From Rhodobacterales bacterium (GTDB taxonomy: Bacteria > Pseudomonadota > Alphaproteobacteria > Caulobacterales > Hyphomonadaceae): a DNA stretch of 64,000 bases. A program made the translations under genes and the position numbers. Within the stretch, counting starts at the first letter, position 1. Each line of letters starts with the position of its first letter. The stretch lies in contig JACXUV010000002.1 in the NCBI GenBank assembly GCA_014763715.1, positions 124,001 through 188,000 of the forward strand, written 5' to 3'. Shown one piece after another: positions 1 through 64,000 of the stretch. Under the pieces are notes generated by a model. The model searched no databases. It had not been told where the DNA came from and was given only the letters and a program-made list of their open reading frames with translations.

Positions 1-1078
<1,078 letters not shown>

Positions 1079-1108
1079 ATTTTTTCTATAGGTTGCCTGC
1101 GACCATTC

Positions 1109-1132
1109 GATTGGCTGCATTCGCGGCCAATC
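1109..1132. repeat. Inverted repeat upstream of dps
   Basis: Perfect 7-bp arms GATTGGC / GCCAATC around a 10-base centre, 35 bases before the dps start. It could be a regulator site or a hairpin in the dps leader. No regulator can be named from the sequence. Confidence 0.4.
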
Positions 1133-1167
1133 CCCATATGGTCAAGGTAACGAGAAGGAGAAATTTC

Positions 1168-1632
1168 ATGCCTATCGACATCGGACTGACCGAAGCTGAG
1201 CGCCAGAGCTCCGTGGATGCCCTGAAGAAACTGCTGGGCGAGACCTATGCGCTTTACGCCAAGACCCATGGCTACCACTGGAACGTGACGGGCCCGCGCT
1301 TCCAGGCGCTGCACACCATGTTCGAGACCCAGTACAATGACCTCTGGGCATCACTCGACGAAATCGCCGAACGCATCCGGGCGCTCGGACATTTTGCGCC
1401 GGGCTCCCCCGGCGAGATGATGGACCTGGCGTCGATCAAGCCGGACAATGGCATCCCGGACGCAAACGACATGGTTGCCAATCTGGTGAAAGGCCATGAA
1501 GCGATCAGCCGCGTGGCCAAGCAAGGCCTGAAAGTGGCAGAGGAAAGCGGCGACGCCGTCACCGCCGACCTGTTCACCCAGCGCGCCCAGATTGCCGAGA
1601 AAACAGCCTGGATGCTGCGCGCCAGCATCTGA
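1168..1632 (+). CDS. dps: Dps-type DNA-protecting ferritin
   Basis: Forms a dodecameric shell that oxidises and stores iron and shields DNA during oxidative stress or starvation. The 154-residue product has the usual Dps length. The ferroxidase ligands are in place: H37 (YHWNV), H49 (LHTMF), D64 and E68 (LDEIAER). The start at 1168 is preferred over an in-frame ATG at 1093 because AGAAGGAG lies just before it and the protein then begins like other Dps proteins. It follows the aminotransferase by about 90 bases and probably has its own promoter. An inverted repeat at 1109-1132 may take part in its regulation. Confidence 0.93.
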   Translation: MPIDIGLTEAERQSSVDALKKLLGETYALYAKTHGYHWNVTGPRFQALHTMFETQYNDLWASLDEIAERIRALGHFAPGSPGEMMDLASIKPDNGIPDANDMVANLVKGHEAISRVAKQGLKVAEESGDAVTADLFTQRAQIAEKTAWMLRASI

Positions 1633-1724
1633 CGTCCGGCGTCCTTGAACAAACCGCTTGCGCGGCGGCCAAAACGTCATAACCGTTTCGCCATCATGGA
1701 TGGCTGAGACGGGAGATCTGGCGG

Positions 1725-3197
1725 ATGGTCGCTGCGCTTGCGGTTTATATCGTGCTGCAATTTGCCATCGCAATCTGGGCCAGCCGGTTTGTCAATTCCG
1801 AAGCCGATTACTTTGTCGCCGGGCGCCGGTTCGGTGTACTGATGGTCGGCGTCTCGGTCTTCGCCACCTGGTTCGGGGCGGAGACGGTTATGGGCGCCTC
1901 GGGCGCCATTGCCGAGGAAGGCCTGGCCGGCGGGCGCGCAGACCCGTTCGGCTACACGCTCTGCCTGATCGGCATGGCGCTGTTCCTCGCCTACAAGCTG
2001 CGCGCGTCCGGCGTGATGACCTTCCCGGACTATATGCAGCTGCGCTTCGGGCAGCGGGCGGAGGTTACCGCCGCCGTGCTCACCATTCCCACCTCGATCA
2101 TCTGGGCCTCCGCCCAGCTGCTCGCCATGGGCCAGATCCTGTCCGAAACAGCGGGCATAGACCTTGGTTTCGCCCTCTTCGCCGGGGCCGTGATCATCAT
2201 CGCCTACACGACCATTGGCGGTCTTCTGGGCGACGCAATGACCGACATGGTACAGGGCGCCGTGATGATGACCGGTCTCGTCATCCTGCTGGTCACCGTG
2301 CTCGCGACCGGCGACTTCTCCTTCTCCCATATCGGGCCGGAACAGCTGCAATGGCGCCTCACGGAGGAGGACGGCACGAAGGAAAGCTGGCTCTCGACGA
2401 TTGATGCCTGGATGATCCCCATTGTCGGCTCACTTGTGGCGCAGGAGGCGATCTCCCGCTTCCTCGGCGCGAAGTCCGCCAGCGTTGCCCGCATGGGCTG
2501 TTACCTCGCCTCCGGGCTTTACCTGGTGCTGGGCGCAATCCCGCTCATCATCGGCCTGCTCGGCCATGCGGCGGGATTCGAAGCGGAAAGCACCGACAGC
2601 TACCTGCCGGAACTCGCGCGGCAATACCTCTCCCCGCTCATGTACACCGTGCTGATGGGGGCGCTGATCTCGGCCATCCTGTCGACGGTGGACACGACGC
2701 TCCTCGCCGTCTCCGCCATTGCCAGCCGGAACCTGATCGAGCGGGTGGCGCGCAACCTGCCGGAACCTCGCAAACTGCTCTTCGGCCGCTCGCTCACCCT
2801 GCTCGCCGGTCTCCTTGCCTATGCGATTGCGGCCTCGGGCGAGACCATCAAGGGGCTTGTCGAAATCGCCTCCGCCTTCGGGTCAGCCGGCATCGCGGTG
2901 GCGTTGCTGATCGGACTGCATTCCAAATTTGGACGCGAGATGGCGGCCCTCGGCGCCATGGTGGCCGGTGCTCTGGCCAGTTTCTTCGGTGAGGGCATGC
3001 CGGCCTGGTTCATCAGCCTGTTCGATGAGGCTGCGGCGGACTCCATGCCCGGTTGGACGCAAGGGTATGAGGGGTCATACCTGTTCGCCGTACTCGCCGC
3101 ATTGGCGGTCTATATCGTGATTGGCGGACTGGAATCCCGCGGCCTGATTGAGGATCGAAAAAAAAGCCCGGCTGCGATTGACGCGCCGGGCTTGTGA
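1725..3197 (+). CDS. Sodium:solute symporter (SSS family)
   Basis: Inner-membrane transporter of the SSS/LeuT-fold family, importing a solute with Na+. The 490 residues form about 13 hydrophobic segments. Family features include the early GRRFGVLMVG...WFGAETVMGASG region (around residues 31-60) and the helix 8 segment with ISAILSTVDTTLLAVSA, where Ser/Thr residues of the second sodium site normally sit. The start at 1725 follows a weak GGAGATCTGGCGG. Substrate is unknown; relatives carry proline, pantothenate, acetate or sugars. The last codons overlap a terminator-like hairpin that reads on the opposite strand. Confidence 0.85.
   Translation: MVAALAVYIVLQFAIAIWASRFVNSEADYFVAGRRFGVLMVGVSVFATWFGAETVMGASGAIAEEGLAGGRADPFGYTLCLIGMALFLAYKLRASGVMTFPDYMQLRFGQRAEVTAAVLTIPTSIIWASAQLLAMGQILSETAGIDLGFALFAGAVIIIAYTTIGGLLGDAMTDMVQGAVMMTGLVILLVTVLATGDFSFSHIGPEQLQWRLTEEDGTKESWLSTIDAWMIPIVGSLVAQEAISRFLGAKSASVARMGCYLASGLYLVLGAIPLIIGLLGHAAGFEAESTDSYLPELARQYLSPLMYTVLMGALISAILSTVDTTLLAVSAIASRNLIERVARNLPEPRKLLFGRSLTLLAGLLAYAIAASGETIKGLVEIASAFGSAGIAVALLIGLHSKFGREMAALGAMVAGALASFFGEGMPAWFISLFDEAAADSMPGWTQGYEGSYLFAVLAALAVYIVIGGLESRGLIEDRKKSPAAIDAPGL
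3157..3193 (-). terminator. Rho-independent terminator, minus strand, inside symporter 3' end
   Basis: On the minus strand AAGCCCGGC and GCCGGGCTT form a stem followed by an uninterrupted T run (A run at about 3158-3165 on the plus strand). It would end the candidate sRNA and any read-through from lysR. It overlaps the last codons of the symporter gene. Confidence 0.7.
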
Positions 3198-3269
3198 GTA
3201 TCGGGTCCCGAAGGGGGAGGAAACGCCCAATCGGAGGAAGGATTGGGTAATGCCCGGGACCCTTGGCAT
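3157..3269 (-). ncRNA. Candidate small RNA with anti-Shine-Dalgarno loops
   Basis: Read on the minus strand, this segment has the parts of a free-standing sRNA gene. A promoter-like pair (TTGTGC at 3303-3298, TATCTA at 3281-3276, 16 bases apart) would start a transcript near 3269. An outer 8-bp stem pairs 3255-3262 with 3203-3210, and a nested perfect 7-bp stem pairs 3241-3247 with 3226-3232. The nested loop reads CTTCCTCC and the 3' internal strand reads TTTCCTCCCCC, both complementary to ribosome-binding sites. It ends in a G+C-rich hairpin and a run of U. C-rich loops of this kind are known in alphaproteobacterial sRNAs (CuckooRNA/GsrN-like). It could instead be processed from the lysR 3' end. 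No homologue search was possible. Confidence 0.5.
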
Positions 3270-3321
3270 AACGCCTAGATAGGCCCTTTTCGCAGGCGCA
3301 CAACCACCACCCCGTCAGATC

Positions 3322-3343
3322 AATCATGCAAAAATGCATGATT
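3322..3343. repeat. Perfect inverted repeat after lysR
   Basis: AATCATGCA and TGCATGATT, 9-bp perfect arms around AAAA, 14 bases past the lysR stop. There is no clear U tract on the lysR strand. It may be a 3'-end stabilising hairpin or a protein-binding palindrome. Confidence 0.5.
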
Positions 3344-3356
3344 AACGCACGTTCAT

Positions 3357-4262
3357 CTAGACCGGTCGCATGGCTACCCGTCGTAGCTGTTCTGTCTCAG
3401 CTGTTACGAAATCCCGGAACGCGGCAACCCGCTTGGACCGGCGCAGATCGCTCGGGTAGATGAAATAGAGGTCGAAGATCGGGCCGACATTCTCCGGCAA
3501 AACCTTCACCAGCCGCGGCATGGTGGAGGCCATATAGTCCGGCACGTCGGCGATGCCGAGGCCGGCATCGACGGCGCGGAGCATGGCGAAGACATTGTTC
3601 ACCTTCAGCGTCGCCGGGCGCGGCGGGGCGTCGTCGCGGCCCACGCGGCAGGCAAAGCTCATCTCCTGCAGCGGCGAGGTCTCATCGCCATAGGCAATGA
3701 TGCGGTGATTATCGAGGTCCTGCGGCGTGCGCGGCATGCCGTTCGCCTTCAGGTATTCCGGCGAAGCGTAAAGGTTCGTCGCCACGGTGCCGAGCTTGCG
3801 CTGGATCAGGTCTGCCTTGTCGGCGGCCCACAGGCGGATGGCGCACTCGGCCTCCAGCTTCAGCAGGTCATATTCCCGGTCTTCGAGACGCAGGTCCAGG
3901 TGCAGGTCCGGGTGCTTTTTCACAAAGCCGCCCAGGCGCGGCACCAGCCAGGTGGAGCCGAAGGCCACCGGGGCCGACACGATCAGCTCCCCTTGCGGCG
4001 TTTCCTGCTGGTCGCGCAGGGCCGTATTCGCCGAAGCGGCGGCCTGCGCCATCTCCATCGTGGACCGGAACAGCGTGTGCCCGGCATCGGTCAGCACCAG
4101 GCCGCGCGCATGACGCTGGAACAGCGAGACGCCCAGCGTCTCCTCCAGCGCCGCGATCTGGCGCGAAACGGCCGATTGCGAGATGCCCAGCCGGTCGCCG
4201 GCGGAGGTCAGGCTGCCCGCTTCCGCGGCAGCGTGGAAAGATCTTAGCTTACCCCAGTCCAT
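3357..4262 (-). CDS. LysR-family transcriptional regulator
   Basis: 301-residue DNA-binding regulator. The winged helix-turn-helix is at residues 1-62 (SLTSAGDRLGISQSAVSRQIAALE), followed by the linker helix and a substrate-binding domain typical of LysR proteins. The opening MDWGKLRSFHAAAEAGS resembles the subgroup often annotated near GcvA/PecT-like regulators. It lies 39 bases downstream of the PLP decarboxylase on the same strand and may share its transcript, so that gene is a possible target. This differs from the usual divergent LysR arrangement. The effector is unknown. Confidence 0.88.
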   Translation of the reverse strand: MDWGKLRSFHAAAEAGSLTSAGDRLGISQSAVSRQIAALEETLGVSLFQRHARGLVLTDAGHTLFRSTMEMAQAAASANTALRDQQETPQGELIVSAPVAFGSTWLVPRLGGFVKKHPDLHLDLRLEDREYDLLKLEAECAIRLWAADKADLIQRKLGTVATNLYASPEYLKANGMPRTPQDLDNHRIIAYGDETSPLQEMSFACRVGRDDAPPRPATLKVNNVFAMLRAVDAGLGIADVPDYMASTMPRLVKVLPENVGPIFDLYFIYPSDLRRSKRVAAFRDFVTAETEQLRRVAMRPV

Positions 4263-4301
4263 CAGTGACTTGTGACCGTTTCTTGTCGTTGCGGCAAGGG
4301 C

Positions 4302-5801
4302 CTAACCGGCATCCTTCAGCGCTGCCTCTTTCACCGCCGCAACTTCCGGCGAGGCGGCGATCCGCTGGACTTCCTGCAGCAGGATGTCGAGATCGGCACG
4401 CGCAGTGCGGTGGTTGGTGATGTTCACGCGGATGGCGAGGCGCCCCTTGAGGCGCGTGGTGGACGGCGCGGCGATCCCCTGCTCCTGCAGCTGGATGACG
4501 ATCTCGTCATTCATTGCGTCCAGCACGGCATCGGAAAGGCCCGGCTCGGTATGGCGGAAACAGCAGATGTTCAGTGCCACCGGCGCCAGCAGCTCAAGCC
4601 CCGGCGTCTTCTCAACCTGTTCGCCCAGATAAGACGCCTGATAGCAATTGCGCTCGATCATGCGGCCGAGGCGATCGGTGCCGAATTCCGCGATCTGCGC
4701 CCACACTTTCAGGGCACGGAAACCGCGCGACAGTTCCGGCCCGTATTCGACAGGCCACGGATTACCGCCCGCAAGGCCGCGCTCCTTGGCCTTCAGATAG
4801 TCCGGCCGGTCGGTAAAGGCGGCGCGGTGCAGCTTCTCGTCCCGGATCAGGGCGAAGCCTGCATCGTAGTTGACGTGCAGCCATTTATGGAAATCAAAGG
4901 CCAGCGAGTCCGCGCGCTTCACACCGGTCAGGCGACCCTTCACCCGGTCGCTCAGCACACCGAGCGAACCGAAGGCGCCATCAATGTGGAACCACATGCC
5001 CTCCTCGGCGGCGAGATCGGCGAGGTCTTCCAGCGGGTCGATCGCGCCGACATTCACCGTGCCCGCCGTACCGATCAGGATGAAGGGTGTCAGGCCCGCT
5101 TCCCGGTCAGCGGCGATGGCGGCCTTGAGGGCGTCCATGTCTATTTCAAAGCGGTCATTCGCCGGGATCTTGCGCAGCGCGTCCGTGCCGAGGCCCAAGA
5201 GGTCAAACGCGCGGGCCACGCAGGAATGCGTCTCGGTCGACGTGTAGCCGACGAGACCATGCCCGCAGATGCCTTCCCTGCGGCTGTGAAAGTTCAGCCG
5301 CGCATCCCGCGCCACTTTCACCGCAATGATCGTCGCGATGGATGTGCCGGAGACCACAATGCCGCTCGCGGTTTCCGGAAACTCGAACAATTCCCGGCAC
5401 CAGGCGACGACCTGTTTCTCGACATAGATGGCGCCATGGTCGCGCCCGCCGACATTGGCGTTCATCGCGCTGGCAGCAATCTCGGCCAGCAGGTTCGCCG
5501 GTGTGCCAGAGCCATGCACCCAGCCGAAGAAGCGCGGATTGGTGTTGCCCGCGCCATAGGGCAGCAGCGTCTCCATCCGCTCCATCACGTCCGGCACGCC
5601 CCAGCCCTCGCGGGGCAGCGGCGCCTTCAGCGTGTCCTTGATCTCGCCCGGCAGCTCGGTCCACACGCGGCCTTGTCTGGCATCCTGCAGCCGGTTGATG
5701 GCGGCATCCAGCATATGGTGGGCCTGCGCGCGGAATTCGTCCCAGTTTTCCGGGTCGAGCGATTCCTGCGGTGTCGGCTCTTCGATGGGCTTGTCAGTCA
5801 T
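4302..5801 (-). CDS. Group II pyridoxal-dependent amino-acid decarboxylase
   Basis: PLP decarboxylase of the aromatic amino acid/glutamate/tyrosine group (Pfam Pyridoxal_deC), 499 residues, close to family length. Key residues visible are PLP-ring Asp274 in FHIDGAFG, Schiff-base Lys306 in DFHKWLHV, and the N-terminal NTNPRFFGWVHGSGTPANLLAE region (around residues 86-107). The LHVNYDAG that follows the lysine fits aromatic amino acid decarboxylase relatives. The substrate could be tryptophan, tyrosine, Dopa or another amino acid, and no residue settles it. It is followed after 39 bases by a LysR regulator on the same strand. Confidence 0.88.
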   Translation of the reverse strand: MTDKPIEEPTPQESLDPENWDEFRAQAHHMLDAAINRLQDARQGRVWTELPGEIKDTLKAPLPREGWGVPDVMERMETLLPYGAGNTNPRFFGWVHGSGTPANLLAEIAASAMNANVGGRDHGAIYVEKQVVAWCRELFEFPETASGIVVSGTSIATIIAVKVARDARLNFHSRREGICGHGLVGYTSTETHSCVARAFDLLGLGTDALRKIPANDRFEIDMDALKAAIAADREAGLTPFILIGTAGTVNVGAIDPLEDLADLAAEEGMWFHIDGAFGSLGVLSDRVKGRLTGVKRADSLAFDFHKWLHVNYDAGFALIRDEKLHRAAFTDRPDYLKAKERGLAGGNPWPVEYGPELSRGFRALKVWAQIAEFGTDRLGRMIERNCYQASYLGEQVEKTPGLELLAPVALNICCFRHTEPGLSDAVLDAMNDEIVIQLQEQGIAAPSTTRLKGRLAIRVNITNHRTARADLDILLQEVQRIAASPEVAAVKEAALKDAG

Positions 5802-5868
5802 GCGCGCGTAATCACCCGCTTTTGAGGGTTTTGCAAAGCACCGGATGTCACAAGGGTGTCAACAATTT

Positions 5869-6504
5869 CTATTGGCTGGCCCACAAAATCCGCGCGATCC
5901 AGGCGATTTCAGCCGGTTTGAACTCACGGGTCGGATAGTCCGGATTCAGCGAAGCGAGGGCGATTGTGCGGCTGTTTTTGCGCGCCAGCACCTTGGCCAT
6001 CACCTCCCCTTCCACGGTTTTCGCGACGACCCGGTCGCCCTTTTTCACCTCTGCCCCGGGGGCAACGATGATGCGGTCGCCCGCGCGATAGGCCGGCTCC
6101 ATGGAATCGCCGCTGATCTGAAGCGCATAGACGGTTTCCGTGCCGAGACCCGGGAAGCGCACCTCTTCCCAGCCCTGCCCCAGCGGAAATCCGGCATCGT
6201 CGAAATAGCCATCGCGGCCCGCCTGCGCGAAGCCGATCAGCGGCGCGGTCGCGCCCCGGCGGCCATCAATCAGCGCGGCGAAATCGTCAAAGCCGCAGCC
6301 CACCGCGTCCAGCACGCAGGCAAGGCTCTCCGTGCTCGGCCAGCGCGGGCGGCCATCGGCGCCTTCCCGTTTCGACGGATTGAACGCCGTCGGGTCCAGC
6401 CCCGCCCGCCGCGCAAGGCCGGATGGCGTCAGCCCATGATGGGCCGCCAACTGGTCAATCCCCCGCCAGATATCCTTGTGCCGCATAAGGCCAAACTCCG
6501 CCAT
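5869..6504 (-). CDS. XRE-type HTH repressor with S24 (LexA/CI-like) peptidase domain
   Basis: 211-residue regulator. The N-terminal helix-turn-helix spans about residues 15-70 (GLTPSGLARRAGLDPTAFN). The C-terminal S24 domain has nucleophile Ser134 in ISGDSMEP and the general-base lysine, probably Lys171 in EVMAKVL. An Ala95-Gly96 pair sits where LexA and CI proteins are self-cleaved. Self-cleavage in response to DNA damage is therefore possible but inferred. Its promoter carries two TAGG-N8-CCTM sites, which suggests autorepression. The same fold is found in phage repressors, but no phage genes lie nearby, and chromosomal copies are common in alphaproteobacteria. Confidence 0.88.
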   Translation of the reverse strand: MAEFGLMRHKDIWRGIDQLAAHHGLTPSGLARRAGLDPTAFNPSKREGADGRPRWPSTESLACVLDAVGCGFDDFAALIDGRRGATAPLIGFAQAGRDGYFDDAGFPLGQGWEEVRFPGLGTETVYALQISGDSMEPAYRAGDRIIVAPGAEVKKGDRVVAKTVEGEVMAKVLARKNSRTIALASLNPDYPTREFKPAEIAWIARILWASQ

Positions 6505-6520
6505 TTTCGCGAAGGCCAGC

Positions 6521-6569
6521 GCTATAGGATTATTTGCCTACGGTCAAGTGAGGGAGGAATATTGTCCTA
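6521..6569 (-). promoter_or_regulatory. Promoter of the S24 repressor gene with two operator-like sites
   Basis: On the minus strand TTGACCG (6547-6541), a 12-base spacer and CCTATAGC (6528-6521) match the Caulobacter-type housekeeping consensus with few mismatches. Site 1, TAGG-N8-CCTA (6525-6540), fills the spacer; site 2, TAGG-N8-CCTC (6554-6569), lies just upstream. The expected start of transcription is only about 10 bases before the ATG at 6504, leaving no room for a Shine-Dalgarno sequence. Confidence 0.6.
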
Positions 6570-6654
6570 CAAGACTTCTCGATAGACTGGGCGTGCGCCC
6601 AGAACAGAAAGCTACGCCTCACTTTATTCAGGTGCGCCTCAGCGCTCCACCTAT

Positions 6655-7257
6655 TTATTGGCTACTATTTGATTCTGATTCAGAATTCGATTCCACCTTC
6701 TCTACGTCAGCATCTGAGGAATACAGCCCCCCAATCAATGACATTAGCTCTCCGATGGCCGAGAGTATTTGAATCTGAAATACGACCAAGCGACTAATGC
6801 TTACTTCCTCTGCGTCGTGATATTTGATCGCATAGGTTCTTGATTGTGGACGGACAACCTTTGGCTGATGGTTCAGCTTCACCATGTCGTCAGTCGGCTT
6901 AGAACTGGCAAGCCAATAGTCATGCGTTAAGCGATTTCTATTTGGCCGCATTTCGTTGTCTATTTTGTTTAGTAGGTTCGTGAGCTGATCATACCATTGC
7001 TCACTTACCTTTCTGTGTAGTCCTAAGACTTTGGCCGAATTACATTTATCTCGCATGGACTGACTACCAAGAAATACGGACTGAATAGTCTCGTCTGTTC
7101 CCGTCATGAGCCCGACAAGCAGAATATCTAATTGTAATTCCAGTCTTGTCCAAAGAATGGAAATTATCCCGAGATTTTCCGCATGCTTTCGCCATGGCAA
7201 ATTCTGAAGGTCGTTGAGAATCTCCGAGAAGCCGGATGGTGGTGTATTTTCGTCCAA
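6655..7257 (-). CDS. Unassigned helical protein with HEPN-like RX4H motif
   Basis: I do not recognise a named family. The product is about 200 residues, predicted helical, with a basic-polar motif RNRLTH (Arg107 to His112) near the end of a long helix. That RN-x3-H pattern is the signature of HEPN ribonucleases found in toxins and defence proteins. Helices before it contain ILWTRLELQLDILL and SMRDKCNSAKVLGLH, as in several HEPN-like families. The C-terminus is a Ser/Glu/Asn-rich tail. The start is taken as TTG at 7257 because GGAGGAA precedes it by three bases; a TTG at 7275 is also in frame. The gene is clearly AT-richer than its neighbours, suggesting acquisition. Nuclease activity is a hypothesis. 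Confidence 0.6.
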   Translation of the reverse strand: MDENTPPSGFSEILNDLQNLPWRKHAENLGIISILWTRLELQLDILLVGLMTGTDETIQSVFLGSQSMRDKCNSAKVLGLHRKVSEQWYDQLTNLLNKIDNEMRPNRNRLTHDYWLASSKPTDDMVKLNHQPKVVRPQSRTYAIKYHDAEEVSISRLVVFQIQILSAIGELMSLIGGLYSSDADVEKVESNSESESNSSQ

Positions 7258-7326
7258 TGGTTCCTCCAATTTCAACGATACTCTCGCATAGATGACGCGT
7301 TCAAAGCTGCATGAGGAGAAGGAGAA

Positions 7327-7354
7327 TAAAGAGGCGCGGAACTAAGCCCGCGCC
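7327..7354 (-). terminator. Terminator of the DUF1508 gene
   Basis: Minus strand stem GGCGCGG / CCGCGCC (7348-7354 with 7333-7339) followed by CTCTTTATT, eleven bases past the stop codon at 7366. Confidence 0.6.
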
Positions 7355-7365
7355 CCCGGAAGCGC

Positions 7366-7539
7366 CTAAGCAGCGAACTTGACGGGAAGGCCGCGCGAGT
7401 TGGCGGTCAGGTCCAGCCCGTGAAGGCAGTCGTTCTTGTTAAAGTACCCTTCACCAGAATTGGCGACCTTAAGGCCATTTGCCGCATAAAGAGTCCAACG
7501 CCACTGGTTGGCAGCGTCCTTGTAGACATAGTAGTACAT
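7366..7539 (-). CDS. DUF1508 (YegP-like) small protein
   Basis: 57-residue protein beginning MYYYVYKDAANQWRWTLYAA and continuing with SGEGYFNKNDCLHGLDL, the pattern of a single DUF1508 repeat. E. coli YegP has two such repeats. The function of the family is not established. A good Shine-Dalgarno sequence, AAAGGAG, lies eight bases before the ATG, and a terminator follows the stop, so this is very probably a real gene although short. Its start codon overlaps by two bases the ATG of the divergent 77-codon gene, so both cannot easily use those starts with normal leaders. Confidence 0.85.
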   Translation of the reverse strand: MYYYVYKDAANQWRWTLYAANGLKVANSGEGYFNKNDCLHGLDLTANSRGLPVKFAA

Positions 7540-7771
7540 GGAGAAAGCTCCTTTGTTTGATTCTTACAAACGGTACTTGTTTGAGTACCGCCACGAAGGA
7601 GCGGAATGGGCGCTTGAGATACGCGCTCGTGATCTGGACGACGCCAAGGCGAGGTTAGCCGCCATTCCTTGGTCGCAGTACAGAGGCGAGATCGTAGCCT
7701 CAGGCACCATTCCACTCAGCAGCAAACTCGTTTCTGTAGCGAACCGAATCAGATGCCATTTCGGACTCTAA
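7538..7771 (+). CDS. Small conserved-type hypothetical protein
   Basis: Up to 77 residues. The segment FEYRHEGAEWALEIRARDLDDAKARLAAI looks like a small two-layer fold often seen as an uncharacterised protein in alphaproteobacteria, though I cannot name it. The ATG at 7538 overlaps the start of the divergent DUF1508 gene. TTG codons at 7553 or 7577 are alternatives, and 7577 would start the protein at the first recognisable beta strand. No function is assigned. Confidence 0.55.
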   Translation: MEKAPLFDSYKRYLFEYRHEGAEWALEIRARDLDDAKARLAAIPWSQYRGEIVASGTIPLSSKLVSVANRIRCHFGL

Positions 7772-7837
7772 CCGAAACGGTTAATGAAATCTTACTAGTT
7801 TCCCGGTTTGTTCACGCTGCCCACAAGACAACGTTGC

Positions 7838-8563
7838 TCACAACTTCCACTGCGCCCCGCGCGGCACGTCGCCGAGCAAACTCCCGCCTGACAGCACGAA
7901 CACTTTCCCTTCGCCCAGCGCGAAGGCTGTCAGGCCTTCCGGGAAGACTTTGCCGAAGGCTTCGTCGAGCACGTTGAGGCCGCCGGTGAAGGCGCCCATG
8001 GCGGGCATGACGAGGCGGGCGCCGTCGCTGGCGAAGCAGCGGCGGCGGACATTCCGTCCACGGCCTTTTACTTTCGCGACGGGGTGCAGGTGCCCGGCCA
8101 CCTCGCCTGCCTCCCCTTCCGGCTCGTGGCGGAAGACGAGGGGCCCCAGCCGCACACTCTTCTCCGCCCGGCCGCCAAGATGGGCGGGCGGGTCCGGGTC
8201 GTGGTTGCCTTCCACCCAGATCCAGTCATGGGCAGAGGTCAGCGCGCGGATGCGTTCGGCATAGGGTTCCGGCAGGCGCAGCTCCGCCGCGCGGTCATGG
8301 AAACTGTCGCCGAGGGAGATGATCGTCTGCGGCATCAGCTGCGCCGAGAGCCGCTCGACCACGGCCAGCGTCGCGCCCGTGTCATAGGGCGGCAGCATCT
8401 GGCCGCGGCTCGCATAGGAACTGCCCTTCTCAAGGTGCAGGTCCGAGACGACCAGCAGGCGCTGGCCCGGCCACCACAGGCCGCCCTCCGGCAGCGGCAC
8501 GAGCATCTCGCCCGCAAGATGCAGGAAGGTCTCTTCACGCCGGTTTGCGAGGGCTGCGGTCAT
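7838..8563 (-). CDS. pdeM: Ligase-associated metallophosphoesterase (PdeM/MPE)
   Basis: Calcineurin-like metallophosphoesterase of the DNA-repair set Lhr-Lig-Exo-MPE. Metal-binding motifs appear in order: VVSDLHLEKGSSY, LGDSFHDR, VEGNHDPD, and the C-terminal GHLHPVAKVKGRGRNVRRRCF that is typical of this subgroup. Known family members have Mn-dependent phosphodiesterase/endonuclease activity on DNA. The start is taken as ATG 8563 (241 residues); an in-frame TTG at 8599 would add 12 residues. It lies 135 bases downstream of lhr on the same strand, with an 11-bp tandem repeat between them. Confidence 0.92.
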   Translation of the reverse strand: MTAALANRREETFLHLAGEMLVPLPEGGLWWPGQRLLVVSDLHLEKGSSYASRGQMLPPYDTGATLAVVERLSAQLMPQTIISLGDSFHDRAAELRLPEPYAERIRALTSAHDWIWVEGNHDPDPPAHLGGRAEKSVRLGPLVFRHEPEGEAGEVAGHLHPVAKVKGRGRNVRRRCFASDGARLVMPAMGAFTGGLNVLDEAFGKVFPEGLTAFALGEGKVFVLSGGSLLGDVPRGAQWKL

Positions 8564-8625
8564 GTGGGCGACTCTGGCCTGCCGCGGCGGGGCGGTCAAA
8601 TGACGAATGCCGCGCGCCCGGATTC

Positions 8626-8669
8626 ACGGTGTTTACATGGTGTATACACGGTCTTTACACGGTGTTTAC
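8626..8669. repeat. Four tandem 11-bp repeats between lhr and pdeM
   Basis: Units ACGGTGTTTAC, ATGGTGTATAC, ACGGTCTTTAC and ACGGTGTTTAC follow each other without gaps, and a partial fifth (ATGGT) follows. The period is close to one DNA turn, so each unit shows the same face to a protein. They lie 63 bases upstream of the pdeM start and contain GTGTATACAC. This could be an array of regulator sites or a slipped-strand repeat. It is not CRISPR-like because there are no spacers. Confidence 0.75.
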
Positions 8670-8698
8670 ATGGTCCCGGAGGCCGATCTATCCAACAC

Positions 8699-11206
8699 CT
8701 AATCGATACGCATCGCGTCGCGCACCAGCGTGTCTTCCGCCTCGCTGAGGATCGCGTCCTGCACGCTCGCGCCGAAGACGGGCTCCTTCCCGATCTCCAG
8801 CATGACAGGCACGGCAAAGGGGCTGATCCGGTCGAGCGGCACATGGTCGATCTTGCCCCTGATGCGCACCAGCATCTCGCCCAGACGCCGCACGTCCAGG
8901 AGGCCCGTCGCCGCATCCTGTCGTGCCGCCTGCAGGAGGACGTGGTCCGGCTCATGGCTGCGCAGCACGTCATAGATGAGGTCTGTGGAGAAGCTCACCT
9001 GCCGTGAGTTCTTCTCCTTGCCGGGCAAATTGCGGTGGATCAGGCCGGAGATCTGGGCGCACTGGCCGAAGGTGCGCTTCATCAGGGCGCTCTCGTCCAG
9101 CCAGGCTTCAAGATCGTCGCCCAGCATGTCCGGATGGAACAATTCTTCCATGTTTACAGGGCTCAAATCTTCCATGCCCCAGACGGCCATGGCGTATTCG
9201 CTGGCCACGAAGCCGGTCGGTTTGGCCCCGATCCGCTCCAGCCGCCGGGTCAGCAGCATGCCCAGCGTCTGGTGCGCAAGGCGGCCCTCAAAGGGATAGG
9301 TCACGAGATAGTGCCGGTCCCCGCGCGGGAAGGTCTCGACGAGGAGATGATCGGGCGGCGGGATCTCTGAGCGCAGGCGCTGGATCTCGAACCATTCCTG
9401 TACGGGTTGCGGCAGATGGCGCCATTCCTCAGGGTTGTGGATCATGTGGCGCACACGGTCGGCCAGGAAGGTCGTCAGCGGGAACTTGCCGCCATTATAG
9501 CTGGGGATCGCCGGCCGGTCGGCGCTGGCGCGGATGCAGAGCGCGTCCAAACCTTCAATGGTTACAAGGCTCAGCACCTCACCGCCGAACAGGAACGTGT
9601 CGCCGGGCGTCAGCTGGGACAGGAAGTATTCTTCCATCTCACCCAGCTTATGGCCTGCGCGGATGACCCGCTTCTCTCCCGCCTGCGGCTTCCCGGCAAA
9701 GCTCGCAAGCCGCACCGACAGCATGGGCGCCTCGACGATGGCGCCGACATTCATCCGGTGGGCCTGCGCGTCCTGCGGCGTGCGCGCCACCCAGCGCCCG
9801 TCCGGCCGGCGCACGATACGGTGGTAGCGGTCATAGGTCTTGAGGGCGTAGCCACCGGTGGCGACAAAATCCACAATCCTTTCAAAGTCGTCCCAGCCCA
9901 GATCCTGATACGGCCCGGCCCGGACGATCTCTTCGTACAGCTCCGCAAGGTCGAACCCGTCGCCGCAGGCGCGGCCCATGACATGCTGCGCCAGCACGTC
10001 CAGCGCGCCTTGCCTCAGGCCCTCCCCGTCGATCTCGCCGGCCTCCACGGCAGCCTCGGCGGCGCGGCATTCCAGCACTTCGAACCGGTTGGTCGGTACC
10101 AGCACGGCGCGGCTCGCCTCATCCATTCTGTGATTGGCCCTGCCGATCCGCTGGATCAGGCGCGCGGCCCCCTTGGGCGCGCCCATCTGGATGACGAGGT
10201 CCACCTCCCCCCAGTCGATGCCGAGGTCCAGCGTCGAGGTGCAGACAACGGCCTTGAGTTTACCCGCCGCCATTGCGGCTTCGACCTTCGAGCGCTGCTC
10301 CCGCGACAGGGAGCCATGGTGCAGCGCGATCGGCAGGCCGTCCTCGTTGACGCTCCACAGCTCCTGGAACATCAGCTCCGCCTGGCTGCGCGTGTTGACG
10401 AAGACCAGCGTCATCGTCGCCTTTTTGATGGCTTCATAAACCTCCGGCACGGCGAACCGCCCGGAATGGCCGCTCCACGGAATGCGCTGATTTGAAATGA
10501 GAATATCGACGTCCGCCGAGACACCGCCCTCGGCCTGCAGGATGCGCACGCCCTTCCCGTCCGCCCGCACGTCCAGCCAGTCCGCGAGCCCCTGCGGGTC
10601 GCGCACTGTGGCAGACAGGCCGAGGAAGCGGCACTGCGGCGCCCAGCTCGCCAGCGTGGCGAGGCCAAGCGAGAGCAGGTCCCCGCGCTTCGAAGCCGCG
10701 ATGGCGTGGATCTCGTCCACGATCACGCATTTGAGGTCCGCGAAGAATTCCTTCGCATGGTCGGACGCGATGAACAGGGCGAGCTGTTCCGGCGTGGTCA
10801 GCAGTACGTCCGGCGGCGTCTTGCGCTGGCGCTGGCGCACATGAGCGGGCGTGTCGCCGGTGCGTGTCTCGATACGCAGGCCAAGGCCCATCTCGTCGAC
10901 AGGCATCATCAGGTTCCGCTGTACATCCGTCGCCAGCGCCTTCAGCGGCGAGATGTAGAGTGTGTGTAGGGCGGGGATTCCTGAGTTCTTTCGTGTCCCC
11001 TGCTGGCTGAGCTCGATCAGGCTACCCAGGAAACCCGCCAGCGTCTTGCCGCCGCCCGTCGGCGCGATCAGCAGTGCGCTCTCCCCCGCCAGCGACGCCT
11101 CTGCCAGCAACAACTGGTGCGGTCGGGCCGACCAGCCGCGCGCACCGAACCAGCCTGCGAAGGGCTCGGGCAAGGTAAATGCGGGGGGATGGGCGCTGTC
11201 TGGCAT
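8699..11206 (-). CDS. lhr: Ligase-associated DEXH-box helicase (Lhr-core type)
   Basis: 835-residue ATP-dependent 3'-to-5' helicase of the Lhr-core class associated with DNA repair. It has Walker A in APTGGGKTLAG (around residues 45-55), DEIH with HAIAASKRGDLL, the SATV motif III, a helicase C domain with STLDLGIDWG and IQRIGRANHR, then the winged-helix and Lhr beta-barrel region. The length matches the short Lhr form rather than the 1500-residue enterobacterial Lhr. It heads a minus-strand unit with pdeM. A secreted-protein gene starts about 100 bases away on the other strand. Confidence 0.94.
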   Translation of the reverse strand: MPDSAHPPAFTLPEPFAGWFGARGWSARPHQLLLAEASLAGESALLIAPTGGGKTLAGFLGSLIELSQQGTRKNSGIPALHTLYISPLKALATDVQRNLMMPVDEMGLGLRIETRTGDTPAHVRQRQRKTPPDVLLTTPEQLALFIASDHAKEFFADLKCVIVDEIHAIAASKRGDLLSLGLATLASWAPQCRFLGLSATVRDPQGLADWLDVRADGKGVRILQAEGGVSADVDILISNQRIPWSGHSGRFAVPEVYEAIKKATMTLVFVNTRSQAELMFQELWSVNEDGLPIALHHGSLSREQRSKVEAAMAAGKLKAVVCTSTLDLGIDWGEVDLVIQMGAPKGAARLIQRIGRANHRMDEASRAVLVPTNRFEVLECRAAEAAVEAGEIDGEGLRQGALDVLAQHVMGRACGDGFDLAELYEEIVRAGPYQDLGWDDFERIVDFVATGGYALKTYDRYHRIVRRPDGRWVARTPQDAQAHRMNVGAIVEAPMLSVRLASFAGKPQAGEKRVIRAGHKLGEMEEYFLSQLTPGDTFLFGGEVLSLVTIEGLDALCIRASADRPAIPSYNGGKFPLTTFLADRVRHMIHNPEEWRHLPQPVQEWFEIQRLRSEIPPPDHLLVETFPRGDRHYLVTYPFEGRLAHQTLGMLLTRRLERIGAKPTGFVASEYAMAVWGMEDLSPVNMEELFHPDMLGDDLEAWLDESALMKRTFGQCAQISGLIHRNLPGKEKNSRQVSFSTDLIYDVLRSHEPDHVLLQAARQDAATGLLDVRRLGEMLVRIRGKIDHVPLDRISPFAVPVMLEIGKEPVFGASVQDAILSEAEDTLVRDAMRID

Positions 11207-11305
11207 GGGATCAGATTAAACTACCGCAAGACACGATGTTTGCAGGTTTTTTTCCAGTCACTTTCCGGCAAGGTACGCTCTTCGCTCCAAGCTGAGGGAA
11301 AACCC

Positions 11306-12010
11306 ATGCGCCTTGCCTGCCTGTCCCGCCTGCCTCTGGCCGCCCTTCCCCTGCTCGCATGCCCGGCCTTTGCCGAGACGCCGCTGGAGAAAGCCCTCGC
11401 CGCACCGACGGATGGCCCTGCCTACAGGTTTGACATGAAGATCGACGATGATGTGCTGAAGGGCGAAGCGCAGGTCGATCCGTCCCGCCCCGAAGGCGAA
11501 CGCCTGACGCTGATCACGCCTGATGCCGGCACGCTGGAAGGCGAGGCCGCCGCGAAATATGAAAAGCTGAAACAGACGACATCCGGCGACAAGATCTGGT
11601 GCAGCAGCTTCAGCGGGAACATCCCCGCCGATGCGAAGATGATTTCGGAATCCGGCGAGGCTGCCGTCTACAGCTTCACGCCCCTGCCCGGCGACGACAA
11701 GGAAACCGCCAAGGTCTACAAGCACCTCACAGGCCGCGTGACCGTTTCCAAGGAAGCGCCCGCCATTCTTTCCTTCGAGATGTTCTCCGACAAGCCGTTC
11801 AAGCCCGCCATGGTGGCGCGGGTCGACAGTTTCCGCATGAAGGTGGACTGCGCCCCCGCCCCGGACGGGCGCACCTATGTCCGCGACTTCACGCTGGACC
11901 TCAGCGGCAATGCGATGATGCAGCCCTTCACGCAGAGCGAACGGCGCGAGATCACCAATCTCGTCGCCTTGCCCGAAAGCGCGCCCGAAAGCGTGATGGG
12001 ACAGCGCTAG
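11306..12010 (+). CDS. Exported protein of unknown function
   Basis: 234 residues. The N-terminus is a signal peptide (MRLACLSRLPLAALPLL then ACPAFAET), with cleavage likely after AFA, so the protein should be periplasmic. The rest is rich in beta-strand-like segments; it has two cysteines (WCSSF and KVDCAP) that may form a disulfide. I do not recognise the family. The start at 11306 is chosen because it opens the signal peptide, preceded by a weak GAGGGAA. It is divergent from lhr and convergent with the serine hydrolase gene. Confidence 0.75.
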   Translation: MRLACLSRLPLAALPLLACPAFAETPLEKALAAPTDGPAYRFDMKIDDDVLKGEAQVDPSRPEGERLTLITPDAGTLEGEAAAKYEKLKQTTSGDKIWCSSFSGNIPADAKMISESGEAAVYSFTPLPGDDKETAKVYKHLTGRVTVSKEAPAILSFEMFSDKPFKPAMVARVDSFRMKVDCAPAPDGRTYVRDFTLDLSGNAMMQPFTQSERREITNLVALPESAPESVMGQR

Positions 12011-12024
12011 GCGCTCTTCCGCCC

Positions 12025-13578
12025 TTATTCAGTGAGGCCGTACTTGGCGAGGATTTCCTCACGGATCGCCTGAATGGCCTTTTCGCTGCGGGCGCGGCGG
12101 CGGTCGATCTCGGCGTCGATTTCCGCTTCGATGGCTTCGCGCTGGGCAGCTGCGCCATTGCGCTCGTCCTCAGCCGCCTGCAGCGCCATCAGCGTGTCGC
12201 GCGTGAAGCTGTTGATGTCGAACCGGGCACCGCCGATCACGTCGAAGCCGCGGCGCACGATGACAGCATTCATGCTGGGCACGATCACGACATACTGGCC
12301 GCGATTGCCAGCCATGTAGAACGTGTCTGCCGGCACGCCGGCCGCATCCGTCATCAGCCAGAACTGCGCGCCGTAACCGGCCCCGCTTTTCGGCTGCGCC
12401 GGGGCGGGCGTGCGGACAAAATCCACCCAGCCTTCCGGCAGGATGCGCTCATTGCCCCACACGCCATCCTGCAGGTAGAGCTGGCCGACGCGGGCAAGGT
12501 CCCGCGCGGTCGACCAGACCTGGCTGGACGAGACGAAATCGCCGTTCCAGTCCACTTCCATCGTTGTGTGACGCGCGCCGATCTTGTGCAGCACGGCCTC
12601 GTACGGAAAGCTGTGAAACTTGCTGTCATCATCCATCGCTTCGCGCAGGGCGCGCATGGCGATCAGCGTGTCGTCATTGGCATATTTGAAGCGCTTGCCG
12701 GGCATCGCCTCCATCACCTTGGACGCGGCCTGGTCGACCACACGGCCGCCGCCGAAATACAGCCGGTCCGTGCGCGAACCGGATTCGCCGCTGTCGAGAC
12801 CGCTGGCCATGTGCATCAGGTTGCGGATCGTGATGTTGCGGCGCGGATCGGCCCCGGAATCCCAGGCCTTGATCACGGCGGGATAATCAATGTCGATCAT
12901 GCCCTGCCGGCGGGCCGCGCCCAGCACCGTCGCAGTGATCGACTTGGCGACAGACCAGGTGCGCTGCGGCGTTTCATGGTCAATCCCGCGGGCATAGCGC
13001 TCCGCAACGATCTGGCCATCCTTGACCACGACCACCGCGCTGGTGCGCGTGCCATTACCATAGGTGCGCTCGTCGAAGGCGAAGGAGACCGGAATGTCGA
13101 GACGTTCGGCTTCCTCGGTCCGCAGGCTGACCTTCACGTTCGAGCCGATGGCACTGCCCCGGTCCTCGCCGGTCGCATCCGGCCAGGCGGCAAAGCGCGG
13201 CAGGTAGCCGATCATCGTCTCATCCGCACCGGAGGGCAGCTGGGTGCAACCGAAGCCCGGACGGTAAGCAGCAATCCGCGGCGGCATGGAGGCGTCGTAC
13301 TGCACGCTCACCGTTTGCTCATTACGGTCGATCCGCGCTTCCGGCAGGCGGTCATAGGCGCGGCGGAAATCGGTGTAGATGCCGTCGAGGTCGTTATCTT
13401 CCAGCGTGTTGAGGTCCATCCCCGCCACGAACGTGTCGGAGCAGATGAAGCTCGCCTTCCAGCCTGCGGCCAGCGACTTGTCCATCAGGTCCGTATTGCC
13501 GCCTTCCTGGGCCATGGACGGCAAGGCGACCACGGCCAGCGCGACAGCGGAGGCAAAAATGGAACGGACTGGCTGCAT
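12025..13578 (-). CDS. Serine hydrolase, class C beta-lactamase/esterase fold, exported
   Basis: 517 residues with a signal peptide ending near SMAQEGG. The catalytic SxxK motif is in TWSVAKSITATVLG, and the YAN of FKYANDDT fits the YxN position. Family members are penicillin-binding-like peptidases or esterases, usually periplasmic. The ILPEGWVDFVR region is shared with the shorter hydrolase at 35502-36653, so these are paralogues. The last 50 residues are a charged, coiled-coil-like tail rich in Ala, Glu and Arg, unusual for the family. Substrate is unknown. Confidence 0.85.
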   Translation of the reverse strand: MQPVRSIFASAVALAVVALPSMAQEGGNTDLMDKSLAAGWKASFICSDTFVAGMDLNTLEDNDLDGIYTDFRRAYDRLPEARIDRNEQTVSVQYDASMPPRIAAYRPGFGCTQLPSGADETMIGYLPRFAAWPDATGEDRGSAIGSNVKVSLRTEEAERLDIPVSFAFDERTYGNGTRTSAVVVVKDGQIVAERYARGIDHETPQRTWSVAKSITATVLGAARRQGMIDIDYPAVIKAWDSGADPRRNITIRNLMHMASGLDSGESGSRTDRLYFGGGRVVDQAASKVMEAMPGKRFKYANDDTLIAMRALREAMDDDSKFHSFPYEAVLHKIGARHTTMEVDWNGDFVSSSQVWSTARDLARVGQLYLQDGVWGNERILPEGWVDFVRTPAPAQPKSGAGYGAQFWLMTDAAGVPADTFYMAGNRGQYVVIVPSMNAVIVRRGFDVIGGARFDINSFTRDTLMALQAAEDERNGAAAQREAIEAEIDAEIDRRRARSEKAIQAIREEILAKYGLTE

Positions 13579-13793
13579 GTCAAAACTCTCCCTCTACACG
13601 GGGGAAGTCTATGCACAGCGTTTCATGTCGCAAGTATGGCAAGTCAGTTTGTTCGGGCGAACTCGCTTTCATCTAAAGGTAGCAGGGCAGCCAGGAAGCA
13701 GGCGCAAAACAGCGCCTGAATGCGCCAATTCGATCGATCGTTTTCGCACGCGATTTACCGTCCCCGGCTAGTGTCGGCACATCGGGGGCCTGA

Positions 13794-14288
13794 ATGAACC
13801 AGCCACAGCGCAAAACGATCCTGAAATACCGCTACAAACAGCCCATGGCTGTGCGCATCTTCCTTGTCGCCATTGGCCTGTTCGCATGCCTCATGCCCAT
13901 TTGGGACCTGCGCCGCCTGCTCTGGCCGCTGACGCCCTTTTCCGCGATTGCCGGTGTTTTCATCCTCGGCGCGGGAAGTGTCGGCGTCGCAGTTATCCTC
14001 TTCGGCCTCTATGGCCGCAACGTCCTGTGGACCATCCGGCCCGGACGCATCCGCATCATTACACGTTCCCTGCTCGGCCGGCCAAACATCCAGACCTTCG
14101 GGCCAACCGATGGCGCACGGCTGGAGGTGATGGAGGACGCCTCCTCGGACGGACCTGACACATGGCGTGTCGCGCTGATCGCGCCAGATGGAAAACGCCA
14201 TACGCTGGCGCCTCAGCTATCTGCAGATGCGGCGAACGCCGAGTTCAAGCAGATCAACCACCTGTTCCGCAGCCCTCGGGCCGCCTGA
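13794..14288 (+). CDS. Small membrane protein, unknown
   Basis: 164 residues. Two hydrophobic helices (about residues 19-38 and 47-71) are followed by a soluble domain with beta-rich segments such as VLWTIRPGRIRIITRSLLG and ARLEVMEDA. This arrangement resembles membrane-anchored PH-like domains, but that is only a topological resemblance. The start has GGGGG nine bases before it. It converges with the DnaK-like gene, with 37 bases between them. Confidence 0.7.
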   Translation: MNQPQRKTILKYRYKQPMAVRIFLVAIGLFACLMPIWDLRRLLWPLTPFSAIAGVFILGAGSVGVAVILFGLYGRNVLWTIRPGRIRIITRSLLGRPNIQTFGPTDGARLEVMEDASSDGPDTWRVALIAPDGKRHTLAPQLSADAANAEFKQINHLFRSPRAA

Positions 14289-14325
14289 TACCGCCCCCGG
14301 AACCGGAGCACGCCCAGCGGGCCAA

Positions 14326-15561
14326 TTACCGTCGGGCCGTTGCCGCGCCATGGACCGCCAGCCCTTTTGCCACGGCCCCAAACCGGTCATTCGCCGACAC
14401 ATCTGCGTTATGGAATCGCCCGGCCAGGCGCGCCTGCACCAACGGGATGAAAGTGGAGCCGCCAACCATCACCACATCGGTGATCTGATCCGGCGACACA
14501 CCTGCCTGCGTCAGGCATTCACTCGCCACCTCGTCCATCCTTGAGAGCGCCTCATCAATCAGGTCTTCGAATGTCTTGCGCGCCACCTGTTTCTCAAGCC
14601 GGGCATCCGCAGTCTCATAGACGAAGGTCTGCTGGTCCGCGGCACTGAGGCCGATTTTGATCTGCTCGGTACGCTTGGCATAAGTGTGGGCCTCGTGGTT
14701 GCGTACCAGATAGTCGAAGGCCTGCAGGCCCTTGCTGTTCGGGCTGTTGAGGATCATCCAGCGGATCAGTTTCTGCGTATCGCGCGTGTAGAGCTTGTTC
14801 AGGCTCTTCCAGTCCGACAGCGTCGAGTATGGCGCGGATGGCGCGACCAGTCCGTTCAGCTCCAGCGTCTCCCAGTTCCCGAACAAGCGGGACAATTCGA
14901 AGAAGCTCAGCTTGTGATCGAAATCATTGCCGCCGACATAGAGGCCTGAACTGCCCAGAACGTCGAACCCGGCATTGTCTGCCGAAATACGCACGACCGA
15001 GAAATCAGACGTACCGCCACCGATATCGACGACGAAGATCAGCCTCTCCCGGCCGCCCGGAAACTTCACGGACCGCGCTGCCGCTACAGGTTCGTCCAGG
15101 AATTCGACATGGGCCACGCCTGCCTCATGAAGGCAGGCTTCCAGAATGGTCTGGGCACGTTTGTCGAGGTCGGGATGCCGGTCATTGAATGATACCGGAC
15201 GCCCTTGAATGACAGACTCGACGCGCTGACCCGTCAGGGCTTCGGCATTTGAGATCACCCGGCGCAGGAAGTGCACGATCACATCGCGGAAAGGCAGGCG
15301 CCTGCGGCCCACTTCCGTCGTCTCGTCGATCAGGGACGAGCCCAGAACCGATTTGATCGACCGCATCAGCCGGCCTTCCTCGCCGGACTCATAGGCGCTC
15401 ACGGCCTGCGTGCCGATGGCGTACTCGCCGGACTCCGCCCCGTAGAACACCGCTGTCGGGATGGAGGTCGTCTCCGGCTCAAGCATGAGCAGATCGGCGC
15501 CATCCGGGCCATAAACGGCGATGGACGTGTTCGATGTGCCGAAATCGATGCCAACTTGCAT
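14326..15561 (-). CDS. Hsp70/DnaK-like protein (YegD type)
   Basis: 411 residues, with the actin-like ATPase domain only. Phosphate motif 1 is in VGIDFGTSNTSIAVYG (residues 3-18), phosphate 2 in VVDIGGGTSDFSV, and the adenosine motif in VVMVGGSTFIPLVQARL near the C-terminus. The substrate-binding domain of true DnaK (about 230 residues) is missing, as in YegD proteins. The start at 15561 gives the standard opening; upstream codons in frame are not expected to be translated. It is divergent from the exonuclease gene, with 116 bases between starts. Its role is unknown. Confidence 0.88.
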   Translation of the reverse strand: MQVGIDFGTSNTSIAVYGPDGADLLMLEPETTSIPTAVFYGAESGEYAIGTQAVSAYESGEEGRLMRSIKSVLGSSLIDETTEVGRRRLPFRDVIVHFLRRVISNAEALTGQRVESVIQGRPVSFNDRHPDLDKRAQTILEACLHEAGVAHVEFLDEPVAAARSVKFPGGRERLIFVVDIGGGTSDFSVVRISADNAGFDVLGSSGLYVGGNDFDHKLSFFELSRLFGNWETLELNGLVAPSAPYSTLSDWKSLNKLYTRDTQKLIRWMILNSPNSKGLQAFDYLVRNHEAHTYAKRTEQIKIGLSAADQQTFVYETADARLEKQVARKTFEDLIDEALSRMDEVASECLTQAGVSPDQITDVVMVGGSTFIPLVQARLAGRFHNADVSANDRFGAVAKGLAVHGAATARR

Positions 15562-15677
15562 GGGAAAAGCCCTTGGTTCGGGGAATGCGGCCCAGCCGCC
15601 TACCCCACTTGGCCACGAAGAGAAAGGGACCGACACCAGCCCCTTCCCGCAACGCGGCAAACGCCTACAATCCAGCC

Positions 15678-16706
15678 ATGCTTCGCCCGGACCTCCTGCT
15701 GCAACCAACGCCAAAGGGCCTCTATTGCCCGCCGGGCGATTTCTATCTGGACCCGGTTCGCGGCGCGGTGGACCGGGCCGTCATCAGCCACGGCCATTCC
15801 GACCATGCCCGCGGCGGCCATGGCGCCGTCCTCTCCCACCCGCATACGCTGGCCATCATGGCGGCGCGCTACGGACAGAACTTCGCAAAATCCACGCAGG
15901 CACTGGAATATGGCGAGGTCATCGACATCAATGGCGTCTCCGTCTGGCTGACACCCGCCGGGCACATCCTCGGCTCGGCGCAGATCACGGTGGAATACAA
16001 AGGCCTGCGGATGACCTTCACCGGAGACTACAAGCGCCGGTGGGACCCGACCTGTGCCGGTTTCGATCCCGTCGACGGCACGCACGTCTTCATCTCGGAG
16101 GCAACTTTCGGCCTGCCGGTCTTCCGGCACCCGCCGACCGAGCACGAGATGGGCAAGCTGCTCCGCAACATTGCGGACTTCCCGGAACGCACCCACTGCA
16201 TCGGCGCCTATTCCCTCGGCAAGGCGCAGCGGATGATCCGCCACCTCCGCCTCGCCGGTTACGACGCGCCGATCTACATCCATGGCGCGCTGGAGAAGCT
16301 CTGCGCCGTGTATGAGGAGGCTGGCGTGCCGATGGGAGACCTGCGCCCGGCTACGACAGACGACACCTCCAAGGCAGCGCGGGAAGCCTTTCGCGGCCAG
16401 GTCGTGATCGCCCCGCCGGGCTCCTTCGAAGGCACATGGGCGCAGCGCTTCCCGGACCCGCTGATCGGCTTTGCCTCCGGCTGGATGAGCGTGCGCCAGC
16501 GCGCGAAAGCCAGTGGTGTGGAGCTGCCCCTGATCATTTCCGATCATGCCGACTGGGACGAACTGACCGGCACGGTGCGGGAGGTGAACCCCGACGAGCT
16601 ATGGGTTACCTATGGCCGGGAAGACGCCCTTGTACGCTGGGCGATGCTCGAAGGACGCCGCGCCCGGCCGCTGCGCCTTGTCGGCTATGAGGAAGAGGCC
16701 GGTTGA
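15678..16706 (+). CDS. Ligase-associated DNA exonuclease (beta-CASP/MBL fold)
   Basis: 342-residue metallo-beta-lactamase-fold nuclease related to eukaryotic CPSF-73/SNM1 proteins. The zinc motif H38-x-H40-x-D42-H43 is in SHGHSDHARGG. Further metal ligands are in TPAGHILGSAQ and FTGDYKRRWDP, and the beta-CASP part has ISDHADWDEL. Bacterial Exo of this type works with the Lhr helicase, MPE and the ATP-dependent ligase. Here it is separated from lhr/pdeM by four genes and from the ligase by two, but all four are within 13 kb. Confidence 0.92.
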   Translation: MLRPDLLLQPTPKGLYCPPGDFYLDPVRGAVDRAVISHGHSDHARGGHGAVLSHPHTLAIMAARYGQNFAKSTQALEYGEVIDINGVSVWLTPAGHILGSAQITVEYKGLRMTFTGDYKRRWDPTCAGFDPVDGTHVFISEATFGLPVFRHPPTEHEMGKLLRNIADFPERTHCIGAYSLGKAQRMIRHLRLAGYDAPIYIHGALEKLCAVYEEAGVPMGDLRPATTDDTSKAAREAFRGQVVIAPPGSFEGTWAQRFPDPLIGFASGWMSVRQRAKASGVELPLIISDHADWDELTGTVREVNPDELWVTYGREDALVRWAMLEGRRARPLRLVGYEEEAG

Positions 16707-16765
16707 CCCCGCCAGCGGCACCGGCATTAACTGCGCTGAACGGTGTTCCAGAAGGGGATTTCAGA

Positions 16766-17974
16766 ATGAAACGCCACCTGCTTGCCGGGGCTGCGCTGCT
16801 GGCGCTTGCTGCCCTGCCTGCCTGCGATGCAGTCCGCCTGCCGGTATTCAATCCGGCCGGACAGGACAGCGCCAAAACTGCGCCTGAAGGGGCAGACGAT
16901 GCGACGTCCGATTCGGACCAGATTGTCGCCGAAACCGCCACGGACAGAGCCGCTGAAGGCGAAACCCCGACGGTCGACCGGGATGCTGTCACGGCCGAAG
17001 CCGATGAGGAAACGGCCCTCGTCTCGCCGGAAAGCATTGTCGGCGACGAAGCAGATCAGGTCCCCCAAGATGATGAAGATGAGACGACAGAGACCGAAGC
17101 GGCAAGCAACGCGCCTACGCTGGCGGAACTGAACGCAGCCGCCTGCGGCCTGCCTCGTGAGGCAACGCCGACCCTCACCGTGGGCGCCGTGGCCGGGGCG
17201 ACGCAACTGGAAGAGCCCGCCGTCGGTGCCGAAGCGGTCAACGCGCTCGCCGCCAGCCTCGTCAACTTCCCCGGCATCGTGAAGATCGAACCGGTGAAAC
17301 CGGCCAAGGACGGCCTGATCTCGACGGGGCATTGCGGCGCCGTGCGTATCGCGGATCACTGGCTGGTCACGGCGGCCCACTGCGTGGATGAGCCGTTCGA
17401 GGAACTGCGCATCATCGGCACGGCGGAGAATTTGCGCTCTCCCCTCGCCCACACGACCGAAGGTGAGTTCGCTATCTGCCATGGCGGCTATGCCGGCACG
17501 GCCAACGGCTATGCCAATGACATCGCCCTGATCCGCCTGTCGGATGACGAGGTCGCGGCCCTCGGCGATGTGCCGGTTGCCCGCTACGGCGCAACGGACA
17601 AGCCGTTGGCCCCAGCCAACTATCCCACCGGCGACATGGCCGGATGGGGCCTGACACATTTCGGCGGCCTGCTGTCCAACGACCTGCTGGCTGCCAGCAT
17701 CCGCATCACCGGTACGGGCCCCGCAACCATCTATGTCGCCAGCCAGGGCGGCGCTGGCCCGTGCGTGGGCGACAGCGGCGGCCCGCTCTATGTGACGGAA
17801 GAAGACGGCTCGAAAACGGCGGTCGGCGTTCTCTCCGTCGTCGAACAGAACCGGGAGACAGGCCAGTTCTGCGCCGGGGACTATAATGGCCGCTACACAA
17901 ACCTGCAGGGTTACTCGGGCTGGCTGAGTGATGTGATGGCATTGTGCGATGCCGATGAGGGGGCCTGCAAGTGA
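16766..17974 (+). CDS. Trypsin-like serine protease lipoprotein
   Basis: 402 residues. It has a lipoprotein signal with lipobox LPAC (around residue 20). Residues 25-115 form an acidic, Thr/Glu/Asp-rich low-complexity linker. A chymotrypsin-fold domain then shows all three catalytic residues: His in TAAHCVD, Asp in ANDIALIRL and Ser in GDSGGPLYV. The protein is expected to be a membrane-tethered periplasmic or surface protease. The start at 16766 is chosen because it gives the lipobox signal; AGAAGGGG lies upstream. It overlaps the next lipoprotein gene by four bases (GTGA), so the two are probably co-translated. Confidence 0.88.
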   Translation: MKRHLLAGAALLALAALPACDAVRLPVFNPAGQDSAKTAPEGADDATSDSDQIVAETATDRAAEGETPTVDRDAVTAEADEETALVSPESIVGDEADQVPQDDEDETTETEAASNAPTLAELNAAACGLPREATPTLTVGAVAGATQLEEPAVGAEAVNALAASLVNFPGIVKIEPVKPAKDGLISTGHCGAVRIADHWLVTAAHCVDEPFEELRIIGTAENLRSPLAHTTEGEFAICHGGYAGTANGYANDIALIRLSDDEVAALGDVPVARYGATDKPLAPANYPTGDMAGWGLTHFGGLLSNDLLAASIRITGTGPATIYVASQGGAGPCVGDSGGPLYVTEEDGSKTAVGVLSVVEQNRETGQFCAGDYNGRYTNLQGYSGWLSDVMALCDADEGACK

Positions 17975-18549
17975 CACGCGCCAAGGCCCTTCTGGCCATC
18001 GGTCTCGGCTTCGGCCTCGCCGCGTGCGCCAGCCATAGCGCGGATATGCCCAGCCGGTACGCGCCGCAGCCTGCCGTGCCAGAGGCAGCCTACGAATTGC
18101 CGACCGGCGGGCCAGGCACGATCAGCATCTCCATCATGGACTGCAGCACCGGCGCCTGCCCGGTGGTCAACGTCATGCTGGACCCGGACAATTACTGGCA
18201 GCGCACCGCAGAGGATGGCGCCTATTCCGGCATCGCCCCGGGCAACCTTTATGCCGACGTTGCAGCCGCCTTCGAGGCGCAGGGGTTTGACGATGCGGAC
18301 AGCGTGCTCGACATAACCAAGGACAATCCCGACGCCTGCCCGCAATATATCGGGCGCGGCAATGTCTATTTCATCCATATCAGCCGGGGCGAAACCGGTC
18401 AGCGCATCAACTACGATACCGCTTGTACCGGCTCCCTCGATGAACGCCGCGCCAAAAATGTAACGCAGGCTCTGGCGGAAATGACAGACCTCACCCATAT
18501 CTTTGAAGGGGCTGTGACCCTGGAGGATAACATGGGCGACGAAGAGTAA
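17971..18549 (+). CDS. Small lipoprotein, unknown, coupled to the protease
   Basis: 192 residues from a GTG start that overlaps the protease stop (GTGA). The signal and lipobox are GFGLAACAS (Cys about residue 19). Mature segments include IMDCSTGACPVVNVML and YDTACTGSL, giving four cysteines that may pair. I do not recognise the family. Tight coupling to a trypsin-like lipoprotein suggests a partner, inhibitor or substrate role, but this is only context. It has a stem-loop just after its stop. Confidence 0.75.
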   Translation: MTRAKALLAIGLGFGLAACASHSADMPSRYAPQPAVPEAAYELPTGGPGTISISIMDCSTGACPVVNVMLDPDNYWQRTAEDGAYSGIAPGNLYADVAAAFEAQGFDDADSVLDITKDNPDACPQYIGRGNVYFIHISRGETGQRINYDTACTGSLDERRAKNVTQALAEMTDLTHIFEGAVTLEDNMGDEE

Positions 18550-18561
18550 GCGACCGGATTC

Positions 18562-18592
18562 CCGGCTTCCGGTCTCAGCCGCCGGAAGCCGG
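18562..18592 (+). terminator. Strong stem-loop after the protease-lipoprotein unit
   Basis: Perfect 11-bp stem CCGGCTTCCGG / CCGGAAGCCGG with a 9-base loop, 12 bases after the stop codon. No U tract follows, so it may act as a 3'-end stabiliser or a Rho-assisted terminator. Confidence 0.5.
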
Positions 18593-18621
18593 ACGGTTCC
18601 CTTGCATCATTCTCCCTGTGC

Positions 18622-18646
18622 CTGACGCTTCAGGCCGCGCTATACA
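18622..18646 (+). promoter_or_regulatory. Putative ligase promoter giving a near-leaderless mRNA
   Basis: CTGACGC (18622-18628), 10 bases, then GCTATACA (18639-18646) resembles the TTGACGS-N10-14-GCTANAWC promoter class. The expected start falls at or within a base or two of the ATG at 18653, and no Shine-Dalgarno sequence is seen before it. Leaderless mRNAs are known to be common in Caulobacter relatives. Confidence 0.4.
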
Positions 18647-18652
18647 CGCCAT

Positions 18653-20254
18653 ATGCAAGCCTTTGCCGACCTGCTGGAACGCCTGCTGCTGACGCCGTCG
18701 CGCAGTGGCAAACTGCGGCTGCTGACATCCTATTTTTCCACAGCTCCGGACTCTGATCGCGGCTTTGCCCTGGCAGCACTAACGGGTGAGCTGGACCTGA
18801 AAAGCATCAAGCCTGCCGCCATCCGCACCCTCGCCGAAGAGCGCATGGACCCGGTCCTGTTCAACATGTCCTACGATTATGTGGGCGATCTTGCCGACAC
18901 GGTCTCCCTCGTCTGGCAGGGTGAGCGCCGGGCGAACCGCGCCCCGCCCTTGTCGGAAATTGTCGAAACGCTGGAGACGGCAACCCGCGCCGAGGCGCCG
19001 CGTCTGGTCGCATCATGGTTGGACGGGCTAGATGCAACCGGGCGCTGGGCCTTGCTGAAGTTGATCATGGGCGGCCTGCGCATCGGTGTTTCCGCGCGGA
19101 TGGCCAAAGTCGCGCTGGCGGAATTCGGCAATGTGGATATCACCGAGATCGAGGAAATCTGGCACGGTCTGGCGATCCCTTATGAGCCACTCTTCGCCTG
19201 GCTGGAAGGACATGCGGACCGTCCGTCACCGGATATTTCCGCCCCCTTCCGGCCTGTCATGCTGGCCCATCCCCTGATCCCCAAAGCCGACCGCGAAACC
19301 CCGGATGCCGTTGATGCAAGCCTCATCACGCCAGAGGCCTTTGCAGCGGAATGGAAGTATGATGGCGTGCGCATCCAGGCCTCCGTGGAAGGCACGGCGC
19401 GGCGCATCTACACCCGTACCGGCGATGACATTTCCCATACCTTTCCGGACGTTCTGGCCGGCATGTCCTTCCAGGGCACGCTGGATGGCGAATTGCTGAT
19501 CCGGGCGGAAGACGGCACCGGCGTCGCGCCGTTCAATGCTCTGCAACAGCGCCTCAACCGGAAAACCGTCACAAAGCGCCAGATGGAAACCCATCCGGCC
19601 TTTATCCGCGCCTATGACATCCTCCACGATGGCACGCGCGACCTACGGGCCCTGCCCTTCCGCGACCGGCGGAACACCCTTGAAACCTTCATCGCAGACC
19701 ATGGCTCGGCACAGCTGGACCTCTCCCCCCTCGTACCCGTGACCGGCCTGAGTGAACTCGACAAGTTCCGCATGCACCCGCCCGCGCCAGAGATCGAGGG
19801 CCTGATGCTGAAGCGCTGGGACAGCGCCTATGTCGCCGGACGCCCGGCAGGGCTGTGGTATAAATGGAAGCGCGACCCGTTCCTTGTCGATGCCGTGCTG
19901 CTCTACGCCCAACGCGGGCATGGCAAGCGATCCGGCTTCTATTCCGATTTCACTTTCGGTGTCTGGAAGGGCGATGTGCTGACACCTGTGGGAAAGGCCT
20001 ATTTCGGCTTCACCGATGAGGAACTGAAGGAACTCGACAAGTTTGTCCGTGAGAACACAATCGAGCGGTTTGGCCCTGTGCGGTCAGTGACGCCGGAAAT
20101 CGTTCTGGAAGTCGCCTTCGAAGGCCTGCAACGTTCTGCGCGTCACAAATCCGGACTTGCCATGCGCTTCCCGCGTATCAACCGCATCCGCTGGGACAAA
20201 CCCGCCGCTGAAGCAGACCGGCTGGAAACACTTGAAGCGATGCTGCCCGAATAA
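18653..20254 (+). CDS. ATP-dependent DNA ligase (LigC/LigB-like, Lhr-associated)
   Basis: 533 residues. The adenylated lysine is Lys235 in the motif EWKYDGVR. Other nucleotidyltransferase motifs are RTGDDISHTFP, LDGELLI, EGLMLKRWDS and WYKWKRDP. An N-terminal DNA-binding domain of about 210 residues precedes the catalytic core, as in the ligases that travel with Lhr, Exo and MPE. It seals nicks using ATP and probably works in a repair pathway apart from the NAD-dependent replicative ligase. A promoter-like sequence lies directly before the start. Confidence 0.93.
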   Translation: MQAFADLLERLLLTPSRSGKLRLLTSYFSTAPDSDRGFALAALTGELDLKSIKPAAIRTLAEERMDPVLFNMSYDYVGDLADTVSLVWQGERRANRAPPLSEIVETLETATRAEAPRLVASWLDGLDATGRWALLKLIMGGLRIGVSARMAKVALAEFGNVDITEIEEIWHGLAIPYEPLFAWLEGHADRPSPDISAPFRPVMLAHPLIPKADRETPDAVDASLITPEAFAAEWKYDGVRIQASVEGTARRIYTRTGDDISHTFPDVLAGMSFQGTLDGELLIRAEDGTGVAPFNALQQRLNRKTVTKRQMETHPAFIRAYDILHDGTRDLRALPFRDRRNTLETFIADHGSAQLDLSPLVPVTGLSELDKFRMHPPAPEIEGLMLKRWDSAYVAGRPAGLWYKWKRDPFLVDAVLLYAQRGHGKRSGFYSDFTFGVWKGDVLTPVGKAYFGFTDEELKELDKFVRENTIERFGPVRSVTPEIVLEVAFEGLQRSARHKSGLAMRFPRINRIRWDKPAAEADRLETLEAMLPE

Positions 20255-20290
20255 AAGAAAAGGGCCGGACGCGTTTGACGCCCGGCCCTT
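20252..20290 (-). terminator. Terminator shared by ligase and HU genes
   Basis: Stem AAGGGCCGG / CCGGCCCTT (20260-20268 with 20282-20290). On the minus strand it is followed by TTCTTTTATT, a good U tract for the HU gene. On the plus strand only a short T pair follows. It overlaps the ligase stop codon. Confidence 0.75.
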
Positions 20291-20315
20291 AAAGGATCTG
20301 GAAGATCGTCTGCTA

Positions 20316-20729
20316 TCAGACGGTTTCCTTGAGTTCTTTCGCAACGCGGAAAGCAACTTTCTTGGAAGCCTTGATCTTGATGGCTTCGCCGGTTGCCGGG
20401 TTGCGACCCATGCGGGCCGGACGCTTGCGCACTTCCATCGTGCCAAGGCCTGTAAAGCGGACTTTTTCGCCCTTCTTCAGGCGCTTCGTGGTCATGGTGA
20501 CCAGATCGCCCAGGATGGCTTCCGTCTGCTTTTTCGTCAGACCATGCGTTTCAGCCAGCTCAGCAGCCAGTTGGCGCAGGGTGACGGTGACGACCTTCTT
20601 CGGAGCTGCTGCTGCAGCCGGTTTTGCAGCTGCTTTCGCAGCCGGCTTCGCCGCGGTCTTGCGCGTGGTGGTTGCCGCTTTCGCGGCGGGTTTCGCAGCG
20701 GCCTTCGTGGCCACAGGTTTCTTTGCCAT
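20316..20729 (-). CDS. HU-family DNA-binding protein with Ala/Lys-rich N-terminal tail
   Basis: 137 residues: about 45 residues of AAKPAAKA-type repeats, then an HU/IHF fold with VTLRQLAAELAETHGLTKK and the arm segment RKRPARMGRNPATGEAIKIKASKK. The ordinary HU length is about 90, so the tail is an addition of histone-H1-like composition. It should compact or bend chromosomal DNA, with the tail adding contacts. The ATG at 20729 is preferred to one two codons upstream because GAGGAATTTGCTC precedes it closely. Two hairpins lie in its leader. Confidence 0.88.
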   Translation of the reverse strand: MAKKPVATKAAAKPAAKAATTTRKTAAKPAAKAAAKPAAAAAPKKVVTVTLRQLAAELAETHGLTKKQTEAILGDLVTMTTKRLKKGEKVRFTGLGTMEVRKRPARMGRNPATGEAIKIKASKKVAFRVAKELKETV

Positions 20730-20746
20730 GAGCAAATTCCTCTATT

Positions 20747-20795
20747 CCGACTCAAGTGAGTCGGCAGGCGAATAGCGTAAAAATGCCCGCCTGCC
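20747..20795 (-). promoter_or_regulatory. Two hairpins in the HU gene leader
   Basis: Palindrome CCGACTCA-AG-TGAGTCGG (20747-20764) ends 18 bases before the HU start codon. Next to it an 8-bp stem, GGCAGGCG / CGCCTGCC (20763-20770 with 20788-20795), encloses an AT-rich loop. The two overlap by two bases. They may be a regulatory leader or a repressor site. Confidence 0.45.
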
Positions 20796-20856
20796 TTGCT
20801 TTTTTTCAGTTCGGCGCAATTTTCTTCACATGCGAACCCTGCCACACAGCGTGTCG

Positions 20857-21645
20857 ATGAAATCGCGTTTTCCCCTCATACTCATCGTGCTTGGAATCCT
20901 CCAGCCACTTGCCGGCGCCATGGCGCCCCTGTTCGGAATCGGCATACCGATCGGCGAAGCCACACGTGGCCTCGAAGCTCCCGAACAACCGCTGCCCGCA
21001 TTCTTTTCGATCTGGAGCCTTATTTTTGGGGCATATATTGCCTTTGCCTGCATCACATGGCGCTATCGCGAGCCATGGATGTTGCGCGTTGCCGTGCCAC
21101 TCGCGCTCGCCGGTGTTGCCAATATCGTGTGGATGCTGAGCGCACAGCTGATTGCCTCACAGCCGCTCGACTTCCTGCTTCTGATCCCGATTGCCGTTTT
21201 TTCATGGTTGGCCGCCGCGCGATTTGATCGCTTGCGCGGCATGGGAGGAAGCCCCGCAAAACTTGTTGCCGACATGGCCACCGGACTGCTCTCCGGCTGG
21301 ATCCTTGTGGCATTCGGCATCTCAGTCCCGCTGCTGATTCGCAGTTTCAGCAGCTATAGGCCGACAGACTTTCCCTGGCAGATGCTATGGATCGTTCTGG
21401 GAACCACTGCGTTTGGTTCATGGGCGTATGCGCGCTACGTGAGCCGCAGCCTTTGGTTTTTCGGCGCTCTGGCCTGGGGGCTTCTGGGCGTCGCAATCAA
21501 CAACTGGACAGTGACCGGCATGGGGTGGCTTGCCATCATGACCATAATATCCGGACTTCTGATCCTCTGCCTGCGTCTGGCGCGTGGCGCGGATGGAACG
21601 ACTGTCCCGGTGAATTCAATACGGAGTAAGAAATGGAATTCCTGA
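20857..21645 (+). CDS. Multi-pass membrane protein, TspO-like in part
   Basis: 262 residues from ATG 20857; an in-frame ATG at 20830 would add nine. There are about seven hydrophobic segments and many tryptophans. Segments such as PAFFSIWSLIFGAYIAFA and LAGVANIVWMLSAQ recall the TspO/tryptophan-rich sensory fold, which is shorter (about 160 residues). I treat this as an uncharacterised inner-membrane protein. It overlaps the first mscS gene by 13 bases, so the two are probably translated together. Confidence 0.7.
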   Translation: MKSRFPLILIVLGILQPLAGAMAPLFGIGIPIGEATRGLEAPEQPLPAFFSIWSLIFGAYIAFACITWRYREPWMLRVAVPLALAGVANIVWMLSAQLIASQPLDFLLLIPIAVFSWLAAARFDRLRGMGGSPAKLVADMATGLLSGWILVAFGISVPLLIRSFSSYRPTDFPWQMLWIVLGTTAFGSWAYARYVSRSLWFFGALAWGLLGVAINNWTVTGMGWLAIMTIISGLLILCLRLARGADGTTVPVNSIRSKKWNS

Positions 21646-22469
21646 ACAATATCGACTGGGAAGCACAGCTCGCCAGCAACTGGCCAGTGCTGGCAGGATA
21701 TGCGCTGAAGGCTGTCGGGGCGCTCATTGTGCTGATTGCCGGCCTGCGCATTTCCGGCTGGATCGCTGCCCTCGTACGCAAACAGGCCCTGAAGCGCGAG
21801 AATATCGACGATACGCTGGGTAGCTTCTTCGCCTCCATCACGCGATGGTTCCTCACGGCTGCCACCATCATCGCGGCGCTCCAGCTGTTCGGCGTTCAGG
21901 CCACCAGCTTCGTCGCCATTCTCGGCGCCATGACTCTGGCCATCGGCCTGTCCCTTCAGGGCGCACTCGGCAATATTGCCTCCGGCATCATGGTCATGCT
22001 GTTCCGCCCCTACAGCGTTGGACAATATGTCGAGCTGGCTGGTGAAGGCGGCACCGTGAAGGACATCAATCTTTTCCAGACCATTCTCGCCTCCCCCGAC
22101 AATGTTCAGATCATCGTGCCGAACAGCCAGGCCATTTCAGGTGTGATCCGTAATTATGCGGGCTATCCAACGCGCCGTATCGATCTCGTCTTCAGCGTCG
22201 ATTATGGCGATGGCCTGGAGAATGCGATGGAGGTCATCGAGCGCACAGTGAAGGCAGATGCCCGCGTCCTGGCAGACCCTGCCCCGGTGGTCCGCGTGAA
22301 CACGCTGGGCGCCAGCTCGGTGGACATCGTGGCACGTCCCTGGGTGAACACAGCTGACTATTGGGAAGTGCGCTGGGCGTTGACCAAATCGGTCAAAGAG
22401 GCCCTCGACGCCGCCGGCATCTCGATCCCGTATCCGCACCAGGTGAACATTACCCGGGAGGCCAGCTGA
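21633..22469 (+). CDS. MscS-family mechanosensitive channel
   Basis: 278 residues, close in size to E. coli MscS. It has two or three N-terminal membrane helices, a pore-lining helix with SFVAILGAMTLAIGLSLQGALGNIASGIMVML (residues about 90-121), then the beta domain beginning FRPYSVGQYVELAGEGGTV and an alpha-beta C-terminal domain. The pore helix has the Gly/Ala pattern of MscS. It releases solutes on osmotic down-shock. CGGAG lies eight bases before the start, and the gene overlaps the membrane-protein gene upstream. Confidence 0.93.
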   Translation: MEFLNNIDWEAQLASNWPVLAGYALKAVGALIVLIAGLRISGWIAALVRKQALKRENIDDTLGSFFASITRWFLTAATIIAALQLFGVQATSFVAILGAMTLAIGLSLQGALGNIASGIMVMLFRPYSVGQYVELAGEGGTVKDINLFQTILASPDNVQIIVPNSQAISGVIRNYAGYPTRRIDLVFSVDYGDGLENAMEVIERTVKADARVLADPAPVVRVNTLGASSVDIVARPWVNTADYWEVRWALTKSVKEALDAAGISIPYPHQVNITREAS

Positions 22470-22510
22470 AGCCAGTTGAATGCGGTAACGGCGCATGACA
22501 GAAGATTCGC

Positions 22511-23638
22511 ATGAACTTCCAGATCGATACCACCGGCTGGCCACCTTGGGCCGCAGCGATTGAGCCCTATGTCGAGAAGTGGGGCGTCGTGCTCTTGTCG
22601 GCGATTGCCGTCTGGATCGCGGCCGGCCTCCTCCGCCGGCTTGTTCTGCTGATCGGCCGCAAGGCAATCTCGAAGGACAAGGAATTCGAAGGGTCCAACT
22701 GGGACCTTGCCGCGTCCGTCACCCGTATCTTCGCCCTGATCCTGCTCAGCCCCATTCCATTGGGGCTGGCAGGTTATGACTGGGAGACCATGGTGGAGAA
22801 GCGCGGACCGGGCGCCATCGGCGCTGTGGCAATCCTCGTCTTCGCTGTGATCATTGCAAACGGGGTTGCCCGCTCGCTGCGTCGGTTCGGGCGCAAAGCG
22901 CACCGGCGCGCCGGAGCTGACGACACCCTGTTCGCCTTCGCTGCCTCGCTGTTCAAATACCTGATCTTCGCCGTTGCGATTGTCTTTGCGCTGACACAAC
23001 TGGGTTTCCCGACAGCCTCACTTGCCGCCCTGCTCGGCGCTGCAGGCCTCGCCATAGGCCTTGCCCTGCAAGACACGCTGAAGGCCGTTGCCGCAGGGAT
23101 CATGCTCGCCATCTTCCGCCCTTTCCGGATTGGCGATTATGTCAGTGCGGCGGGCCTGGATGGAGAAGTGATCGACATCACGCCTTTCCTCACCCAGGTG
23201 AAGCAGATCGACAACAAGATCGTCTCCATCACGAATGACAAGGTCTGGGCCGAGCCGCTGATCAACCATACGCGCCAAACACGCCGCCGGCTCGATCTCT
23301 ATTTCGATATTTCCTATGACGACGATATGGATCTCGCCATGCGGCTGGTGCGGGAAGTGGCAGATGCTCATCCGCGGATCCTTGCCAATGACGAGACGTG
23401 GGTCGGCGTGCACGCCCTTGCCTCCTCCAGCGTTCAATTGCGACTGCGGGCCTATGTTGCGACGCCGGAATTTGTCGATGTGCGCGCCGATGTGACCAAG
23501 GCCGTGAAGGAAGCGTTTGACGCCAACGGTGTCAGCATTCCATTCCAGCATGTGGTCTATGTTCCGTACAAGGCAAAGACGGAGCATGGGGAGCCCTCTA
23601 CCCCGCCGCCACCCATGAAACCTGTGGACAATGGCTGA
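22511..23638 (+). CDS. MscS-family channel, larger paralogue
   Basis: 375 residues with an N-terminal set of additional membrane helices and the MscS core: pore segment FPTASLAALLGAAGLAIGLALQDTLKAVAAGIMLAI, then FRPFRIGDYVSAAGLDGEV. The C-terminus ends in a proline-rich tail (STPPPPMKP). It follows the first mscS gene by 41 bases and overlaps the next gene by eight, so the group appears to be one operon for osmotic or membrane-stress response. Confidence 0.92.
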   Translation: MNFQIDTTGWPPWAAAIEPYVEKWGVVLLSAIAVWIAAGLLRRLVLLIGRKAISKDKEFEGSNWDLAASVTRIFALILLSPIPLGLAGYDWETMVEKRGPGAIGAVAILVFAVIIANGVARSLRRFGRKAHRRAGADDTLFAFAASLFKYLIFAVAIVFALTQLGFPTASLAALLGAAGLAIGLALQDTLKAVAAGIMLAIFRPFRIGDYVSAAGLDGEVIDITPFLTQVKQIDNKIVSITNDKVWAEPLINHTRQTRRRLDLYFDISYDDDMDLAMRLVREVADAHPRILANDETWVGVHALASSSVQLRLRAYVATPEFVDVRADVTKAVKEAFDANGVSIPFQHVVYVPYKAKTEHGEPSTPPPPMKPVDNG

Positions 23639-23984
23639 GTCCACTACACCCAGCGAGCCAGTCCAGCCCCCAGCGGGACCGGAAAAACCCGGCGTGCCGC
23701 CAAAGCGCGCGCTCCTGCTACGCCTGTTCGGGATCAGCCCTTGGGGCGCCTTAAAGCTGACAGGCCTGTGCATTCTTGTCGGCTTCTTCGTCATGGCGGC
23801 AAACTTCAATCCCGCGACGCAGCAGGCAAACATTCCCGGTGCGCTGGTCATGATCGTGAAACAGGCGTTCGCCGCAGCAGGCTGGGCCATTCGCAATTTC
23901 TGGAAGCCTGCCCTGGCAGGCGCAACGATCGTGCTGCCCTTGTGGGTGCTCTGGCGCCTCGCCAGCCTGCCATTTCGCAAATAG
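23631..23984 (+). CDS. Small membrane protein (DUF6460-like)
   Basis: 117 residues: a Pro-rich N-terminus, then LRLFGISPWGALKLTGLCILVGFFVMA and a second hydrophobic segment near the C-terminus. This is the layout of the small DUF6460 proteins of alphaproteobacteria, whose role is unknown; the family match is from memory. It overlaps the end of the larger mscS gene, so it probably belongs to the channel operon. Confidence 0.65.
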   Translation: MAESTTPSEPVQPPAGPEKPGVPPKRALLLRLFGISPWGALKLTGLCILVGFFVMAANFNPATQQANIPGALVMIVKQAFAAAGWAIRNFWKPALAGATIVLPLWVLWRLASLPFRK

Positions 23985-24076
23985 GCCTGCAATCAACTGA
24001 CGCGGCGTCACGGGCTGTTCAGCCTGCGGGCTGGCCTTATGATCTCTCAAAGACAAAAGATCTCGGGAGGATCATC

Positions 24077-24976
24077 ATGGACACATCAAAACTCATGTAT
24101 CGCGACGGCCTGATGAAGGGGGAACGTATCCTCATCACGGGTGGCGGCACCGGCCTTGGCAAGGAGATGGCCGAAGGCTTCCTGAAGCTCGGCGCAGAGG
24201 TACACATCTGCGGTCGGCGGGGCGGCGTTTGCGAGGAAACCGCCACCGAACTGATGGACAAGCATGGTGGCAAGGTGGTTCCCCATGCCTGTGACATCCG
24301 GGTCGCCGAGGCGATTACCGACATGAATGACGAAATCTGGGCAAAGCACGGCCCCCTGACCGGCCTGATGAACAATGCCGCAGGCAACTTTATTTCCCGC
24401 ACGGAAGACCTGTCCATTCGCGGTTTCGATGCGATCTCCAACATCGTATTCCGCGGTTCCTTCTACATGACGCACGATATCGGGAAGCGCTGGATTGATC
24501 AGAAACTCAAGGGCAATGTCTGCTCCATTCTCACCACCTGGGTCTGGAATGGAGGCCCCTTCGTCGTGCCCTCTGCAATGTCGAAGGCAGCGGTCAACAC
24601 GATGACGCAATCGCTGGCCGTGGAGTGGGGCCGCTATGGCCTGCGTTTCAACGCCATCGCACCGGGCCCCTTTCCGACCAAGGGCGCATGGGCCCGTCTG
24701 TCACCGGATTCCGGGGAAAGCAGCATGGAGCGCGGTGTAGCAAACCCGATGGGCCGGGTAGGTGAGATGCACGAGCTGGTGAACCTTGCAGTCCTTCTGA
24801 TGGCGCCCGGGTGCGAATACATCAATGGCCAGACAATCGCGATCGATGGCGGCATGTATAATGCCTCCGGAGGCAACTTCAGCGCACTGACCGCATGGAG
24901 CGATGAGCAATGGGCCGCGGCCCGCTCCGCCATCGAGAGCACAAATGCAGAGGACAAGGCCAAACGAACCGTATAG
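24077..24976 (+). CDS. SDR oxidoreductase, 2,4-dienoyl-CoA reductase type
   Basis: 299 residues. The NADPH-binding motif is TGGGTGLGKEMAEG, with NNAAGNF further on. The classical YxxxK site is not present: the region reads VVPSAMSKAAVNTM, which matches mitochondrial DECR1-type dienoyl-CoA reductases, where that tyrosine is absent. The conserved APGPFPTKGAWARL also fits DECR1. The enzyme would reduce the conjugated double bonds of unsaturated fatty acyl-CoA during beta-oxidation. The start at 24077 has GGGAGGATC before it. It is followed by the pantothenate kinase gene on the same strand. Confidence 0.85.
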   Translation: MDTSKLMYRDGLMKGERILITGGGTGLGKEMAEGFLKLGAEVHICGRRGGVCEETATELMDKHGGKVVPHACDIRVAEAITDMNDEIWAKHGPLTGLMNNAAGNFISRTEDLSIRGFDAISNIVFRGSFYMTHDIGKRWIDQKLKGNVCSILTTWVWNGGPFVVPSAMSKAAVNTMTQSLAVEWGRYGLRFNAIAPGPFPTKGAWARLSPDSGESSMERGVANPMGRVGEMHELVNLAVLLMAPGCEYINGQTIAIDGGMYNASGGNFSALTAWSDEQWAAARSAIESTNAEDKAKRTV

Positions 24977-24978
24977 GC

Positions 24979-24993
24979 TGCGAGCGGCTCGCA
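24979..24993. repeat. Perfect palindrome between SDR and coaA-like genes
   Basis: TGCGAGC-G-GCTCGCA, seven-base arms around a single base, three bases after the SDR stop. Its one-base loop is too short for a normal hairpin, so a protein site is more likely than a terminator. Confidence 0.4.
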
Positions 24994-25012
24994 ACAATCA
25001 GGTCGGTCAGGC

Positions 25013-25753
25013 ATGGCATCAACACCGCAGAACAACGGACAGGCAGGTATTGATGCCCTGGCCGCCCGTCTTTCTGAGCTGCAGGCAGAAAAGGATGGCC
25101 TGATCGCCGCTCTGACCGGATCTGTTGCATCAGGCAAGACCACTCTGGCCGGAGCGCTCGCCGAAGTGCTGGACGATTCCATGTCCGTCGAGACGGTCTC
25201 GACGGATGGCTTCCTGTTTCCGAACAGCGTGCTGACCGAACGGGATCTCACACTACGCAAGGGTTACCCGGAGACCTATGACAGGCAGGCTCTTGCAGAT
25301 GCACTGACCACCCTGCGCGATGGGGAGGCGGCCTTTCCGGCCTACAGTCATGTGACCTATGACATAGACCCTGCCCTAACGCGCCGGATCCAGAAACCTG
25401 ACGTGCTGATCCTGGAAGGGCTTGGCTTCCAGCCCCTGTCGCCGCCACCCCGAGGCACCGGTGAACCGGACCTTCTGATATATCTCGACGCAGCGGAGGA
25501 AGATATCCTTGCCTGGTTCCTGGAGCGCTTTGTCCGCCTGTGGAATGCAGCACGGACCGACCCGGCCTCTTTCTATGCCAACTTCCTGCACATGTCCGAG
25601 CCGGAGCTCCTCGAATTCGCCAAATCCGTCTGGGAGCGGATCAACCTGCCAAACCTGAGAGAAAATATCGCTCCGCTAAAGGAGCGGGCCGATATCATTC
25701 TCTTCAAGACACGCGATCACACTGTGACAATCGCGGAAGACAGGTTGCTCTGA
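25013..25753 (+). CDS. Short pantothenate kinase-like protein (type I, CoaA family)
   Basis: 246 residues; E. coli CoaA has 316. The P-loop is GSVASGKTT (about residues 39-47). It is followed by VSTDGFLFPN, RKGYPETYD, YSHVTYDI and VLILEGLGF, which are type I pantothenate kinase signatures, and the C-terminal RINLPNLRENIAPLKERADIILFK. It would phosphorylate pantothenate in the first step of CoA synthesis. The N-terminus before the P-loop is about 50 residues shorter than in E. coli, so part of the feedback-regulatory region may be missing. It could serve another related substrate. Confidence 0.78.
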   Translation: MASTPQNNGQAGIDALAARLSELQAEKDGLIAALTGSVASGKTTLAGALAEVLDDSMSVETVSTDGFLFPNSVLTERDLTLRKGYPETYDRQALADALTTLRDGEAAFPAYSHVTYDIDPALTRRIQKPDVLILEGLGFQPLSPPPRGTGEPDLLIYLDAAEEDILAWFLERFVRLWNAARTDPASFYANFLHMSEPELLEFAKSVWERINLPNLRENIAPLKERADIILFKTRDHTVTIAEDRLL

Positions 25754-25757
25754 AGCG

Positions 25758-26525
25758 TCAGTTCTGTGCCACAAGTTGATCCAGAAACTGCAAGGTCGCA
25801 TCTGCCGTCCAGACTGTTTCCGCCTTTGTGTCGGCGCCAGAGAACGTGGCGTAAGGGACACCGCCGGGCGCATAGATAATGCTCGTAGGTAGCGACATGT
25901 CTGCGATCGACTGGCCGCTGGCAGCCAGCAAGGCATCCACGCCGGATTTGTCTGCTATGTACGGCACAAGGTTTTCGACGCCCTTTTCGGCAAACAGTTT
26001 TTCGGCGGATTCTGTCGTGTCCTTTTGCATCGGATCTGTGTTAACTGCGATCAGGGTGACTCCCTTATTCGCGTAGAGCGGCACAGCAGCACCCATGTCC
26101 GGCAGCTCGTGCACACATGGGGCACACCAGCTGGCCCAATAGTTCAGAATTACCCAGCCATCCCGTGCGTCTTCAAGTGCTTGGGCGATCTCCCCGCTGA
26201 CATTCTCAGGCCAGTGTATATCAGGTCCAGGTTCATACATCCGCCCCAGAGGCACGGATTTGATCCCATCCGGCAACGTCTTGCGAGGACGCTTCGCACG
26301 TTCGGCTTCTTGCTGGGCCATGATTTCCTTGGCCATGGCATAATTCTGCGCTTCCATTTCCAGAAACGCTTCATGGCGGTGCTGCTCACGCAAGTCTTCC
26401 GGCAATGCCGACAGATCGACCAGGTCCGCACTGGCCTGCAAGGTAATCCGTGAGCCAATGAAGATACCAGCTGCAAGGACGGTCACCAGCGCGATGCCAG
26501 CAGGCACCCAGATTGTTCGTGTCAT
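25758..26525 (-). CDS. TlpA/ResA-like membrane-anchored thiol-disulfide protein
   Basis: 255 residues. An N-terminal membrane anchor (about residues 5-25) is followed by a charged helical region and a thioredoxin fold with the active site WASWCAPC. It should be exposed to the periplasm and reduce disulfides, for instance in cytochrome c or copper-protein assembly. The ATG at 26525 is preferred over 26531 because the AAGGGGG Shine-Dalgarno sequence leaves about six bases to it. That sequence is one arm of a leader hairpin. The gene ends four bases from the converging coaA-like gene. Confidence 0.85.
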   Translation of the reverse strand: MTRTIWVPAGIALVTVLAAGIFIGSRITLQASADLVDLSALPEDLREQHRHEAFLEMEAQNYAMAKEIMAQQEAERAKRPRKTLPDGIKSVPLGRMYEPGPDIHWPENVSGEIAQALEDARDGWVILNYWASWCAPCVHELPDMGAAVPLYANKGVTLIAVNTDPMQKDTTESAEKLFAEKGVENLVPYIADKSGVDALLAASGQSIADMSLPTSIIYAPGGVPYATFSGADTKAETVWTADATLQFLDQLVAQN

Positions 26526-26529
26526 ATGC

Positions 26530-26578
26530 ATCCCCCTTGTGAATCGTCTTGCCTGACGACCAAGGGGGATACACTATA
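26530..26578 (-). promoter_or_regulatory. Promoter and Shine-Dalgarno-sequestering leader hairpin of the tlpA-like gene
   Basis: On the minus strand a -10-like TATAGT (26578-26573) would start transcription at about 26566-26570. The RNA then begins with ATCCCCCTTG (26570-26561), whose perfect complement CAAGGGGGAT (26539-26530) contains the ribosome-binding site. A smaller 5-bp stem, TCGTC / GACGA, is nested inside. If the transcript starts there, the start site is masked in a 10-bp helix. Confidence 0.55.
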
Positions 26579-26634
26579 ACATATTCGCGCAGTGTCTACT
26601 TATTGGATAAAATAAACACCACCTTTGCGATTAA

Positions 26635-27774
26635 TCACAGGGTCGGATCAATCAGATACTTCTCACCGGTTGCCTTTGCGTTGTAGGCATGGAGCGTTTC
26701 CAGATCGAGCGCCTCTGCGAGCGAGATCGTTTTCGTGTAGTGGCTCGCGAACGTCGTGTTCAGTTCGTCCATGACACGTTTGTACATACGTGCACGCACT
26801 TCCGGAGATGCCTTCTCAAGGAATGGTGTTAGCAGGTAACCGCTGAGGTTCCAGGCGAAGCCGACACCCGGCGGCACAATGGTCGGCGACATGTCGAGGC
26901 GGCCGTAGATGTAGACTTGTGTCTCGGTGCCTGAGCCGTAGCGCGAGTATTCCTGCATCTTGCGGCTGGCTGCCGCCTCCATGGCGATCAGCAGCTGGCC
27001 CGCCAGCGTGCCACCACCAATGGCATCAAAGCCCATGGTCGCACCGGTTTCGACGAGGCCGTTGATCAGGTCTTCCATGAAGGTCGGCGAGGTGGAATTG
27101 ACGATATGTTTGGCACCAATGCCGCGCAGGATTTCTGCCTGTTCTTCCTTGCGGACAATGTTCAGGATCGGCACCCCATCCTTGAGGCAGATCTTGTTCA
27201 GCATCTGGCCAAGGTTCGAGGCCGCCGCCGTGTGCACGAGGGCGGAATGCCCTTTCGCCTTCATCGTTTCAACAAAGGACAGCGCCGTCAGCGGGTTCAC
27301 ATAGCAGGATGCACCCTGCTCTGCCGTCGTGCCGTCCGGCAACGCCATGCACTGCGAGACATGCAGTGTACGGTATTGTTGGTACATGTTCCCGCCAAGA
27401 CAGGTGACCATCTTGCCGAGCAGGGCCTGTGCCGCGGGGGAGTCGCCAGCCGCAATCACGGTTCCTGCGCCTTCATTGCCCACAGCCAGCGACTGGCCAA
27501 GGCGGGCCTTCATGGCGCGTAGGCCGCCTGCCGGCACATCGGCGGTGATCGTCGGGCTCTCTTTCGTTCCGCCCTGAACGGCCGTCGACATATCCGCACC
27601 GCCGACCAGAAGGCCAAGGTCTGACGGGTTGATCGGCGTCCCCTCGACCCGCACAACCACCTGGTCAGGACCTGGTGCCTTGACCGGGGTTTCAACGAGG
27701 GAAAGCTCCAGCTTGCCCTCCGGCGTGACCAACGTGCGGATTTGCAGGCTTGTTTCGGGAAGTTCGTTCGACAT
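26635..27774 (-). CDS. Zinc-type MDR dehydrogenase/reductase
   Basis: 379-residue medium-chain dehydrogenase/reductase. It has a GroES-like N-terminal domain (PINPSDLGLLVG) and a Rossmann domain where the nucleotide-binding loop reads HTAAASNLGQMLNK rather than a classical GxGxxG. The catalytic-zinc cysteines of alcohol dehydrogenases are absent, so it is more likely a quinone- or enoyl-reductase-like member. It is the last gene of the TetR-hydrolase-oxidoreductase unit on the minus strand. Substrate unknown. Confidence 0.82.
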   Translation of the reverse strand: MSNELPETSLQIRTLVTPEGKLELSLVETPVKAPGPDQVVVRVEGTPINPSDLGLLVGGADMSTAVQGGTKESPTITADVPAGGLRAMKARLGQSLAVGNEGAGTVIAAGDSPAAQALLGKMVTCLGGNMYQQYRTLHVSQCMALPDGTTAEQGASCYVNPLTALSFVETMKAKGHSALVHTAAASNLGQMLNKICLKDGVPILNIVRKEEQAEILRGIGAKHIVNSTSPTFMEDLINGLVETGATMGFDAIGGGTLAGQLLIAMEAAASRKMQEYSRYGSGTETQVYIYGRLDMSPTIVPPGVGFAWNLSGYLLTPFLEKASPEVRARMYKRVMDELNTTFASHYTKTISLAEALDLETLHAYNAKATGEKYLIDPTL

Positions 27775-27812
27775 CGGATATCCTCTCTATGGCTCCGGTT
27801 TTCGTTTCTAAA

Positions 27813-28787
27813 TCAGGGGATCAGGATGACCTTGCCGACGACCTCACGGTCGGTCAGCAAGCGCCATGCTTCACGCCAGTCATCCAGCGGGATTTCCCTG
27901 TATACATGTGGGTGCACCTTACCCTCTTCGGCCCATTGGCGGATCACCGCCTGGTTCTCACGGCCTTTTTCCGGGAACTGGCGACCGTATTCGCCCGCGC
28001 GCACACCCACAACGGAAAAGCCCTTGATCAGCGGCATGTTCACTTTCACCTCGGGAATGCGCCCGGATGTGAAACCCACGACCAGCAGGCGCCCATCAAA
28101 GGCTATACAGCGCACGCTTTCGTCAAACACATCGCCGCCAACCGGGTCGAAAATAACGTCTGCGCCGCGCCCATGGGTCAGGGTTTTGACCTTGTCACGG
28201 AAGCCCTGGCTGGCATTGATCGCATAGTCCGCGCCATAGGCCAGCACCTTGTCGAGCTTTGCATCCGAGCCTGAAGTGGCAATCACGGTTGCACCGAGCA
28301 ACTTGCCAACATCCACCGCTGCCATGCCGACACCGCCGCTCGCACCGTGGACAAGCAGGGTTTCGCCGGGTTGCAGGTTTGCCCGGCGTACCAGTGCAAC
28401 ATAGGCTGTGATGTAAGCTGCGGGAAAAGCGGCAGCCTCGGCAAAGCTGAATGGCGAAGGCTTCCGCGACAGGCCTGCAGCGGGCAGCACAGCGTACTCG
28501 GCATAGGCGCCGGTCTTGTTGCCGCCGATGATCTCATCACCCGGCACCCAGTCCGTGACACCGTCGCCAACGGCCTCGATCACACCGGCGCATTCCATGC
28601 CCAGCGTGAAAGGCAGGTCTGGTTTGAACTGGTATTTCTCCTGACTCATCAGGAGGTCAGGAAAGTTCACGCCAGCCGCCTTCACGCGGACCAGCACCTC
28701 ACCTGCACCCGGCTGCGGGACAGGAATATCCCGCACCTCTACCCCGGAGAAATCATCCGTGATCTGGTGGCAGACAAGCGCTTTCAA
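27813..28787 (-). CDS. NADPH:quinone oxidoreductase-like MDR protein
   Basis: 324 residues of the zinc-free MDR type. The N-terminal domain includes PQPGAGEVLVRVKAAGVNFPDLL. The dinucleotide loop VHGASGGVGMAAVDVGKLLG is the usual AxxGxxG of quinone and enoyl reductases. It should use NADPH to reduce an enone, quinone or enoyl-CoA. It lies nine bases downstream of the alpha/beta hydrolase gene and 38 upstream of the other MDR gene, all on one strand. Confidence 0.87.
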   Translation of the reverse strand: MKALVCHQITDDFSGVEVRDIPVPQPGAGEVLVRVKAAGVNFPDLLMSQEKYQFKPDLPFTLGMECAGVIEAVGDGVTDWVPGDEIIGGNKTGAYAEYAVLPAAGLSRKPSPFSFAEAAAFPAAYITAYVALVRRANLQPGETLLVHGASGGVGMAAVDVGKLLGATVIATSGSDAKLDKVLAYGADYAINASQGFRDKVKTLTHGRGADVIFDPVGGDVFDESVRCIAFDGRLLVVGFTSGRIPEVKVNMPLIKGFSVVGVRAGEYGRQFPEKGRENQAVIRQWAEEGKVHPHVYREIPLDDWREAWRLLTDREVVGKVILIP

Positions 28788-28796
28788 AGAGCGCTC

Positions 28797-29831
28797 CTAA
28801 AGCTTTGCGTAAACAGCGCGGACCATGTCCGCGATTTCGAGGCACGCCTTGCGCGAGCCCGGCGAGATCATGGTGAAAGCCGTAAAGGCATGGGCCAGGC
28901 TGTCATAACGCTTGTGCGTCACCGGCACGCCGGCATCCTTCAGGCGCCGGGCATAGTCGTCACCTTCATCACACAGCGGATCATGCCCCGCCGTGATGAC
29001 AACAGCCGGCGGCAGGCCATCAAGATGACCGGTCTGGCCGGGAGAGAGCATCCGGTCGGCTTTGTCGAAGCCTTCCGGCAGGTACTGGTCCATGAACCAA
29101 TTCATTGTGTCGGTAGACAGGGAAAAGGTTTCGCCGAATTCCCTGTGGGAGGGGAATTCTTCCACAAGATCGATCGCCGGATAGATCAGCAGCTGCATGA
29201 CCGGCAGCGGCTTGTCCTCGCGCTGCATCTCCTGGGAGATGATCGCGGAGAAATTGCCACCCATGGAATCCCCGCCGACAGCAGCCGCACCTTCTGGCGC
29301 CCCGAATTTTGCGGCATTGCGCATGCCCCACTCATAGGCGGCGCAGCAATCGTCGATCCCCGCCGGGAACTTGTGCTGCGGGGCCAGACGGTAGTCGACA
29401 GATAGGACGGGGCATTTCACGCGGGCTGCCAGAATGGAGCACCAGGCATGGCAGGTTTCGAGATCGCCGATCACACCGCCACCCATATGGTAATAGACCA
29501 TCAGAGGGGCTTTCGGGTCCTGCCCGTCGGGCCGGTAGATACGCGCGGGGATCTGGTTGTGGTCCGGGCCAGGAATGGTCAGGTCCTCGGTGCGCACGCC
29601 CGGTTCGATCGGGGCGGCCACCGATGCCAGCGTCTCCTTGGTGACAGCCTGGACGGTTTCAGCTGGCAGGCTGGATAGCGGCGGCGCATTGCGTCCGTTC
29701 CACATCATGACCTGCAATTGGGGCTCCAGCGTGCGGCCACGGATGGTCAACGGCTTGCCGCCAGCCATTTTCACGAGCAGGCCGCCGGGCAGCTTCATGA
29801 TAAGCTTGGTGATGGTCTGCTGAAGGCTCAT
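28797..29831 (-). CDS. Alpha/beta hydrolase, hormone-sensitive-lipase group
   Basis: 344-residue esterase. The oxyanion-hole motif is YHMGGGVIGD (the usual HGGG is changed to MGGG). The nucleophile elbow is GGDSMGGNF, the acid is in HDPLCDEG and the catalytic histidine is in SLAHAFTAF. It probably hydrolyses short acyl esters or lactones in the cytosol. It is encoded between a TetR regulator and two MDR oxidoreductases, so the group may form a catabolic pathway for an ester or lipid. Confidence 0.88.
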   Translation of the reverse strand: MSLQQTITKLIMKLPGGLLVKMAGGKPLTIRGRTLEPQLQVMMWNGRNAPPLSSLPAETVQAVTKETLASVAAPIEPGVRTEDLTIPGPDHNQIPARIYRPDGQDPKAPLMVYYHMGGGVIGDLETCHAWCSILAARVKCPVLSVDYRLAPQHKFPAGIDDCCAAYEWGMRNAAKFGAPEGAAAVGGDSMGGNFSAIISQEMQREDKPLPVMQLLIYPAIDLVEEFPSHREFGETFSLSTDTMNWFMDQYLPEGFDKADRMLSPGQTGHLDGLPPAVVITAGHDPLCDEGDDYARRLKDAGVPVTHKRYDSLAHAFTAFTMISPGSRKACLEIADMVRAVYAKL

Positions 29832-29903
29832 GGCCGCTCCCCTGTTGTATTATCGGGGGGAGCTTAGACCTGCCTCGCCTCAATCGCCAAGGGGGCAACA
29901 GGC

Positions 29904-30527
29904 TTACTTCGCGGCAAGCGCCTTCACGCCCGCCATCAGCATTCCGGAGGCAAACGCGGTCGCCCCGGCAACATCGACCGGGCGGCGCTGCAGCATGACT
30001 TCGCCCATCTCGCGGGCGATTCCGATGGCGGCAGCGGTGAGGTAATCGATGTCGATGTTCGACGACGTGTCTGCCGAAAGGATGCGTTCAAGGTCCGAGC
30101 TGATCTCGGCAGCAACGGCCGACATTTCCGGCGTATCCACACGCACGCCGATCAGGGCAATGTGCGGCGCGCCGTCCTCAATGGCCTGGCGGTTCTCCTG
30201 AGCCATGAAGCTGAAATAGGCGTAATAGGCGTCATGCATGTAGTCCTGCGCTGTGCGGGCGCTGGCGCGGACATCCTTCAGCATGTCGCGGAAGCGTTGC
30301 GTGGAGTCTTCCGCGATCGCCTCGAAGACCTCTTCCTTGGACTTGAAGTAGTTGTAGAACGTGCCCGCAGCCAGATCGGTCTCGCGGATGATGTCCCGCA
30401 CCGTGGTGGCCTCAAAACCGATCCGTGCGAACACGCGCCGGCCGGCATCGAGAATCGCCCGGCGGTTGGCCGCCTTGGACCGGGCCCGTTTGCCTGAATC
30501 TGCTACGGTTTTCACGTCGATTGTCAT
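29904..30527 (-). CDS. TetR/AcrR-family repressor
   Basis: 207 residues. The N-terminal helix-turn-helix is at about residues 35-65 (TTVRDIIRETDLAAGTFYNYFKSKEE). The C-terminal helical domain should bind a small ligand. It is the first gene of the minus-strand unit with the hydrolase and two MDR enzymes, 72 bases ahead of the hydrolase, and probably controls that unit. The upstream gap 30528-30654 holds its promoter region; no clear operator palindrome was recognised there. Confidence 0.9.
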   Translation of the reverse strand: MTIDVKTVADSGKRARSKAANRRAILDAGRRVFARIGFEATTVRDIIRETDLAAGTFYNYFKSKEEVFEAIAEDSTQRFRDMLKDVRASARTAQDYMHDAYYAYFSFMAQENRQAIEDGAPHIALIGVRVDTPEMSAVAAEISSDLERILSADTSSNIDIDYLTAAAIGIAREMGEVMLQRRPVDVAGATAFASGMLMAGVKALAAK

Positions 30528-30654
30528 GACTTCCCCGTCCTCGCTCTACATATCGTGACCGAAGGCGTCATCATGTGTCAACTTTATATACGCGCAGAGC
30601 TGCAATGCATTTGATCCCAACAGAATCAGAAGCTTGCACAATAGGCAGGCGCAC

Positions 30655-31689
30655 TCAGCCTGCCGGGAGGCTGATCGTCCAGGTCAGCCCGTCACCGGCC
30701 GGTTCCACCTTCACATCCATGAAGGCCCGCTGCGAGTGGACCGCCCCGCGCCAGATCTCGGTCCAGCAGGCCAGAAGCGTTTCGCGCTCTGCCCCATCCA
30801 GCCCGCGCACGATCCGAAGGCCGGACTGGTGAAGGACCGCGCCGTCAGCGGACGCCTCGACACGGCACGCATCTCCCATCCCTTCAAACATAGCCTGCAG
30901 GAAGGCCGCCGCCTGCGCCGGTCCGCCATCCACGCCGCCTACGGCATCGGCCATATGCCGGTAATGCTGGAGACCGGTCAGCCGCGCGGCCAGGCGGCAA
31001 AGCTCCAGCGCCCGTTCATGGCCGAGCACGTTCGTGAGTTCGCGCACGCCATTGCGGATATACTCGACCGCGTAGTTGCGGTTTGCCTTCGCCAACCGCT
31101 CCCCCGTCCACTCCCCCACCGGGGGCACAGGCTGTTTCGCCGGGTCGAAAGGCGGCGGACGCTCATCCGGCGCAAAGACGAGGCGTTCTTCCTCGGAAAG
31201 GTCGTAATCATATTCGCGGAAATAGCCGCACAGGCCGAACTGGCCCGTCATGTCTTCCGACACGCAGACAAAGCCGAGGCGCGGATTGCCGAGCGAGACG
31301 CCGTTCTGCCCGTACCAGCCGCGCAGGAAGCCCCGGCTTGCTTCTACCGGCACGCCGCAGATCACTGCGCCATCATACATCCAGCGCGGATAGCGGAAGC
31401 GCACCCAGGCCTTGGTGTCGCTCTCTTCCATGTACTCGACCGTCACACCGCCAACCCCGTTGGAGAGGACGTGATACTTCGCGCACGCCACCGCATCCGG
31501 CAGGCCATCGAGGCCGAGCTTGCGGAAGGAGGACAGGAACTTGTCCTCATGCTGGCGACGGAACAGGCGGAACATCCAGTCGCCAACGACGGCAGGCCCT
31601 TCCCGCGTCGCCACCATCAGCTCAAGGCCGAGCAGGTATTGGTGGTGCAGTTCTGCCTGCGCCGCGATGGCGGGAATGTTGAGCGTCAT
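30655..31689 (-). CDS. Unassigned 344-residue cytosolic protein
   Basis: I do not recognise the family with confidence. There is no signal peptide or membrane segment. Conspicuous segments are a helical N-terminus (AAQAELHHQYLLGLELMVAT), a central WVRFRYPRWMYDGAVICGVP, GFVCVSEDMTGQFGLCGYF, and a helical LTNVLGHERALELCRLAARLTGLQHYRHMAD. The mix of helical and strand segments, with scattered cysteines and histidines, is compatible with an enzyme. It is four bases downstream of the DUF6498 gene and so is the last gene of the FMO-M23-DUF6498 operon. Confidence 0.7.
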   Translation of the reverse strand: MTLNIPAIAAQAELHHQYLLGLELMVATREGPAVVGDWMFRLFRRQHEDKFLSSFRKLGLDGLPDAVACAKYHVLSNGVGGVTVEYMEESDTKAWVRFRYPRWMYDGAVICGVPVEASRGFLRGWYGQNGVSLGNPRLGFVCVSEDMTGQFGLCGYFREYDYDLSEEERLVFAPDERPPPFDPAKQPVPPVGEWTGERLAKANRNYAVEYIRNGVRELTNVLGHERALELCRLAARLTGLQHYRHMADAVGGVDGGPAQAAAFLQAMFEGMGDACRVEASADGAVLHQSGLRIVRGLDGAERETLLACWTEIWRGAVHSQRAFMDVKVEPAGDGLTWTISLPAG

Positions 31690-31693
31690 GCGC

Positions 31694-32389
31694 CTACCCT
31701 GCCTCTGCCACCGCGTTCAGGACCGGATTACTGCCCCCTTCGATCCTGCGCTGACGCAGCATGTTCAGGATCATGCCGAATGCCACGCGCAGCATGATCA
31801 GGATGAGAACACCTAGCAGCGGCTGCCCGAAAGCCATCATCAGCCCGGCCCCGAGGATGATCGCGACATGCAGGGTCACGATCCGCCCATAGGGGGCGAA
31901 CATTTCCGTTTGTATCTGGGCCTCGCGGTAGCCTCCGCGAAGAATGAAATCGACCAGATAGAAAACGGCGTTCACGGCAATGATTGCGGACACGAACCAC
32001 ATCATGTGCGGCCCGCTGCCAAGCGCCCAGTCGATCAGGGACAGGGGGGCACCGCCGAACGGCCCCGCCCCCTCCCCTCCGCCAGCAAAGCTGCGCAGGA
32101 AAATACCGTGCCCGTAACAGAACATGCCGTAGTGGACCGTGAAGAACGGCACCATGAAGGCCGCTCCCGCCAAGTTTAGCACATTGTTCGCCGCCGTACC
32201 CAGCATGCGCAGGATGGTGAAAGCACCAATGATCAAATTCTCGAGCCAGTAGAGCGCAACCAAAGGCACAGCACTCCAGCCGAAGAAGAGCACGGCGATG
32301 ACCGGCAGCAGGTCCACCAGCAGTGTCAGCCAGGCCATCGGGTCCCGATAGGTCCGCGCGAACAGGTCCGGATCGAAAAAGCTCTTCAT
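31694..32389 (-). CDS. DUF6498-like integral membrane protein
   Basis: 231 residues with about six hydrophobic segments. VALYWLENLIIGAFTILRM and PFFTVHYGMFCYGHGIF are the pattern I associate with DUF6498 proteins of unknown role. The ATG at 32389 is preferred to 32407 because the protein then starts MKSFFDPDLF and because AAGACAAG-type sequence is nearby, although the signal is weak. It lies between an M23 peptidase and an unassigned soluble protein in one operon. Confidence 0.7.
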   Translation of the reverse strand: MKSFFDPDLFARTYRDPMAWLTLLVDLLPVIAVLFFGWSAVPLVALYWLENLIIGAFTILRMLGTAANNVLNLAGAAFMVPFFTVHYGMFCYGHGIFLRSFAGGGEGAGPFGGAPLSLIDWALGSGPHMMWFVSAIIAVNAVFYLVDFILRGGYREAQIQTEMFAPYGRIVTLHVAIILGAGLMMAFGQPLLGVLILIMLRVAFGMILNMLRQRRIEGGSNPVLNAVAEAG

Positions 32390-32419
32390 CTTGTCTTGTC
32401 CCCCCAAAGACCGGACGTC

Positions 32420-33097
32420 TTAGCTGCCAGGCTCGTAGGCCGGGAATTCAAACGGGTTGCGCGGGTTCAGCCCCTTTGACCCTCTCGGATTGTTGTAGTT
32501 GCCGGTCAGGATCTCGAAATGAAGATGGATCGCAGTTGCATTGCCTGAGCGGCCCATCATGCCGATCTGCTGGCCGAAGCCGACCTCGACACCGGGGCGG
32601 ATGCCATCGGTGATGTGCGCCAGATGGGCATAACGGGTGTAAACCCCGCCGCCATGGTCGATCATGACCATGTTGCCATAGCCGGTCGACACGCGGGCCT
32701 CCAGCACGCGGCCCGGCGCCGCCGAATAGATCGGCCCAGCCGGAATGGATTGCAGGTCGATCCCGTCATGGCGGCGCGTGGAGCGGATACCGAAGCCGGA
32801 TGACAGGCACACATCATTCGCTGGCGCCGTGGCCATCACGACCTGGCCGACGACGATGATCGGCTTGTAGTCGACCACCCAGAAATCATCGTCCATCGGC
32901 GGGGCGTTGGTGACATAGATGCCCCCGCAGGAACGGAGATAGGCGTTCGGCTGAAAACTGCCCTGCGCAGCAGAGGGAGCGGACACCTGCGGCGGGCCCG
33001 GTGGCGGCGTATACGTCCGCACCTCGGTCGGCACTGGCGAAGATGCACAGCCAGCCAGGAAGACAAGTGTGAAGACAGCCCCCAGCAGCTGCCTCAT
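32420..33097 (-). CDS. M23 (LytM-type) lipoprotein peptidase
   Basis: 225 residues. A lipobox (FLAGCAS, Cys about residue 17) predicts a membrane-anchored periplasmic protein. The LytM domain has the zinc motif RRHDGIDLQS (HxxxD) and the HLHFEI site, plus YAHL. These residues fit an active peptidoglycan endopeptidase rather than an EnvC-like inactive one. Its start overlaps the stop of the flavin monooxygenase (ATGA), an unusual pairing, so translation of the two is coupled. Confidence 0.9.
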   Translation of the reverse strand: MRQLLGAVFTLVFLAGCASSPVPTEVRTYTPPPGPPQVSAPSAAQGSFQPNAYLRSCGGIYVTNAPPMDDDFWVVDYKPIIVVGQVVMATAPANDVCLSSGFGIRSTRRHDGIDLQSIPAGPIYSAAPGRVLEARVSTGYGNMVMIDHGGGVYTRYAHLAHITDGIRPGVEVGFGQQIGMMGRSGNATAIHLHFEILTGNYNNPRGSKGLNPRNPFEFPAYEPGS

Positions 33098-34425
33098 GCG
33101 TGGACCTTCGCGCGTTTCATGCCCTTCTCGATCTCCTTCATCAGGTCGCGGCAGTAGAGGTTGAAGTCTACCTGCATACGGTGACGCGGGCTGTCATAGA
33201 AGTGGCCGAGGTGTTCCTTCTCGTCCGCAATGGTGATCCGCTCCATCTCTGCCGCATCTGGGAAAGCATAGTCGCCATCCAGTGCAGCAGCGACAAGCTT
33301 TGACTGCTGCTCTGCGAAGTTCACGAGCGTCGGCAACGGCTGGGCAAGGCCGAGAAAGAAGATCGTCTCGCGACCCGGCTTCACCATCCGCTTGTAGAGC
33401 GGGAAGACATTGTCCTTCGGCGTCAGGTCGTCCTGCTTCAGGAAGGGGAAAGTCACATTGTAGCCGGTGGCCCAGATGATTGCGTCGATCTGTTCGCGCG
33501 TGCCGTCAGTGAAGACGACGCCGTCACCGTCCAGCCGCTCGATGCCGGGCTTGGGCGTGATGTCGCCACAGCCGACGCGGGTCAGGAATTCGCCGGAGAC
33601 CGACGGGTGACCTTCCAGCGGTTCATGGTCAGGCTTGGGCAGGCCATAGTCTTCCATCATGCCGATAGTTTTCTTGATCTTCTTGCGCGCCAGCTTCCGC
33701 CCGAGGCTCGCCGGCATCCAGCCTGGCAGCACCGCCTTGTCAGCGGGCTTTCCGTCCATGTATTTCGGCATCACCCAGACACCCCGGCGCATGGAGATGA
33801 ACAGTTTCGAAGCCAGCGGGCGCTGGGACAGTTCCGACGAGATGTCCATCGCCGAATTCCCTGCCCCGACAATCATCACGCGCTTGCCGCGGAAGTCATA
33901 TGGCTCGAACGGGTCGGTATAGTTGTGCGAATGCACCTGGTAACCATCGAAATGCCCCGGATAGCTGGGCATACGGGCGTCCCAGTGGTGACCATTGGCG
34001 ACCACCACAGCGTCATATTCGCGACTTTCCCCGGTCGACAGCGTCACCTTCCAGCGCCCGCCCGGCAGGTCCTCGACATTTGTCACGGCCGTATTGAAGG
34101 TGATCGTGTCGCGCAGGCCGAAATGATCCACATAGTTGTGAAAGTACTGCAGCAGCTGGGCGTGGTGCGGGAAATCCGGCCAGTCTTCCGGCACGGGATA
34201 ATCCTCGAAGGCAAGGCGCCATTTGGAGGTGTCGATATGTAGGCTCTGGTAACAGGAGGAGGCCCCGTTCGGGTTCTTGTAATACCAGTTCCCGCCGATA
34301 TCGTCCGACATCTCGAAACAGTCGTAAGGCAGGCCCCGATCCTTCAGCCGCTTGGCCATGGTGAAGCCTGAACACCCTGCCCCGATAATGCAGGTTTTCG
34401 GCTTGCCCGCGCCTTCAAATGCCAT
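33094..34425 (-). CDS. Flavin-containing monooxygenase (FMO/BVMO-like)
   Basis: 443 residues. The FAD motif is IIGAGCSGFTMAK, the NADPH motif is VIVGAGNSAMD, and the FMO-type signature is in the GHFDGYQVHSHNY region. An ATG at 34425 with AGGAGGAAACT before it is chosen; the open frame upstream is not expected to be translated. It would insert oxygen into an N, S or carbonyl-bearing substrate. It heads the operon with the M23 peptidase, DUF6498 protein and unassigned protein, and is divergent from two thioesterases. Confidence 0.87.
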   Translation of the reverse strand: MAFEGAGKPKTCIIGAGCSGFTMAKRLKDRGLPYDCFEMSDDIGGNWYYKNPNGASSCYQSLHIDTSKWRLAFEDYPVPEDWPDFPHHAQLLQYFHNYVDHFGLRDTITFNTAVTNVEDLPGGRWKVTLSTGESREYDAVVVANGHHWDARMPSYPGHFDGYQVHSHNYTDPFEPYDFRGKRVMIVGAGNSAMDISSELSQRPLASKLFISMRRGVWVMPKYMDGKPADKAVLPGWMPASLGRKLARKKIKKTIGMMEDYGLPKPDHEPLEGHPSVSGEFLTRVGCGDITPKPGIERLDGDGVVFTDGTREQIDAIIWATGYNVTFPFLKQDDLTPKDNVFPLYKRMVKPGRETIFFLGLAQPLPTLVNFAEQQSKLVAAALDGDYAFPDAAEMERITIADEKEHLGHFYDSPRHRMQVDFNLYCRDLMKEIEKGMKRAKVHA

Positions 34426-34435
34426 AGTTTCCTCC

Positions 34436-34448
34436 TGACCTGAGGTCA
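34436..34448. repeat. Palindrome at the FMO/thioesterase divergent region
   Basis: TGACCT-G-AGGTCA, six-base arms around one base. It sits directly upstream of the FMO Shine-Dalgarno sequence and 56 bases from the divergent thioesterase start. It is a candidate regulator site, since a one-base loop is unlikely to be an RNA hairpin. Confidence 0.45.
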
Positions 34449-34503
34449 TGTGTATGTTCTTTTCCCGCCGGATGTTATCCGAGGCGAAAGGCAGGTCAAA
34501 TGA

Positions 34504-34995
34504 ATGAGGCCCCATATGGAAGATGACGCCACGCCAACCCTCGAACCCTGGCAGGTCATGGGCGAAAACCTGGAAATCATGACCGGTGGCATCCCGTGGG
34601 GACGCCGGATGAGTTTCCGCGTCACAAAGCTGGAAAAGGGCCGCGTCTGGGGCGTTCAGCCCTGGAAGGAGCGTCTTGTAGGCGACCCTGATACCGGCGT
34701 GATCCATGGCGGCGTGCTGACGTCTTTCCTCGACAACCTGTCAGGCATGGCGGCGAGCTCATCACTCGAAAAAGCCCGTTTCGTGTCCACGCTGGACCTG
34801 CGTATCGACTATATGCGCCCCGCCGAGCCGCACAGGGAAATCCTGGGCGAGGCCGAGTGCTATCACATCACCCGCAATGTCTGCTTCACCCATGCCTGGG
34901 CCTACCATGAAAGCCGGGACAAGGTGATCGCCGCTGCTGCTGGGGCCTTCGCCATCAACAAGCCGCGCTCTGTCGAGTCGCTGAGGAAATTCTAA
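34504..34995 (+). CDS. Hotdog-fold acyl-CoA thioesterase (PaaI type), first copy
   Basis: 163 residues of the PaaI/hotdog family. The core motif VIHGGVLTSFLDNLSGMAA holds the conserved HGG and the acidic Asp. It would hydrolyse an acyl-CoA in the cytosol. The start at 34504 is used, but ATG 34516 is also possible (MEDDATP). It overlaps the next thioesterase gene by one base (TAATG), suggesting that the two subunits may form a mixed hotdog dimer. Divergent from the FMO operon. Confidence 0.85.
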   Translation: MRPHMEDDATPTLEPWQVMGENLEIMTGGIPWGRRMSFRVTKLEKGRVWGVQPWKERLVGDPDTGVIHGGVLTSFLDNLSGMAASSSLEKARFVSTLDLRIDYMRPAEPHREILGEAECYHITRNVCFTHAWAYHESRDKVIAAAAGAFAINKPRSVESLRKF

Positions 34996-35426
34996 TGGCT
35001 GACGAACTTCTCCCCTCTCGTGCCGAGCAGGTACAGGCCTTCCTCGGCCGCACACCGTTTGCGCAAGAGATCGGCATGCGCTGCGAAGTCATGGGCGACG
35101 AGATGACGGCCATCATGCCGTTCCAGCAGAAATTGATCGGTAATTTCACGATCCAGGCCCTGCACGGCGGCGCCATTGCCGCCTTCCTGGAGCTGACCGC
35201 CATGGCGCAGGTCTACCTCGTGACCGAACATCTGGAGCGCCCGCCTCGGCCGATCAACATCACGATCGACTATCTACGCCAGGGCCACGCCAAGGACACG
35301 TTTGCCCGCGCGACCATCACCAAAATGGGCCGGCGCATGTGCTCCGTCCGGGCTGAGGCCTGGCAGGATGAGCGGTCCAAACCGGTCACCAGCCTGCTGG
35401 CGCATTTCAAGGTGAGCGGCGACTGA
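34995..35426 (+). CDS. Hotdog-fold acyl-CoA thioesterase (PaaI type), second copy
   Basis: 143 residues, again with the core ALHGGAIAAFLELTAMAQ, where Glu takes the position of Asp in the first copy. The start codon overlaps the upstream stop (TAATG), so the two are translationally coupled. Two adjacent PaaI genes of different length suggest either a heterodimer or two substrate ranges. The gap to the next gene (35427-35501) shows nothing recognisable. Confidence 0.87.
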   Translation: MADELLPSRAEQVQAFLGRTPFAQEIGMRCEVMGDEMTAIMPFQQKLIGNFTIQALHGGAIAAFLELTAMAQVYLVTEHLERPPRPINITIDYLRQGHAKDTFARATITKMGRRMCSVRAEAWQDERSKPVTSLLAHFKVSGD

Positions 35427-35501
35427 GGTGTTGGATAAGTGTCCGCTCCGGACCGTGAACAATCCAATGAATAGACCATGAATACATCCGGCGCGGCCCG
35501 T

Positions 35502-36653
35502 CTATAGCCCGCCAACTTCCGGAAAAGCACGGGTCAGGTCCCGGTTCCATTCCAGGTCTGCATTCCAATTGGCGTCATTCTCTTCCATCAGCGCAAGGCG
35601 CACGATGATCAGGTCACGGCTGGGCACGATCCAGATCGTCTGGCCTTCATGCCCCTGCGAGTAGAACGCATCCTCTCCGGCCGGAGTGAGCCAGAAGCCT
35701 GCGCCATAGAAATCCGTCGCGTCGCCGGGCGGCGCGCTGCGGGTCATGTCCACCCAGCCTTCCGGCAACAGGCGCTGCCCGTCCCACACACCGTCGCGCA
35801 GGTAGAGCAAGCCAAACTTCGCATAGTCACGCGCCGAGGCCCAGACGTGCGAGCCGCCCAGATAAGTGCCTGCCGCATCAAATTCCGGCTGGGCATCCAT
35901 GCCGATGGGATCAAACAGGGCCTGCCGGATCCAGGCCGCCATGGGCACGTCATCCGGGGCACAGCCGTTCTGCGAAGACACTGTCGAGCACCAGCCGTTC
36001 AGTCCGATCACGCCCTGCAGCGCGCGGCCGACAACACTGAAACCGGCTGTCGAATAATTCCAGCGCGTACCCGGCTTATAGGCCAGCGGGAAAGAGTCCC
36101 GGATATAGCCAATGACATCGAACCGCCCGTGCCCATACATCATCCGCGCGACATCGTTCTTCACCAGCTGGTCAGAATTGAACTCGTTATAGTTCAGCCC
36201 GTCCGTCATCGTCAGCCATTGGTGCCAGGTAATGGACGCACGCGGATCATCTGCAGCGAAGACGCCCGGCAAAGGCGCATCGATATCCTGGACAAGACCC
36301 AGCTGCACCGCCCGGCCGACAAGCGCCGAGGTCACTGACTTGGCGAGGCTCCACGACATCTGCCGCGTGTCGGGACCAAACCCTTCCCGATAGGCTTCCG
36401 CAACCAGCTTGCCCCGGTGGACAATCACGACAGCGCGCGTCTCCCCGCCCAGATCATCCCTGTTGCCCACCATGGCCAGATCCAGCAGGGCATGAATGGT
36501 GTCGGCAGTCTCAGGCGGCAGTTCACCCGTCTCCCATCCGGCCGTCGGCCAGGCCTGCCCGTCAGGCTGGGCCGGCATCGGCACGAGCGCCTGCGCCGTT
36601 GCAAAAGGCGCAAGTGCGAAAGCCAGGCAAATCAAGAATAAGTTGCGCGCCAT
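35502..36653 (-). CDS. Exported serine hydrolase, class C beta-lactamase/esterase fold
   Basis: 383 residues with a signal peptide (LICLAFALAPFATAQA). The SxxK motif is in SWSLAKSVTSALVG and the YxN motif in RWNYSTAGF is partly changed (Tyr-Ser). It is a paralogue of the longer hydrolase at 12025-13578, sharing LLPEGWVDMTRSAPP. It lacks that protein's charged C-terminal tail. Probably a periplasmic esterase or peptidase; a true beta-lactamase role is not indicated. Confidence 0.85.
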   Translation of the reverse strand: MARNLFLICLAFALAPFATAQALVPMPAQPDGQAWPTAGWETGELPPETADTIHALLDLAMVGNRDDLGGETRAVVIVHRGKLVAEAYREGFGPDTRQMSWSLAKSVTSALVGRAVQLGLVQDIDAPLPGVFAADDPRASITWHQWLTMTDGLNYNEFNSDQLVKNDVARMMYGHGRFDVIGYIRDSFPLAYKPGTRWNYSTAGFSVVGRALQGVIGLNGWCSTVSSQNGCAPDDVPMAAWIRQALFDPIGMDAQPEFDAAGTYLGGSHVWASARDYAKFGLLYLRDGVWDGQRLLPEGWVDMTRSAPPGDATDFYGAGFWLTPAGEDAFYSQGHEGQTIWIVPSRDLIIVRLALMEENDANWNADLEWNRDLTRAFPEVGGL

Positions 36654-36697
36654 CGCGCTTTTCTCCTATTGTCCCGATCCGGACTTAGGGGAAAAAA

Positions 36698-37030
36698 GTG
36701 AAGCACGTCAAAGCCCTTCTTGCTATCATTGGCATTTCTTTGTTCGCCGCAGGGTTGGGCGTTACATTTCACCCCAACCAGCAGGTGGCCCATGCCGACG
36801 GACTCGCCCAGGCGGAGATTCTGACAGCTCTCGGCGCCAAGCAGGTCTGTTCCTGCCTGCATGTCGCCGGACGCGAAATGGACAGTTGCCAGGGTGACTT
36901 CACCTTCGACATGCGAGGAATTTCCTATACGGATAAAAATAATATAACGCGCGCAACGTCCCATAAGGGCCGGGTAAAGGCAGCAGCTCAATTCACCCAC
37001 GGCCTCGGCTGTACGCTCATCGAGCCATGA
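36698..37030 (+). CDS. Small exported protein, unknown
   Basis: 110 residues from a GTG start preceded by TAGGGGAA. The first 25 residues form a signal or anchor helix (KALLAIIGISLFAAGLGV). Mature cysteines are in VCSCLHVAG, MDSCQGD and LGCTLIEP, so four cysteines may form disulfides or bind a metal. I do not recognise the family. It is divergent from the serine hydrolase, and the two starts are 44 bases apart. Confidence 0.7.
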   Translation: MKHVKALLAIIGISLFAAGLGVTFHPNQQVAHADGLAQAEILTALGAKQVCSCLHVAGREMDSCQGDFTFDMRGISYTDKNNITRATSHKGRVKAAAQFTHGLGCTLIEP

Positions 37031-37095
37031 GATGCGTCATGTCAGAAGCACGTCGCCTTCGCCAGGATTACGCCTGACGGATCCCCGCCCTGCGT

Positions 37096-38001
37096 TCAGT
37101 TACCCGCGCGTTTGATTTCTGCGGGCGTCCCCGCGAACAGCGGCCTGTATTCCGGTTTCAGGAAAGCACGGAAGTCAGCCTCGGGCACGGTGACGTGATA
37201 GGCACCCTCTGCATACGAACCGATTTCATAGGGCGCATAATGCAGAACGAAACCGCCCAGCTTGCCCTTTTCCGTCGAGGCGACCAGGCTGACATTGCCA
37301 GCCAGGATATCTGAGACGGAGAGGGCATCTTTCGACTCTCCGAGGAACATGTCGTAGCCGCCGATGGAGCTATTGCGTTCGGTCTTTGCCTTTGCGATGG
37401 CGTCATACACCGTATCGGCAAGAGCCGCCGCAGCCGCGTCCTTGTCCATGAACAACTCACCAATACGCATCCGGTCGCCCGTCTTCGCATCATAGATACG
37501 CCCGTCGGTCATGTAATTGCCGTGGGCGCCGCCAGTATAGGTGTAGACGAAGCCTTCGAGGCTCGCGAGCTGGCCTGCCGCGCCTGAAACCCGCCAGTCG
37601 ATCTTCAGGTCATAGGGGCGGAAATAGTCCGGGTCGGCTTCCTTGTAGGCTTCGGCGTCTTCCTGCATGGCCTTGAGGCGCACCTGTGCGTCGTCAACCA
37701 CATCTGCCGCAATCGCAGGGCCCAGGGAGAAGACGGCTTCATCGAAGCGGATGTCTGCCTTCAGCACCCCATCATCCACGATGATGGAGCGCGGCAGGCT
37801 CGCTACATCGATGCCCTGCTGGTCTTTCTGCAAGGCTTCGGCATTTGCCGTCTGCCCGCCATCGACCTCCGCTTCCGGAGCAGCTTCGCCTGCTGCTGGG
37901 ATGACCGCTTCTGGCACTTCCACAGGTTCCGCCGCCTGCCCGCAAGCCACAGGAATGGAGGTCATCAGCAGCGCGGCGGACAGGACGAAGGCATGTTTCA
38001 T
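37096..38001 (-). CDS. Exported DUF4163/DUF3298 (PdaC-RsiV-like) protein
   Basis: 301 residues with a lipoprotein-like signal ending VACGQA. After an acidic Ala/Glu-rich linker come a DUF4163-type domain and a DUF3298 domain with the segment YTGGAHGNY. These domains occur in RsiV and PdaC-associated proteins and are thought to bind cell-wall or lysozyme-like ligands. It lies 11 bases downstream of putA and may be co-transcribed, with no obvious functional link. Confidence 0.82.
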   Translation of the reverse strand: MKHAFVLSAALLMTSIPVACGQAAEPVEVPEAVIPAAGEAAPEAEVDGGQTANAEALQKDQQGIDVASLPRSIIVDDGVLKADIRFDEAVFSLGPAIAADVVDDAQVRLKAMQEDAEAYKEADPDYFRPYDLKIDWRVSGAAGQLASLEGFVYTYTGGAHGNYMTDGRIYDAKTGDRMRIGELFMDKDAAAAALADTVYDAIAKAKTERNSSIGGYDMFLGESKDALSVSDILAGNVSLVASTEKGKLGGFVLHYAPYEIGSYAEGAYHVTVPEADFRAFLKPEYRPLFAGTPAEIKRAGN

Positions 38002-38012
38002 GGTCTTTTCCT

Positions 38013-41000
38013 CTACAGGCTCAGCAGTTCAGCGTCACCTCCCTGTGCCGTGATATTCACGGTCACCGCCCTTTCCGTGGCGAAGCGATGGAGATAATGC
38101 GGCCCGCCCGCCTTCGGTCCTGTTCCGGAGAGCCCCTCGCCGCCGAAAGGCTGGACGCCAACAACGGCGCCGATCATCGAGCGGTTCACATAGGTATTGC
38201 CTGCCGGGCAGGCCTCGCAAACTTCCTTGTAGAAGCTGTCCAGCCGCGAGTGGACCCCCAGCGTCAGGCCATAGCCCTTGGCGTGAAGTGCGGCGCCCAC
38301 TTTCTCGATATCGTCCGGGTCGTAGCGGATGACATGCAGGATGGGGCCGAACTTCTCTTCCGTAATCTGATCGAGCGAAGACAGCTCCACCAGGGCCGGG
38401 CCGAAGCCATAGCCTTCTGCCCCGATGACGCCAGCATCGATCTGGTGCAGCACTTTCGCGCATGACTTCATGTCCTCGAGGTGTGCCTGCAGCATGTCAC
38501 GCGATTCCGCATCGATAACCGGGCCGATGTCCGTGTCCGGCATGGCCGGGTCGCCCAGCTTCAGCTCGTTCATGGCGCCGATCAGGCCTTCGATCAGGTG
38601 ATCGGCTGTGGCTTTCGGCAGGAAGGCGATGCGCAGCGCCGAGCAGCGCTGGCCCGCAGAACCGAAAGCCGAGGTGATCATGTCATCCAGCACCTGCTCG
38701 CGCAGGGCCGTGGTATCCACGAAGAGACCATTGAGCCCGCCCGTCTCGGCGATCAGCGGGATGATCGGGCCGTCACGCCCGGCCAGCGTACGGTTGATGA
38801 GGCGCGCCGTGCCCGTGCCGCCGGTAAAGCAGACGCCCGACACGCGCAGGTCAGCGGTGAGCTTCGCCCCCACCGTCTCGCCCTTGCCCGGCAGCAGGTG
38901 TAGTGCGTCCACCGGCAAGCCCGCCTTGTGGAACAGCTTCACGGCCTCGAAGGCAATCAGCGGCGATTGTTCGGCAGGCTTCGCCACGACCGTGTTGCCT
39001 GCCGCCAGCGCGGCGGCGACCTGGCCGGTGAAGATGGCCAGCGGGAAGTTCCATGGGCTGATGCAGCAGAATACACCCCGTCCGTTCAGGGACAGATGGT
39101 TCGTCTCCCCCGTCGGCCCCGGCAGGCGCACCGGCGCGGCAAAGTCCTTCTCGGCGCCCATGGCGTAATAGCGCAGGAAGTCGACCGCCTCGCGCACTTC
39201 GGCGATGCCGTCATTCAGCGTCTTGCCGGTTTCCTGCGCCATGAGGGCGATCAGGCGCGGAGCGTTCTCTTCCAGCATGTCCGCCATGGCACGCAGATGG
39301 CTTGCCCGTTTCGGGCCACCCAGCCTGTCCCAGCCCGGCTGGAAGGCAACCGCCGCATCCAGGGCGCGATCAATGGCGTCTTCGCTGGCTTCCTTGCAGG
39401 CACCCAGCACCGTTTCCTTGTGGAAGGGCACGCGGCAAAGGTCCCCGCCGCCGGTCTCTGGCACACCGGAGACGATGGCCCCGGCGGCAATCGCCGGGCT
39501 GTCCCGGAAGGTGCGGATGGCCGAGGCGATGTCATCACGTACGCTTTGTTGCGACAGGTCCATGCCGGCGGAATTCCGCCGCTCCGGCCCGTAGAGGCGC
39601 GGCGGCGTCGGAATGCGCGGATGGCGGCGCGGGCCCGCCTCGACCTTGGTGATCGGATCGGCCACGACCTGCTCGGCCGGCACGTCCGGATCGAGGAAGG
39701 AATGCACGAAGCTGGTGTTCGCACCATTCTCCAGAAGGCGGCGGACAAGATAGGGCAACAGGTCCTTGTGCGCGCCGACAGGGGCATAGACCCGCACCCG
39801 ATTGCCCGCCTTGGCCGCACCATACAGCGCTTCGCCCATGCCGTGCAGGCGCTGGAACTCGAACGCCGTCACGCCCATGGCATCCGCCATCAGGTCCACC
39901 GTGGCCAGCGTGTGCGCATTGTGAGTCGCAAATTGCGGATAAAGGACAGGGCTCGCCTCCAGCAGCTTTTTCGCGCAGGCAAGATAGTGGAAGTCCGTCC
40001 CCTGCTTCGTGGTGAAGACTGGGAAGTTCGGATAGCCCTCGACCTGGGCATGCTTGATCTCGCTGTCCCAGTAAGCGCCCTTGACGAGGCGCACCATGAA
40101 GCGCTGGCGCGTGTCGCCCGCCAGCTGTTTCAGCTTTTCGATCACACCGCCCGTGCGCTTCTGATAAGCCTGCACGGCGAGGCCGAGGCCCGTCCAGCCC
40201 TTCAGGGACGGCTCACGCGCCAGGCGCTCGAACAGTTTAAGCGACAGCACCAGCCGGTCGGCTTCCTCCGCATCGAGACAAAGATTGATATTCGCCCTGG
40301 CCGCCTGCTCGCAGAGACCGAACAGGCCGGGATAGATCTCCTCCATCACGCAGGCCTCATTCACGGCTTCATAACGCGGGTGCAGCGCGGAAAGCTTCAC
40401 CGACACGCCATTCGCCGCTTCCGGCGCGAGAGACTTGTCCTTGTCGGCGGCCACCTGCTCGATGGCATTCTGGTAGGCTTTCAGGTAGCGCTCGGCATCG
40501 GCGGCGGTGCGGGCGCCCTCCCCCAGCATGTCGAAGCTGAAATGCGCGGCCTCGCCCTGGCGCACCATGCGCCCGCCGCGCTTCAGCGCATCCTTCACAT
40601 TCCGCCCAAGGACGAATTGCTCGCCCATGATGCGCATGGCCTGCATCATGGCGGCCCGGATCACAGGCTCCCCGCTTTCCCGCACGAGGCTGGAGATGAA
40701 ATGCCCCGGCCCCTTGTGGGCCGCTGCCGGCACACCGATGACCCGCCCGGTGAGCATCAGCCCCCAGGTGGAGGCATTCACCAGCCAGGAGTCCGACTGC
40801 CCCTGATGGGCACCCCAATTGCCGGAACGGATCTTCTCTGCGATCAGGTCGTCGCGCGTTTCCGCATCCGGCACGCGCAGCAGGGCCTCGGCCAGGCACA
40901 TCAGGGCGAGGCCCTCGGCATTCGACAGGCCGAACTCCTCCAGAAAGCTCTCCATCATGCCCTTGCGCCGCCCGCGGGCGCGGGCCGTCTCGACCAGGTC

Positions 41001-41147
41001 CAGCGCCCGGCGCATGGCTGCCTGGCGTAGCTCGTCGCTGACCGGGCCCTCCTTCAGGAGCGCATCCAGCAGCGCCTCCTCGTCGATGAATTTATTGGAA
41101 TCGAGGGCGTCCCAGACGAATTGGGTGGGCGCAAGTGTATCGGACAT
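38013..41147 (-). CDS. putA: Bifunctional proline dehydrogenase / glutamate-semialdehyde dehydrogenase
   Basis: 1044-residue PutA catalysing proline to P5C with FAD, then glutamate semialdehyde to glutamate with NAD. The FAD domain (about residues 120-470) contains LSALHPRYEAV and MVRLVKGAYWDSEIK. The ALDH domain (about 540-1030) has the nucleophile segment SAGQRCSALRI and glutamate in IAETGGLNG. There is no N-terminal ribbon-helix-helix DNA-binding domain and no long C-terminal extension, so it is not the trifunctional type. ATG 41147 is preferred over 41183, as the protein then begins MSDTLAPTQF. No Lrp-type regulator is adjacent. Confidence 0.95.
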   Translation of the reverse strand: MSDTLAPTQFVWDALDSNKFIDEEALLDALLKEGPVSDELRQAAMRRALDLVETARARGRRKGMMESFLEEFGLSNAEGLALMCLAEALLRVPDAETRDDLIAEKIRSGNWGAHQGQSDSWLVNASTWGLMLTGRVIGVPAAAHKGPGHFISSLVRESGEPVIRAAMMQAMRIMGEQFVLGRNVKDALKRGGRMVRQGEAAHFSFDMLGEGARTAADAERYLKAYQNAIEQVAADKDKSLAPEAANGVSVKLSALHPRYEAVNEACVMEEIYPGLFGLCEQAARANINLCLDAEEADRLVLSLKLFERLAREPSLKGWTGLGLAVQAYQKRTGGVIEKLKQLAGDTRQRFMVRLVKGAYWDSEIKHAQVEGYPNFPVFTTKQGTDFHYLACAKKLLEASPVLYPQFATHNAHTLATVDLMADAMGVTAFEFQRLHGMGEALYGAAKAGNRVRVYAPVGAHKDLLPYLVRRLLENGANTSFVHSFLDPDVPAEQVVADPITKVEAGPRRHPRIPTPPRLYGPERRNSAGMDLSQQSVRDDIASAIRTFRDSPAIAAGAIVSGVPETGGGDLCRVPFHKETVLGACKEASEDAIDRALDAAVAFQPGWDRLGGPKRASHLRAMADMLEENAPRLIALMAQETGKTLNDGIAEVREAVDFLRYYAMGAEKDFAAPVRLPGPTGETNHLSLNGRGVFCCISPWNFPLAIFTGQVAAALAAGNTVVAKPAEQSPLIAFEAVKLFHKAGLPVDALHLLPGKGETVGAKLTADLRVSGVCFTGGTGTARLINRTLAGRDGPIIPLIAETGGLNGLFVDTTALREQVLDDMITSAFGSAGQRCSALRIAFLPKATADHLIEGLIGAMNELKLGDPAMPDTDIGPVIDAESRDMLQAHLEDMKSCAKVLHQIDAGVIGAEGYGFGPALVELSSLDQITEEKFGPILHVIRYDPDDIEKVGAALHAKGYGLTLGVHSRLDSFYKEVCEACPAGNTYVNRSMIGAVVGVQPFGGEGLSGTGPKAGGPHYLHRFATERAVTVNITAQGGDAELLSL

Positions 41148-41349
41148 CGCAGAGCATCCATTCAAGCAATGACTTTGGTACAAAACCGGAATATCGGGGC
41201 AGACCTTTCAAGGGTTTCACCGAATTGTGGAAAATCTATATCGCCACTCGAAACCAAGCGCGAGGGCAGTGGACAGCGAATCGGGCCTTTACGGTCCTGC
41301 CCAAGCCCGCCATGTTGCGCTCGGCTGCGTGGCATCGATGGGAGTCCAT

Positions 41350-42528
41350 ATGCGGATCATGCTTGTGACAGACGCCTGGGACCCTCAGGTCAATGGCGTC
41401 GTGCGCACCATGAAGCGCGTCATCGCCGAGACAGAAGCGATGGGCCATGAGTGGGAGATCGTACATCCCGGGCAGGGTTTCATGACCATGCCCCTTCCGA
41501 CCTATCCGGAAATCAAGCTGGCCCTGTTCGCGCGGGGCGCGATTGAGGAACGTTTCAACGAGTTCGAGCCCGACGCCGTCCATGTGGCGACCGAAGGCAC
41601 GCTCGGCATGGCCGGCCGCGCCATGTGCCTGAAGATCAAACACCCCTTCTCGACCGCCTATCACACACGCTTTCCGGAATACGTCTCTGCCCGCCTGCCG
41701 ATCCCGCTGTCATGGGGCTACGGCTTTGTGCGCTGGTTCCATAAATACTCCGGAAAAGTGATGGTGCCGACGCCCTCCATGGTGGAGGAGCTGCGCTCCA
41801 AGGATTTCATCAACCTCGTCGCCTGGGGCCGCGGGGTGGACACCGACCTCTTCCACCCGTCCCGCCGGATCGGGGAAGGCCAGCCGGACGACCCGTTCGA
41901 GGGCCTGCCGCGCCCGATCTTCCTGAATGTCGGCCGTGTGGCCGTGGAAAAGAATATCGAAGCCTTCGCCGAGCTGGACCTGCCCGGCACCAAGGTGATC
42001 ATCGGCGACGGCCCGCAGCGCGAAGAACTGGAAAAGCGCTATCCGGACGTGAAGTTCCTTGGCGCGCGGTTCAACGAAGATCTCGCCACCTGTTATGCAA
42101 GCGCCGACGTCTTCGTCTTCCCCAGCCTGACCGACACATTCGGCCTGGTCGTACTGGAGGCGATGTCGTCCGGCACGCCGGTTGCCGCGTTTGAAGCCAC
42201 AGGCCCGCGCGACGTGATCCCCGGATCGAATGCCGGCACGATCACCCCGGTTGGCGGAGACCTTGCCGCCGGCGCCATCGCCTGTCTCGACCTCGACCGG
42301 GAAACCTGCCGCAAATATGCCGAAGGCTACAGCTGGCGCGCCTGCGCAGAGGCCTTCATAGAGAACCTGCAGCCCCTGCCCGCCCCGGCCCGCAAGCGCT
42401 TCTGGCAGAAGATCCGCCTGCGCCGCCGCAAGAAGCCACTGGAACTGGTGATCCCACCTTTACTGGACATGAGCCCAAAGCCGAAAGACAGTCCCAAGGC
42501 CGTCGAGGAAACGGACGAGACGTCCTGA
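41350..42528 (+). CDS. GT4-family glycosyltransferase
   Basis: 392 residues with a GT-B fold. The N-terminal domain begins MRIMLVTDAWDPQVNGVVRT; the C-terminal nucleotide-sugar site has FPSLTDTFGLVVLEAMSSGTPV with the EX7E glutamates. The closest known types are glycolipid transferases such as SqdX or MgtA-like mannosyltransferases of membrane lipids. Donor and acceptor cannot be assigned. A basic C-terminal tail (RKRFWQKIRLRRRKK) fits membrane association. ATG 41350 with GGGAGTCC is chosen. Divergent from putA; the 200-base gap 41148-41349 shows no clear site. Confidence 0.87.
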   Translation: MRIMLVTDAWDPQVNGVVRTMKRVIAETEAMGHEWEIVHPGQGFMTMPLPTYPEIKLALFARGAIEERFNEFEPDAVHVATEGTLGMAGRAMCLKIKHPFSTAYHTRFPEYVSARLPIPLSWGYGFVRWFHKYSGKVMVPTPSMVEELRSKDFINLVAWGRGVDTDLFHPSRRIGEGQPDDPFEGLPRPIFLNVGRVAVEKNIEAFAELDLPGTKVIIGDGPQREELEKRYPDVKFLGARFNEDLATCYASADVFVFPSLTDTFGLVVLEAMSSGTPVAAFEATGPRDVIPGSNAGTITPVGGDLAAGAIACLDLDRETCRKYAEGYSWRACAEAFIENLQPLPAPARKRFWQKIRLRRRKKPLELVIPPLLDMSPKPKDSPKAVEETDETS

Positions 42529-42547
42529 CCCTCTGGCTCAGTCGGCT

Positions 42548-43660
42548 TCACCCTCCGGTTTCTGTCTTCAACTCAGCCGCGCGCGCCTGCTCTTCCACCC
42601 GGTCCTGATCGGTGAGCGGGATCAGCCCCTTGTCGAGCAGGTAGCCATCCACCCCCATGGCGCCGTCTGACACGAACTCTTCCACAAAGTCGGCAATCCC
42701 CGGCACAGAACCAAGGTTCTCGCGCTTCACATAGATGAAAAGCATCCGGGAGAGACCGTAATCGCCATCCTTGATGTGCTCGAAATCCGGGGTCACGCCA
42801 GACAGCAGCCCCGCTTTCACCCGGTCTGCATTCTGCTCCAGAAAGGAAAAGCCGAGAATGCCGATGGCCGTCGGCGTCTTGGTCAGCGCCTGCACGACCG
42901 CCGCATCATTCTCGCCGAAATCGATCCAGGCCCCATCCGTGCGGATCGTGTGGGCGCGCTGCAGGAAGGCGGTTTCGTCCTGCTGGTGCAGCGCGCTCAT
43001 CTGCGGATCACTGAGCGCGCCATGCTCCATACCCAGCTCGACAAAGGCGTCGCGTGTGCCCGAGGTCGGCGGCGGACCGAACACGAGAATCGGCTCGTCC
43101 GGCAGGGAAGGTGCGACCTCCTTCCAGGATTTGTAGGGATTGGGCACGAAGCCGCCCTGCCCGTCCGGCAGGTCCTTGGCGAGGGCTCGGTAAAGCTCGG
43201 CCTTGGTGATGTCGAAATCCGGCCCGGCTTTGGAGTTGGCAATGACAATGCCGTCATAGCCGATGCGGATCTCTGCCGGATTGTTGACGCCATTGGCCGC
43301 ACACAGGGCGCGCTCACTGTCCTTGATAGGGCGCGAGGCATTGGAAATCGAGGGCTGGGACGGGCCCGTCCCGAGACAAAAGGCCTTGAACCCGCCCCCG
43401 GTGCCGGTCGTTTCGACCACCGGCGTCGGCCATTCGGTGACCGCGCCGAACTGCTCGGCCACCGCCGTCGCGAAGGGCGACACCGTGGACGAGCCGACAA
43501 TCTTGATCTTTTCCGCGTCGATGCCGGTTATGGACGGCGTGACGATCCGGTCGCCCACTTCCAGCTTCGACAGATCCGTACGGCCACAGGCCGGAAGCGC
43601 CAGACACAGGGCCAGGGCAGCAAGTACTGGCACAAAGGCCGGAGGGCGTGCACAAGTCAT
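42548..43660 (-). CDS. pstS: Phosphate-binding lipoprotein (PstS family), orphan
   Basis: 370 residues with the lipobox LPACGR. The periplasmic phosphate-binding fold includes VGSSTVSPFATAV (residues about 50-62), ETTGTGGGFKAFC and GPPPTSGTRDAF. The GxSTxxP and TSGTR segments bind phosphate in the family. No pstC, pstA, pstB or phoU is in the window, so the permease must lie elsewhere. ATG 43660 is preferred over 43681 because GGGAAAG precedes it. It converges with the glycosyltransferase, 19 bases apart. Confidence 0.88.
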   Translation of the reverse strand: MTCARPPAFVPVLAALALCLALPACGRTDLSKLEVGDRIVTPSITGIDAEKIKIVGSSTVSPFATAVAEQFGAVTEWPTPVVETTGTGGGFKAFCLGTGPSQPSISNASRPIKDSERALCAANGVNNPAEIRIGYDGIVIANSKAGPDFDITKAELYRALAKDLPDGQGGFVPNPYKSWKEVAPSLPDEPILVFGPPPTSGTRDAFVELGMEHGALSDPQMSALHQQDETAFLQRAHTIRTDGAWIDFGENDAAVVQALTKTPTAIGILGFSFLEQNADRVKAGLLSGVTPDFEHIKDGDYGLSRMLFIYVKRENLGSVPGIADFVEEFVSDGAMGVDGYLLDKGLIPLTDQDRVEEQARAAELKTETGG

Positions 43661-43800
43661 GCTTAATTCTTTCCCAGTCATGCCCGCACCTATCCGGAAT
43701 CCGGCGTCTCGCCAAATACGCTAAGCCTTCTTCAATAAACGCTACAGGCCTCGACGAAGAAGGTTTCGTGAAAAATTTCAGCCCGCACAAAAAAATTTTC

Positions 43801-43829
43801 TTGCGTGCCCGGAGTTTGTCCCCTACATC
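43801..43829 (+). promoter_or_regulatory. Promoter of the ornithine decarboxylase gene
   Basis: TTGCGTG, 14 bases, CCTACATC fits the Caulobacter-type TTGACGS-N10-14-GCTANAWC consensus. The predicted start near 43836 leaves a leader of about 100 bases that begins just before the speF-type structure. Confidence 0.6.
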
Positions 43830-43852
43830 GCCTCTCGAAATATAGAGATGTG

Positions 43853-43937
43853 GCGGACACTCTGCGCTAACCCACTCGGTGGGGGCCCCCGTACTAACGC
43901 CCAAAGCTGGTTAAAAGCCCTTTGGAGGTTAGGTGTC
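43853..43937 (+). ncRNA. speF-type leader RNA of the ornithine decarboxylase gene
   Basis: Located directly before an ODC gene, as in the alphaproteobacterial speF motif. GACAC (43856-43860) and TAACC (43868-43872) are complementary to GTGTC (43933-43937) and GGTTA (43927-43931) next to the start codon, and the latter overlaps the GGAGG ribosome-binding site. A CCCAC-TCG-GTGGG hairpin lies between. Pairing of the ends would mask translation initiation. The link to polyamine control is known for the motif class; it is inferred here. Confidence 0.72.
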
Positions 43938-45131
43938 ATGCACACTTATGCTACCCCAATTCATATTGTGCGCGAGTCCCAACCGGACCTGCCCGTGTGG
44001 TGTTTCCGTCCAGAGCGCGTCAGCGCGGCTGCGAAATGGTTTCGTGACACGTTCTCGGCCGAGCCCTTCTATGCCGTGAAGGCAAATCCGGGCGAGCACG
44101 TGCTCGACGCCCTGTGGGCCGGCGGCGTGCGTAGCTTCGACTGCGCCTCCGACACCGAAGTCGAACTGATCCGTACGCGGTTCCCCTCGGCGCGCATCGC
44201 CTTCCTGCATCCGGTGAAGAACCGCCGCGCCATTGCTCGCGCCTACGGCGAGTTCGGTGTGCGGATCTTCGTCACCGACACGATGGCGGAACTGAACAAG
44301 ATCCTAGAGGAAACCGGCTACGCCAAGGACCTCACGATTATCGTCCGTGTCGCGGTTTCGTGCGACGGTGCCGCCCTGCCGCTGGCTGGCAAGTTCGGCG
44401 CAAGCGCTGACGACGCCGCAGAGATCCTGCGCGAAGCCCGCCGTCATGCCGACGAACTCGGCGTTTCGTTCCACGTGGGCAGCCAGGCGATGAAGCCGAC
44501 AGCCTGGGCAACCGCCATGGCAGACGTGTCGCGCATCATCATCTCGGCAGGCGTCACGGTCGACATCGTCGATGTCGGTGGCGGCTTCCCGTCGATCTAT
44601 GCGGACAACGCCCCGCCCTCGCTGGAAGCCTATGCCGCAATGGTCGAAGCCTCGTTCGAAAACATGTTTGTTCTCGAAAACGCTGAGCTGTGGTGCGAAC
44701 CTGGCCGCGCCCTGTGCGCCGAGTCGGAAAGTCTACTGTGCCGTATCGACCTGGTGAAGGAAGATGCGATCTACATCAATGATGGCTCCTATGGCGCCCT
44801 CTACGATGCCGTGCACGAGCGTTGGAACTTCCCGATGCGCGCCATCGCCGGGAACGGCCGCAAGATGAAGGGCATGAAAGCCTACACCATCTACGGTCCG
44901 ACCTGCGATTCGACCGATAAGTTCCCGGAGCAGATCATGCTTCCGGCGAACCTTGGCGAAGGCGACTATATCGAGTTCGGCAATCTCGGCGCCTATGGCC
45001 GCGCCATGTCCAGCCGCTTCAACGGCTTCGGCGAAAGCGAAGTTGTGGAAGTGCAGGACGCCCCGTGGCCAAGCCTTTACGGGTCGGTCGGCGCAGAAGT
45101 CGTCTCCATCGGATCGATGGCCACGCTCTGA
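43938..45131 (+). CDS. Ornithine decarboxylase, alanine-racemase (type III) fold
   Basis: 397-residue PLP enzyme making putrescine from ornithine (relatives also take lysine). The Schiff-base lysine is Lys48 in PFYAVKANP. The glycine loop is in VDVGGGFPS, and the catalytic cysteine motif is YGPTCDSTDKF. ATG 43938 follows GGAGGTTAGGTGTC. In-frame codons run upstream through the leader RNA but the leader structure argues against their use. Its 3' end overlaps the converging murI gene by 55 bases. Confidence 0.92.
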   Translation: MHTYATPIHIVRESQPDLPVWCFRPERVSAAAKWFRDTFSAEPFYAVKANPGEHVLDALWAGGVRSFDCASDTEVELIRTRFPSARIAFLHPVKNRRAIARAYGEFGVRIFVTDTMAELNKILEETGYAKDLTIIVRVAVSCDGAALPLAGKFGASADDAAEILREARRHADELGVSFHVGSQAMKPTAWATAMADVSRIIISAGVTVDIVDVGGGFPSIYADNAPPSLEAYAAMVEASFENMFVLENAELWCEPGRALCAESESLLCRIDLVKEDAIYINDGSYGALYDAVHERWNFPMRAIAGNGRKMKGMKAYTIYGPTCDSTDKFPEQIMLPANLGEGDYIEFGNLGAYGRAMSSRFNGFGESEVVEVQDAPWPSLYGSVGAEVVSIGSMATL

Positions 45132-45946
45132 AGGTCGGGAAAGCCGTATCGCCTGAGGACGAGCGCGAGATCCGCCTCGTCTTCCGGCGGGCTGGTCAGG
45201 AAGGCCTGACCGCCGACGCCGCGCGCCTCAGTCTCCACCGGCAGCACACGGATCGTCTGGCGCGCAATGGCCGCGCCTGAATCCACGTAGCTGACGGGCT
45301 GAGGCGCGCTGGCGATCAGCTGGCCGCGCACGAGCGGAAAGTGCGTGCAGGCCAGAACGATCGTGTCGATCCTCTCCCCGCCCGGCACATCGAACAGCGG
45401 CGCCTGAACTTCCGCGAACCTGTCGATGGGAATGTCCTCCCCGCGCGCATGGGCTTCGGCCAAGCGAACCAGTTCGATGCTGCCATGCATGATGACGTGC
45501 AGATGACCGGCGAACTTCTCGATGAGTTCGGATGTATAGGCCCGGCGGATCGTGCCGGGCGTCGCCAGCAGGCCCACCGTTCCCGTCTGCGTGAGCCCGG
45601 CAGCGGGCTTGATCGCTGGCACGGTGCCGACGACCGGAATGTCGAGCACGGCCCGCACTTCGGACAGCGCCAGCGTCGAGGCCGTGTTGCAGGCGATAAC
45701 GAATACATCCGGCCGCACCCGGTCGCACAGGGCCTTCGCCACTTTCGGCAGGCGCTCGCGCAGCGCGTCGTCAGACTTGTCGCCATAGGGAAAGAAACCG
45801 GAATCGGCGGCATAGTGCACGCCCAGCGCCGGGCCGAGCGCGCGGATCTCCTCCGCCACGGTCAGCCCCCCTACCCCGGAATCAAACACCAGCACCCGCC
45901 CGCGGGCAGGCGAAGGAACAAAATGACCAGGCAGCGTCTCAGGCAT
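45077..45946 (-). CDS. murI: Glutamate racemase
   Basis: 289 residues. Interconverts L- and D-glutamate for peptidoglycan precursors. The two catalytic cysteines are in IACNTASTLAL and LACTHFPLV, and the N-terminal FDSGVGGLTVAEEI is the family opening. The C-terminal 18 codons overlap the end of the ornithine decarboxylase gene on the other strand. Length is normal. Downstream of it (45132 onwards on the plus strand) no separate gene is seen. Confidence 0.95.
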   Translation of the reverse strand: MPETLPGHFVPSPARGRVLVFDSGVGGLTVAEEIRALGPALGVHYAADSGFFPYGDKSDDALRERLPKVAKALCDRVRPDVFVIACNTASTLALSEVRAVLDIPVVGTVPAIKPAAGLTQTGTVGLLATPGTIRRAYTSELIEKFAGHLHVIMHGSIELVRLAEAHARGEDIPIDRFAEVQAPLFDVPGGERIDTIVLACTHFPLVRGQLIASAPQPVSYVDSGAAIARQTIRVLPVETEARGVGGQAFLTSPPEDEADLALVLRRYGFPDLQSVAIDPMETTSAPTDP

Positions 45947-46082
45947 GATGACAGCCTAATCGCATTCGCAAACGGCGAAAACGGGGCAGAATCGGGAAGA
46001 TCCCTGACGCAGGCGTGATGGCAGGACGGCTTTGAACCGGGGCGTGACCGGTGTAGAGAAGGCTTAGCTTCCAAGGAATGTC

Positions 46083-46481
46083 ATGACGGTTTTCCGCAGT
46101 CTCTTCCTGGCAGGTCTTGCCCTGTTCTTTGCTGCACAGCAGGCGCTGTGTGCTTGTGACGTGCCGCAAGTACCGGCGCAGGCAGCCATGGAGATGGCCC
46201 ACAGCATGCCTGCAGGCCATGCGTGCGACGAGATGCAGGCGCCGGATCATGACAAGTCCGCCTGCCCACACTGCGGGACCGAGTCCCAGCTTCTGGCACA
46301 GATGGCCCAGTCTGCCCCTGTGGCGACCCTGCCGATTGCCACGACCGCTCTCCCTGTCCGGCCTGTAGAACGCCTGCATATCTCAGCGCTTCCCGCCCGG
46401 CCACCGGGACAAACCGCTTATCAGGCCGCCGGTCCGCCAAGGCGAACGCCGCTGCAACTGAAAACCCGCTTCCTGAATTGA
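46083..46481 (+). CDS. Small exported metal-binding-type protein of the copper operon
   Basis: 132 residues with a signal peptide ending near QQALCACD. The mature part has metal-binding-like MEMAHSMPAGHACDEM and HDKSACPHCGTE clusters followed by a Pro/Arg-rich tail. Similar small proteins precede copA in copper-resistance operons, although I cannot name the family. A role in periplasmic copper binding is inferred from composition and position 75 bases upstream of copA. Confidence 0.72.
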   Translation: MTVFRSLFLAGLALFFAAQQALCACDVPQVPAQAAMEMAHSMPAGHACDEMQAPDHDKSACPHCGTESQLLAQMAQSAPVATLPIATTALPVRPVERLHISALPARPPGQTAYQAAGPPRRTPLQLKTRFLN

Positions 46482-46556
46482 GACCGGCCCGGTGGGCTGC
46501 GCTTTCGCGCGCCTACCGCTAATGCCGCCTCCCCCTCAATTCAGAAGGATATTCCC

Positions 46557-48575
46557 ATGTTCAGCCGACGGCTTTTCCTGCAGGGCAGCGCCCTTGCGGG
46601 CCTTTCGTCCCTGCTGCCTGCCAGCCTGTTGCCCGCCTGGGCGCGCAGCGCCAGCGACGGCAATACTGGCCTCTCAAATGCCACCGCCACAGAGTTCAAC
46701 CTGTCCATCGGGCGCTTCCCCGTGCAGATCGACGGACGTACCGGCCAGGCAGTCGGCGTCAACGGCACACTGCCCGCACCGCTGATCCGCTTCCGCGAAG
46801 GCGACGAGATCACGCTCAACGTGACCAACACGCTGGACGAGGATACCAGCATTCACTGGCACGGCCTGCTCGTCCCCTTCCAGATGGACGGCGTTCCCGG
46901 CGTGACCTTCCCCGGCATCCGGCCTGGCGAGACGTTCACGTACAAGTATTCCGTGCCGCAGGCCGGAACCTACTGGTACCATTCCCATTCCGGCCTGCAG
47001 GAGCAGGAAGGCCTCTACGGCCCGCTCATCATCGACCCGCACCATCACGACCCGGTCGCCTATGACCGGGAATATGTGCTGGTCCTTTCAGACTGGAGCT
47101 TCGAGAGCCCTTACCGGATCTTCGCCAAGCTCAAGAAGATGAGCGATGCCTATAATTACCAGCAGCGCACCGTCGGGGACTTCCTGAAGGATGCGAAGGA
47201 ACGCGGGCTCGGCGCCACCTGGGAAGACCGTACCATGTGGGGCCAGATGCGGATGTCGCCGCGCGACATCGCGGACGTGACGGGCGCGACCTACCACTAT
47301 CTGATCAACGGCCATTCAACTGCGGACAATTGGAACGGCATCTTCCAGCCGGGCGAGCGCGTGCGGCTGCGCATCATCAATGCCTCCGCCATGACAATCT
47401 TCAACGTCCGCCTGCCCGGCCTGCCGATGACCATCGTGGCGGCTGACGGCCTCAATGTGCAGCCGCTGGAAGTCGACGAGTTCCAGATGGGCGTTGCCGA
47501 GACCTATGACGTGATCATCGAGCCGAAGGACGACCGCGCCTATGCCTTCGTGGCCGAAAGCATCGACCGCTCCGGACAGGCGGTGGCGACCTTCGGTCCG
47601 CGCCCCGGCATGCGTGCCGAAGCCCCAGCCCTGCGTGCCGTCCCGACCCTGACCATGAAGGACATGGGCATGGATCATGGCGCGATGAGCCATGGCGATA
47701 TGGACATGGGCAGCAAGGACATGAGCGGTATGGACCACTCCATGATGGATCATTCCAAAATGGACCATGCGGCGATGGGACATGACATGAGCACGATGGA
47801 GATGTCTGGCCATGAGGGCCACGACATGGGCGGGATGGACATGGATCACTCCGCTCACGGCATGACGGAAGAGGCCAACTGGCCGGTCGAGAAGAAAACC
47901 ATCAAACGCGGCCCCGGCGTTGCGAATGTCGCCATGATGCCGATGAGCCGTCTCGACGAGCCCGGCATCGGCCTCGAAGATGTCGGCCACCGCGTGATGC
48001 GCTACTCCCAGCTGCGTAGCCTGACCCGCAACCCGGACCTGCGACCGCCGGGCCGGGAGATGGAGATCCACCTCACCTCCAACATGGAACGTTACATGTG
48101 GAGCTTTGACGGGGTGAAGTTCTCGGAAGTGACAGAGCCAATCATCTTCCATGAAGGCGAGCGCCTGCGCGTGACGCTGATCAACAACACGATGATGCCG
48201 CACCCGATCCACCTGCACGGCATGTTCTTCGATCTCGTCAATGGGGGCGGAGACCACAAGCCGCGCAAGCATACGGTGATCGTGAAACCGGGAGAGAAAC
48301 TCTCCTTCGACGTTTCGGCCGATCATGTCGGCGACTGGGCCTTCCACTGCCACCTGCTCTACCACATGCATGCAGGCATGATGCAGGTCGTCTCCGTCCT
48401 GCCGTCCGGGGACAGATTGAAGGAGAAACACAAGAGCATGGATGACATGCCACCAGACCATCAAATGATGGATCACCAGACAATGGATCATGACGCGATG
48501 GATCACGGCATGATGGACCATGAGACCATGGATCACTCTGCCATGGGCCATGAGATGCATGAGGAGATGAAGTGA
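46557..48575 (+). CDS. copA: Copper-resistance multicopper oxidase CopA
   Basis: 672 residues. A twin-arginine-type signal begins SRRLFLQGSALAG, so it is exported folded to the periplasm. Cupredoxin copper sites are IHWHGLLVP, YWYHSHSG, HPIHLHGMF and FHCHLLYHMHAGMM. A Met/His-rich region occupies about residues 366-436, with five MDH units, as in CopA. Unusually a second Met/His/Asp tail of about 48 residues follows the last copper site (from about residue 622), again with five MDH units. It oxidises and sequesters copper. The stop overlaps the copB start (ATGA). Confidence 0.93.
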   Translation: MFSRRLFLQGSALAGLSSLLPASLLPAWARSASDGNTGLSNATATEFNLSIGRFPVQIDGRTGQAVGVNGTLPAPLIRFREGDEITLNVTNTLDEDTSIHWHGLLVPFQMDGVPGVTFPGIRPGETFTYKYSVPQAGTYWYHSHSGLQEQEGLYGPLIIDPHHHDPVAYDREYVLVLSDWSFESPYRIFAKLKKMSDAYNYQQRTVGDFLKDAKERGLGATWEDRTMWGQMRMSPRDIADVTGATYHYLINGHSTADNWNGIFQPGERVRLRIINASAMTIFNVRLPGLPMTIVAADGLNVQPLEVDEFQMGVAETYDVIIEPKDDRAYAFVAESIDRSGQAVATFGPRPGMRAEAPALRAVPTLTMKDMGMDHGAMSHGDMDMGSKDMSGMDHSMMDHSKMDHAAMGHDMSTMEMSGHEGHDMGGMDMDHSAHGMTEEANWPVEKKTIKRGPGVANVAMMPMSRLDEPGIGLEDVGHRVMRYSQLRSLTRNPDLRPPGREMEIHLTSNMERYMWSFDGVKFSEVTEPIIFHEGERLRVTLINNTMMPHPIHLHGMFFDLVNGGGDHKPRKHTVIVKPGEKLSFDVSADHVGDWAFHCHLLYHMHAGMMQVVSVLPSGDRLKEKHKSMDDMPPDHQMMDHQTMDHDAMDHGMMDHETMDHSAMGHEMHEEMK

Positions 48576-49384
48576 TGCACAAGCTCCTCTTCACGACTGG
48601 CGCCGCACTCGCTTTTGCCATGACGGCTTCGTCCCAGACCCATGACCATGGCAGCAGTTCCACATCCGAAAAGCCATGGTCTCAGGCGGATGCCTATTTC
48701 GATCCGGTTGAAATGGATGCCGCCCGCCAGCACATGCAGGCCCATGACGGCAACACCCCCATCGGCATGATCATGGTCAACCGCGCCGAAGTTCAGTCCT
48801 CTGATGATGAGACTGTCGGCGTATGGGATGCAGATGCCTGGTATGGCGGCGACATCAACAGGATCTGGCTGAAGACGGAAGGCGAATACTCCTTCGACGA
48901 TGAGGAATTTGCTGACGCCGAAGTTCAACTGCTCTGGTCACACGCCATTTCGCGCTATTTCGACCTGCAGAGCGGGATCCGCTACGATTTCGAACCGGAG
49001 GGACAGGCCCATGCCGTCCTCGGCTTCCAGGGCCTTGCCCCCTATTGGTTCGAAGTTCACGGTGCCGCCTATCTCAGCGACTCAGGCGACCTAACCGCCG
49101 GTTTCGAAGCCGAATACGAATTGTTGCTGACCAACAGGCTGATCCTTCAGCCCCGTCTGGCCGCCAACCTCTCGGCGCAGGACATACCGGAACGCGACCT
49201 CGGCACCGGCCTGACAGACCTGCAGGCGGGCCTCCGGCTGCGCTATGAAATTCGGCGGGAATTCGCGCCCTATATCGGCGTCGAATACAGCAACGCCTTT
49301 GGCAGCACGGCAGACCGGATTGAGGCCGCAGGGGGCGATCCGGATGAAACCCGGCTGCTGATTGGTGTCAGGACCTGGTTCTGA
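48572..49384 (+). CDS. copB: Copper-resistance outer-membrane protein CopB
   Basis: 270 residues with a signal peptide (TTGAALAFAMTASSQT). The mature N-terminus has HDHG, then the conserved beta-barrel region with VWDADAWYGGDINRIWLKTEGEY, typical of CopB, and ends with VRTWF, an outer-membrane barrel terminus. It begins four bases inside copA (ATGA), so translation is coupled. The long Met/His domain of some CopB proteins is reduced to a few residues here. Confidence 0.93.
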   Translation: MMHKLLFTTGAALAFAMTASSQTHDHGSSSTSEKPWSQADAYFDPVEMDAARQHMQAHDGNTPIGMIMVNRAEVQSSDDETVGVWDADAWYGGDINRIWLKTEGEYSFDDEEFADAEVQLLWSHAISRYFDLQSGIRYDFEPEGQAHAVLGFQGLAPYWFEVHGAAYLSDSGDLTAGFEAEYELLLTNRLILQPRLAANLSAQDIPERDLGTGLTDLQAGLRLRYEIRREFAPYIGVEYSNAFGSTADRIEAAGGDPDETRLLIGVRTWF

Positions 49385-49406
49385 TCTGACACAAACGCCC
49401 ACGGAC

Positions 49407-49453
49407 GCGGCGCAGATCCCTTTGAAATTCCTGCAAAAAGGGAGCTGCGCCGC
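49407..49453. terminator. Long hairpin after copB
   Basis: Arms GCGGCGCAG / CTGCGCCGC (9 bp), one mismatch, then TCCCTTT / AAAGGGA (7 bp) around a 13-base loop, 22 bases past the copB stop. There is no U tract. It may act as the operon's 3' stabiliser or terminator. Confidence 0.55.
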
Positions 49454-49537
49454 ATCTGGACGCCGTTTGGCATGAGTCTTGTTGTGCGATGCAGCATAGA
49501 GGCGTACTGTTTAAGTCAGAAAAGGGATACAGGACTG

Positions 49538-49840
49538 ATGGAATATTGGCTCATGCCTTGGCGCGCGACGCTGTCCGTTGCAGCTGCCACTCTCGAAACC
49601 ACTCTGGTCATGCAGAAGAGCCTTGCGGGCCTGTCAGGCTTTGGCGGCTTCGAACCGCTGGACGAGAACCGCCTGCGCGACGCCTTCCATGCCGCAGCAG
49701 ACGTGAACCTGCGCCGCTGGGGCGATACGGCGGAAATGCTGCAGAATCTGCCAGCCTGGTACCGGGATCTCGGCCGTATGCCGGGCGACATGATGACGGA
49801 CTGGTTCGACGCGCATCACCGGACGGCCCGCGCCGACTGA
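49538..49840 (+). CDS. Small helical protein, unknown
   Basis: About 100 residues from ATG 49538. It has no signal peptide. The middle is helix-forming (FHAAADVNLRRWGDTAEMLQNLPAWYRDLG), and the length and amphipathic helices are phasin-like, but no family is recognised. It converges with the PhoR-like kinase gene, 13 bases apart. Confidence 0.6.
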   Translation: MEYWLMPWRATLSVAAATLETTLVMQKSLAGLSGFGGFEPLDENRLRDAFHAAADVNLRRWGDTAEMLQNLPAWYRDLGRMPGDMMTDWFDAHHRTARAD

Positions 49841-49853
49841 TCAGGCCTGCGGC

Positions 49854-51251
49854 TCAGGCCGCGTCTGTTTTGGCCCGCATCGCCGGCAGCCACACGCCGA
49901 AGGCCGAGCCCTTGTCCATCACCGTTTCCACGGCCATGCCGCCACGATGGTGGGCCATGATGTGTTTCACAATGGCAAGGCCGAGCCCCGTGCCGGTGAT
50001 CTTGCCGCCGCGGCTCTGGTCTGTCCGGTAGAAACGCTCCCCCAAACGCGGAAGGTGCTGGCGCTCGATACCGGGCCCCTCGTCTTCCACCCGCACCCAG
50101 ACGGCCGGCTCCCCCGGCCCCGGCCGGTTAACGGACTGCAGCAGCGTCATGCGCTCGCTGCCCTCCCAGGCCTGGCCAGCCCTGGCGCGTGCCTCGACCG
50201 TATCTGTCGCAAAGCCATAAGTGACGCGCACGGCGCCATCCTTGCGGCAATACTTGATGGCGTTCGAGATCAGGTTCTCGACCACCTGGATCAGCTCGTC
50301 CCGATTGCCAATGACGAGCAATGGATCGCTCGTGCCGGACACTTCCAGGCGGATGCCGCGCTCGTCTGCAAACCCTTCAAGGGCCGCTGCGCCGGACACG
50401 ATGATGTTCTGGATATCCACCTGATCGCGCGGGGCGACCTGTTCGGACGATTCAATCCGCGACAGCGACAGGAGATCCGAAATCAGGCGCGACATGCGCT
50501 CTGACTCGACCGCCATGATGTCGAGGAAACGGCCCCAGCTTTCCTTATCGTCCTTCGCCGGGCCGCGCATCGTTTCGATGAATCCCGACAGAGCGGTCAG
50601 CGGCGTGCGGAGTTCATGGCTGGCATTGGCGATGAAGTCTGACCGCGCGCGGGCCGCCCGGCGCAGCGGTGTCAGGTCTTCCAGCACAATCAGCACCCGC
50701 CCCGTATCGACTGGACGGGAGACGTGCGCGCGCCAGGTCTCGTTCGGTCCCGCATCGACTTCCACCGCCAGAGGCGCGTCAACCTGTGTGTGAATCGCCT
50801 TATCGATGGCAGACAGCAGCGAAGGTGACCGGATCACCGTCGAGGCACGCGGACGCACGCGGTTGTCGAGGCGCAGAATGTCCTCCGCCTCGGCATTGAA
50901 GGCGACAATCCGCTCATCGAGGTCAATTTCGAAAGCAGGCAGCGGCAGGGCCTTCAGCGGAATGGAGGCCGTCGATGGCCCCGGCGCGGCATTGGCCGGC
51001 ACACCATCGGCCGCGGCAGAGGGCGGCAGGACCGTCGCCGAACCGACATAATAGGCCGCTGCCACGGCCCCGGCCGCAATCAGGGCGGCCAATGCCTCGA
51101 TCACACCGATCGACCCGGTCACCAGAAGCAGGAGCAGAACCGCAGCGAAGCACGATATAAGCACGATAAAGTCACGGATACGCAGCGTGGTAGCACGGCG
51201 TACGCTCTTCTGGGTGCCCTTGTGGGCTGCGGTGATCAGTGCGTCACTCAT
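49854..51251 (-). CDS. PhoR-like sensor histidine kinase
   Basis: 465 residues. Two membrane helices (about residues 25-70) are followed by a PAS-like region and a PhoR-like kinase core. The phosphorylated His is in ASHELRTPLTALSGFIET; the N box is ENLISNAIKYCRKDG and the G boxes are EDEGPGIE and GTGLGLAIVKH. The likely partner PhoB is not in the window. The start is taken as ATG 51251. It is divergent from the RND efflux operon, and its pairing with the distant orphan pstS is only a functional guess. Confidence 0.85.
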   Translation of the reverse strand: MSDALITAAHKGTQKSVRRATTLRIRDFIVLISCFAAVLLLLLVTGSIGVIEALAALIAAGAVAAAYYVGSATVLPPSAAADGVPANAAPGPSTASIPLKALPLPAFEIDLDERIVAFNAEAEDILRLDNRVRPRASTVIRSPSLLSAIDKAIHTQVDAPLAVEVDAGPNETWRAHVSRPVDTGRVLIVLEDLTPLRRAARARSDFIANASHELRTPLTALSGFIETMRGPAKDDKESWGRFLDIMAVESERMSRLISDLLSLSRIESSEQVAPRDQVDIQNIIVSGAAALEGFADERGIRLEVSGTSDPLLVIGNRDELIQVVENLISNAIKYCRKDGAVRVTYGFATDTVEARARAGQAWEGSERMTLLQSVNRPGPGEPAVWVRVEDEGPGIERQHLPRLGERFYRTDQSRGGKITGTGLGLAIVKHIMAHHRGGMAVETVMDKGSAFGVWLPAMRAKTDAA

Positions 51252-51373
51252 ACAGCGTTCCGGCAGGATCCCTTCCACAAATATGTCGTTTTGAGGCGCT
51301 ATCGCGACAGTGAAGCGATGCCAAGCCCCGCAAAGACGCGGCCCTCACGAATTGTCGCAGTTCACCAGATCGC

Positions 51374-51428
51374 AATTATTGAAAGTCGATAATTTCTCAT
51401 TGACAATCGAATAGCCCCCACGTAACGC
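51374..51428 (+). promoter_or_regulatory. Promoter and candidate operator of the RND operon
   Basis: AATTAT-N9-ATAATT (51374-51379 and 51389-51394) lies just upstream of TTGACA (51400-51405), followed by a 17-base spacer and TAACGC (51423-51428). The inverted repeat could bind a TetR- or MarR-type regulator, but none is adjacent. Confidence 0.5.
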
Positions 51429-51449
51429 ACTTCAGAAACGACAGGAGCA

Positions 51450-51464
51450 ATGCCGCAGGCATGA
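51450..51464 (+). other. Four-codon upstream frame overlapping the efflux outer-membrane start
   Basis: ATG CCG CAG GCA TGA begins after CAGGAG and its stop overlaps the ATG of the next gene (ATGA). It could couple translation of the efflux gene to ribosome arrival. It may also be a chance frame. Confidence 0.3.
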
Positions 51465-52915
51465 AACGATCATTCCTCTTCGCAGGCACGGCAATTCTTG
51501 CGGCGTGTGCCTCTTCCCCGGCAAATCTTGGCGGCATGGCAGGCGAACGCATTGATTTCTTTGCGCAAGCCCCGGATGCGCCGGCAGAATGGGCCGCAAG
51601 CGGCGTGATCGGAAAGGCGCCCCAGGGCGACTGGCTGAGCCAGTTCAACGACCCGGTCATGAACTCGCTGGTGGCAGAAGCGCTTCAGCACAACCCAACC
51701 CTGCAATCGCGCGCCGCTGCTGTGCGGGCCGCGGAAGCCGCCACGCGTACCGCCCGCTCTGCCGGCCGCCCCAACCTCGATGCCTCGCTGACAGCCGGCG
51801 GCACGTCGACTGGTGTGGAAACGGCAAACGGCATCCAGCGCAACGAAAGCGAATTCTATGGTGTCGGCCTCGACGCCAGCTGGGAACTGGACCTGTGGGG
51901 CCGCATCCGCGCCTCCGTGAACGCAGCTGGCGCCGACTATGCCGCCTCGGAAGCCGACCTTGCCGCCACCGAACTGTCGCTCGCCGCCCAGACCGCCATT
52001 GCCTGGGTCAACTTGAACGAGGCGCTGGCGCAGGAGCGCGTGGCCGAACAGACCTATGACGCCCGCGATCGCGTGCGCCTGCTGACAGAACGCCGCTTCC
52101 AGCGCGGCCTGGTCGATGCGCTCGACGTGCGGACCGCGCGCTCGGCCCTCGCCAATGCCGAAGCGGCCATCGCAACGCGCCGCCAGATCACCGGGGAAAC
52201 CGCCCGCCGACTCGAAACCCTGCTCGGCCGTTATCCGGCTGCCGAGATTTCCGCCTCTGCGGACATTCCGGCCCTCGGCCCGCTTCAGCCGGAAGGCAAT
52301 CCTGCGCTTCTGCTGTCCCGCCGCCCGGACATCGCCGCCTCCGAGGCCCGGATTGAAGCCGCCGGCATGCGCGCGGAATCCGCCCGGCTTGCCATGCTGC
52401 CCTCCTTTGTGTTGTCGGGTAGCGTGTCCACAAGCGAAGCGGACCTGGCGGATGCCTTTGATCCGGAGCGGATCGCTGCACGTCTTGTCGCCAATCTGGT
52501 TCTGCCGGTCTTCAAGGGCGGCCGTCTGGATGCCCAGCGCGATGCAGCTGTGGCGCAGGCCGAAGTCGCTGTCGCCAATTATGCCAGCACCGCCTTGTCC
52601 GCCTGGGCCGAGATCGAGAATGCCATCGCGGCGGACCGGTATCTGGCCGAACAGGAAAGCGCCCAGGTGCGCGCCCTTCAGGAAGCCAAGCTGGCTGAAG
52701 AGCTGGCCCTGCGTAAATATACAACCAGCGACACGCTGACGATCTTCAACCTCATCGACGCCCAGACGCGCCGGCTGACGGCTGAAAGCCAGCTGATTTC
52801 AGCGCGCGCCAATCGCGCCGCAAACCGCATTTCCTATCACCTCGCCCTCGGCGGCGGCGTGCCGGTCCAGCCCCTTTCGACCGCAACAACGCCCGCTCAA
52901 GCCGCCGTAGAGTAA
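51461..52915 (+). CDS. RND efflux outer-membrane channel (OprM/NodT type)
   Basis: 484 residues with lipobox LAACAS (Cys about 14). It is the TolC-like outer-membrane exit of the tripartite pump. Typical segments are SWELDLWGRIRASVNAAGADY, the helical hairpin region with LAAQTAIAWVNLNEALAQ, and a second repeat SRRPDIAASEARIEAAG. It is first of three genes: channel, adaptor, inner-membrane pump. The spacing to the adaptor gene is 19 bases. A short overlapping upstream frame precedes its start. Confidence 0.92.
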   Translation: MKRSFLFAGTAILAACASSPANLGGMAGERIDFFAQAPDAPAEWAASGVIGKAPQGDWLSQFNDPVMNSLVAEALQHNPTLQSRAAAVRAAEAATRTARSAGRPNLDASLTAGGTSTGVETANGIQRNESEFYGVGLDASWELDLWGRIRASVNAAGADYAASEADLAATELSLAAQTAIAWVNLNEALAQERVAEQTYDARDRVRLLTERRFQRGLVDALDVRTARSALANAEAAIATRRQITGETARRLETLLGRYPAAEISASADIPALGPLQPEGNPALLLSRRPDIAASEARIEAAGMRAESARLAMLPSFVLSGSVSTSEADLADAFDPERIAARLVANLVLPVFKGGRLDAQRDAAVAQAEVAVANYASTALSAWAEIENAIAADRYLAEQESAQVRALQEAKLAEELALRKYTTSDTLTIFNLIDAQTRRLTAESQLISARANRAANRISYHLALGGGVPVQPLSTATTPAQAAVE

Positions 52916-52934
52916 GCCCCAGGAGTTTCCATCC

Positions 52935-54206
52935 ATGGCCCGTGTCATCGCTATCATCGCCCCCCTCGCAATCATCGCCGGTCTTGGCGTCGGCGGCACA
53001 TTCGTCCTGCAGAACCTGAAGCCGAAACCGGAGAAGGCCGAAGAAGCCCGCGTCGGCCTAAACGTATTTGCCGAGAAGGTTCGCCGCGGCGATCTTCAGA
53101 TCACGGTCGAAGCACAGGGTGAAGTGCGCCCACGCCGCGAGATCGTGGTGGCGCCGCAAATCTCCGGCCGCATCGCCTATGTCTCGCCGGACTTTATCGA
53201 TGGCGGCTTCATCAAGCAGGGCCAGGTCCTGATCCGTGTCGAGGCAGCGGATTATGAACTGGCCGTTGTCCGCGCCCGTTCCGGCGTGGCCTCTGCCGAA
53301 CAGACGCTGACCCGCGAAATCGCCGAAGCTGAACTCGCCCGTCAGGACATCGAGGATCTCGGCCTGGCGGATGCCTCCCCCCTTGCCCGCCGCGAACCGC
53401 AGCTCGCCCAGGCCCGCGCCGCACTCGACGCCGCCAAGGCGCAGCTGAAGGATGCCGAACTCGCGCTGGAGCGGACAGCGGTCTACGCCCCCTTCTCCGG
53501 CCGTGTGTGGGAACGCGATGTGGACATCGGTCAGGTGGTCGCCACAGGCCAGTCGCTGGGTCGCATCTTCGCAAATGATGTCGTGGAAGTGTCGCTGCCG
53601 CTGGATGACGAGGAAATGGGCCGCCTCGGCCTGCCGCTCGCCTTTGCCGCCAGTACCAACGAGCCCGGCCCGAAAGTTGACTTCACCGCCGTCGTCGGAG
53701 GAGTCGAACGCCACTGGACAGGCGAAGTCGTCCGGACGGCAGCCGCGGTCAACTCCCAGACCCGTCAAATCAACGTGATTGCCGAACTCCAGGATCCTTA
53801 TGGCAGGGGTGCGGACAATGGCGCCCCCATGGCGCCCGGCCTGTTCGTCAACGCCGTCATCGAAGGCAAGACGATCCCGGATGTACTGATCGCGCCCCGC
53901 GCCTCGCTGCGCGGCGACGACCGGATCTTCATCGGCGATGCCGAAAAGGGCACGCTGTCTGTCCGGACGGTGGACCTGATCTATTCCGATCCGCACGGCG
54001 CTTATGTCCGCACAGGCATCGACGAGGGCGAGTTCGCCGTGACCTCCCCCATCCAGGCCGCCTTCGACGGGATGAACATCACTGTGATGGAGCGCCAGGC
54101 CGACGGCACCATCAAGACCTATGAACCGGTGAAAGACACGCCGGACGAGGAAGAACACGAGGAAACCGCCATGCGCCTGACCAGCGCCAAGGGAGCCGCC
54201 GAATGA
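52935..54206 (+). CDS. RND efflux periplasmic adaptor (membrane fusion protein)
   Basis: 423 residues, anchored by an N-terminal helix (VIAIIAPLAIIAGLGVGGTFVL). It has a lipoyl/barrel core split by an alpha-helical hairpin (about residues 95-190) and ends in a charged tail rich in Glu, DEEEHEETAM. It joins the inner-membrane pump to the outer-membrane channel. A start at 52935 has AGGAGTTTCC before it. Its stop overlaps the pump's start by four bases. Confidence 0.9.
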   Translation: MARVIAIIAPLAIIAGLGVGGTFVLQNLKPKPEKAEEARVGLNVFAEKVRRGDLQITVEAQGEVRPRREIVVAPQISGRIAYVSPDFIDGGFIKQGQVLIRVEAADYELAVVRARSGVASAEQTLTREIAEAELARQDIEDLGLADASPLARREPQLAQARAALDAAKAQLKDAELALERTAVYAPFSGRVWERDVDIGQVVATGQSLGRIFANDVVEVSLPLDDEEMGRLGLPLAFAASTNEPGPKVDFTAVVGGVERHWTGEVVRTAAAVNSQTRQINVIAELQDPYGRGADNGAPMAPGLFVNAVIEGKTIPDVLIAPRASLRGDDRIFIGDAEKGTLSVRTVDLIYSDPHGAYVRTGIDEGEFAVTSPIQAAFDGMNITVMERQADGTIKTYEPVKDTPDEEEHEETAMRLTSAKGAAE

Positions 54207-57200
54207 ACGGGATCGTCGCCTGGTTCGCCCGCAACGCCGTTGCCGCAAACCTTCTCATGATCGTCTGCTTCGTCGGTGGCATCTTCGGATACACCGCGAT
54301 GGAACGGGAAATGTTCCCGGTTGGCACCTTCAATGGCGCAACCGTTTCGATGGCCTGGCCCGGCGCTTCGCCGCAGGACATCGAAGAGCAGATCGTGACC
54401 CGAATCGAGGAAGCCGTGGCCGATCTCGACGGCGTAAAACGTATTACCTCGACGTCTACGGAAGGGTCCGGCTGGGTCAATATCGAAGGCCAGAACGACA
54501 TCGACATGATGCAGTTCCTGGACGAGGTGAAACTCCGCATCGACCAGATCAACAATCTGCCGCAAGCCGCGTTCCAGCCACAGGTTCAACGCTGGGAGAA
54601 TCGTGGCCAGTTCATGGGCCTCGCCGTGCATGGCAAGGTCGACGGACGGGAACTGAAACGCCTCGGGGACCGGGTACGCGATGACATCGCGCAGCTGCCT
54701 GGCGGCGAACTTGCCGAGTTGCAGGGCACGCTGGATGAACAGGTGAACATCGAAGTCACCGAGGAATCACTGCGCCGTTTCGGCCTTAGCTTTGGCGACG
54801 TGGCCAATGCCATCCGTCAGTCGTCCCTCAACTCGTCCGGCGGCCGGATCGAATCCTCGACCGGCGATGTTTCGATCACGACCCGCCAGCTGGCCGACAC
54901 GAAAGACCAGTTCAACAAGATCATCATCCGCCAGACCACTGAAGAGGGCACCGTCCGCGTCGAGGATGTGGCCGACGTTATCGACGGCTTCGTCTCCGAC
55001 AAGTTCAGCGCTCTCTATGGCGGCGAGCCAACAGCCTTCGTCATGATCCCCGCACCGGACAAGATGGATGTCGTGAAATACACCAAGGGCTTCCGCGACT
55101 ATGTGGAACGCGCCAACGACCCCAAAAACGGCATCCTGCCGCAAGGCGTGAAGATCGACATCCTCTGGGACGATTCCGAAGCCTTCAACGACCGCATGGA
55201 TCTGATCATGTCGTCAGCGATGCAGGGTGCAGTGCTGGTGATGATCGTGCTGTTGCTGTTCCTCCGCCCGACGGTGGCCCTCTGGGTGACAGTGGGCATC
55301 ATGACGGCGTTCGGCGGCGGCATTCTGATCCTTCCCTATCTCGGCGTGTCCTGGAACATCCTGTCCACCTTTGCCGTGCTCCTTGTGATCGGGGTTATCG
55401 TGGATGATGCGATCGTCGTGGGGGAAAACATCCACAAGGAAGTCGAGAGCGGCCGGCGTGAAGGCCTGGATGCCGCCATTGTTGGCACACAGATGGTTCT
55501 GAAGCCGATCATTTTCGGCGTCCTGACCACGATCATCGCCTTCCTTCCCTGGGCCTTTCTCAGCGGTCCAGAGCGGCAGTTCACCCAGCAGATCACTTTC
55601 GTTGTGGTCGCCGCCCTCTCCTTCTCGATCATCGAATGTATGCTGATCCTGCCGGCGCACCTTGCGCACATGAAGAAGCAGAGCTTCGACGGCGCGAGCG
55701 GCGCGTTCATGAAGATCCAGCGGCGGATCGCCGACAGCCTGCTGTGGTTTGCGAACTACATTTACAAGCCAGCACTCGAATTTGCGCTGCACTACCGGTA
55801 TGCGACGACGGCATTCTTCTTCTGCCTTTTTTACCTGGCCTTCAGCCTGTCCAGCCTGAAATTCGTACCTTTCCAGTTCATGCCCGAGATCGAAGCAGAC
55901 CTGATCCAGGTACAGATCGAGATGCCGGACGGCACACCTTATGAGCGCCTCATCCAGGTGCGCGACCAGTTGCAGGCCGGCATCGAGAAAAGCGAAGAGC
56001 AGACCAAGCGGGAACATCCCGAAATCAAGGACGGCCTGATCCGGGATGCGTCCGTGATTGCCTATGGCACGAACGTTCGCGCCTTCGTCGGTCTCGCTGC
56101 ACCGGAAGACCGGCCGGATACGATCCGGTCCAAGGACCTCGCCGAAATCCTGCGGGACAATGTCGGTGAGATCCAGGATGCCGAGGAGATCAATTTCGCC
56201 TTCACCTTCAATGACAGCGACACGGGCGTCCGGTTTGCGCTCAGCAACCAGAACCTCGATCACCTGCGCGACGCCGCAGACGTCGTGAAGGCCCAGCTGG
56301 CAACCTATTCCAGCGTCTATGATATCGGCGACAACCTGTCTTCAGCCGCCGAAGAAATCCGGATCAGCATGAAGCCCGGCGCCGAAACGCTTGGCGTCAC
56401 GCTTGCAGATGTCTCACGCCAGCTGCGCCAGGCCTATTACGGCGAGGAAGTCCAGCGCCTCCCGCGCGAGGGCGAAGACGTCCGCGTCATGGTGCGCCTG
56501 CCGGAATCGGCACGCGAGAACCTGGACAGTCTCAACTCGCTTCGTGTGCGTACCACTGACGGTCGCGAGATCCCGGTGACACAGGTTGCCGACTTCTCTT
56601 ATGCTCCCGGCATCAACCGTATCCAGCGGCGCGACCGGATGCGTTCGGTCTATGTCTTTGCCGAAGTGAAGGGCGAAGGCGGGCGCGGCGAAATCATGTC
56701 CGACATGGAAGAGAACTTCTGGCCTGACTTCCAGAAACGCTTCCCGGACATCAAACGCGGTGAAGCCGGCGGCTTTGAGGAAGAAAACCAGTTCATGAGC
56801 GAAATCGGCCGACTGACTCTGATGGCAATCGGTGCGATGTACATCCTGCTGGCAATCGCCTTCCGGTCCTATGCCCAGCCAATTCTGCTAATGATGGCCT
56901 TGCCCTTTGCCTATGCCGGCGCGCTGTTCGGTCTCTGGCTCTGGGACACGCCGATGGCCCTGTTCTCCTTCTTCGGGATTGCAGCCGCTGCCGGGGTCGT
57001 CATCAACGACAACCTGGTGCTGATCGACTATGTCAATAAACGCCGGGACGAAGGCGCCGGTGCCGTCCAGGCCCTGGTCGATGCAGGCGTCTCACGTTTC
57101 CGTCCGATCCTGCTGACTTCGCTGACAACAATGGTCGGGATCCTGCCACTGCTCTCGCAGCGCTCGGTGCAGGCCCAGTTCCTCAAGCCCATGCTCGTGG

Positions 57201-57424
57201 CGCTCGGATCGGCGGTCGGGTTCGCGCTCTTCATCTCGCTGTTCCTGGTACCCGCGCTCTATGTGATCGGTGCGGAGATCAAGCGGGTCTTCGCCTGGAC
57301 ATGGGGCGGCCAGCCATTCCGCCATATCGGCGATGGATACACCGGACACGTGACGATCGACGAAGAAGAATTGATCGGGACCAGCAGTAACAGCGGCAAT
57401 CCGCCTATGGCGCCAGCTGAATGA
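54203..57424 (+). CDS. RND efflux pump inner-membrane transporter
   Basis: 1073 residues with the expected 12 membrane helices and two large periplasmic loops. Proton-relay segment VIGVIVDDAIVVGENIHKEV in helix 4 keeps the paired aspartates of the family. C-terminal helices include PFAYAGALFGLWLWDTPMALFSFFGIAAAAGVVINDNLVLIDYV. It extrudes drugs, metals or lipids using the proton gradient. The overall pattern resembles the HAE/AcrB-like class rather than heavy-metal CusA, but the substrate is unknown. Confidence 0.93.
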   Translation: MNGIVAWFARNAVAANLLMIVCFVGGIFGYTAMEREMFPVGTFNGATVSMAWPGASPQDIEEQIVTRIEEAVADLDGVKRITSTSTEGSGWVNIEGQNDIDMMQFLDEVKLRIDQINNLPQAAFQPQVQRWENRGQFMGLAVHGKVDGRELKRLGDRVRDDIAQLPGGELAELQGTLDEQVNIEVTEESLRRFGLSFGDVANAIRQSSLNSSGGRIESSTGDVSITTRQLADTKDQFNKIIIRQTTEEGTVRVEDVADVIDGFVSDKFSALYGGEPTAFVMIPAPDKMDVVKYTKGFRDYVERANDPKNGILPQGVKIDILWDDSEAFNDRMDLIMSSAMQGAVLVMIVLLLFLRPTVALWVTVGIMTAFGGGILILPYLGVSWNILSTFAVLLVIGVIVDDAIVVGENIHKEVESGRREGLDAAIVGTQMVLKPIIFGVLTTIIAFLPWAFLSGPERQFTQQITFVVVAALSFSIIECMLILPAHLAHMKKQSFDGASGAFMKIQRRIADSLLWFANYIYKPALEFALHYRYATTAFFFCLFYLAFSLSSLKFVPFQFMPEIEADLIQVQIEMPDGTPYERLIQVRDQLQAGIEKSEEQTKREHPEIKDGLIRDASVIAYGTNVRAFVGLAAPEDRPDTIRSKDLAEILRDNVGEIQDAEEINFAFTFNDSDTGVRFALSNQNLDHLRDAADVVKAQLATYSSVYDIGDNLSSAAEEIRISMKPGAETLGVTLADVSRQLRQAYYGEEVQRLPREGEDVRVMVRLPESARENLDSLNSLRVRTTDGREIPVTQVADFSYAPGINRIQRRDRMRSVYVFAEVKGEGGRGEIMSDMEENFWPDFQKRFPDIKRGEAGGFEEENQFMSEIGRLTLMAIGAMYILLAIAFRSYAQPILLMMALPFAYAGALFGLWLWDTPMALFSFFGIAAAAGVVINDNLVLIDYVNKRRDEGAGAVQALVDAGVSRFRPILLTSLTTMVGILPLLSQRSVQAQFLKPMLVALGSAVGFALFISLFLVPALYVIGAEIKRVFAWTWGGQPFRHIGDGYTGHVTIDEEELIGTSSNSGNPPMAPAE

Positions 57425-57447
57425 TCTGCTACCACAACGTTATGAAG

Positions 57448-57476
57448 CATGCCCCCTGTTCGCTGCAGGGGGCATG
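57448..57476 (+). terminator. Stem-loop after the RND operon
   Basis: Perfect 11-bp stem CATGCCCCCTG / CAGGGGGCATG with loop TTCGCTG, 24 bases past the pump's stop. Only a short AGATTTG follows, so termination may be Rho-assisted. Confidence 0.6.
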
Positions 57477-57501
57477 AGATTTGAGCAAGGAGAGACTCAG
57501 A

Positions 57502-59691
57502 ATGAAACACCTTCTGATGGGCACCGCTGCAATCGCATTGCTGGCCGGGTGCGCACCCAAGCCATCCACCCCCGCTGAATCGGCAACGACTGCGGCGACA
57601 GAAGCCTCTGCCCCGCCGGTGGCCAATGCAGACGGCAAGTATGAAACCAGTGAAGGCCTGCAACTCTCTGCGCCGGACTATTGGGGAAACTGGGGCATCG
57701 ACCTCAGCGTTCAGAATACGGACGTTAAACCAGGAAATGATTTCTATGCCTGGACCAATGGCAAATGGCTCGACTCATTTGTGATCCCGTCCGACCGCTC
57801 CCGTTACGGCTCGTTCGACCTCCTGGCCGAAAAGTCCGAACAGCGCGTCCGCAAGATCATTGATGACCTGGCCGCATCCAAGCCATCGACCGACACGCCA
57901 GAAGGCAAGGTCGCAGCTTATTACAATGCCTATCTCGACACCGACGCCATCAATGCTGCAGGGCTCGCCCCGGCACAGCCCTATCTGGACAAGATCAACG
58001 CCATCCAGTCGCTGGACGATCTCGCCGTTCTCTTCGCTACGCCTGGCTTCAGTTCCCCCGTCGGCGGCTTCGTCTTCGCTGACGACAAAGACCCGGACAC
58101 GAACATCTTCCAGATGCGCATCAGCGGTCTCGGCCTGCCGGACCGTGACTATTACCTGAAGACAGATGACAAATCAGTCGAGCTGCGCGCAAAATACCTC
58201 GAGCTCGTCACCTTCATGCTGGAAAAAGCTGGCTACGAAGACGCTGCTGGCGAAGCACAAAAAGTGCTGGACCTCGAGACCGAGATCGCCAAATCCGACT
58301 GGGATCGCGCCCTCGCACGCAATCCTGACATTACCTACAACAAGGTGAGCAAGGGTGACCTCGTCGCAATGGCAGGCGACTTCCCGCTGGTCCGGGCCCT
58401 GGATACGATGGGTGTGGGCGGCGAGACGGAATTCCTCGTCGCGGAAATCCCGCCGACCCAGGAAGAACTCGACGCGGCCGGCATCTCTGCTGAAGACGCC
58501 ACCAAGCTTGGCGGCGGTTTCCCGGCCATGTTCCAGATTGTCCGCGACACACCGCTGGACACCTGGAAGGCTTACCTGACCGCGCATTTCCTGTCTGACT
58601 TCTCCAGCGTCCTGCCCAAGGACATCGACGATGCAGACTTCGCCTTCTACGGCACGGCGCTGCGTGGCCAGCCGGAACAACGCGAACGCTGGAAGCGTGC
58701 CGTCCAGGCAACGCAGGGCACGCTGGGCGAAGCCATCGGCAAAGTATTCGTCGAGCGCTACTTCCCACCGGAAAACAAAGCTGCGATGGACGACCTTGTG
58801 CAAAACCTGCGCAAGGCAATGGCGGCAAACCTCGAAGACCTCGGCTGGATGAGCGAAGCCACCAAAGTGAAAGCCGAAGCCAAGCTCGACGCCTTCACGC
58901 CGAAGATCGGCTATCCGGATGAGTTCAAGACCTATGACACGCTCGTCGTTGGCAACAATGCGCTGGACAATGCCGTCGCAGCCCAGAAATGGGCAACCGA
59001 GGACAATATCGCTGATCTCGGCAAGCCGGTGGACAAGACCCGCTGGTTCATGACGCCTCAGACGATCAACGCCTATTACAATCCCTCCTTCAACGAGATC
59101 GTGTTCCCGGCAGCCATCCTGCAGCCGCCCTTCTTCAACATCTCGGCGGATCCGGCTGTGAACTATGGCGCGATTGGCGGCGTCATCGGGCACGAAATGG
59201 GACACGGCTTTGACGACCAGGGCGCCAAGTATGATGGCGATGGTGTGCTCAAGAACTGGTGGACGGAAGAAGACCTGGCGGCCTTCCGCCAGCTGGGGGA
59301 TGCCCTGGCCCGCCAATATTCCTCCTATTGTCCGCTCGATGATGGTGAGACCTGCGTGAACGGCCGGCTGACGCTGGGCGAGAACATCGGCGACCTTGGG
59401 GGCCTCTCCCTCGCCTACCGGGCCTACAAGATGTCGCTTAATGGCGAGGAAGCCCCGGTGATCGACGGGCTGACCGGCGACCAGCGCTTCTTCATGTCCT
59501 GGGCCCAGGTCTGGCGCTCGAAATACCGGGATGAAGCGACCCGCCAGCAGATGCTGACCGATCCGCACTCGCCGCCGAACTATCGGGTCAACGGCATCGT
59601 CCGGAACCTGGATGAGTGGTACGCCGCGTTTGATATTCAGCCGGGCGATGCGCTTTACCTGCCTCCGGAAGAGCGGGTCCGCATCTGGTAG
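57502..59691 (+). CDS. M13 zinc metalloendopeptidase lipoprotein (PepO/neprilysin type)
   Basis: 729 residues. The lipobox LLAGCAP predicts a lipid-anchored periplasmic or surface peptidase. The zinc motif is H564-E565-x-x-H568 in VIGHEMGHGFDDQG, with the third ligand E627 and Asp631 in GENIGDLGGLSLAY. Substrates are usually short peptides, and members occur with export pathways. ATG 57502 (GGAGAGACTCAGA before it) is chosen over TTG 57481, as it opens the signal sequence directly. A good terminator follows. Confidence 0.92.
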   Translation: MKHLLMGTAAIALLAGCAPKPSTPAESATTAATEASAPPVANADGKYETSEGLQLSAPDYWGNWGIDLSVQNTDVKPGNDFYAWTNGKWLDSFVIPSDRSRYGSFDLLAEKSEQRVRKIIDDLAASKPSTDTPEGKVAAYYNAYLDTDAINAAGLAPAQPYLDKINAIQSLDDLAVLFATPGFSSPVGGFVFADDKDPDTNIFQMRISGLGLPDRDYYLKTDDKSVELRAKYLELVTFMLEKAGYEDAAGEAQKVLDLETEIAKSDWDRALARNPDITYNKVSKGDLVAMAGDFPLVRALDTMGVGGETEFLVAEIPPTQEELDAAGISAEDATKLGGGFPAMFQIVRDTPLDTWKAYLTAHFLSDFSSVLPKDIDDADFAFYGTALRGQPEQRERWKRAVQATQGTLGEAIGKVFVERYFPPENKAAMDDLVQNLRKAMAANLEDLGWMSEATKVKAEAKLDAFTPKIGYPDEFKTYDTLVVGNNALDNAVAAQKWATEDNIADLGKPVDKTRWFMTPQTINAYYNPSFNEIVFPAAILQPPFFNISADPAVNYGAIGGVIGHEMGHGFDDQGAKYDGDGVLKNWWTEEDLAAFRQLGDALARQYSSYCPLDDGETCVNGRLTLGENIGDLGGLSLAYRAYKMSLNGEEAPVIDGLTGDQRFFMSWAQVWRSKYRDEATRQQMLTDPHSPPNYRVNGIVRNLDEWYAAFDIQPGDALYLPPEERVRIW

Positions 59692-59717
59692 ACACGCATA
59701 CAGAATCCTGAAACCTG

Positions 59718-59749
59718 AAGGCGGCGCTACAGATTGCGCCGCCTTTAAC
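59718..59749 (+). terminator. Rho-independent terminator after the M13 peptidase
   Basis: Stem AAGGCGGCGC / GCGCCGCCTT (10 bp) followed by TAACTTGTTT, a moderately good U tract. Confidence 0.75.
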
Positions 59750-59839
59750 TTGTTTGCTCAACAGGATGTTAAGAGTTCAGGTCTACTTTTTGCTTCCTGG
59801 GTGGAGTTGTATCGCGACTGGAGCGCATGAAACTACGCC

Positions 59840-60196
59840 ATGGCCATGAAACCGCGCCTCTTTGGGACAAAGAAACCCGATACGCCTGATCTGGGACGGA
59901 TACAGCGTACGCTGGCCCAACCGTCTCCAGCCATTACCACGCGTCCACGTGGGCCGAACATGGCACGCCAGGAGCGCGCCAAGGTCTACCGCGAAGCCGC
60001 TGTCAGTTACGATTCCGGATATCGCCGGAAAGGCATTGTGCTGGACTACTCCTCGAAAGGGGCTCGGGTTCGGTTCCCGACCAATGAAAGTCTGCCGCCT
60101 ATTGTTTTCCTGCACGCACGCGCCGTTGGGCTGGAAGGCCCTGCCCGGGTCGTCTGGCAACACGGGCTCGAAGCAGGCCTCGCGCTGGAAGGCTGA
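59840..60196 (+). CDS. PilZ-domain protein, probable cyclic-di-GMP binder or relative
   Basis: 118 residues. The first 45 are Pro/Arg-rich. The PilZ core follows with RQERAKVYREAAVSYD and the VLDYSSKGARVRF motif (D/NxSxxGxR type). The RxxxR that grips c-di-GMP is present in a loose form (RAKVYR), so ligand binding is possible but uncertain. ATG 59840 or 59846 may be used. It lies between a terminator and the thiolase gene. Confidence 0.8.
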   Translation: MAMKPRLFGTKKPDTPDLGRIQRTLAQPSPAITTRPRGPNMARQERAKVYREAAVSYDSGYRRKGIVLDYSSKGARVRFPTNESLPPIVFLHARAVGLEGPARVVWQHGLEAGLALEG

Positions 60197-60366
60197 TCCC
60201 CCGGAACGTTTTCTTTCCGTTTCACACCACCGGCCCGCCGAACAATACAACCTGCCCCAGTATGCCGCACCTGCCCTGACCTTTGGTCGGGCTTGACGAG
60301 CCCCCTTGTCAGGCGCTTTGTGCGTTCCGAAGTAGAACAGCACGCAGATGCAGCAAGGAGACGCAT

Positions 60367-61548
60367 ATGGCTGACCAGGATCCGGTCGTAATCGTTGGCA
60401 TGGCCCGTACCCCGATGGGTGGCCTTCTCGGAGACCTCGCCGGTTTCAGCGCAAATGAGCTTGGCGCCATTGCCGTTGAAGCAGCGGTGAAGGAAGCAGG
60501 ACTCGCTCCGGGCGATGCAAATGAGATCATCATGGGCAACTGCCTGCCCGCCGGTCAGGGTCAGGCCCCGGCCCGTCAGGCTGGCTTCAAGGCTGGCCAG
60601 GACAAAGGGCTCGAAGCCGTCACAATCAACAAGATGTGTGGTTCCGGCATGCAGGCCGCTGTCATGGGCCGCAACGCCATCCTCGCAGGCGATGCGAACA
60701 TCGTCATCGCTGGTGGCATGGAATCCATGACCAATGCGCCGCACCTGCTAAACGTCCGCAAGGGCCACAAGTACGGCACCATGGCTGCTGAGGACCATAT
60801 GGCACTCGACGGCCTGTCCGATGCGTACAAAGGCGGCCCGATGGGTCAGTTCGCCGACATGATTGCCAGCGAATACCAGTTCACCCGCGAGCAGCAGGAT
60901 GCCTATGCGCTTGAAACGCTGAAGCGCGCGCAGGAAGCGACCAAGAACGGCAAGTTCAAGCGCGAGATCGCCCCGGTCACCGTGAAAACCCGCAAGGGCG
61001 AAACCGTGGTGGACACCGACCAGCTGCCCCGTGAAGCCATGCCGGACAAGATTCCCCAGCTTAAGCCTGCCTTCTCCAAGGACGGTACGGTGACGGCTGC
61101 CAACGCCTCCGCAATCTCCGACGGTGCCGCTGCCCTCGTCCTGATGAAAAAATCCGAAGCCGAAAAGCGTGGCCTGAAGCCGATCGCGACGATCGTCTCC
61201 TCTTCCAGCCACGCCCATGAACCGGAATACTTCACCACGGCTCCGGTGCCGGCGATGCAAAAAGCACTCAAGAAGGCTGGCTGGGAAGTTTCCGACGTCG
61301 ACCTCTGGGAAATCAACGAAGCCTTCGCGGTCGTCCCGATGATCGCCATGAAGGAACTCGGCATCAGCCAGGACAAACTGAACGTTAACGGCGGCGCCTG
61401 CGCCATGGGTCACCCAATTGGCGCTTCAGGTGCCCGCGTGATCGTCACGCTGCTGGCTGCCTTGGAAGACCGAGGCCTCAAGAAAGGCGTTGCTTCGCTC
61501 TGCATCGGCGGCGGTGAAGGCATCGCCATGTGCCTCGAGCGCGCATAA
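60367..61548 (+). CDS. Acetyl-CoA acetyltransferase (thiolase)
   Basis: 393-residue thiolase. Nucleophile Cys91 is in KMCGSGMQAA. The C-terminal NEAFAVVPM, CAMGHPIGASGAR and CIGGGEGIAM are the other active-site segments. It condenses two acetyl-CoA or cleaves acetoacetyl-CoA, feeding polyhydroxybutyrate or fatty-acid oxidation. ATG 60367 with AAGGAGACGCAT before it is chosen. The length is normal. A strong terminator follows at 61587. Confidence 0.93.
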   Translation: MADQDPVVIVGMARTPMGGLLGDLAGFSANELGAIAVEAAVKEAGLAPGDANEIIMGNCLPAGQGQAPARQAGFKAGQDKGLEAVTINKMCGSGMQAAVMGRNAILAGDANIVIAGGMESMTNAPHLLNVRKGHKYGTMAAEDHMALDGLSDAYKGGPMGQFADMIASEYQFTREQQDAYALETLKRAQEATKNGKFKREIAPVTVKTRKGETVVDTDQLPREAMPDKIPQLKPAFSKDGTVTAANASAISDGAAALVLMKKSEAEKRGLKPIATIVSSSSHAHEPEYFTTAPVPAMQKALKKAGWEVSDVDLWEINEAFAVVPMIAMKELGISQDKLNVNGGACAMGHPIGASGARVIVTLLAALEDRGLKKGVASLCIGGGEGIAMCLERA

Positions 61549-61586
61549 GCCCCTCGCCTGCGGGCGAAACATGACTTAAATTTCAG

Positions 61587-61618
61587 CGAGCCCGGGATAG
61601 TCTCCCGGGCTCGTTTGA
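61587..61618 (+). terminator. Rho-independent terminator after thiolase
   Basis: Perfect 11-bp stem CGAGCCCGGGA / TCCCGGGCTCG with a 5-base loop, then TTTGATT. Confidence 0.85.
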
Positions 61619-61631
61619 TTCTGGAGTCCGC

Positions 61632-62090
61632 ATGATCATCAAGCCCGGCGACTTCGACGACCCGCAAGTCAGGGAACTATTGCGCCAGCACCTGCAAGAC
61701 ATGGCGGACACCTCACCGCCCGGTCACAGCTTCGCTCTGGACCTTTCCGGCCTGCAGCAGCCGGATATAACATTCCTGTCGGTTTGGGACGGGGACACGC
61801 TGCTGGCTATCGGCGCGATGAAACAGCTGGCCGCAGACCATGGCGAATTGAAATCCATGCGCACGCGGAAGGATAGTCTCCGGCGCGGCGCGGCGACAGC
61901 CATGCTGAATGCCTTGCTGGATCTGGCGCGCGCACGCGGCTACCGGCGAGTGAGCCTCGAGACAGGCTCAGGCGAGGCCTTCGAGCCAGCACTTGCGCTC
62001 TATCGCAAGCATGGCTTCAAAAATGGTGACGCCTTCGCCGATTATGTTGGTAGCGCGTTCAACCAGTTCTTCCATCTGGACCTCTCCTGA
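61632..62090 (+). CDS. GNAT-family N-acetyltransferase
   Basis: 152 residues. The acetyl-CoA loop is around RRGAATAMLNALLDLARARGYRRVSLETG, with motif A RxxGxA in the form RRGAATA. The fold and length match single-domain GNAT acetyltransferases (PhnO/YafP-like). It acetylates an amine group on a small molecule or protein, not identifiable here. It starts soon after the thiolase terminator, so it probably has its own promoter. Confidence 0.87.
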   Translation: MIIKPGDFDDPQVRELLRQHLQDMADTSPPGHSFALDLSGLQQPDITFLSVWDGDTLLAIGAMKQLAADHGELKSMRTRKDSLRRGAATAMLNALLDLARARGYRRVSLETGSGEAFEPALALYRKHGFKNGDAFADYVGSAFNQFFHLDLS

Positions 62091-62127
62091 GCACCCGCAG
62101 AAGCGCGTCTTTCGAACCGGGACGAAT

Positions 62128-62152
62128 TGCCTCATTATAAGAGGCATTTTTT
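62128..62152 (+). terminator. Rho-independent terminator after the GNAT gene
   Basis: Stem TGCCTC / GAGGCA with a 7-base AT-rich loop and a run of six T. Confidence 0.8.
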
Positions 62153-62212
62153 GCGCCACTTTCAATGACGCGAAACATCATTGCTGAAGACTACCTAAAG
62201 GAGGTTCGCCCC

Positions 62213-63355
62213 ATGTCGGCCGTGTCTCGTCATATCGTTGTCCTTGGCGCCGGTTTTGCCGCACTGACGGCTGTGCGCACGCTGCGAAAGGCCGATCCGG
62301 ATGTCCGCATCACCCTCGTCGCGCCCAGCCCGGAATTCCATTACCTGCCCAGCCTGATCTGGGTACCGACAGGTCTGCGAAAGCCCGAGGAACTGGTGCA
62401 CAGGCTCGACGGTTTCTTTGCCCGCCAGCGCGTGACGTATCATGCCGGACGAGTGACGAGCCTCAAGGATGGTGGGCGTACCGTGCTGACGGATACCGGT
62501 GAGATCGCCAATGATGGCCTGATCATCGCCACGGGTGGGCGCTTCCTGAAGAAACTGCCCGGCATCGAACACGTCCTGACGATCTGCGAAGGCATCGGAG
62601 CCGCCGAGGCCATACGCAACCGGCTTGAAGCGCTACAATCAGGCCGCATCGCCCTCGGCTTTGCGACCAATCCACAAGAGCAAGGCGCGATGCGCGGCGG
62701 ACCGATGTTCGAAATGCTGTTCGGCATCGACACTTGGCTACGCAAGCAGGGCCGCCGTGACCGCGTCGCACTGACCTTCTTCAACCCCTCTCCCCGTCCC
62801 GGCCAACGCCTTGGCGCCAAGGCTGTCGATGGCCTGCTCGCAGAGATGAAGCGCCGGAACATCGACAAGCATCTCGGCCACAAGCTGAAGGGCTTCAGCG
62901 AGACAGGCGTCGAAACGGAGGGCGACACCATCCAGGCAGACCTCACTCTCTTCATGCCGGGGCTGACCGGACCGGACTGGGCCGCAGCAAGCGGCCTGCC
63001 CCTGTCGCCCGGCGGTTTCTTCCAGGCTGATGGCGGCGGCAAGGTAACCGGCGCGGACCATGTCTATGTGGCCGGGGATGCCGGCAGCTATCCGGGGCCC
63101 GACTGGCTGCCCAAACAGGCCCATATGGCCGACCTTCAGGCGGAAGCTGCTGCGCACAATCTGCTGGCGGAACTCGCAGGCAAGCCGGCGAGTGCCCGCT
63201 TCAAGCCGGAACTCGCCTGTATTATCGATTCCCTCGACAAGGGCATGCTGGTGTATCGCAGCGAGGACCACAGCTTCGTCCTGCCCTCCTCGCGCCTATT
63301 TCACTGGGCCAAACGCGTCTTCGAGGGCAGGTACCTGCGTCCCTACAGGGGCTGA
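62213..63355 (+). CDS. SQR/NDH-2-like FAD-dependent oxidoreductase without SQR cysteines
   Basis: 380 residues. The FAD motif is VVLGAGFAALTAVRTL, the second motif DGLIIATGGRFL, and the C-terminal FAD segment is HVYVAGDAGSY. It aligns with sulfide:quinone oxidoreductases, but the SQR stretch around the active cysteine reads QEQGAMRGGPMFE. Only two cysteines occur, in TICEG and LACII. Sulfide oxidation by the usual persulfide path is therefore unlikely; it may be an NADH dehydrogenase-like or other quinone-linked flavoprotein. ATG 62213 has AAAGGAGG before it. Confidence 0.8.
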   Translation: MSAVSRHIVVLGAGFAALTAVRTLRKADPDVRITLVAPSPEFHYLPSLIWVPTGLRKPEELVHRLDGFFARQRVTYHAGRVTSLKDGGRTVLTDTGEIANDGLIIATGGRFLKKLPGIEHVLTICEGIGAAEAIRNRLEALQSGRIALGFATNPQEQGAMRGGPMFEMLFGIDTWLRKQGRRDRVALTFFNPSPRPGQRLGAKAVDGLLAEMKRRNIDKHLGHKLKGFSETGVETEGDTIQADLTLFMPGLTGPDWAAASGLPLSPGGFFQADGGGKVTGADHVYVAGDAGSYPGPDWLPKQAHMADLQAEAAAHNLLAELAGKPASARFKPELACIIDSLDKGMLVYRSEDHSFVLPSSRLFHWAKRVFEGRYLRPYRG

Positions 63356-63356
63356 G

Positions 63357-63842
63357 CTATTTCACGTTCTCGACCAGGTCGAGCGGCAGGGCCGTCGTGC
63401 GCTTCGCCACGCGGATCACGATGCGCGACTGCACATCCGAAACGAGCGCGGAGCCGAGCAGCTTGTCACGCAGGAAATTGTCATAGGCGTGCATGTCGGT
63501 GGTCACGACGTGAACCATGTAATCCACCTGCCCCGTCACGGTCATGCACTCGGTCACTTCCGGCCAGGCCAGGACCATGTCCTCAAAGGCTTGCAGGTTT
63601 TCCCGGTTCGGCAGGGCAAGCTTTACACTGGCGATCACCTCGAAATTCAGCCCGAGGGCAAAATTGTCGAGAATCGTCACCCTGCCCCGGATGAACCCGG
63701 CTTCTTCCATACGCTTGATCCGGCGCCAGCAAGGGGAGGAAGAAAGTCCCACCCGGTCGGCGATTTCAGCGACGGAAAGCCCCGCATCCCGCTGGATGAT
63801 GTCAAGAATCTTGGCATCAACTGAGTCAATTTCTTGGGCCAA
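63357..63842 (-). CDS. Lrp/AsnC-family transcriptional regulator
   Basis: 161 residues from a TTG start preceded by GGAG. The N-terminal helix-turn-helix has AGLSVAEIADRVGLSSSPCWRRIKRMEEAG; the C-terminal RAM domain has VTECMTVTGQVDYMVHVVTTDMHAYDNF. It would bind an amino acid and control catabolism or transport genes. It is divergent from a gene cut by the right edge, its most likely target, and a palindrome sits between them. It ends one base from the converging SQR-like gene. Confidence 0.92.
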   Translation of the reverse strand: MAQEIDSVDAKILDIIQRDAGLSVAEIADRVGLSSSPCWRRIKRMEEAGFIRGRVTILDNFALGLNFEVIASVKLALPNRENLQAFEDMVLAWPEVTECMTVTGQVDYMVHVVTTDMHAYDNFLRDKLLGSALVSDVQSRIVIRVAKRTTALPLDLVENVK

Positions 63843-63865
63843 TTTTCCAGGCTCCCCGCATTTAA

Positions 63866-63880
63866 AGGCATATTATGCCT
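63866..63880. promoter_or_regulatory. Palindrome in the Lrp divergent region
   Basis: AGGCATA-T-TATGCCT, seven-base arms, 23 bases upstream of the regulator's start. It has the length and symmetry of an Lrp/AsnC binding site and is flanked by AT-rich DNA. Confidence 0.5.
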
Positions 63881-63969
63881 CCATTTAACAAAAATGGCGC
63901 AAGAAAGGCAAGCTTTTTCGTGCATTTTATCGAATAATCTTCCAGTTCCTTGGAGCGGACAGATTACCC

Positions 63970-64000
63970 ATGCATCATCGTGAAGTTACGCTGAACGACA
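63970..64000 (+). CDS. Start of a gene cut by the right edge
   Basis: ATG at 63970 opens a frame without a stop to the end of the window (MHHREVTLND). GGAG occurs about 15 bases upstream. It is divergent from the Lrp regulator. Too short to identify. Confidence 0.35.
   Translation, partial: MHHREVTLND

Follow-up and report, generated by a model that had tools for sequence, protein, structure and literature searches.

The described systems closest to the locus analysed here combine a LysR-type regulator, VtlR/LsrB, with the AbcR small RNAs (sRNAs). AbcR1 is reported to be activated through LsrB, and for S. meliloti the same source (PMC8844928, section 5) locates an LsrB box, GCAT-N3-TG-N3-T, in PabcR1 between −61 and −49; under the conditions of PMC7486931, no LsrB effect is reported for S. 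meliloti. AbcR1 and AbcR2 carry one anti-Shine-Dalgarno (anti-SD) segment in the loop of the 5′ hairpin and another between stem-loops (PMC8844928). The gene order is given as trxB-vtlR-abcR in PMC7486931, which calls VtlR and the trxB-vtlR pair conserved in the class, and PMC8844928 notes that the region around AbcR1 is highly syntenic in alphaproteobacteria, with predicted homologues aligned. Elsewhere LsrB is said to be restricted to Rhizobiales (PMC11975290), and the family of alpha-r15 sRNAs is assigned to Rhizobiaceae and Brucellaceae (PMC3712013). As to other sRNAs, UUUCCUCCCU of Caulobacter SisA pairs with mRNAs, with Hfq, this 10-mer being single-stranded after a hairpin (PMC12559287), and a further group carries CCUCCUCCC hairpin loops (PMC3927594).

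Here we analysed a stretch of 64,000 nucleotides from a Hyphomonadaceae genome (the window), in which an initial annotation had proposed, on the minus strand, a trans-acting sRNA with two exposed anti-SD segments. We consider it likely that this RNA has its own gene, controlled by the LysR-type regulator encoded upstream, the Hyphomonadaceae orthologue of VtlR/LsrB, and that it acts on Shine-Dalgarno regions in the manner of AbcR.

Structure and conservation of the minus-strand RNA

The promoter-like pair, both stems, the C-rich loop, the second C-rich strand and the terminator all lie on the minus strand where they had been placed initially (Table 1). The predicted fold has a z-score of −4.73 (3150-3275) or −4.88 (3158-3271), and none of 200 shuffled sequences was equally stable; in the fold of minimum energy, 2 nt from the second C-rich segment are paired as well. 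A simple consensus scan of 3100-3400 returned no sigma-70-like promoter and no terminator. The scan requires a T at position 6 of the −10, which is absent from the −10-like element here, and the terminator stem contains a bulge.

Table 1. Features of the locus (window positions; start of the RNA predicted)
Feature	Position	Strand	Remarks
LysR-type regulator gene, 301 aa	3357..4262	−	upstream of RNA; proposed VtlR/LsrB orthologue and activator
Palindrome CATGCATTTTTGCATG	3325..3340	−	centred near −63 of predicted start; proposed VtlR/LsrB box
−35-like TTGTGC	3303-3298	−	TTG conserved: 40, 39 and 34 of 40 representatives
−10-like TATCTA	3281-3276	−	A2 and T5 each in 39/40 representatives
sRNA gene, ~113 nt	3158..3270	−	start predicted, ± 2
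5′ helix AUGCC/GGCAU	3269-3265 with 3254-3250	−	interlocks with outer stem
Outer 8-bp stem GGGUCCCG/CGGGACCC	3262-3255 with 3210-3203	−	
Nested 7-bp stem CCCAAUC/GAUUGGG	3247-3241 with 3232-3226	−	inner hairpin 3226..3247
Loop CUUCCUCC, anti-SD segment 1	3240-3233	−	in inner hairpin
GCGUUUCCUCCCCC region, anti-SD segment 2	3213..3225	−	contains invariant GUUUCCUCCC
UUUCCUCCCCC	3223-3213	−	second C-rich strand
Intrinsic terminator and 8-U run	3158..3193	−	overlaps last ~40 nt of symporter gene
ORF, ATG-started	3339-3013	−	covers RNA
Sodium:solute symporter gene	1725..3197	+	convergent with RNA; NCBIfam sss 154.7 bits, below cut-off 184

A blastn search detected the RNA in 41 of 42 genus genomes, missing one that is 74% complete, and in 72 of the 105 family genomes. 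When named genome contigs were searched with an exact pattern for the core of the RNA, 55 stretches matched, on contigs titled Hyphomonas, Henriciella, Hyphomonadaceae or Alphaproteobacteria apart from two odd MAG titles. Many of these relatives are congeneric with the window genome, which is therefore most likely a Hyphomonas. From 70 loci we retained 40 representatives at 97% identity, 39 of which (without L065) form alignment A2. The structure examined comprises 31 pairs in four helices. Standard pairing is seen in 92.0% of its 1190 cells, compared with 24.9-48.4% when the partner is slid by 1-3 columns, a comparison that somewhat favours the structure because it was derived from the window sequence. 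Both sides have changed in 16 of the 31 pairs; shuffles gave 9.1, and none of 500 gave as many. Left to itself on alignment A1, RNAalifold proposed 23 pairs, of which 12 show changes in both partners, and the 5′ helix was absent.

Among the individual helices, the outer stem is paired in 86.5% of cells and shows changes on both sides in 6 of 8 pairs, its outermost pair being broken in 20 of 39 sequences. For the inner hairpin the corresponding values are 91.8% and 1 of 7 pairs (three pairs never vary), and for the terminator 98.3% and 5 of 11 pairs. Read as minus-strand RNA, 1095 of the 1190 cells pair, against 1039 for the plus strand, and a plus-strand structure was rejected for its fewer pairs. 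G-U cells outnumber A-C cells (76 versus 20), which places the RNA on the minus strand.

The terminator is the best-paired helix, as expected if the region were only the terminator of lysR, or an RNA binding a protein or a metabolite without targets in trans. We regard this as very improbable: the unpaired bases are the most constant of all, GUUUCCUCCC being unchanged in 40 of 40 representatives and not needed by a terminator. The loop bases UCCUCC are each retained in 37-40 of the 40. That a conserved protein-coding stretch is responsible has a negligible chance of being correct. An ATG-started ORF does span the RNA; in relatives, however, the ATG at the RNA start is GTG, TAG or GAG, insertions and deletions do not come in threes and the stems covary, so that protein coding was rejected. 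By these comparisons the locus is a conserved, structured RNA gene on the minus strand. With both CCUCC segments and the terminator kept and the stems covarying, it probably encodes an sRNA that acts in trans and exposes two anti-SD segments, as the initial annotation had it.

That annotation did not include the 5′ helix, nor did it have the constant link to LysR, the palindrome centred near −63 or the likeness to VtlR/LsrB-AbcR. The 5′ helix is paired in 87.7% of cells, and 4 of its 5 pairs have changed on both sides, a number reached by 50 of 500 shuffles. It has 24 cells changed on both sides, compared with 8.0 in shuffles, and a covariation of 0.451, compared with 0.240; no shuffle out of 500 reached either value. 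Two of the five pairs are broken in 9 of 39 sequences, by eye those of Henriciella type. The 5′ helix and the outer stem cannot nest in a single secondary structure. Between the arms of the 5′ helix lie 2-3 nt plus the outer-stem strand of 7-8 nt, a spacing that suits the geometry of an H-type pseudoknot. Covariation speaks for each helix being real; their coexistence we infer. The two likely form a pseudoknot, or they may instead represent two alternating folds.

The adjacent LysR gene and the promoter region

With the LysR protein as query, PDB chain 9hh1 ranks first (E 5.3e-71; 291 aa aligned at 41.6% identity); the next chain, at 1.1e-30, follows 40 orders of magnitude behind. Chain 9hh1 has cysteines at positions 144, 236, 244 and 273, the four positions reported for A. 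tumefaciens LsrB (PMC11975290), and from this match we take it to be LsrB. The window LysR is best explained as an orthologue of VtlR/LsrB. It has the equivalent of C144 (Cys140), and an Ile replaces C273; among 62 proteins parsed from the 70 family loci, the C144 equivalent is a Cys in 61 and the C273 equivalent in none. Since C273 is reported as required in LsrB, the same redox signal is not to be assumed.

The thioredoxin reductase neighbour is also found in part of the loci. TrxB (the first 127 residues of the query match thioredoxin reductase best) has its gene upstream of LysR, on the LysR strand, in 17 of 20 loci sampled from the class (L203 gave the query; the match at L195 is partial and 1.1 kb off). 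The same holds for 6 of 20 loci from the order, including two of Hyphomonadaceae (L175 and L176) in which matches to the RNA model described below (R1) lie downstream. There was no TrxB match in the window and none in 40 family loci (L031-L070).

The LysR gene of the window lies just upstream of the RNA, on the same strand, in all 69 family loci scanned. A covariance model of the RNA (R1), of which the window sequence is itself part, matches window 3158-3271 with 118.1 bits. In a sample of the order, LysR (E <= 1e-80) is present in 167 of 299 genomes and R1 matches in 104 of 298. In each of the 56 family genomes of this sample that carry LysR, an R1 match follows that of LysR at a distance of 89-200 nt (median 96.5). 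Five listed family genomes lack LysR; four of them have no R1 match and one (G094) a weak one, of 34.1 bits. Outside the family, an R1 match lies 91-416 nt downstream of LysR in at least five genomes belonging to one other family (G217, G261, G134, G273 and G213), as judged from 12 of the 111 other LysR-bearing genomes, several chosen because a match was visible. R1 matches near 30 bits are dispersed through the order and may be alpha-r8 RNAs.

The association was also examined at 40 extra LysR-centred loci (L175-L214) outside the R1 model: 7 from Hyphomonadaceae, 13 from two other families of the order and 20 from the class. Of 29 R1 matches at E <= 5, 25 are on the LysR strand less than 1 kb downstream; so are 17 of the 20 matches below 25 bits. 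L175 and L176 have two R1 matches each, those of L175 in tandem, 215 and 478 nt past LysR, an arrangement shared with abcR1/abcR2. By eye, five loci of the order (L182, L183, L186, L187 and L194) have no obvious RNA downstream of LysR.

A homologue of the convergent symporter gene lies downstream in 8 of the 69 loci, a count from which loci that end early could conceal some. The symporter is by this count an incidental neighbour, and antisense control of it, suggested by the partial overlap, was rejected. The stem pairing, whose loss together with the C-rich loops in relatives that keep the symporter had been named beforehand as evidence against the sRNA, is retained, also where the symporter is absent.

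Upstream of the predicted start, the −35-like and −10-like elements are separated by a spacer of 16 nt and preceded by the palindrome (Table 1). We searched for the latter over the first 300 nt beyond the stop codon of LysR, with 20 shuffles as control. Exact TGCA-N4-TGCA occurs in 47 of 69 loci (L001-L070; shuffle mean 0.4) and at least 7 of its 8 bases in 66 (10.9). Among the extra loci of the order (L175-L194) it is exact in 6 of 20 (0.2 shuffled) and kept at 7/8 or better in 12 (3.15); 4 of the exact and 6 of the 7/8 cases fall in the 13 loci of other families. The 20 class loci gave no enrichment (none exact, 0.15 shuffled; 4 at 7/8 or better, 2.45 shuffled). Genome-wide, ATGCA-N4-TGCAT has seven exact sites, the palindrome being one of them, and the reversed pattern one. 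Set against the LsrB box, the window reads GCAT-TTT-TG-CAT-G at about −68 to −56 of the predicted start and has 6 of the 7 fixed bases; the last, a T, is G in the window and in 36 of 40 representatives.

The initial annotation had left it open whether the RNA is independent or derived from the lysR 3′ UTR. Its position on the same strand, at a short and near-constant distance from lysR, would suit a processed 3′ UTR of the lysR mRNA. In the 40 representatives, however, bases of the −35 and −10 elements are retained, as is the palindrome, while the bases between them vary. These conserved promoter-like bases favour an independent gene, and origin by processing is unlikely.

RNAs behind LysR genes elsewhere in the class

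A second type of RNA, ACGUCUCCCAGACGUGAAGCCUCCCUGUU followed by a terminator, lies downstream of LysR in 12 of the 20 class loci. A model built from these RNAs (R2; automatic structure, without the terminator) matches in 83 of the 190 class genomes; the two genomes that belong to the Hyphomonas genus are not among them. LysR (E <= 1e-50) is also present in 74 of the 83, and in 58 of these the R2 match is on the same strand less than 1 kb downstream (128-523 nt, median 215). Training had used 12 of the 58, and the other 46 lie outside it. In the remaining 25 of the 83 genomes, no match has this placement relative to LysR.

Ten LysR loci, including five that hold the second type, are without an Rfam match at gathering score. 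This type scores 24.0 bits with BjrC1505 and 25.9 bits with SorX. Identity with BjrC1505 (RF02356) was rejected: in genomes with LysR, its 16 matches lie on another contig (13) or at least 7.3 kb away (3). Four RF02356 matches coincide, by eye, with weak R2 matches.

From these distributions, similar regulator-sRNA pairs appear to be widespread in alphaproteobacteria and not confined to the rhizobia, where the circuit was elucidated. On balance we lean towards the reading that the VtlR/LsrB-AbcR circuit did not arise as a rhizobial invention and represents the local version of a regulator-sRNA gene pair that is ancient in alphaproteobacteria. Most VtlR/LsrB orthologues would then have an anti-SD sRNA directly downstream, of at least two types outside Rfam: that of Hyphomonadaceae, with its interlocked 5′ domain, and the widespread ACGUCUCCCAGACGUGAAGCCUCCCUGUU plus terminator type. 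The RNA sequence would have turned over while the address and the design with two C-rich segments were kept. The class-wide VtlR and trxB-vtlR of PMC7486931 and the synteny described in PMC8844928 reduce the novelty of this reading. The open-access literature searched, available in part, yielded neither an RNA of Hyphomonadaceae nor a class-wide survey of the pair. If the pair is kept across the class, including marine bacteria without known hosts, attention would shift away from host-microbe interaction towards a more general role, perhaps the tuning of nutrient uptake, and the pair would offer a system for studying sRNA turnover behind a fixed regulator.

Mode of action and relation to known sRNAs

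From its position and conservation, the palindrome near −63 would be bound by active LysR, which would thereby activate a promoter of housekeeping type. An RNA of about 113 nt would be transcribed, ending at its own terminator. Its 5′ half is predicted from covariation to fold into the interlocked 5′ helix and outer stem, presenting the loop CUUCCUCC and the strand GUUUCCUCCC. By analogy with AbcR1/2 and alpha-r8, both segments would pair with the Shine-Dalgarno regions of several mRNAs and block their translation, probably with the involvement of Hfq. AbcR sRNAs are characterized by repression of mRNAs for ABC transporters and by a stability that depends on Hfq. GGAGGAAACG occurs 18 times in the genome, compared with 7 for the reversed control. 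Two of these sites are the antisense of the window RNA and of an alpha-r8 RNA, and 6 of the other 16 lie 7-10 nt before a start codon, as with any good Shine-Dalgarno sequence. A seed-based list of targets was too weak and was discarded.

Rfam gave no match for the window RNA at gathering score. The best scores below threshold are ar14 (22.1 bits), RF02278 (20.4) and suhB/MmgR (19.5). The ar15 model (RF02345) is not among the matches up to E 10 for window 3130-3360, and none of the 105 family or 190 class genomes has a match to it, no control genome being matched either.

The CuckooRNAs/ar14 (RF02344), to which the RNA had been likened, have C-rich anti-SD loops in common with it. We take them to be the sRNAs with CCUCCUCCC hairpin loops mentioned above. 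The likeness is poor: CuckooRNAs have several such hairpins, and the window RNA has one hairpin loop, CUUCCUCC, and no CCUCCUCCC, and its ar14 score is far from the cut-off of 58.8 bits. GsrN of Caulobacter, in the same order, is another sRNA with a C-rich loop, under stress-sigma control and with its own set of targets.

MmgR and SisA-D (alpha-r8, RF00519) share with the window RNA a core, GGGCGUUUCCUCCC(U), placed after a hairpin and followed by the terminator. The 10-mer UUUCCUCCCU is found in 10 of 40 representatives, and the window has UUUCCUCCCC. The RNA could be a diverged alpha-r8 copy lodged behind LysR, acting through a single UUUCCUCCCU-like strand, the link to LysR being functionally minor. 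UUGGGCGUUUCCUCCC aligns with the RF00519 consensus, the LysR-adjacent RNAs of two other Hyphomonadaceae genera reach 31-36 bits with this model, and RF00519 matches occur in 103 of the 105 family genomes, with 2-4 per genome in many. We nevertheless hold this origin to be doubtful. The window RNA itself, at 19.5 bits, is well below the cut-off of 41, and a full alpha-r8 RNA (54.6 bits) is present elsewhere in the same genome. The 5′ helix, the interlocked outer stem and the second anti-SD loop are additions with respect to alpha-r8, and the LysR link holds in 56 of 56 genomes.

Our preferred reading, an sRNA gene under its upstream LysR, has its closest parallel in AbcR1 and AbcR2 (alpha-r15). 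These are likewise about 115-120 nt long, lie downstream of a VtlR/LsrB-type LysR gene and end in a Rho-independent terminator; a GCAT-N3-TG site lies at about −60 there and, as a putative LsrB box, here. In both, one anti-SD segment sits in a hairpin loop while the other is single-stranded, the layout seen here, and the window RNA shares their site just downstream of vtlR/lsrB (56/56). It differs in its interlocked 5′ domain and in being mostly present as one copy, apart from the tandem of L175; the LysR differs from VtlR/LsrB in the missing C273 equivalent, and trxB is adjacent neither in the window nor in L031-L070. By analogy, the window RNA would be AbcR-like in action and occupies the same address, while scoring below the RF00519 and ar14 cut-offs. 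As judged from its sequence, it appears to combine the AbcR and SisA designs.

Further matches to the window RNA model

The tandem pair of RNAs resembling both R1, the covariance model of the window RNA type, and RF00519 (Rfam alpha-r8, MmgR/SisA) belongs to another Hyphomonadaceae genus. In three close relatives, second R1 matches scored 36-43 bits and lay 68-75 kb from the main locus.

Features outside the window (L, scanned loci; G, sampled genomes; C, contigs)
Feature	Position	Strand	Context
Two tandem R1/RF00519-like RNAs	L175:343-455 and 607-718	minus	behind trxB-LysR
R2-type RNA (ACGUCUCCCAGACGUGAAGCCUCCCUGUU + terminator)	L196, L199-L205, L207, L208, L211, L214		3' of LysR
R2-type RNA, example copy	L203:2687-2756		downstream of LysR
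Weaker second R1 matches	G040:C1:770523-770612; G005:C4:62523-62607; G020:C17:74502-74586
Full alpha-r8 (MmgR/SisA-type) RNA, 54.6 bits	G000:C56:18332-18405		outside window

Several MAG contigs begin or end in or near the window-type RNA gene, at L007, L103 and L116 and in two genomes on two contigs each (G020:C17 and C54; G034:C45 and C150); its hairpins are perhaps assembly break points, which would explain these contig boundaries. A Hyphomonas-type locus was also observed on contigs titled Sulfopaludibacter and Acidobacteria (L096, L100), which are probably misnamed MAGs.

A second LysR-linked RNA

The R2-type RNA is widespread, its model matching in 83 of the 190 class genomes; five such loci, scanned against Rfam, gave no match at gathering.

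An alpha-r8 RNA in the same genome

The antisense of the alpha-r8 RNA in the window's own genome contains GGGAGGAAACGCC, and this RNA therefore has the seed GGCGUUUCCUCCC in common with the window RNA.
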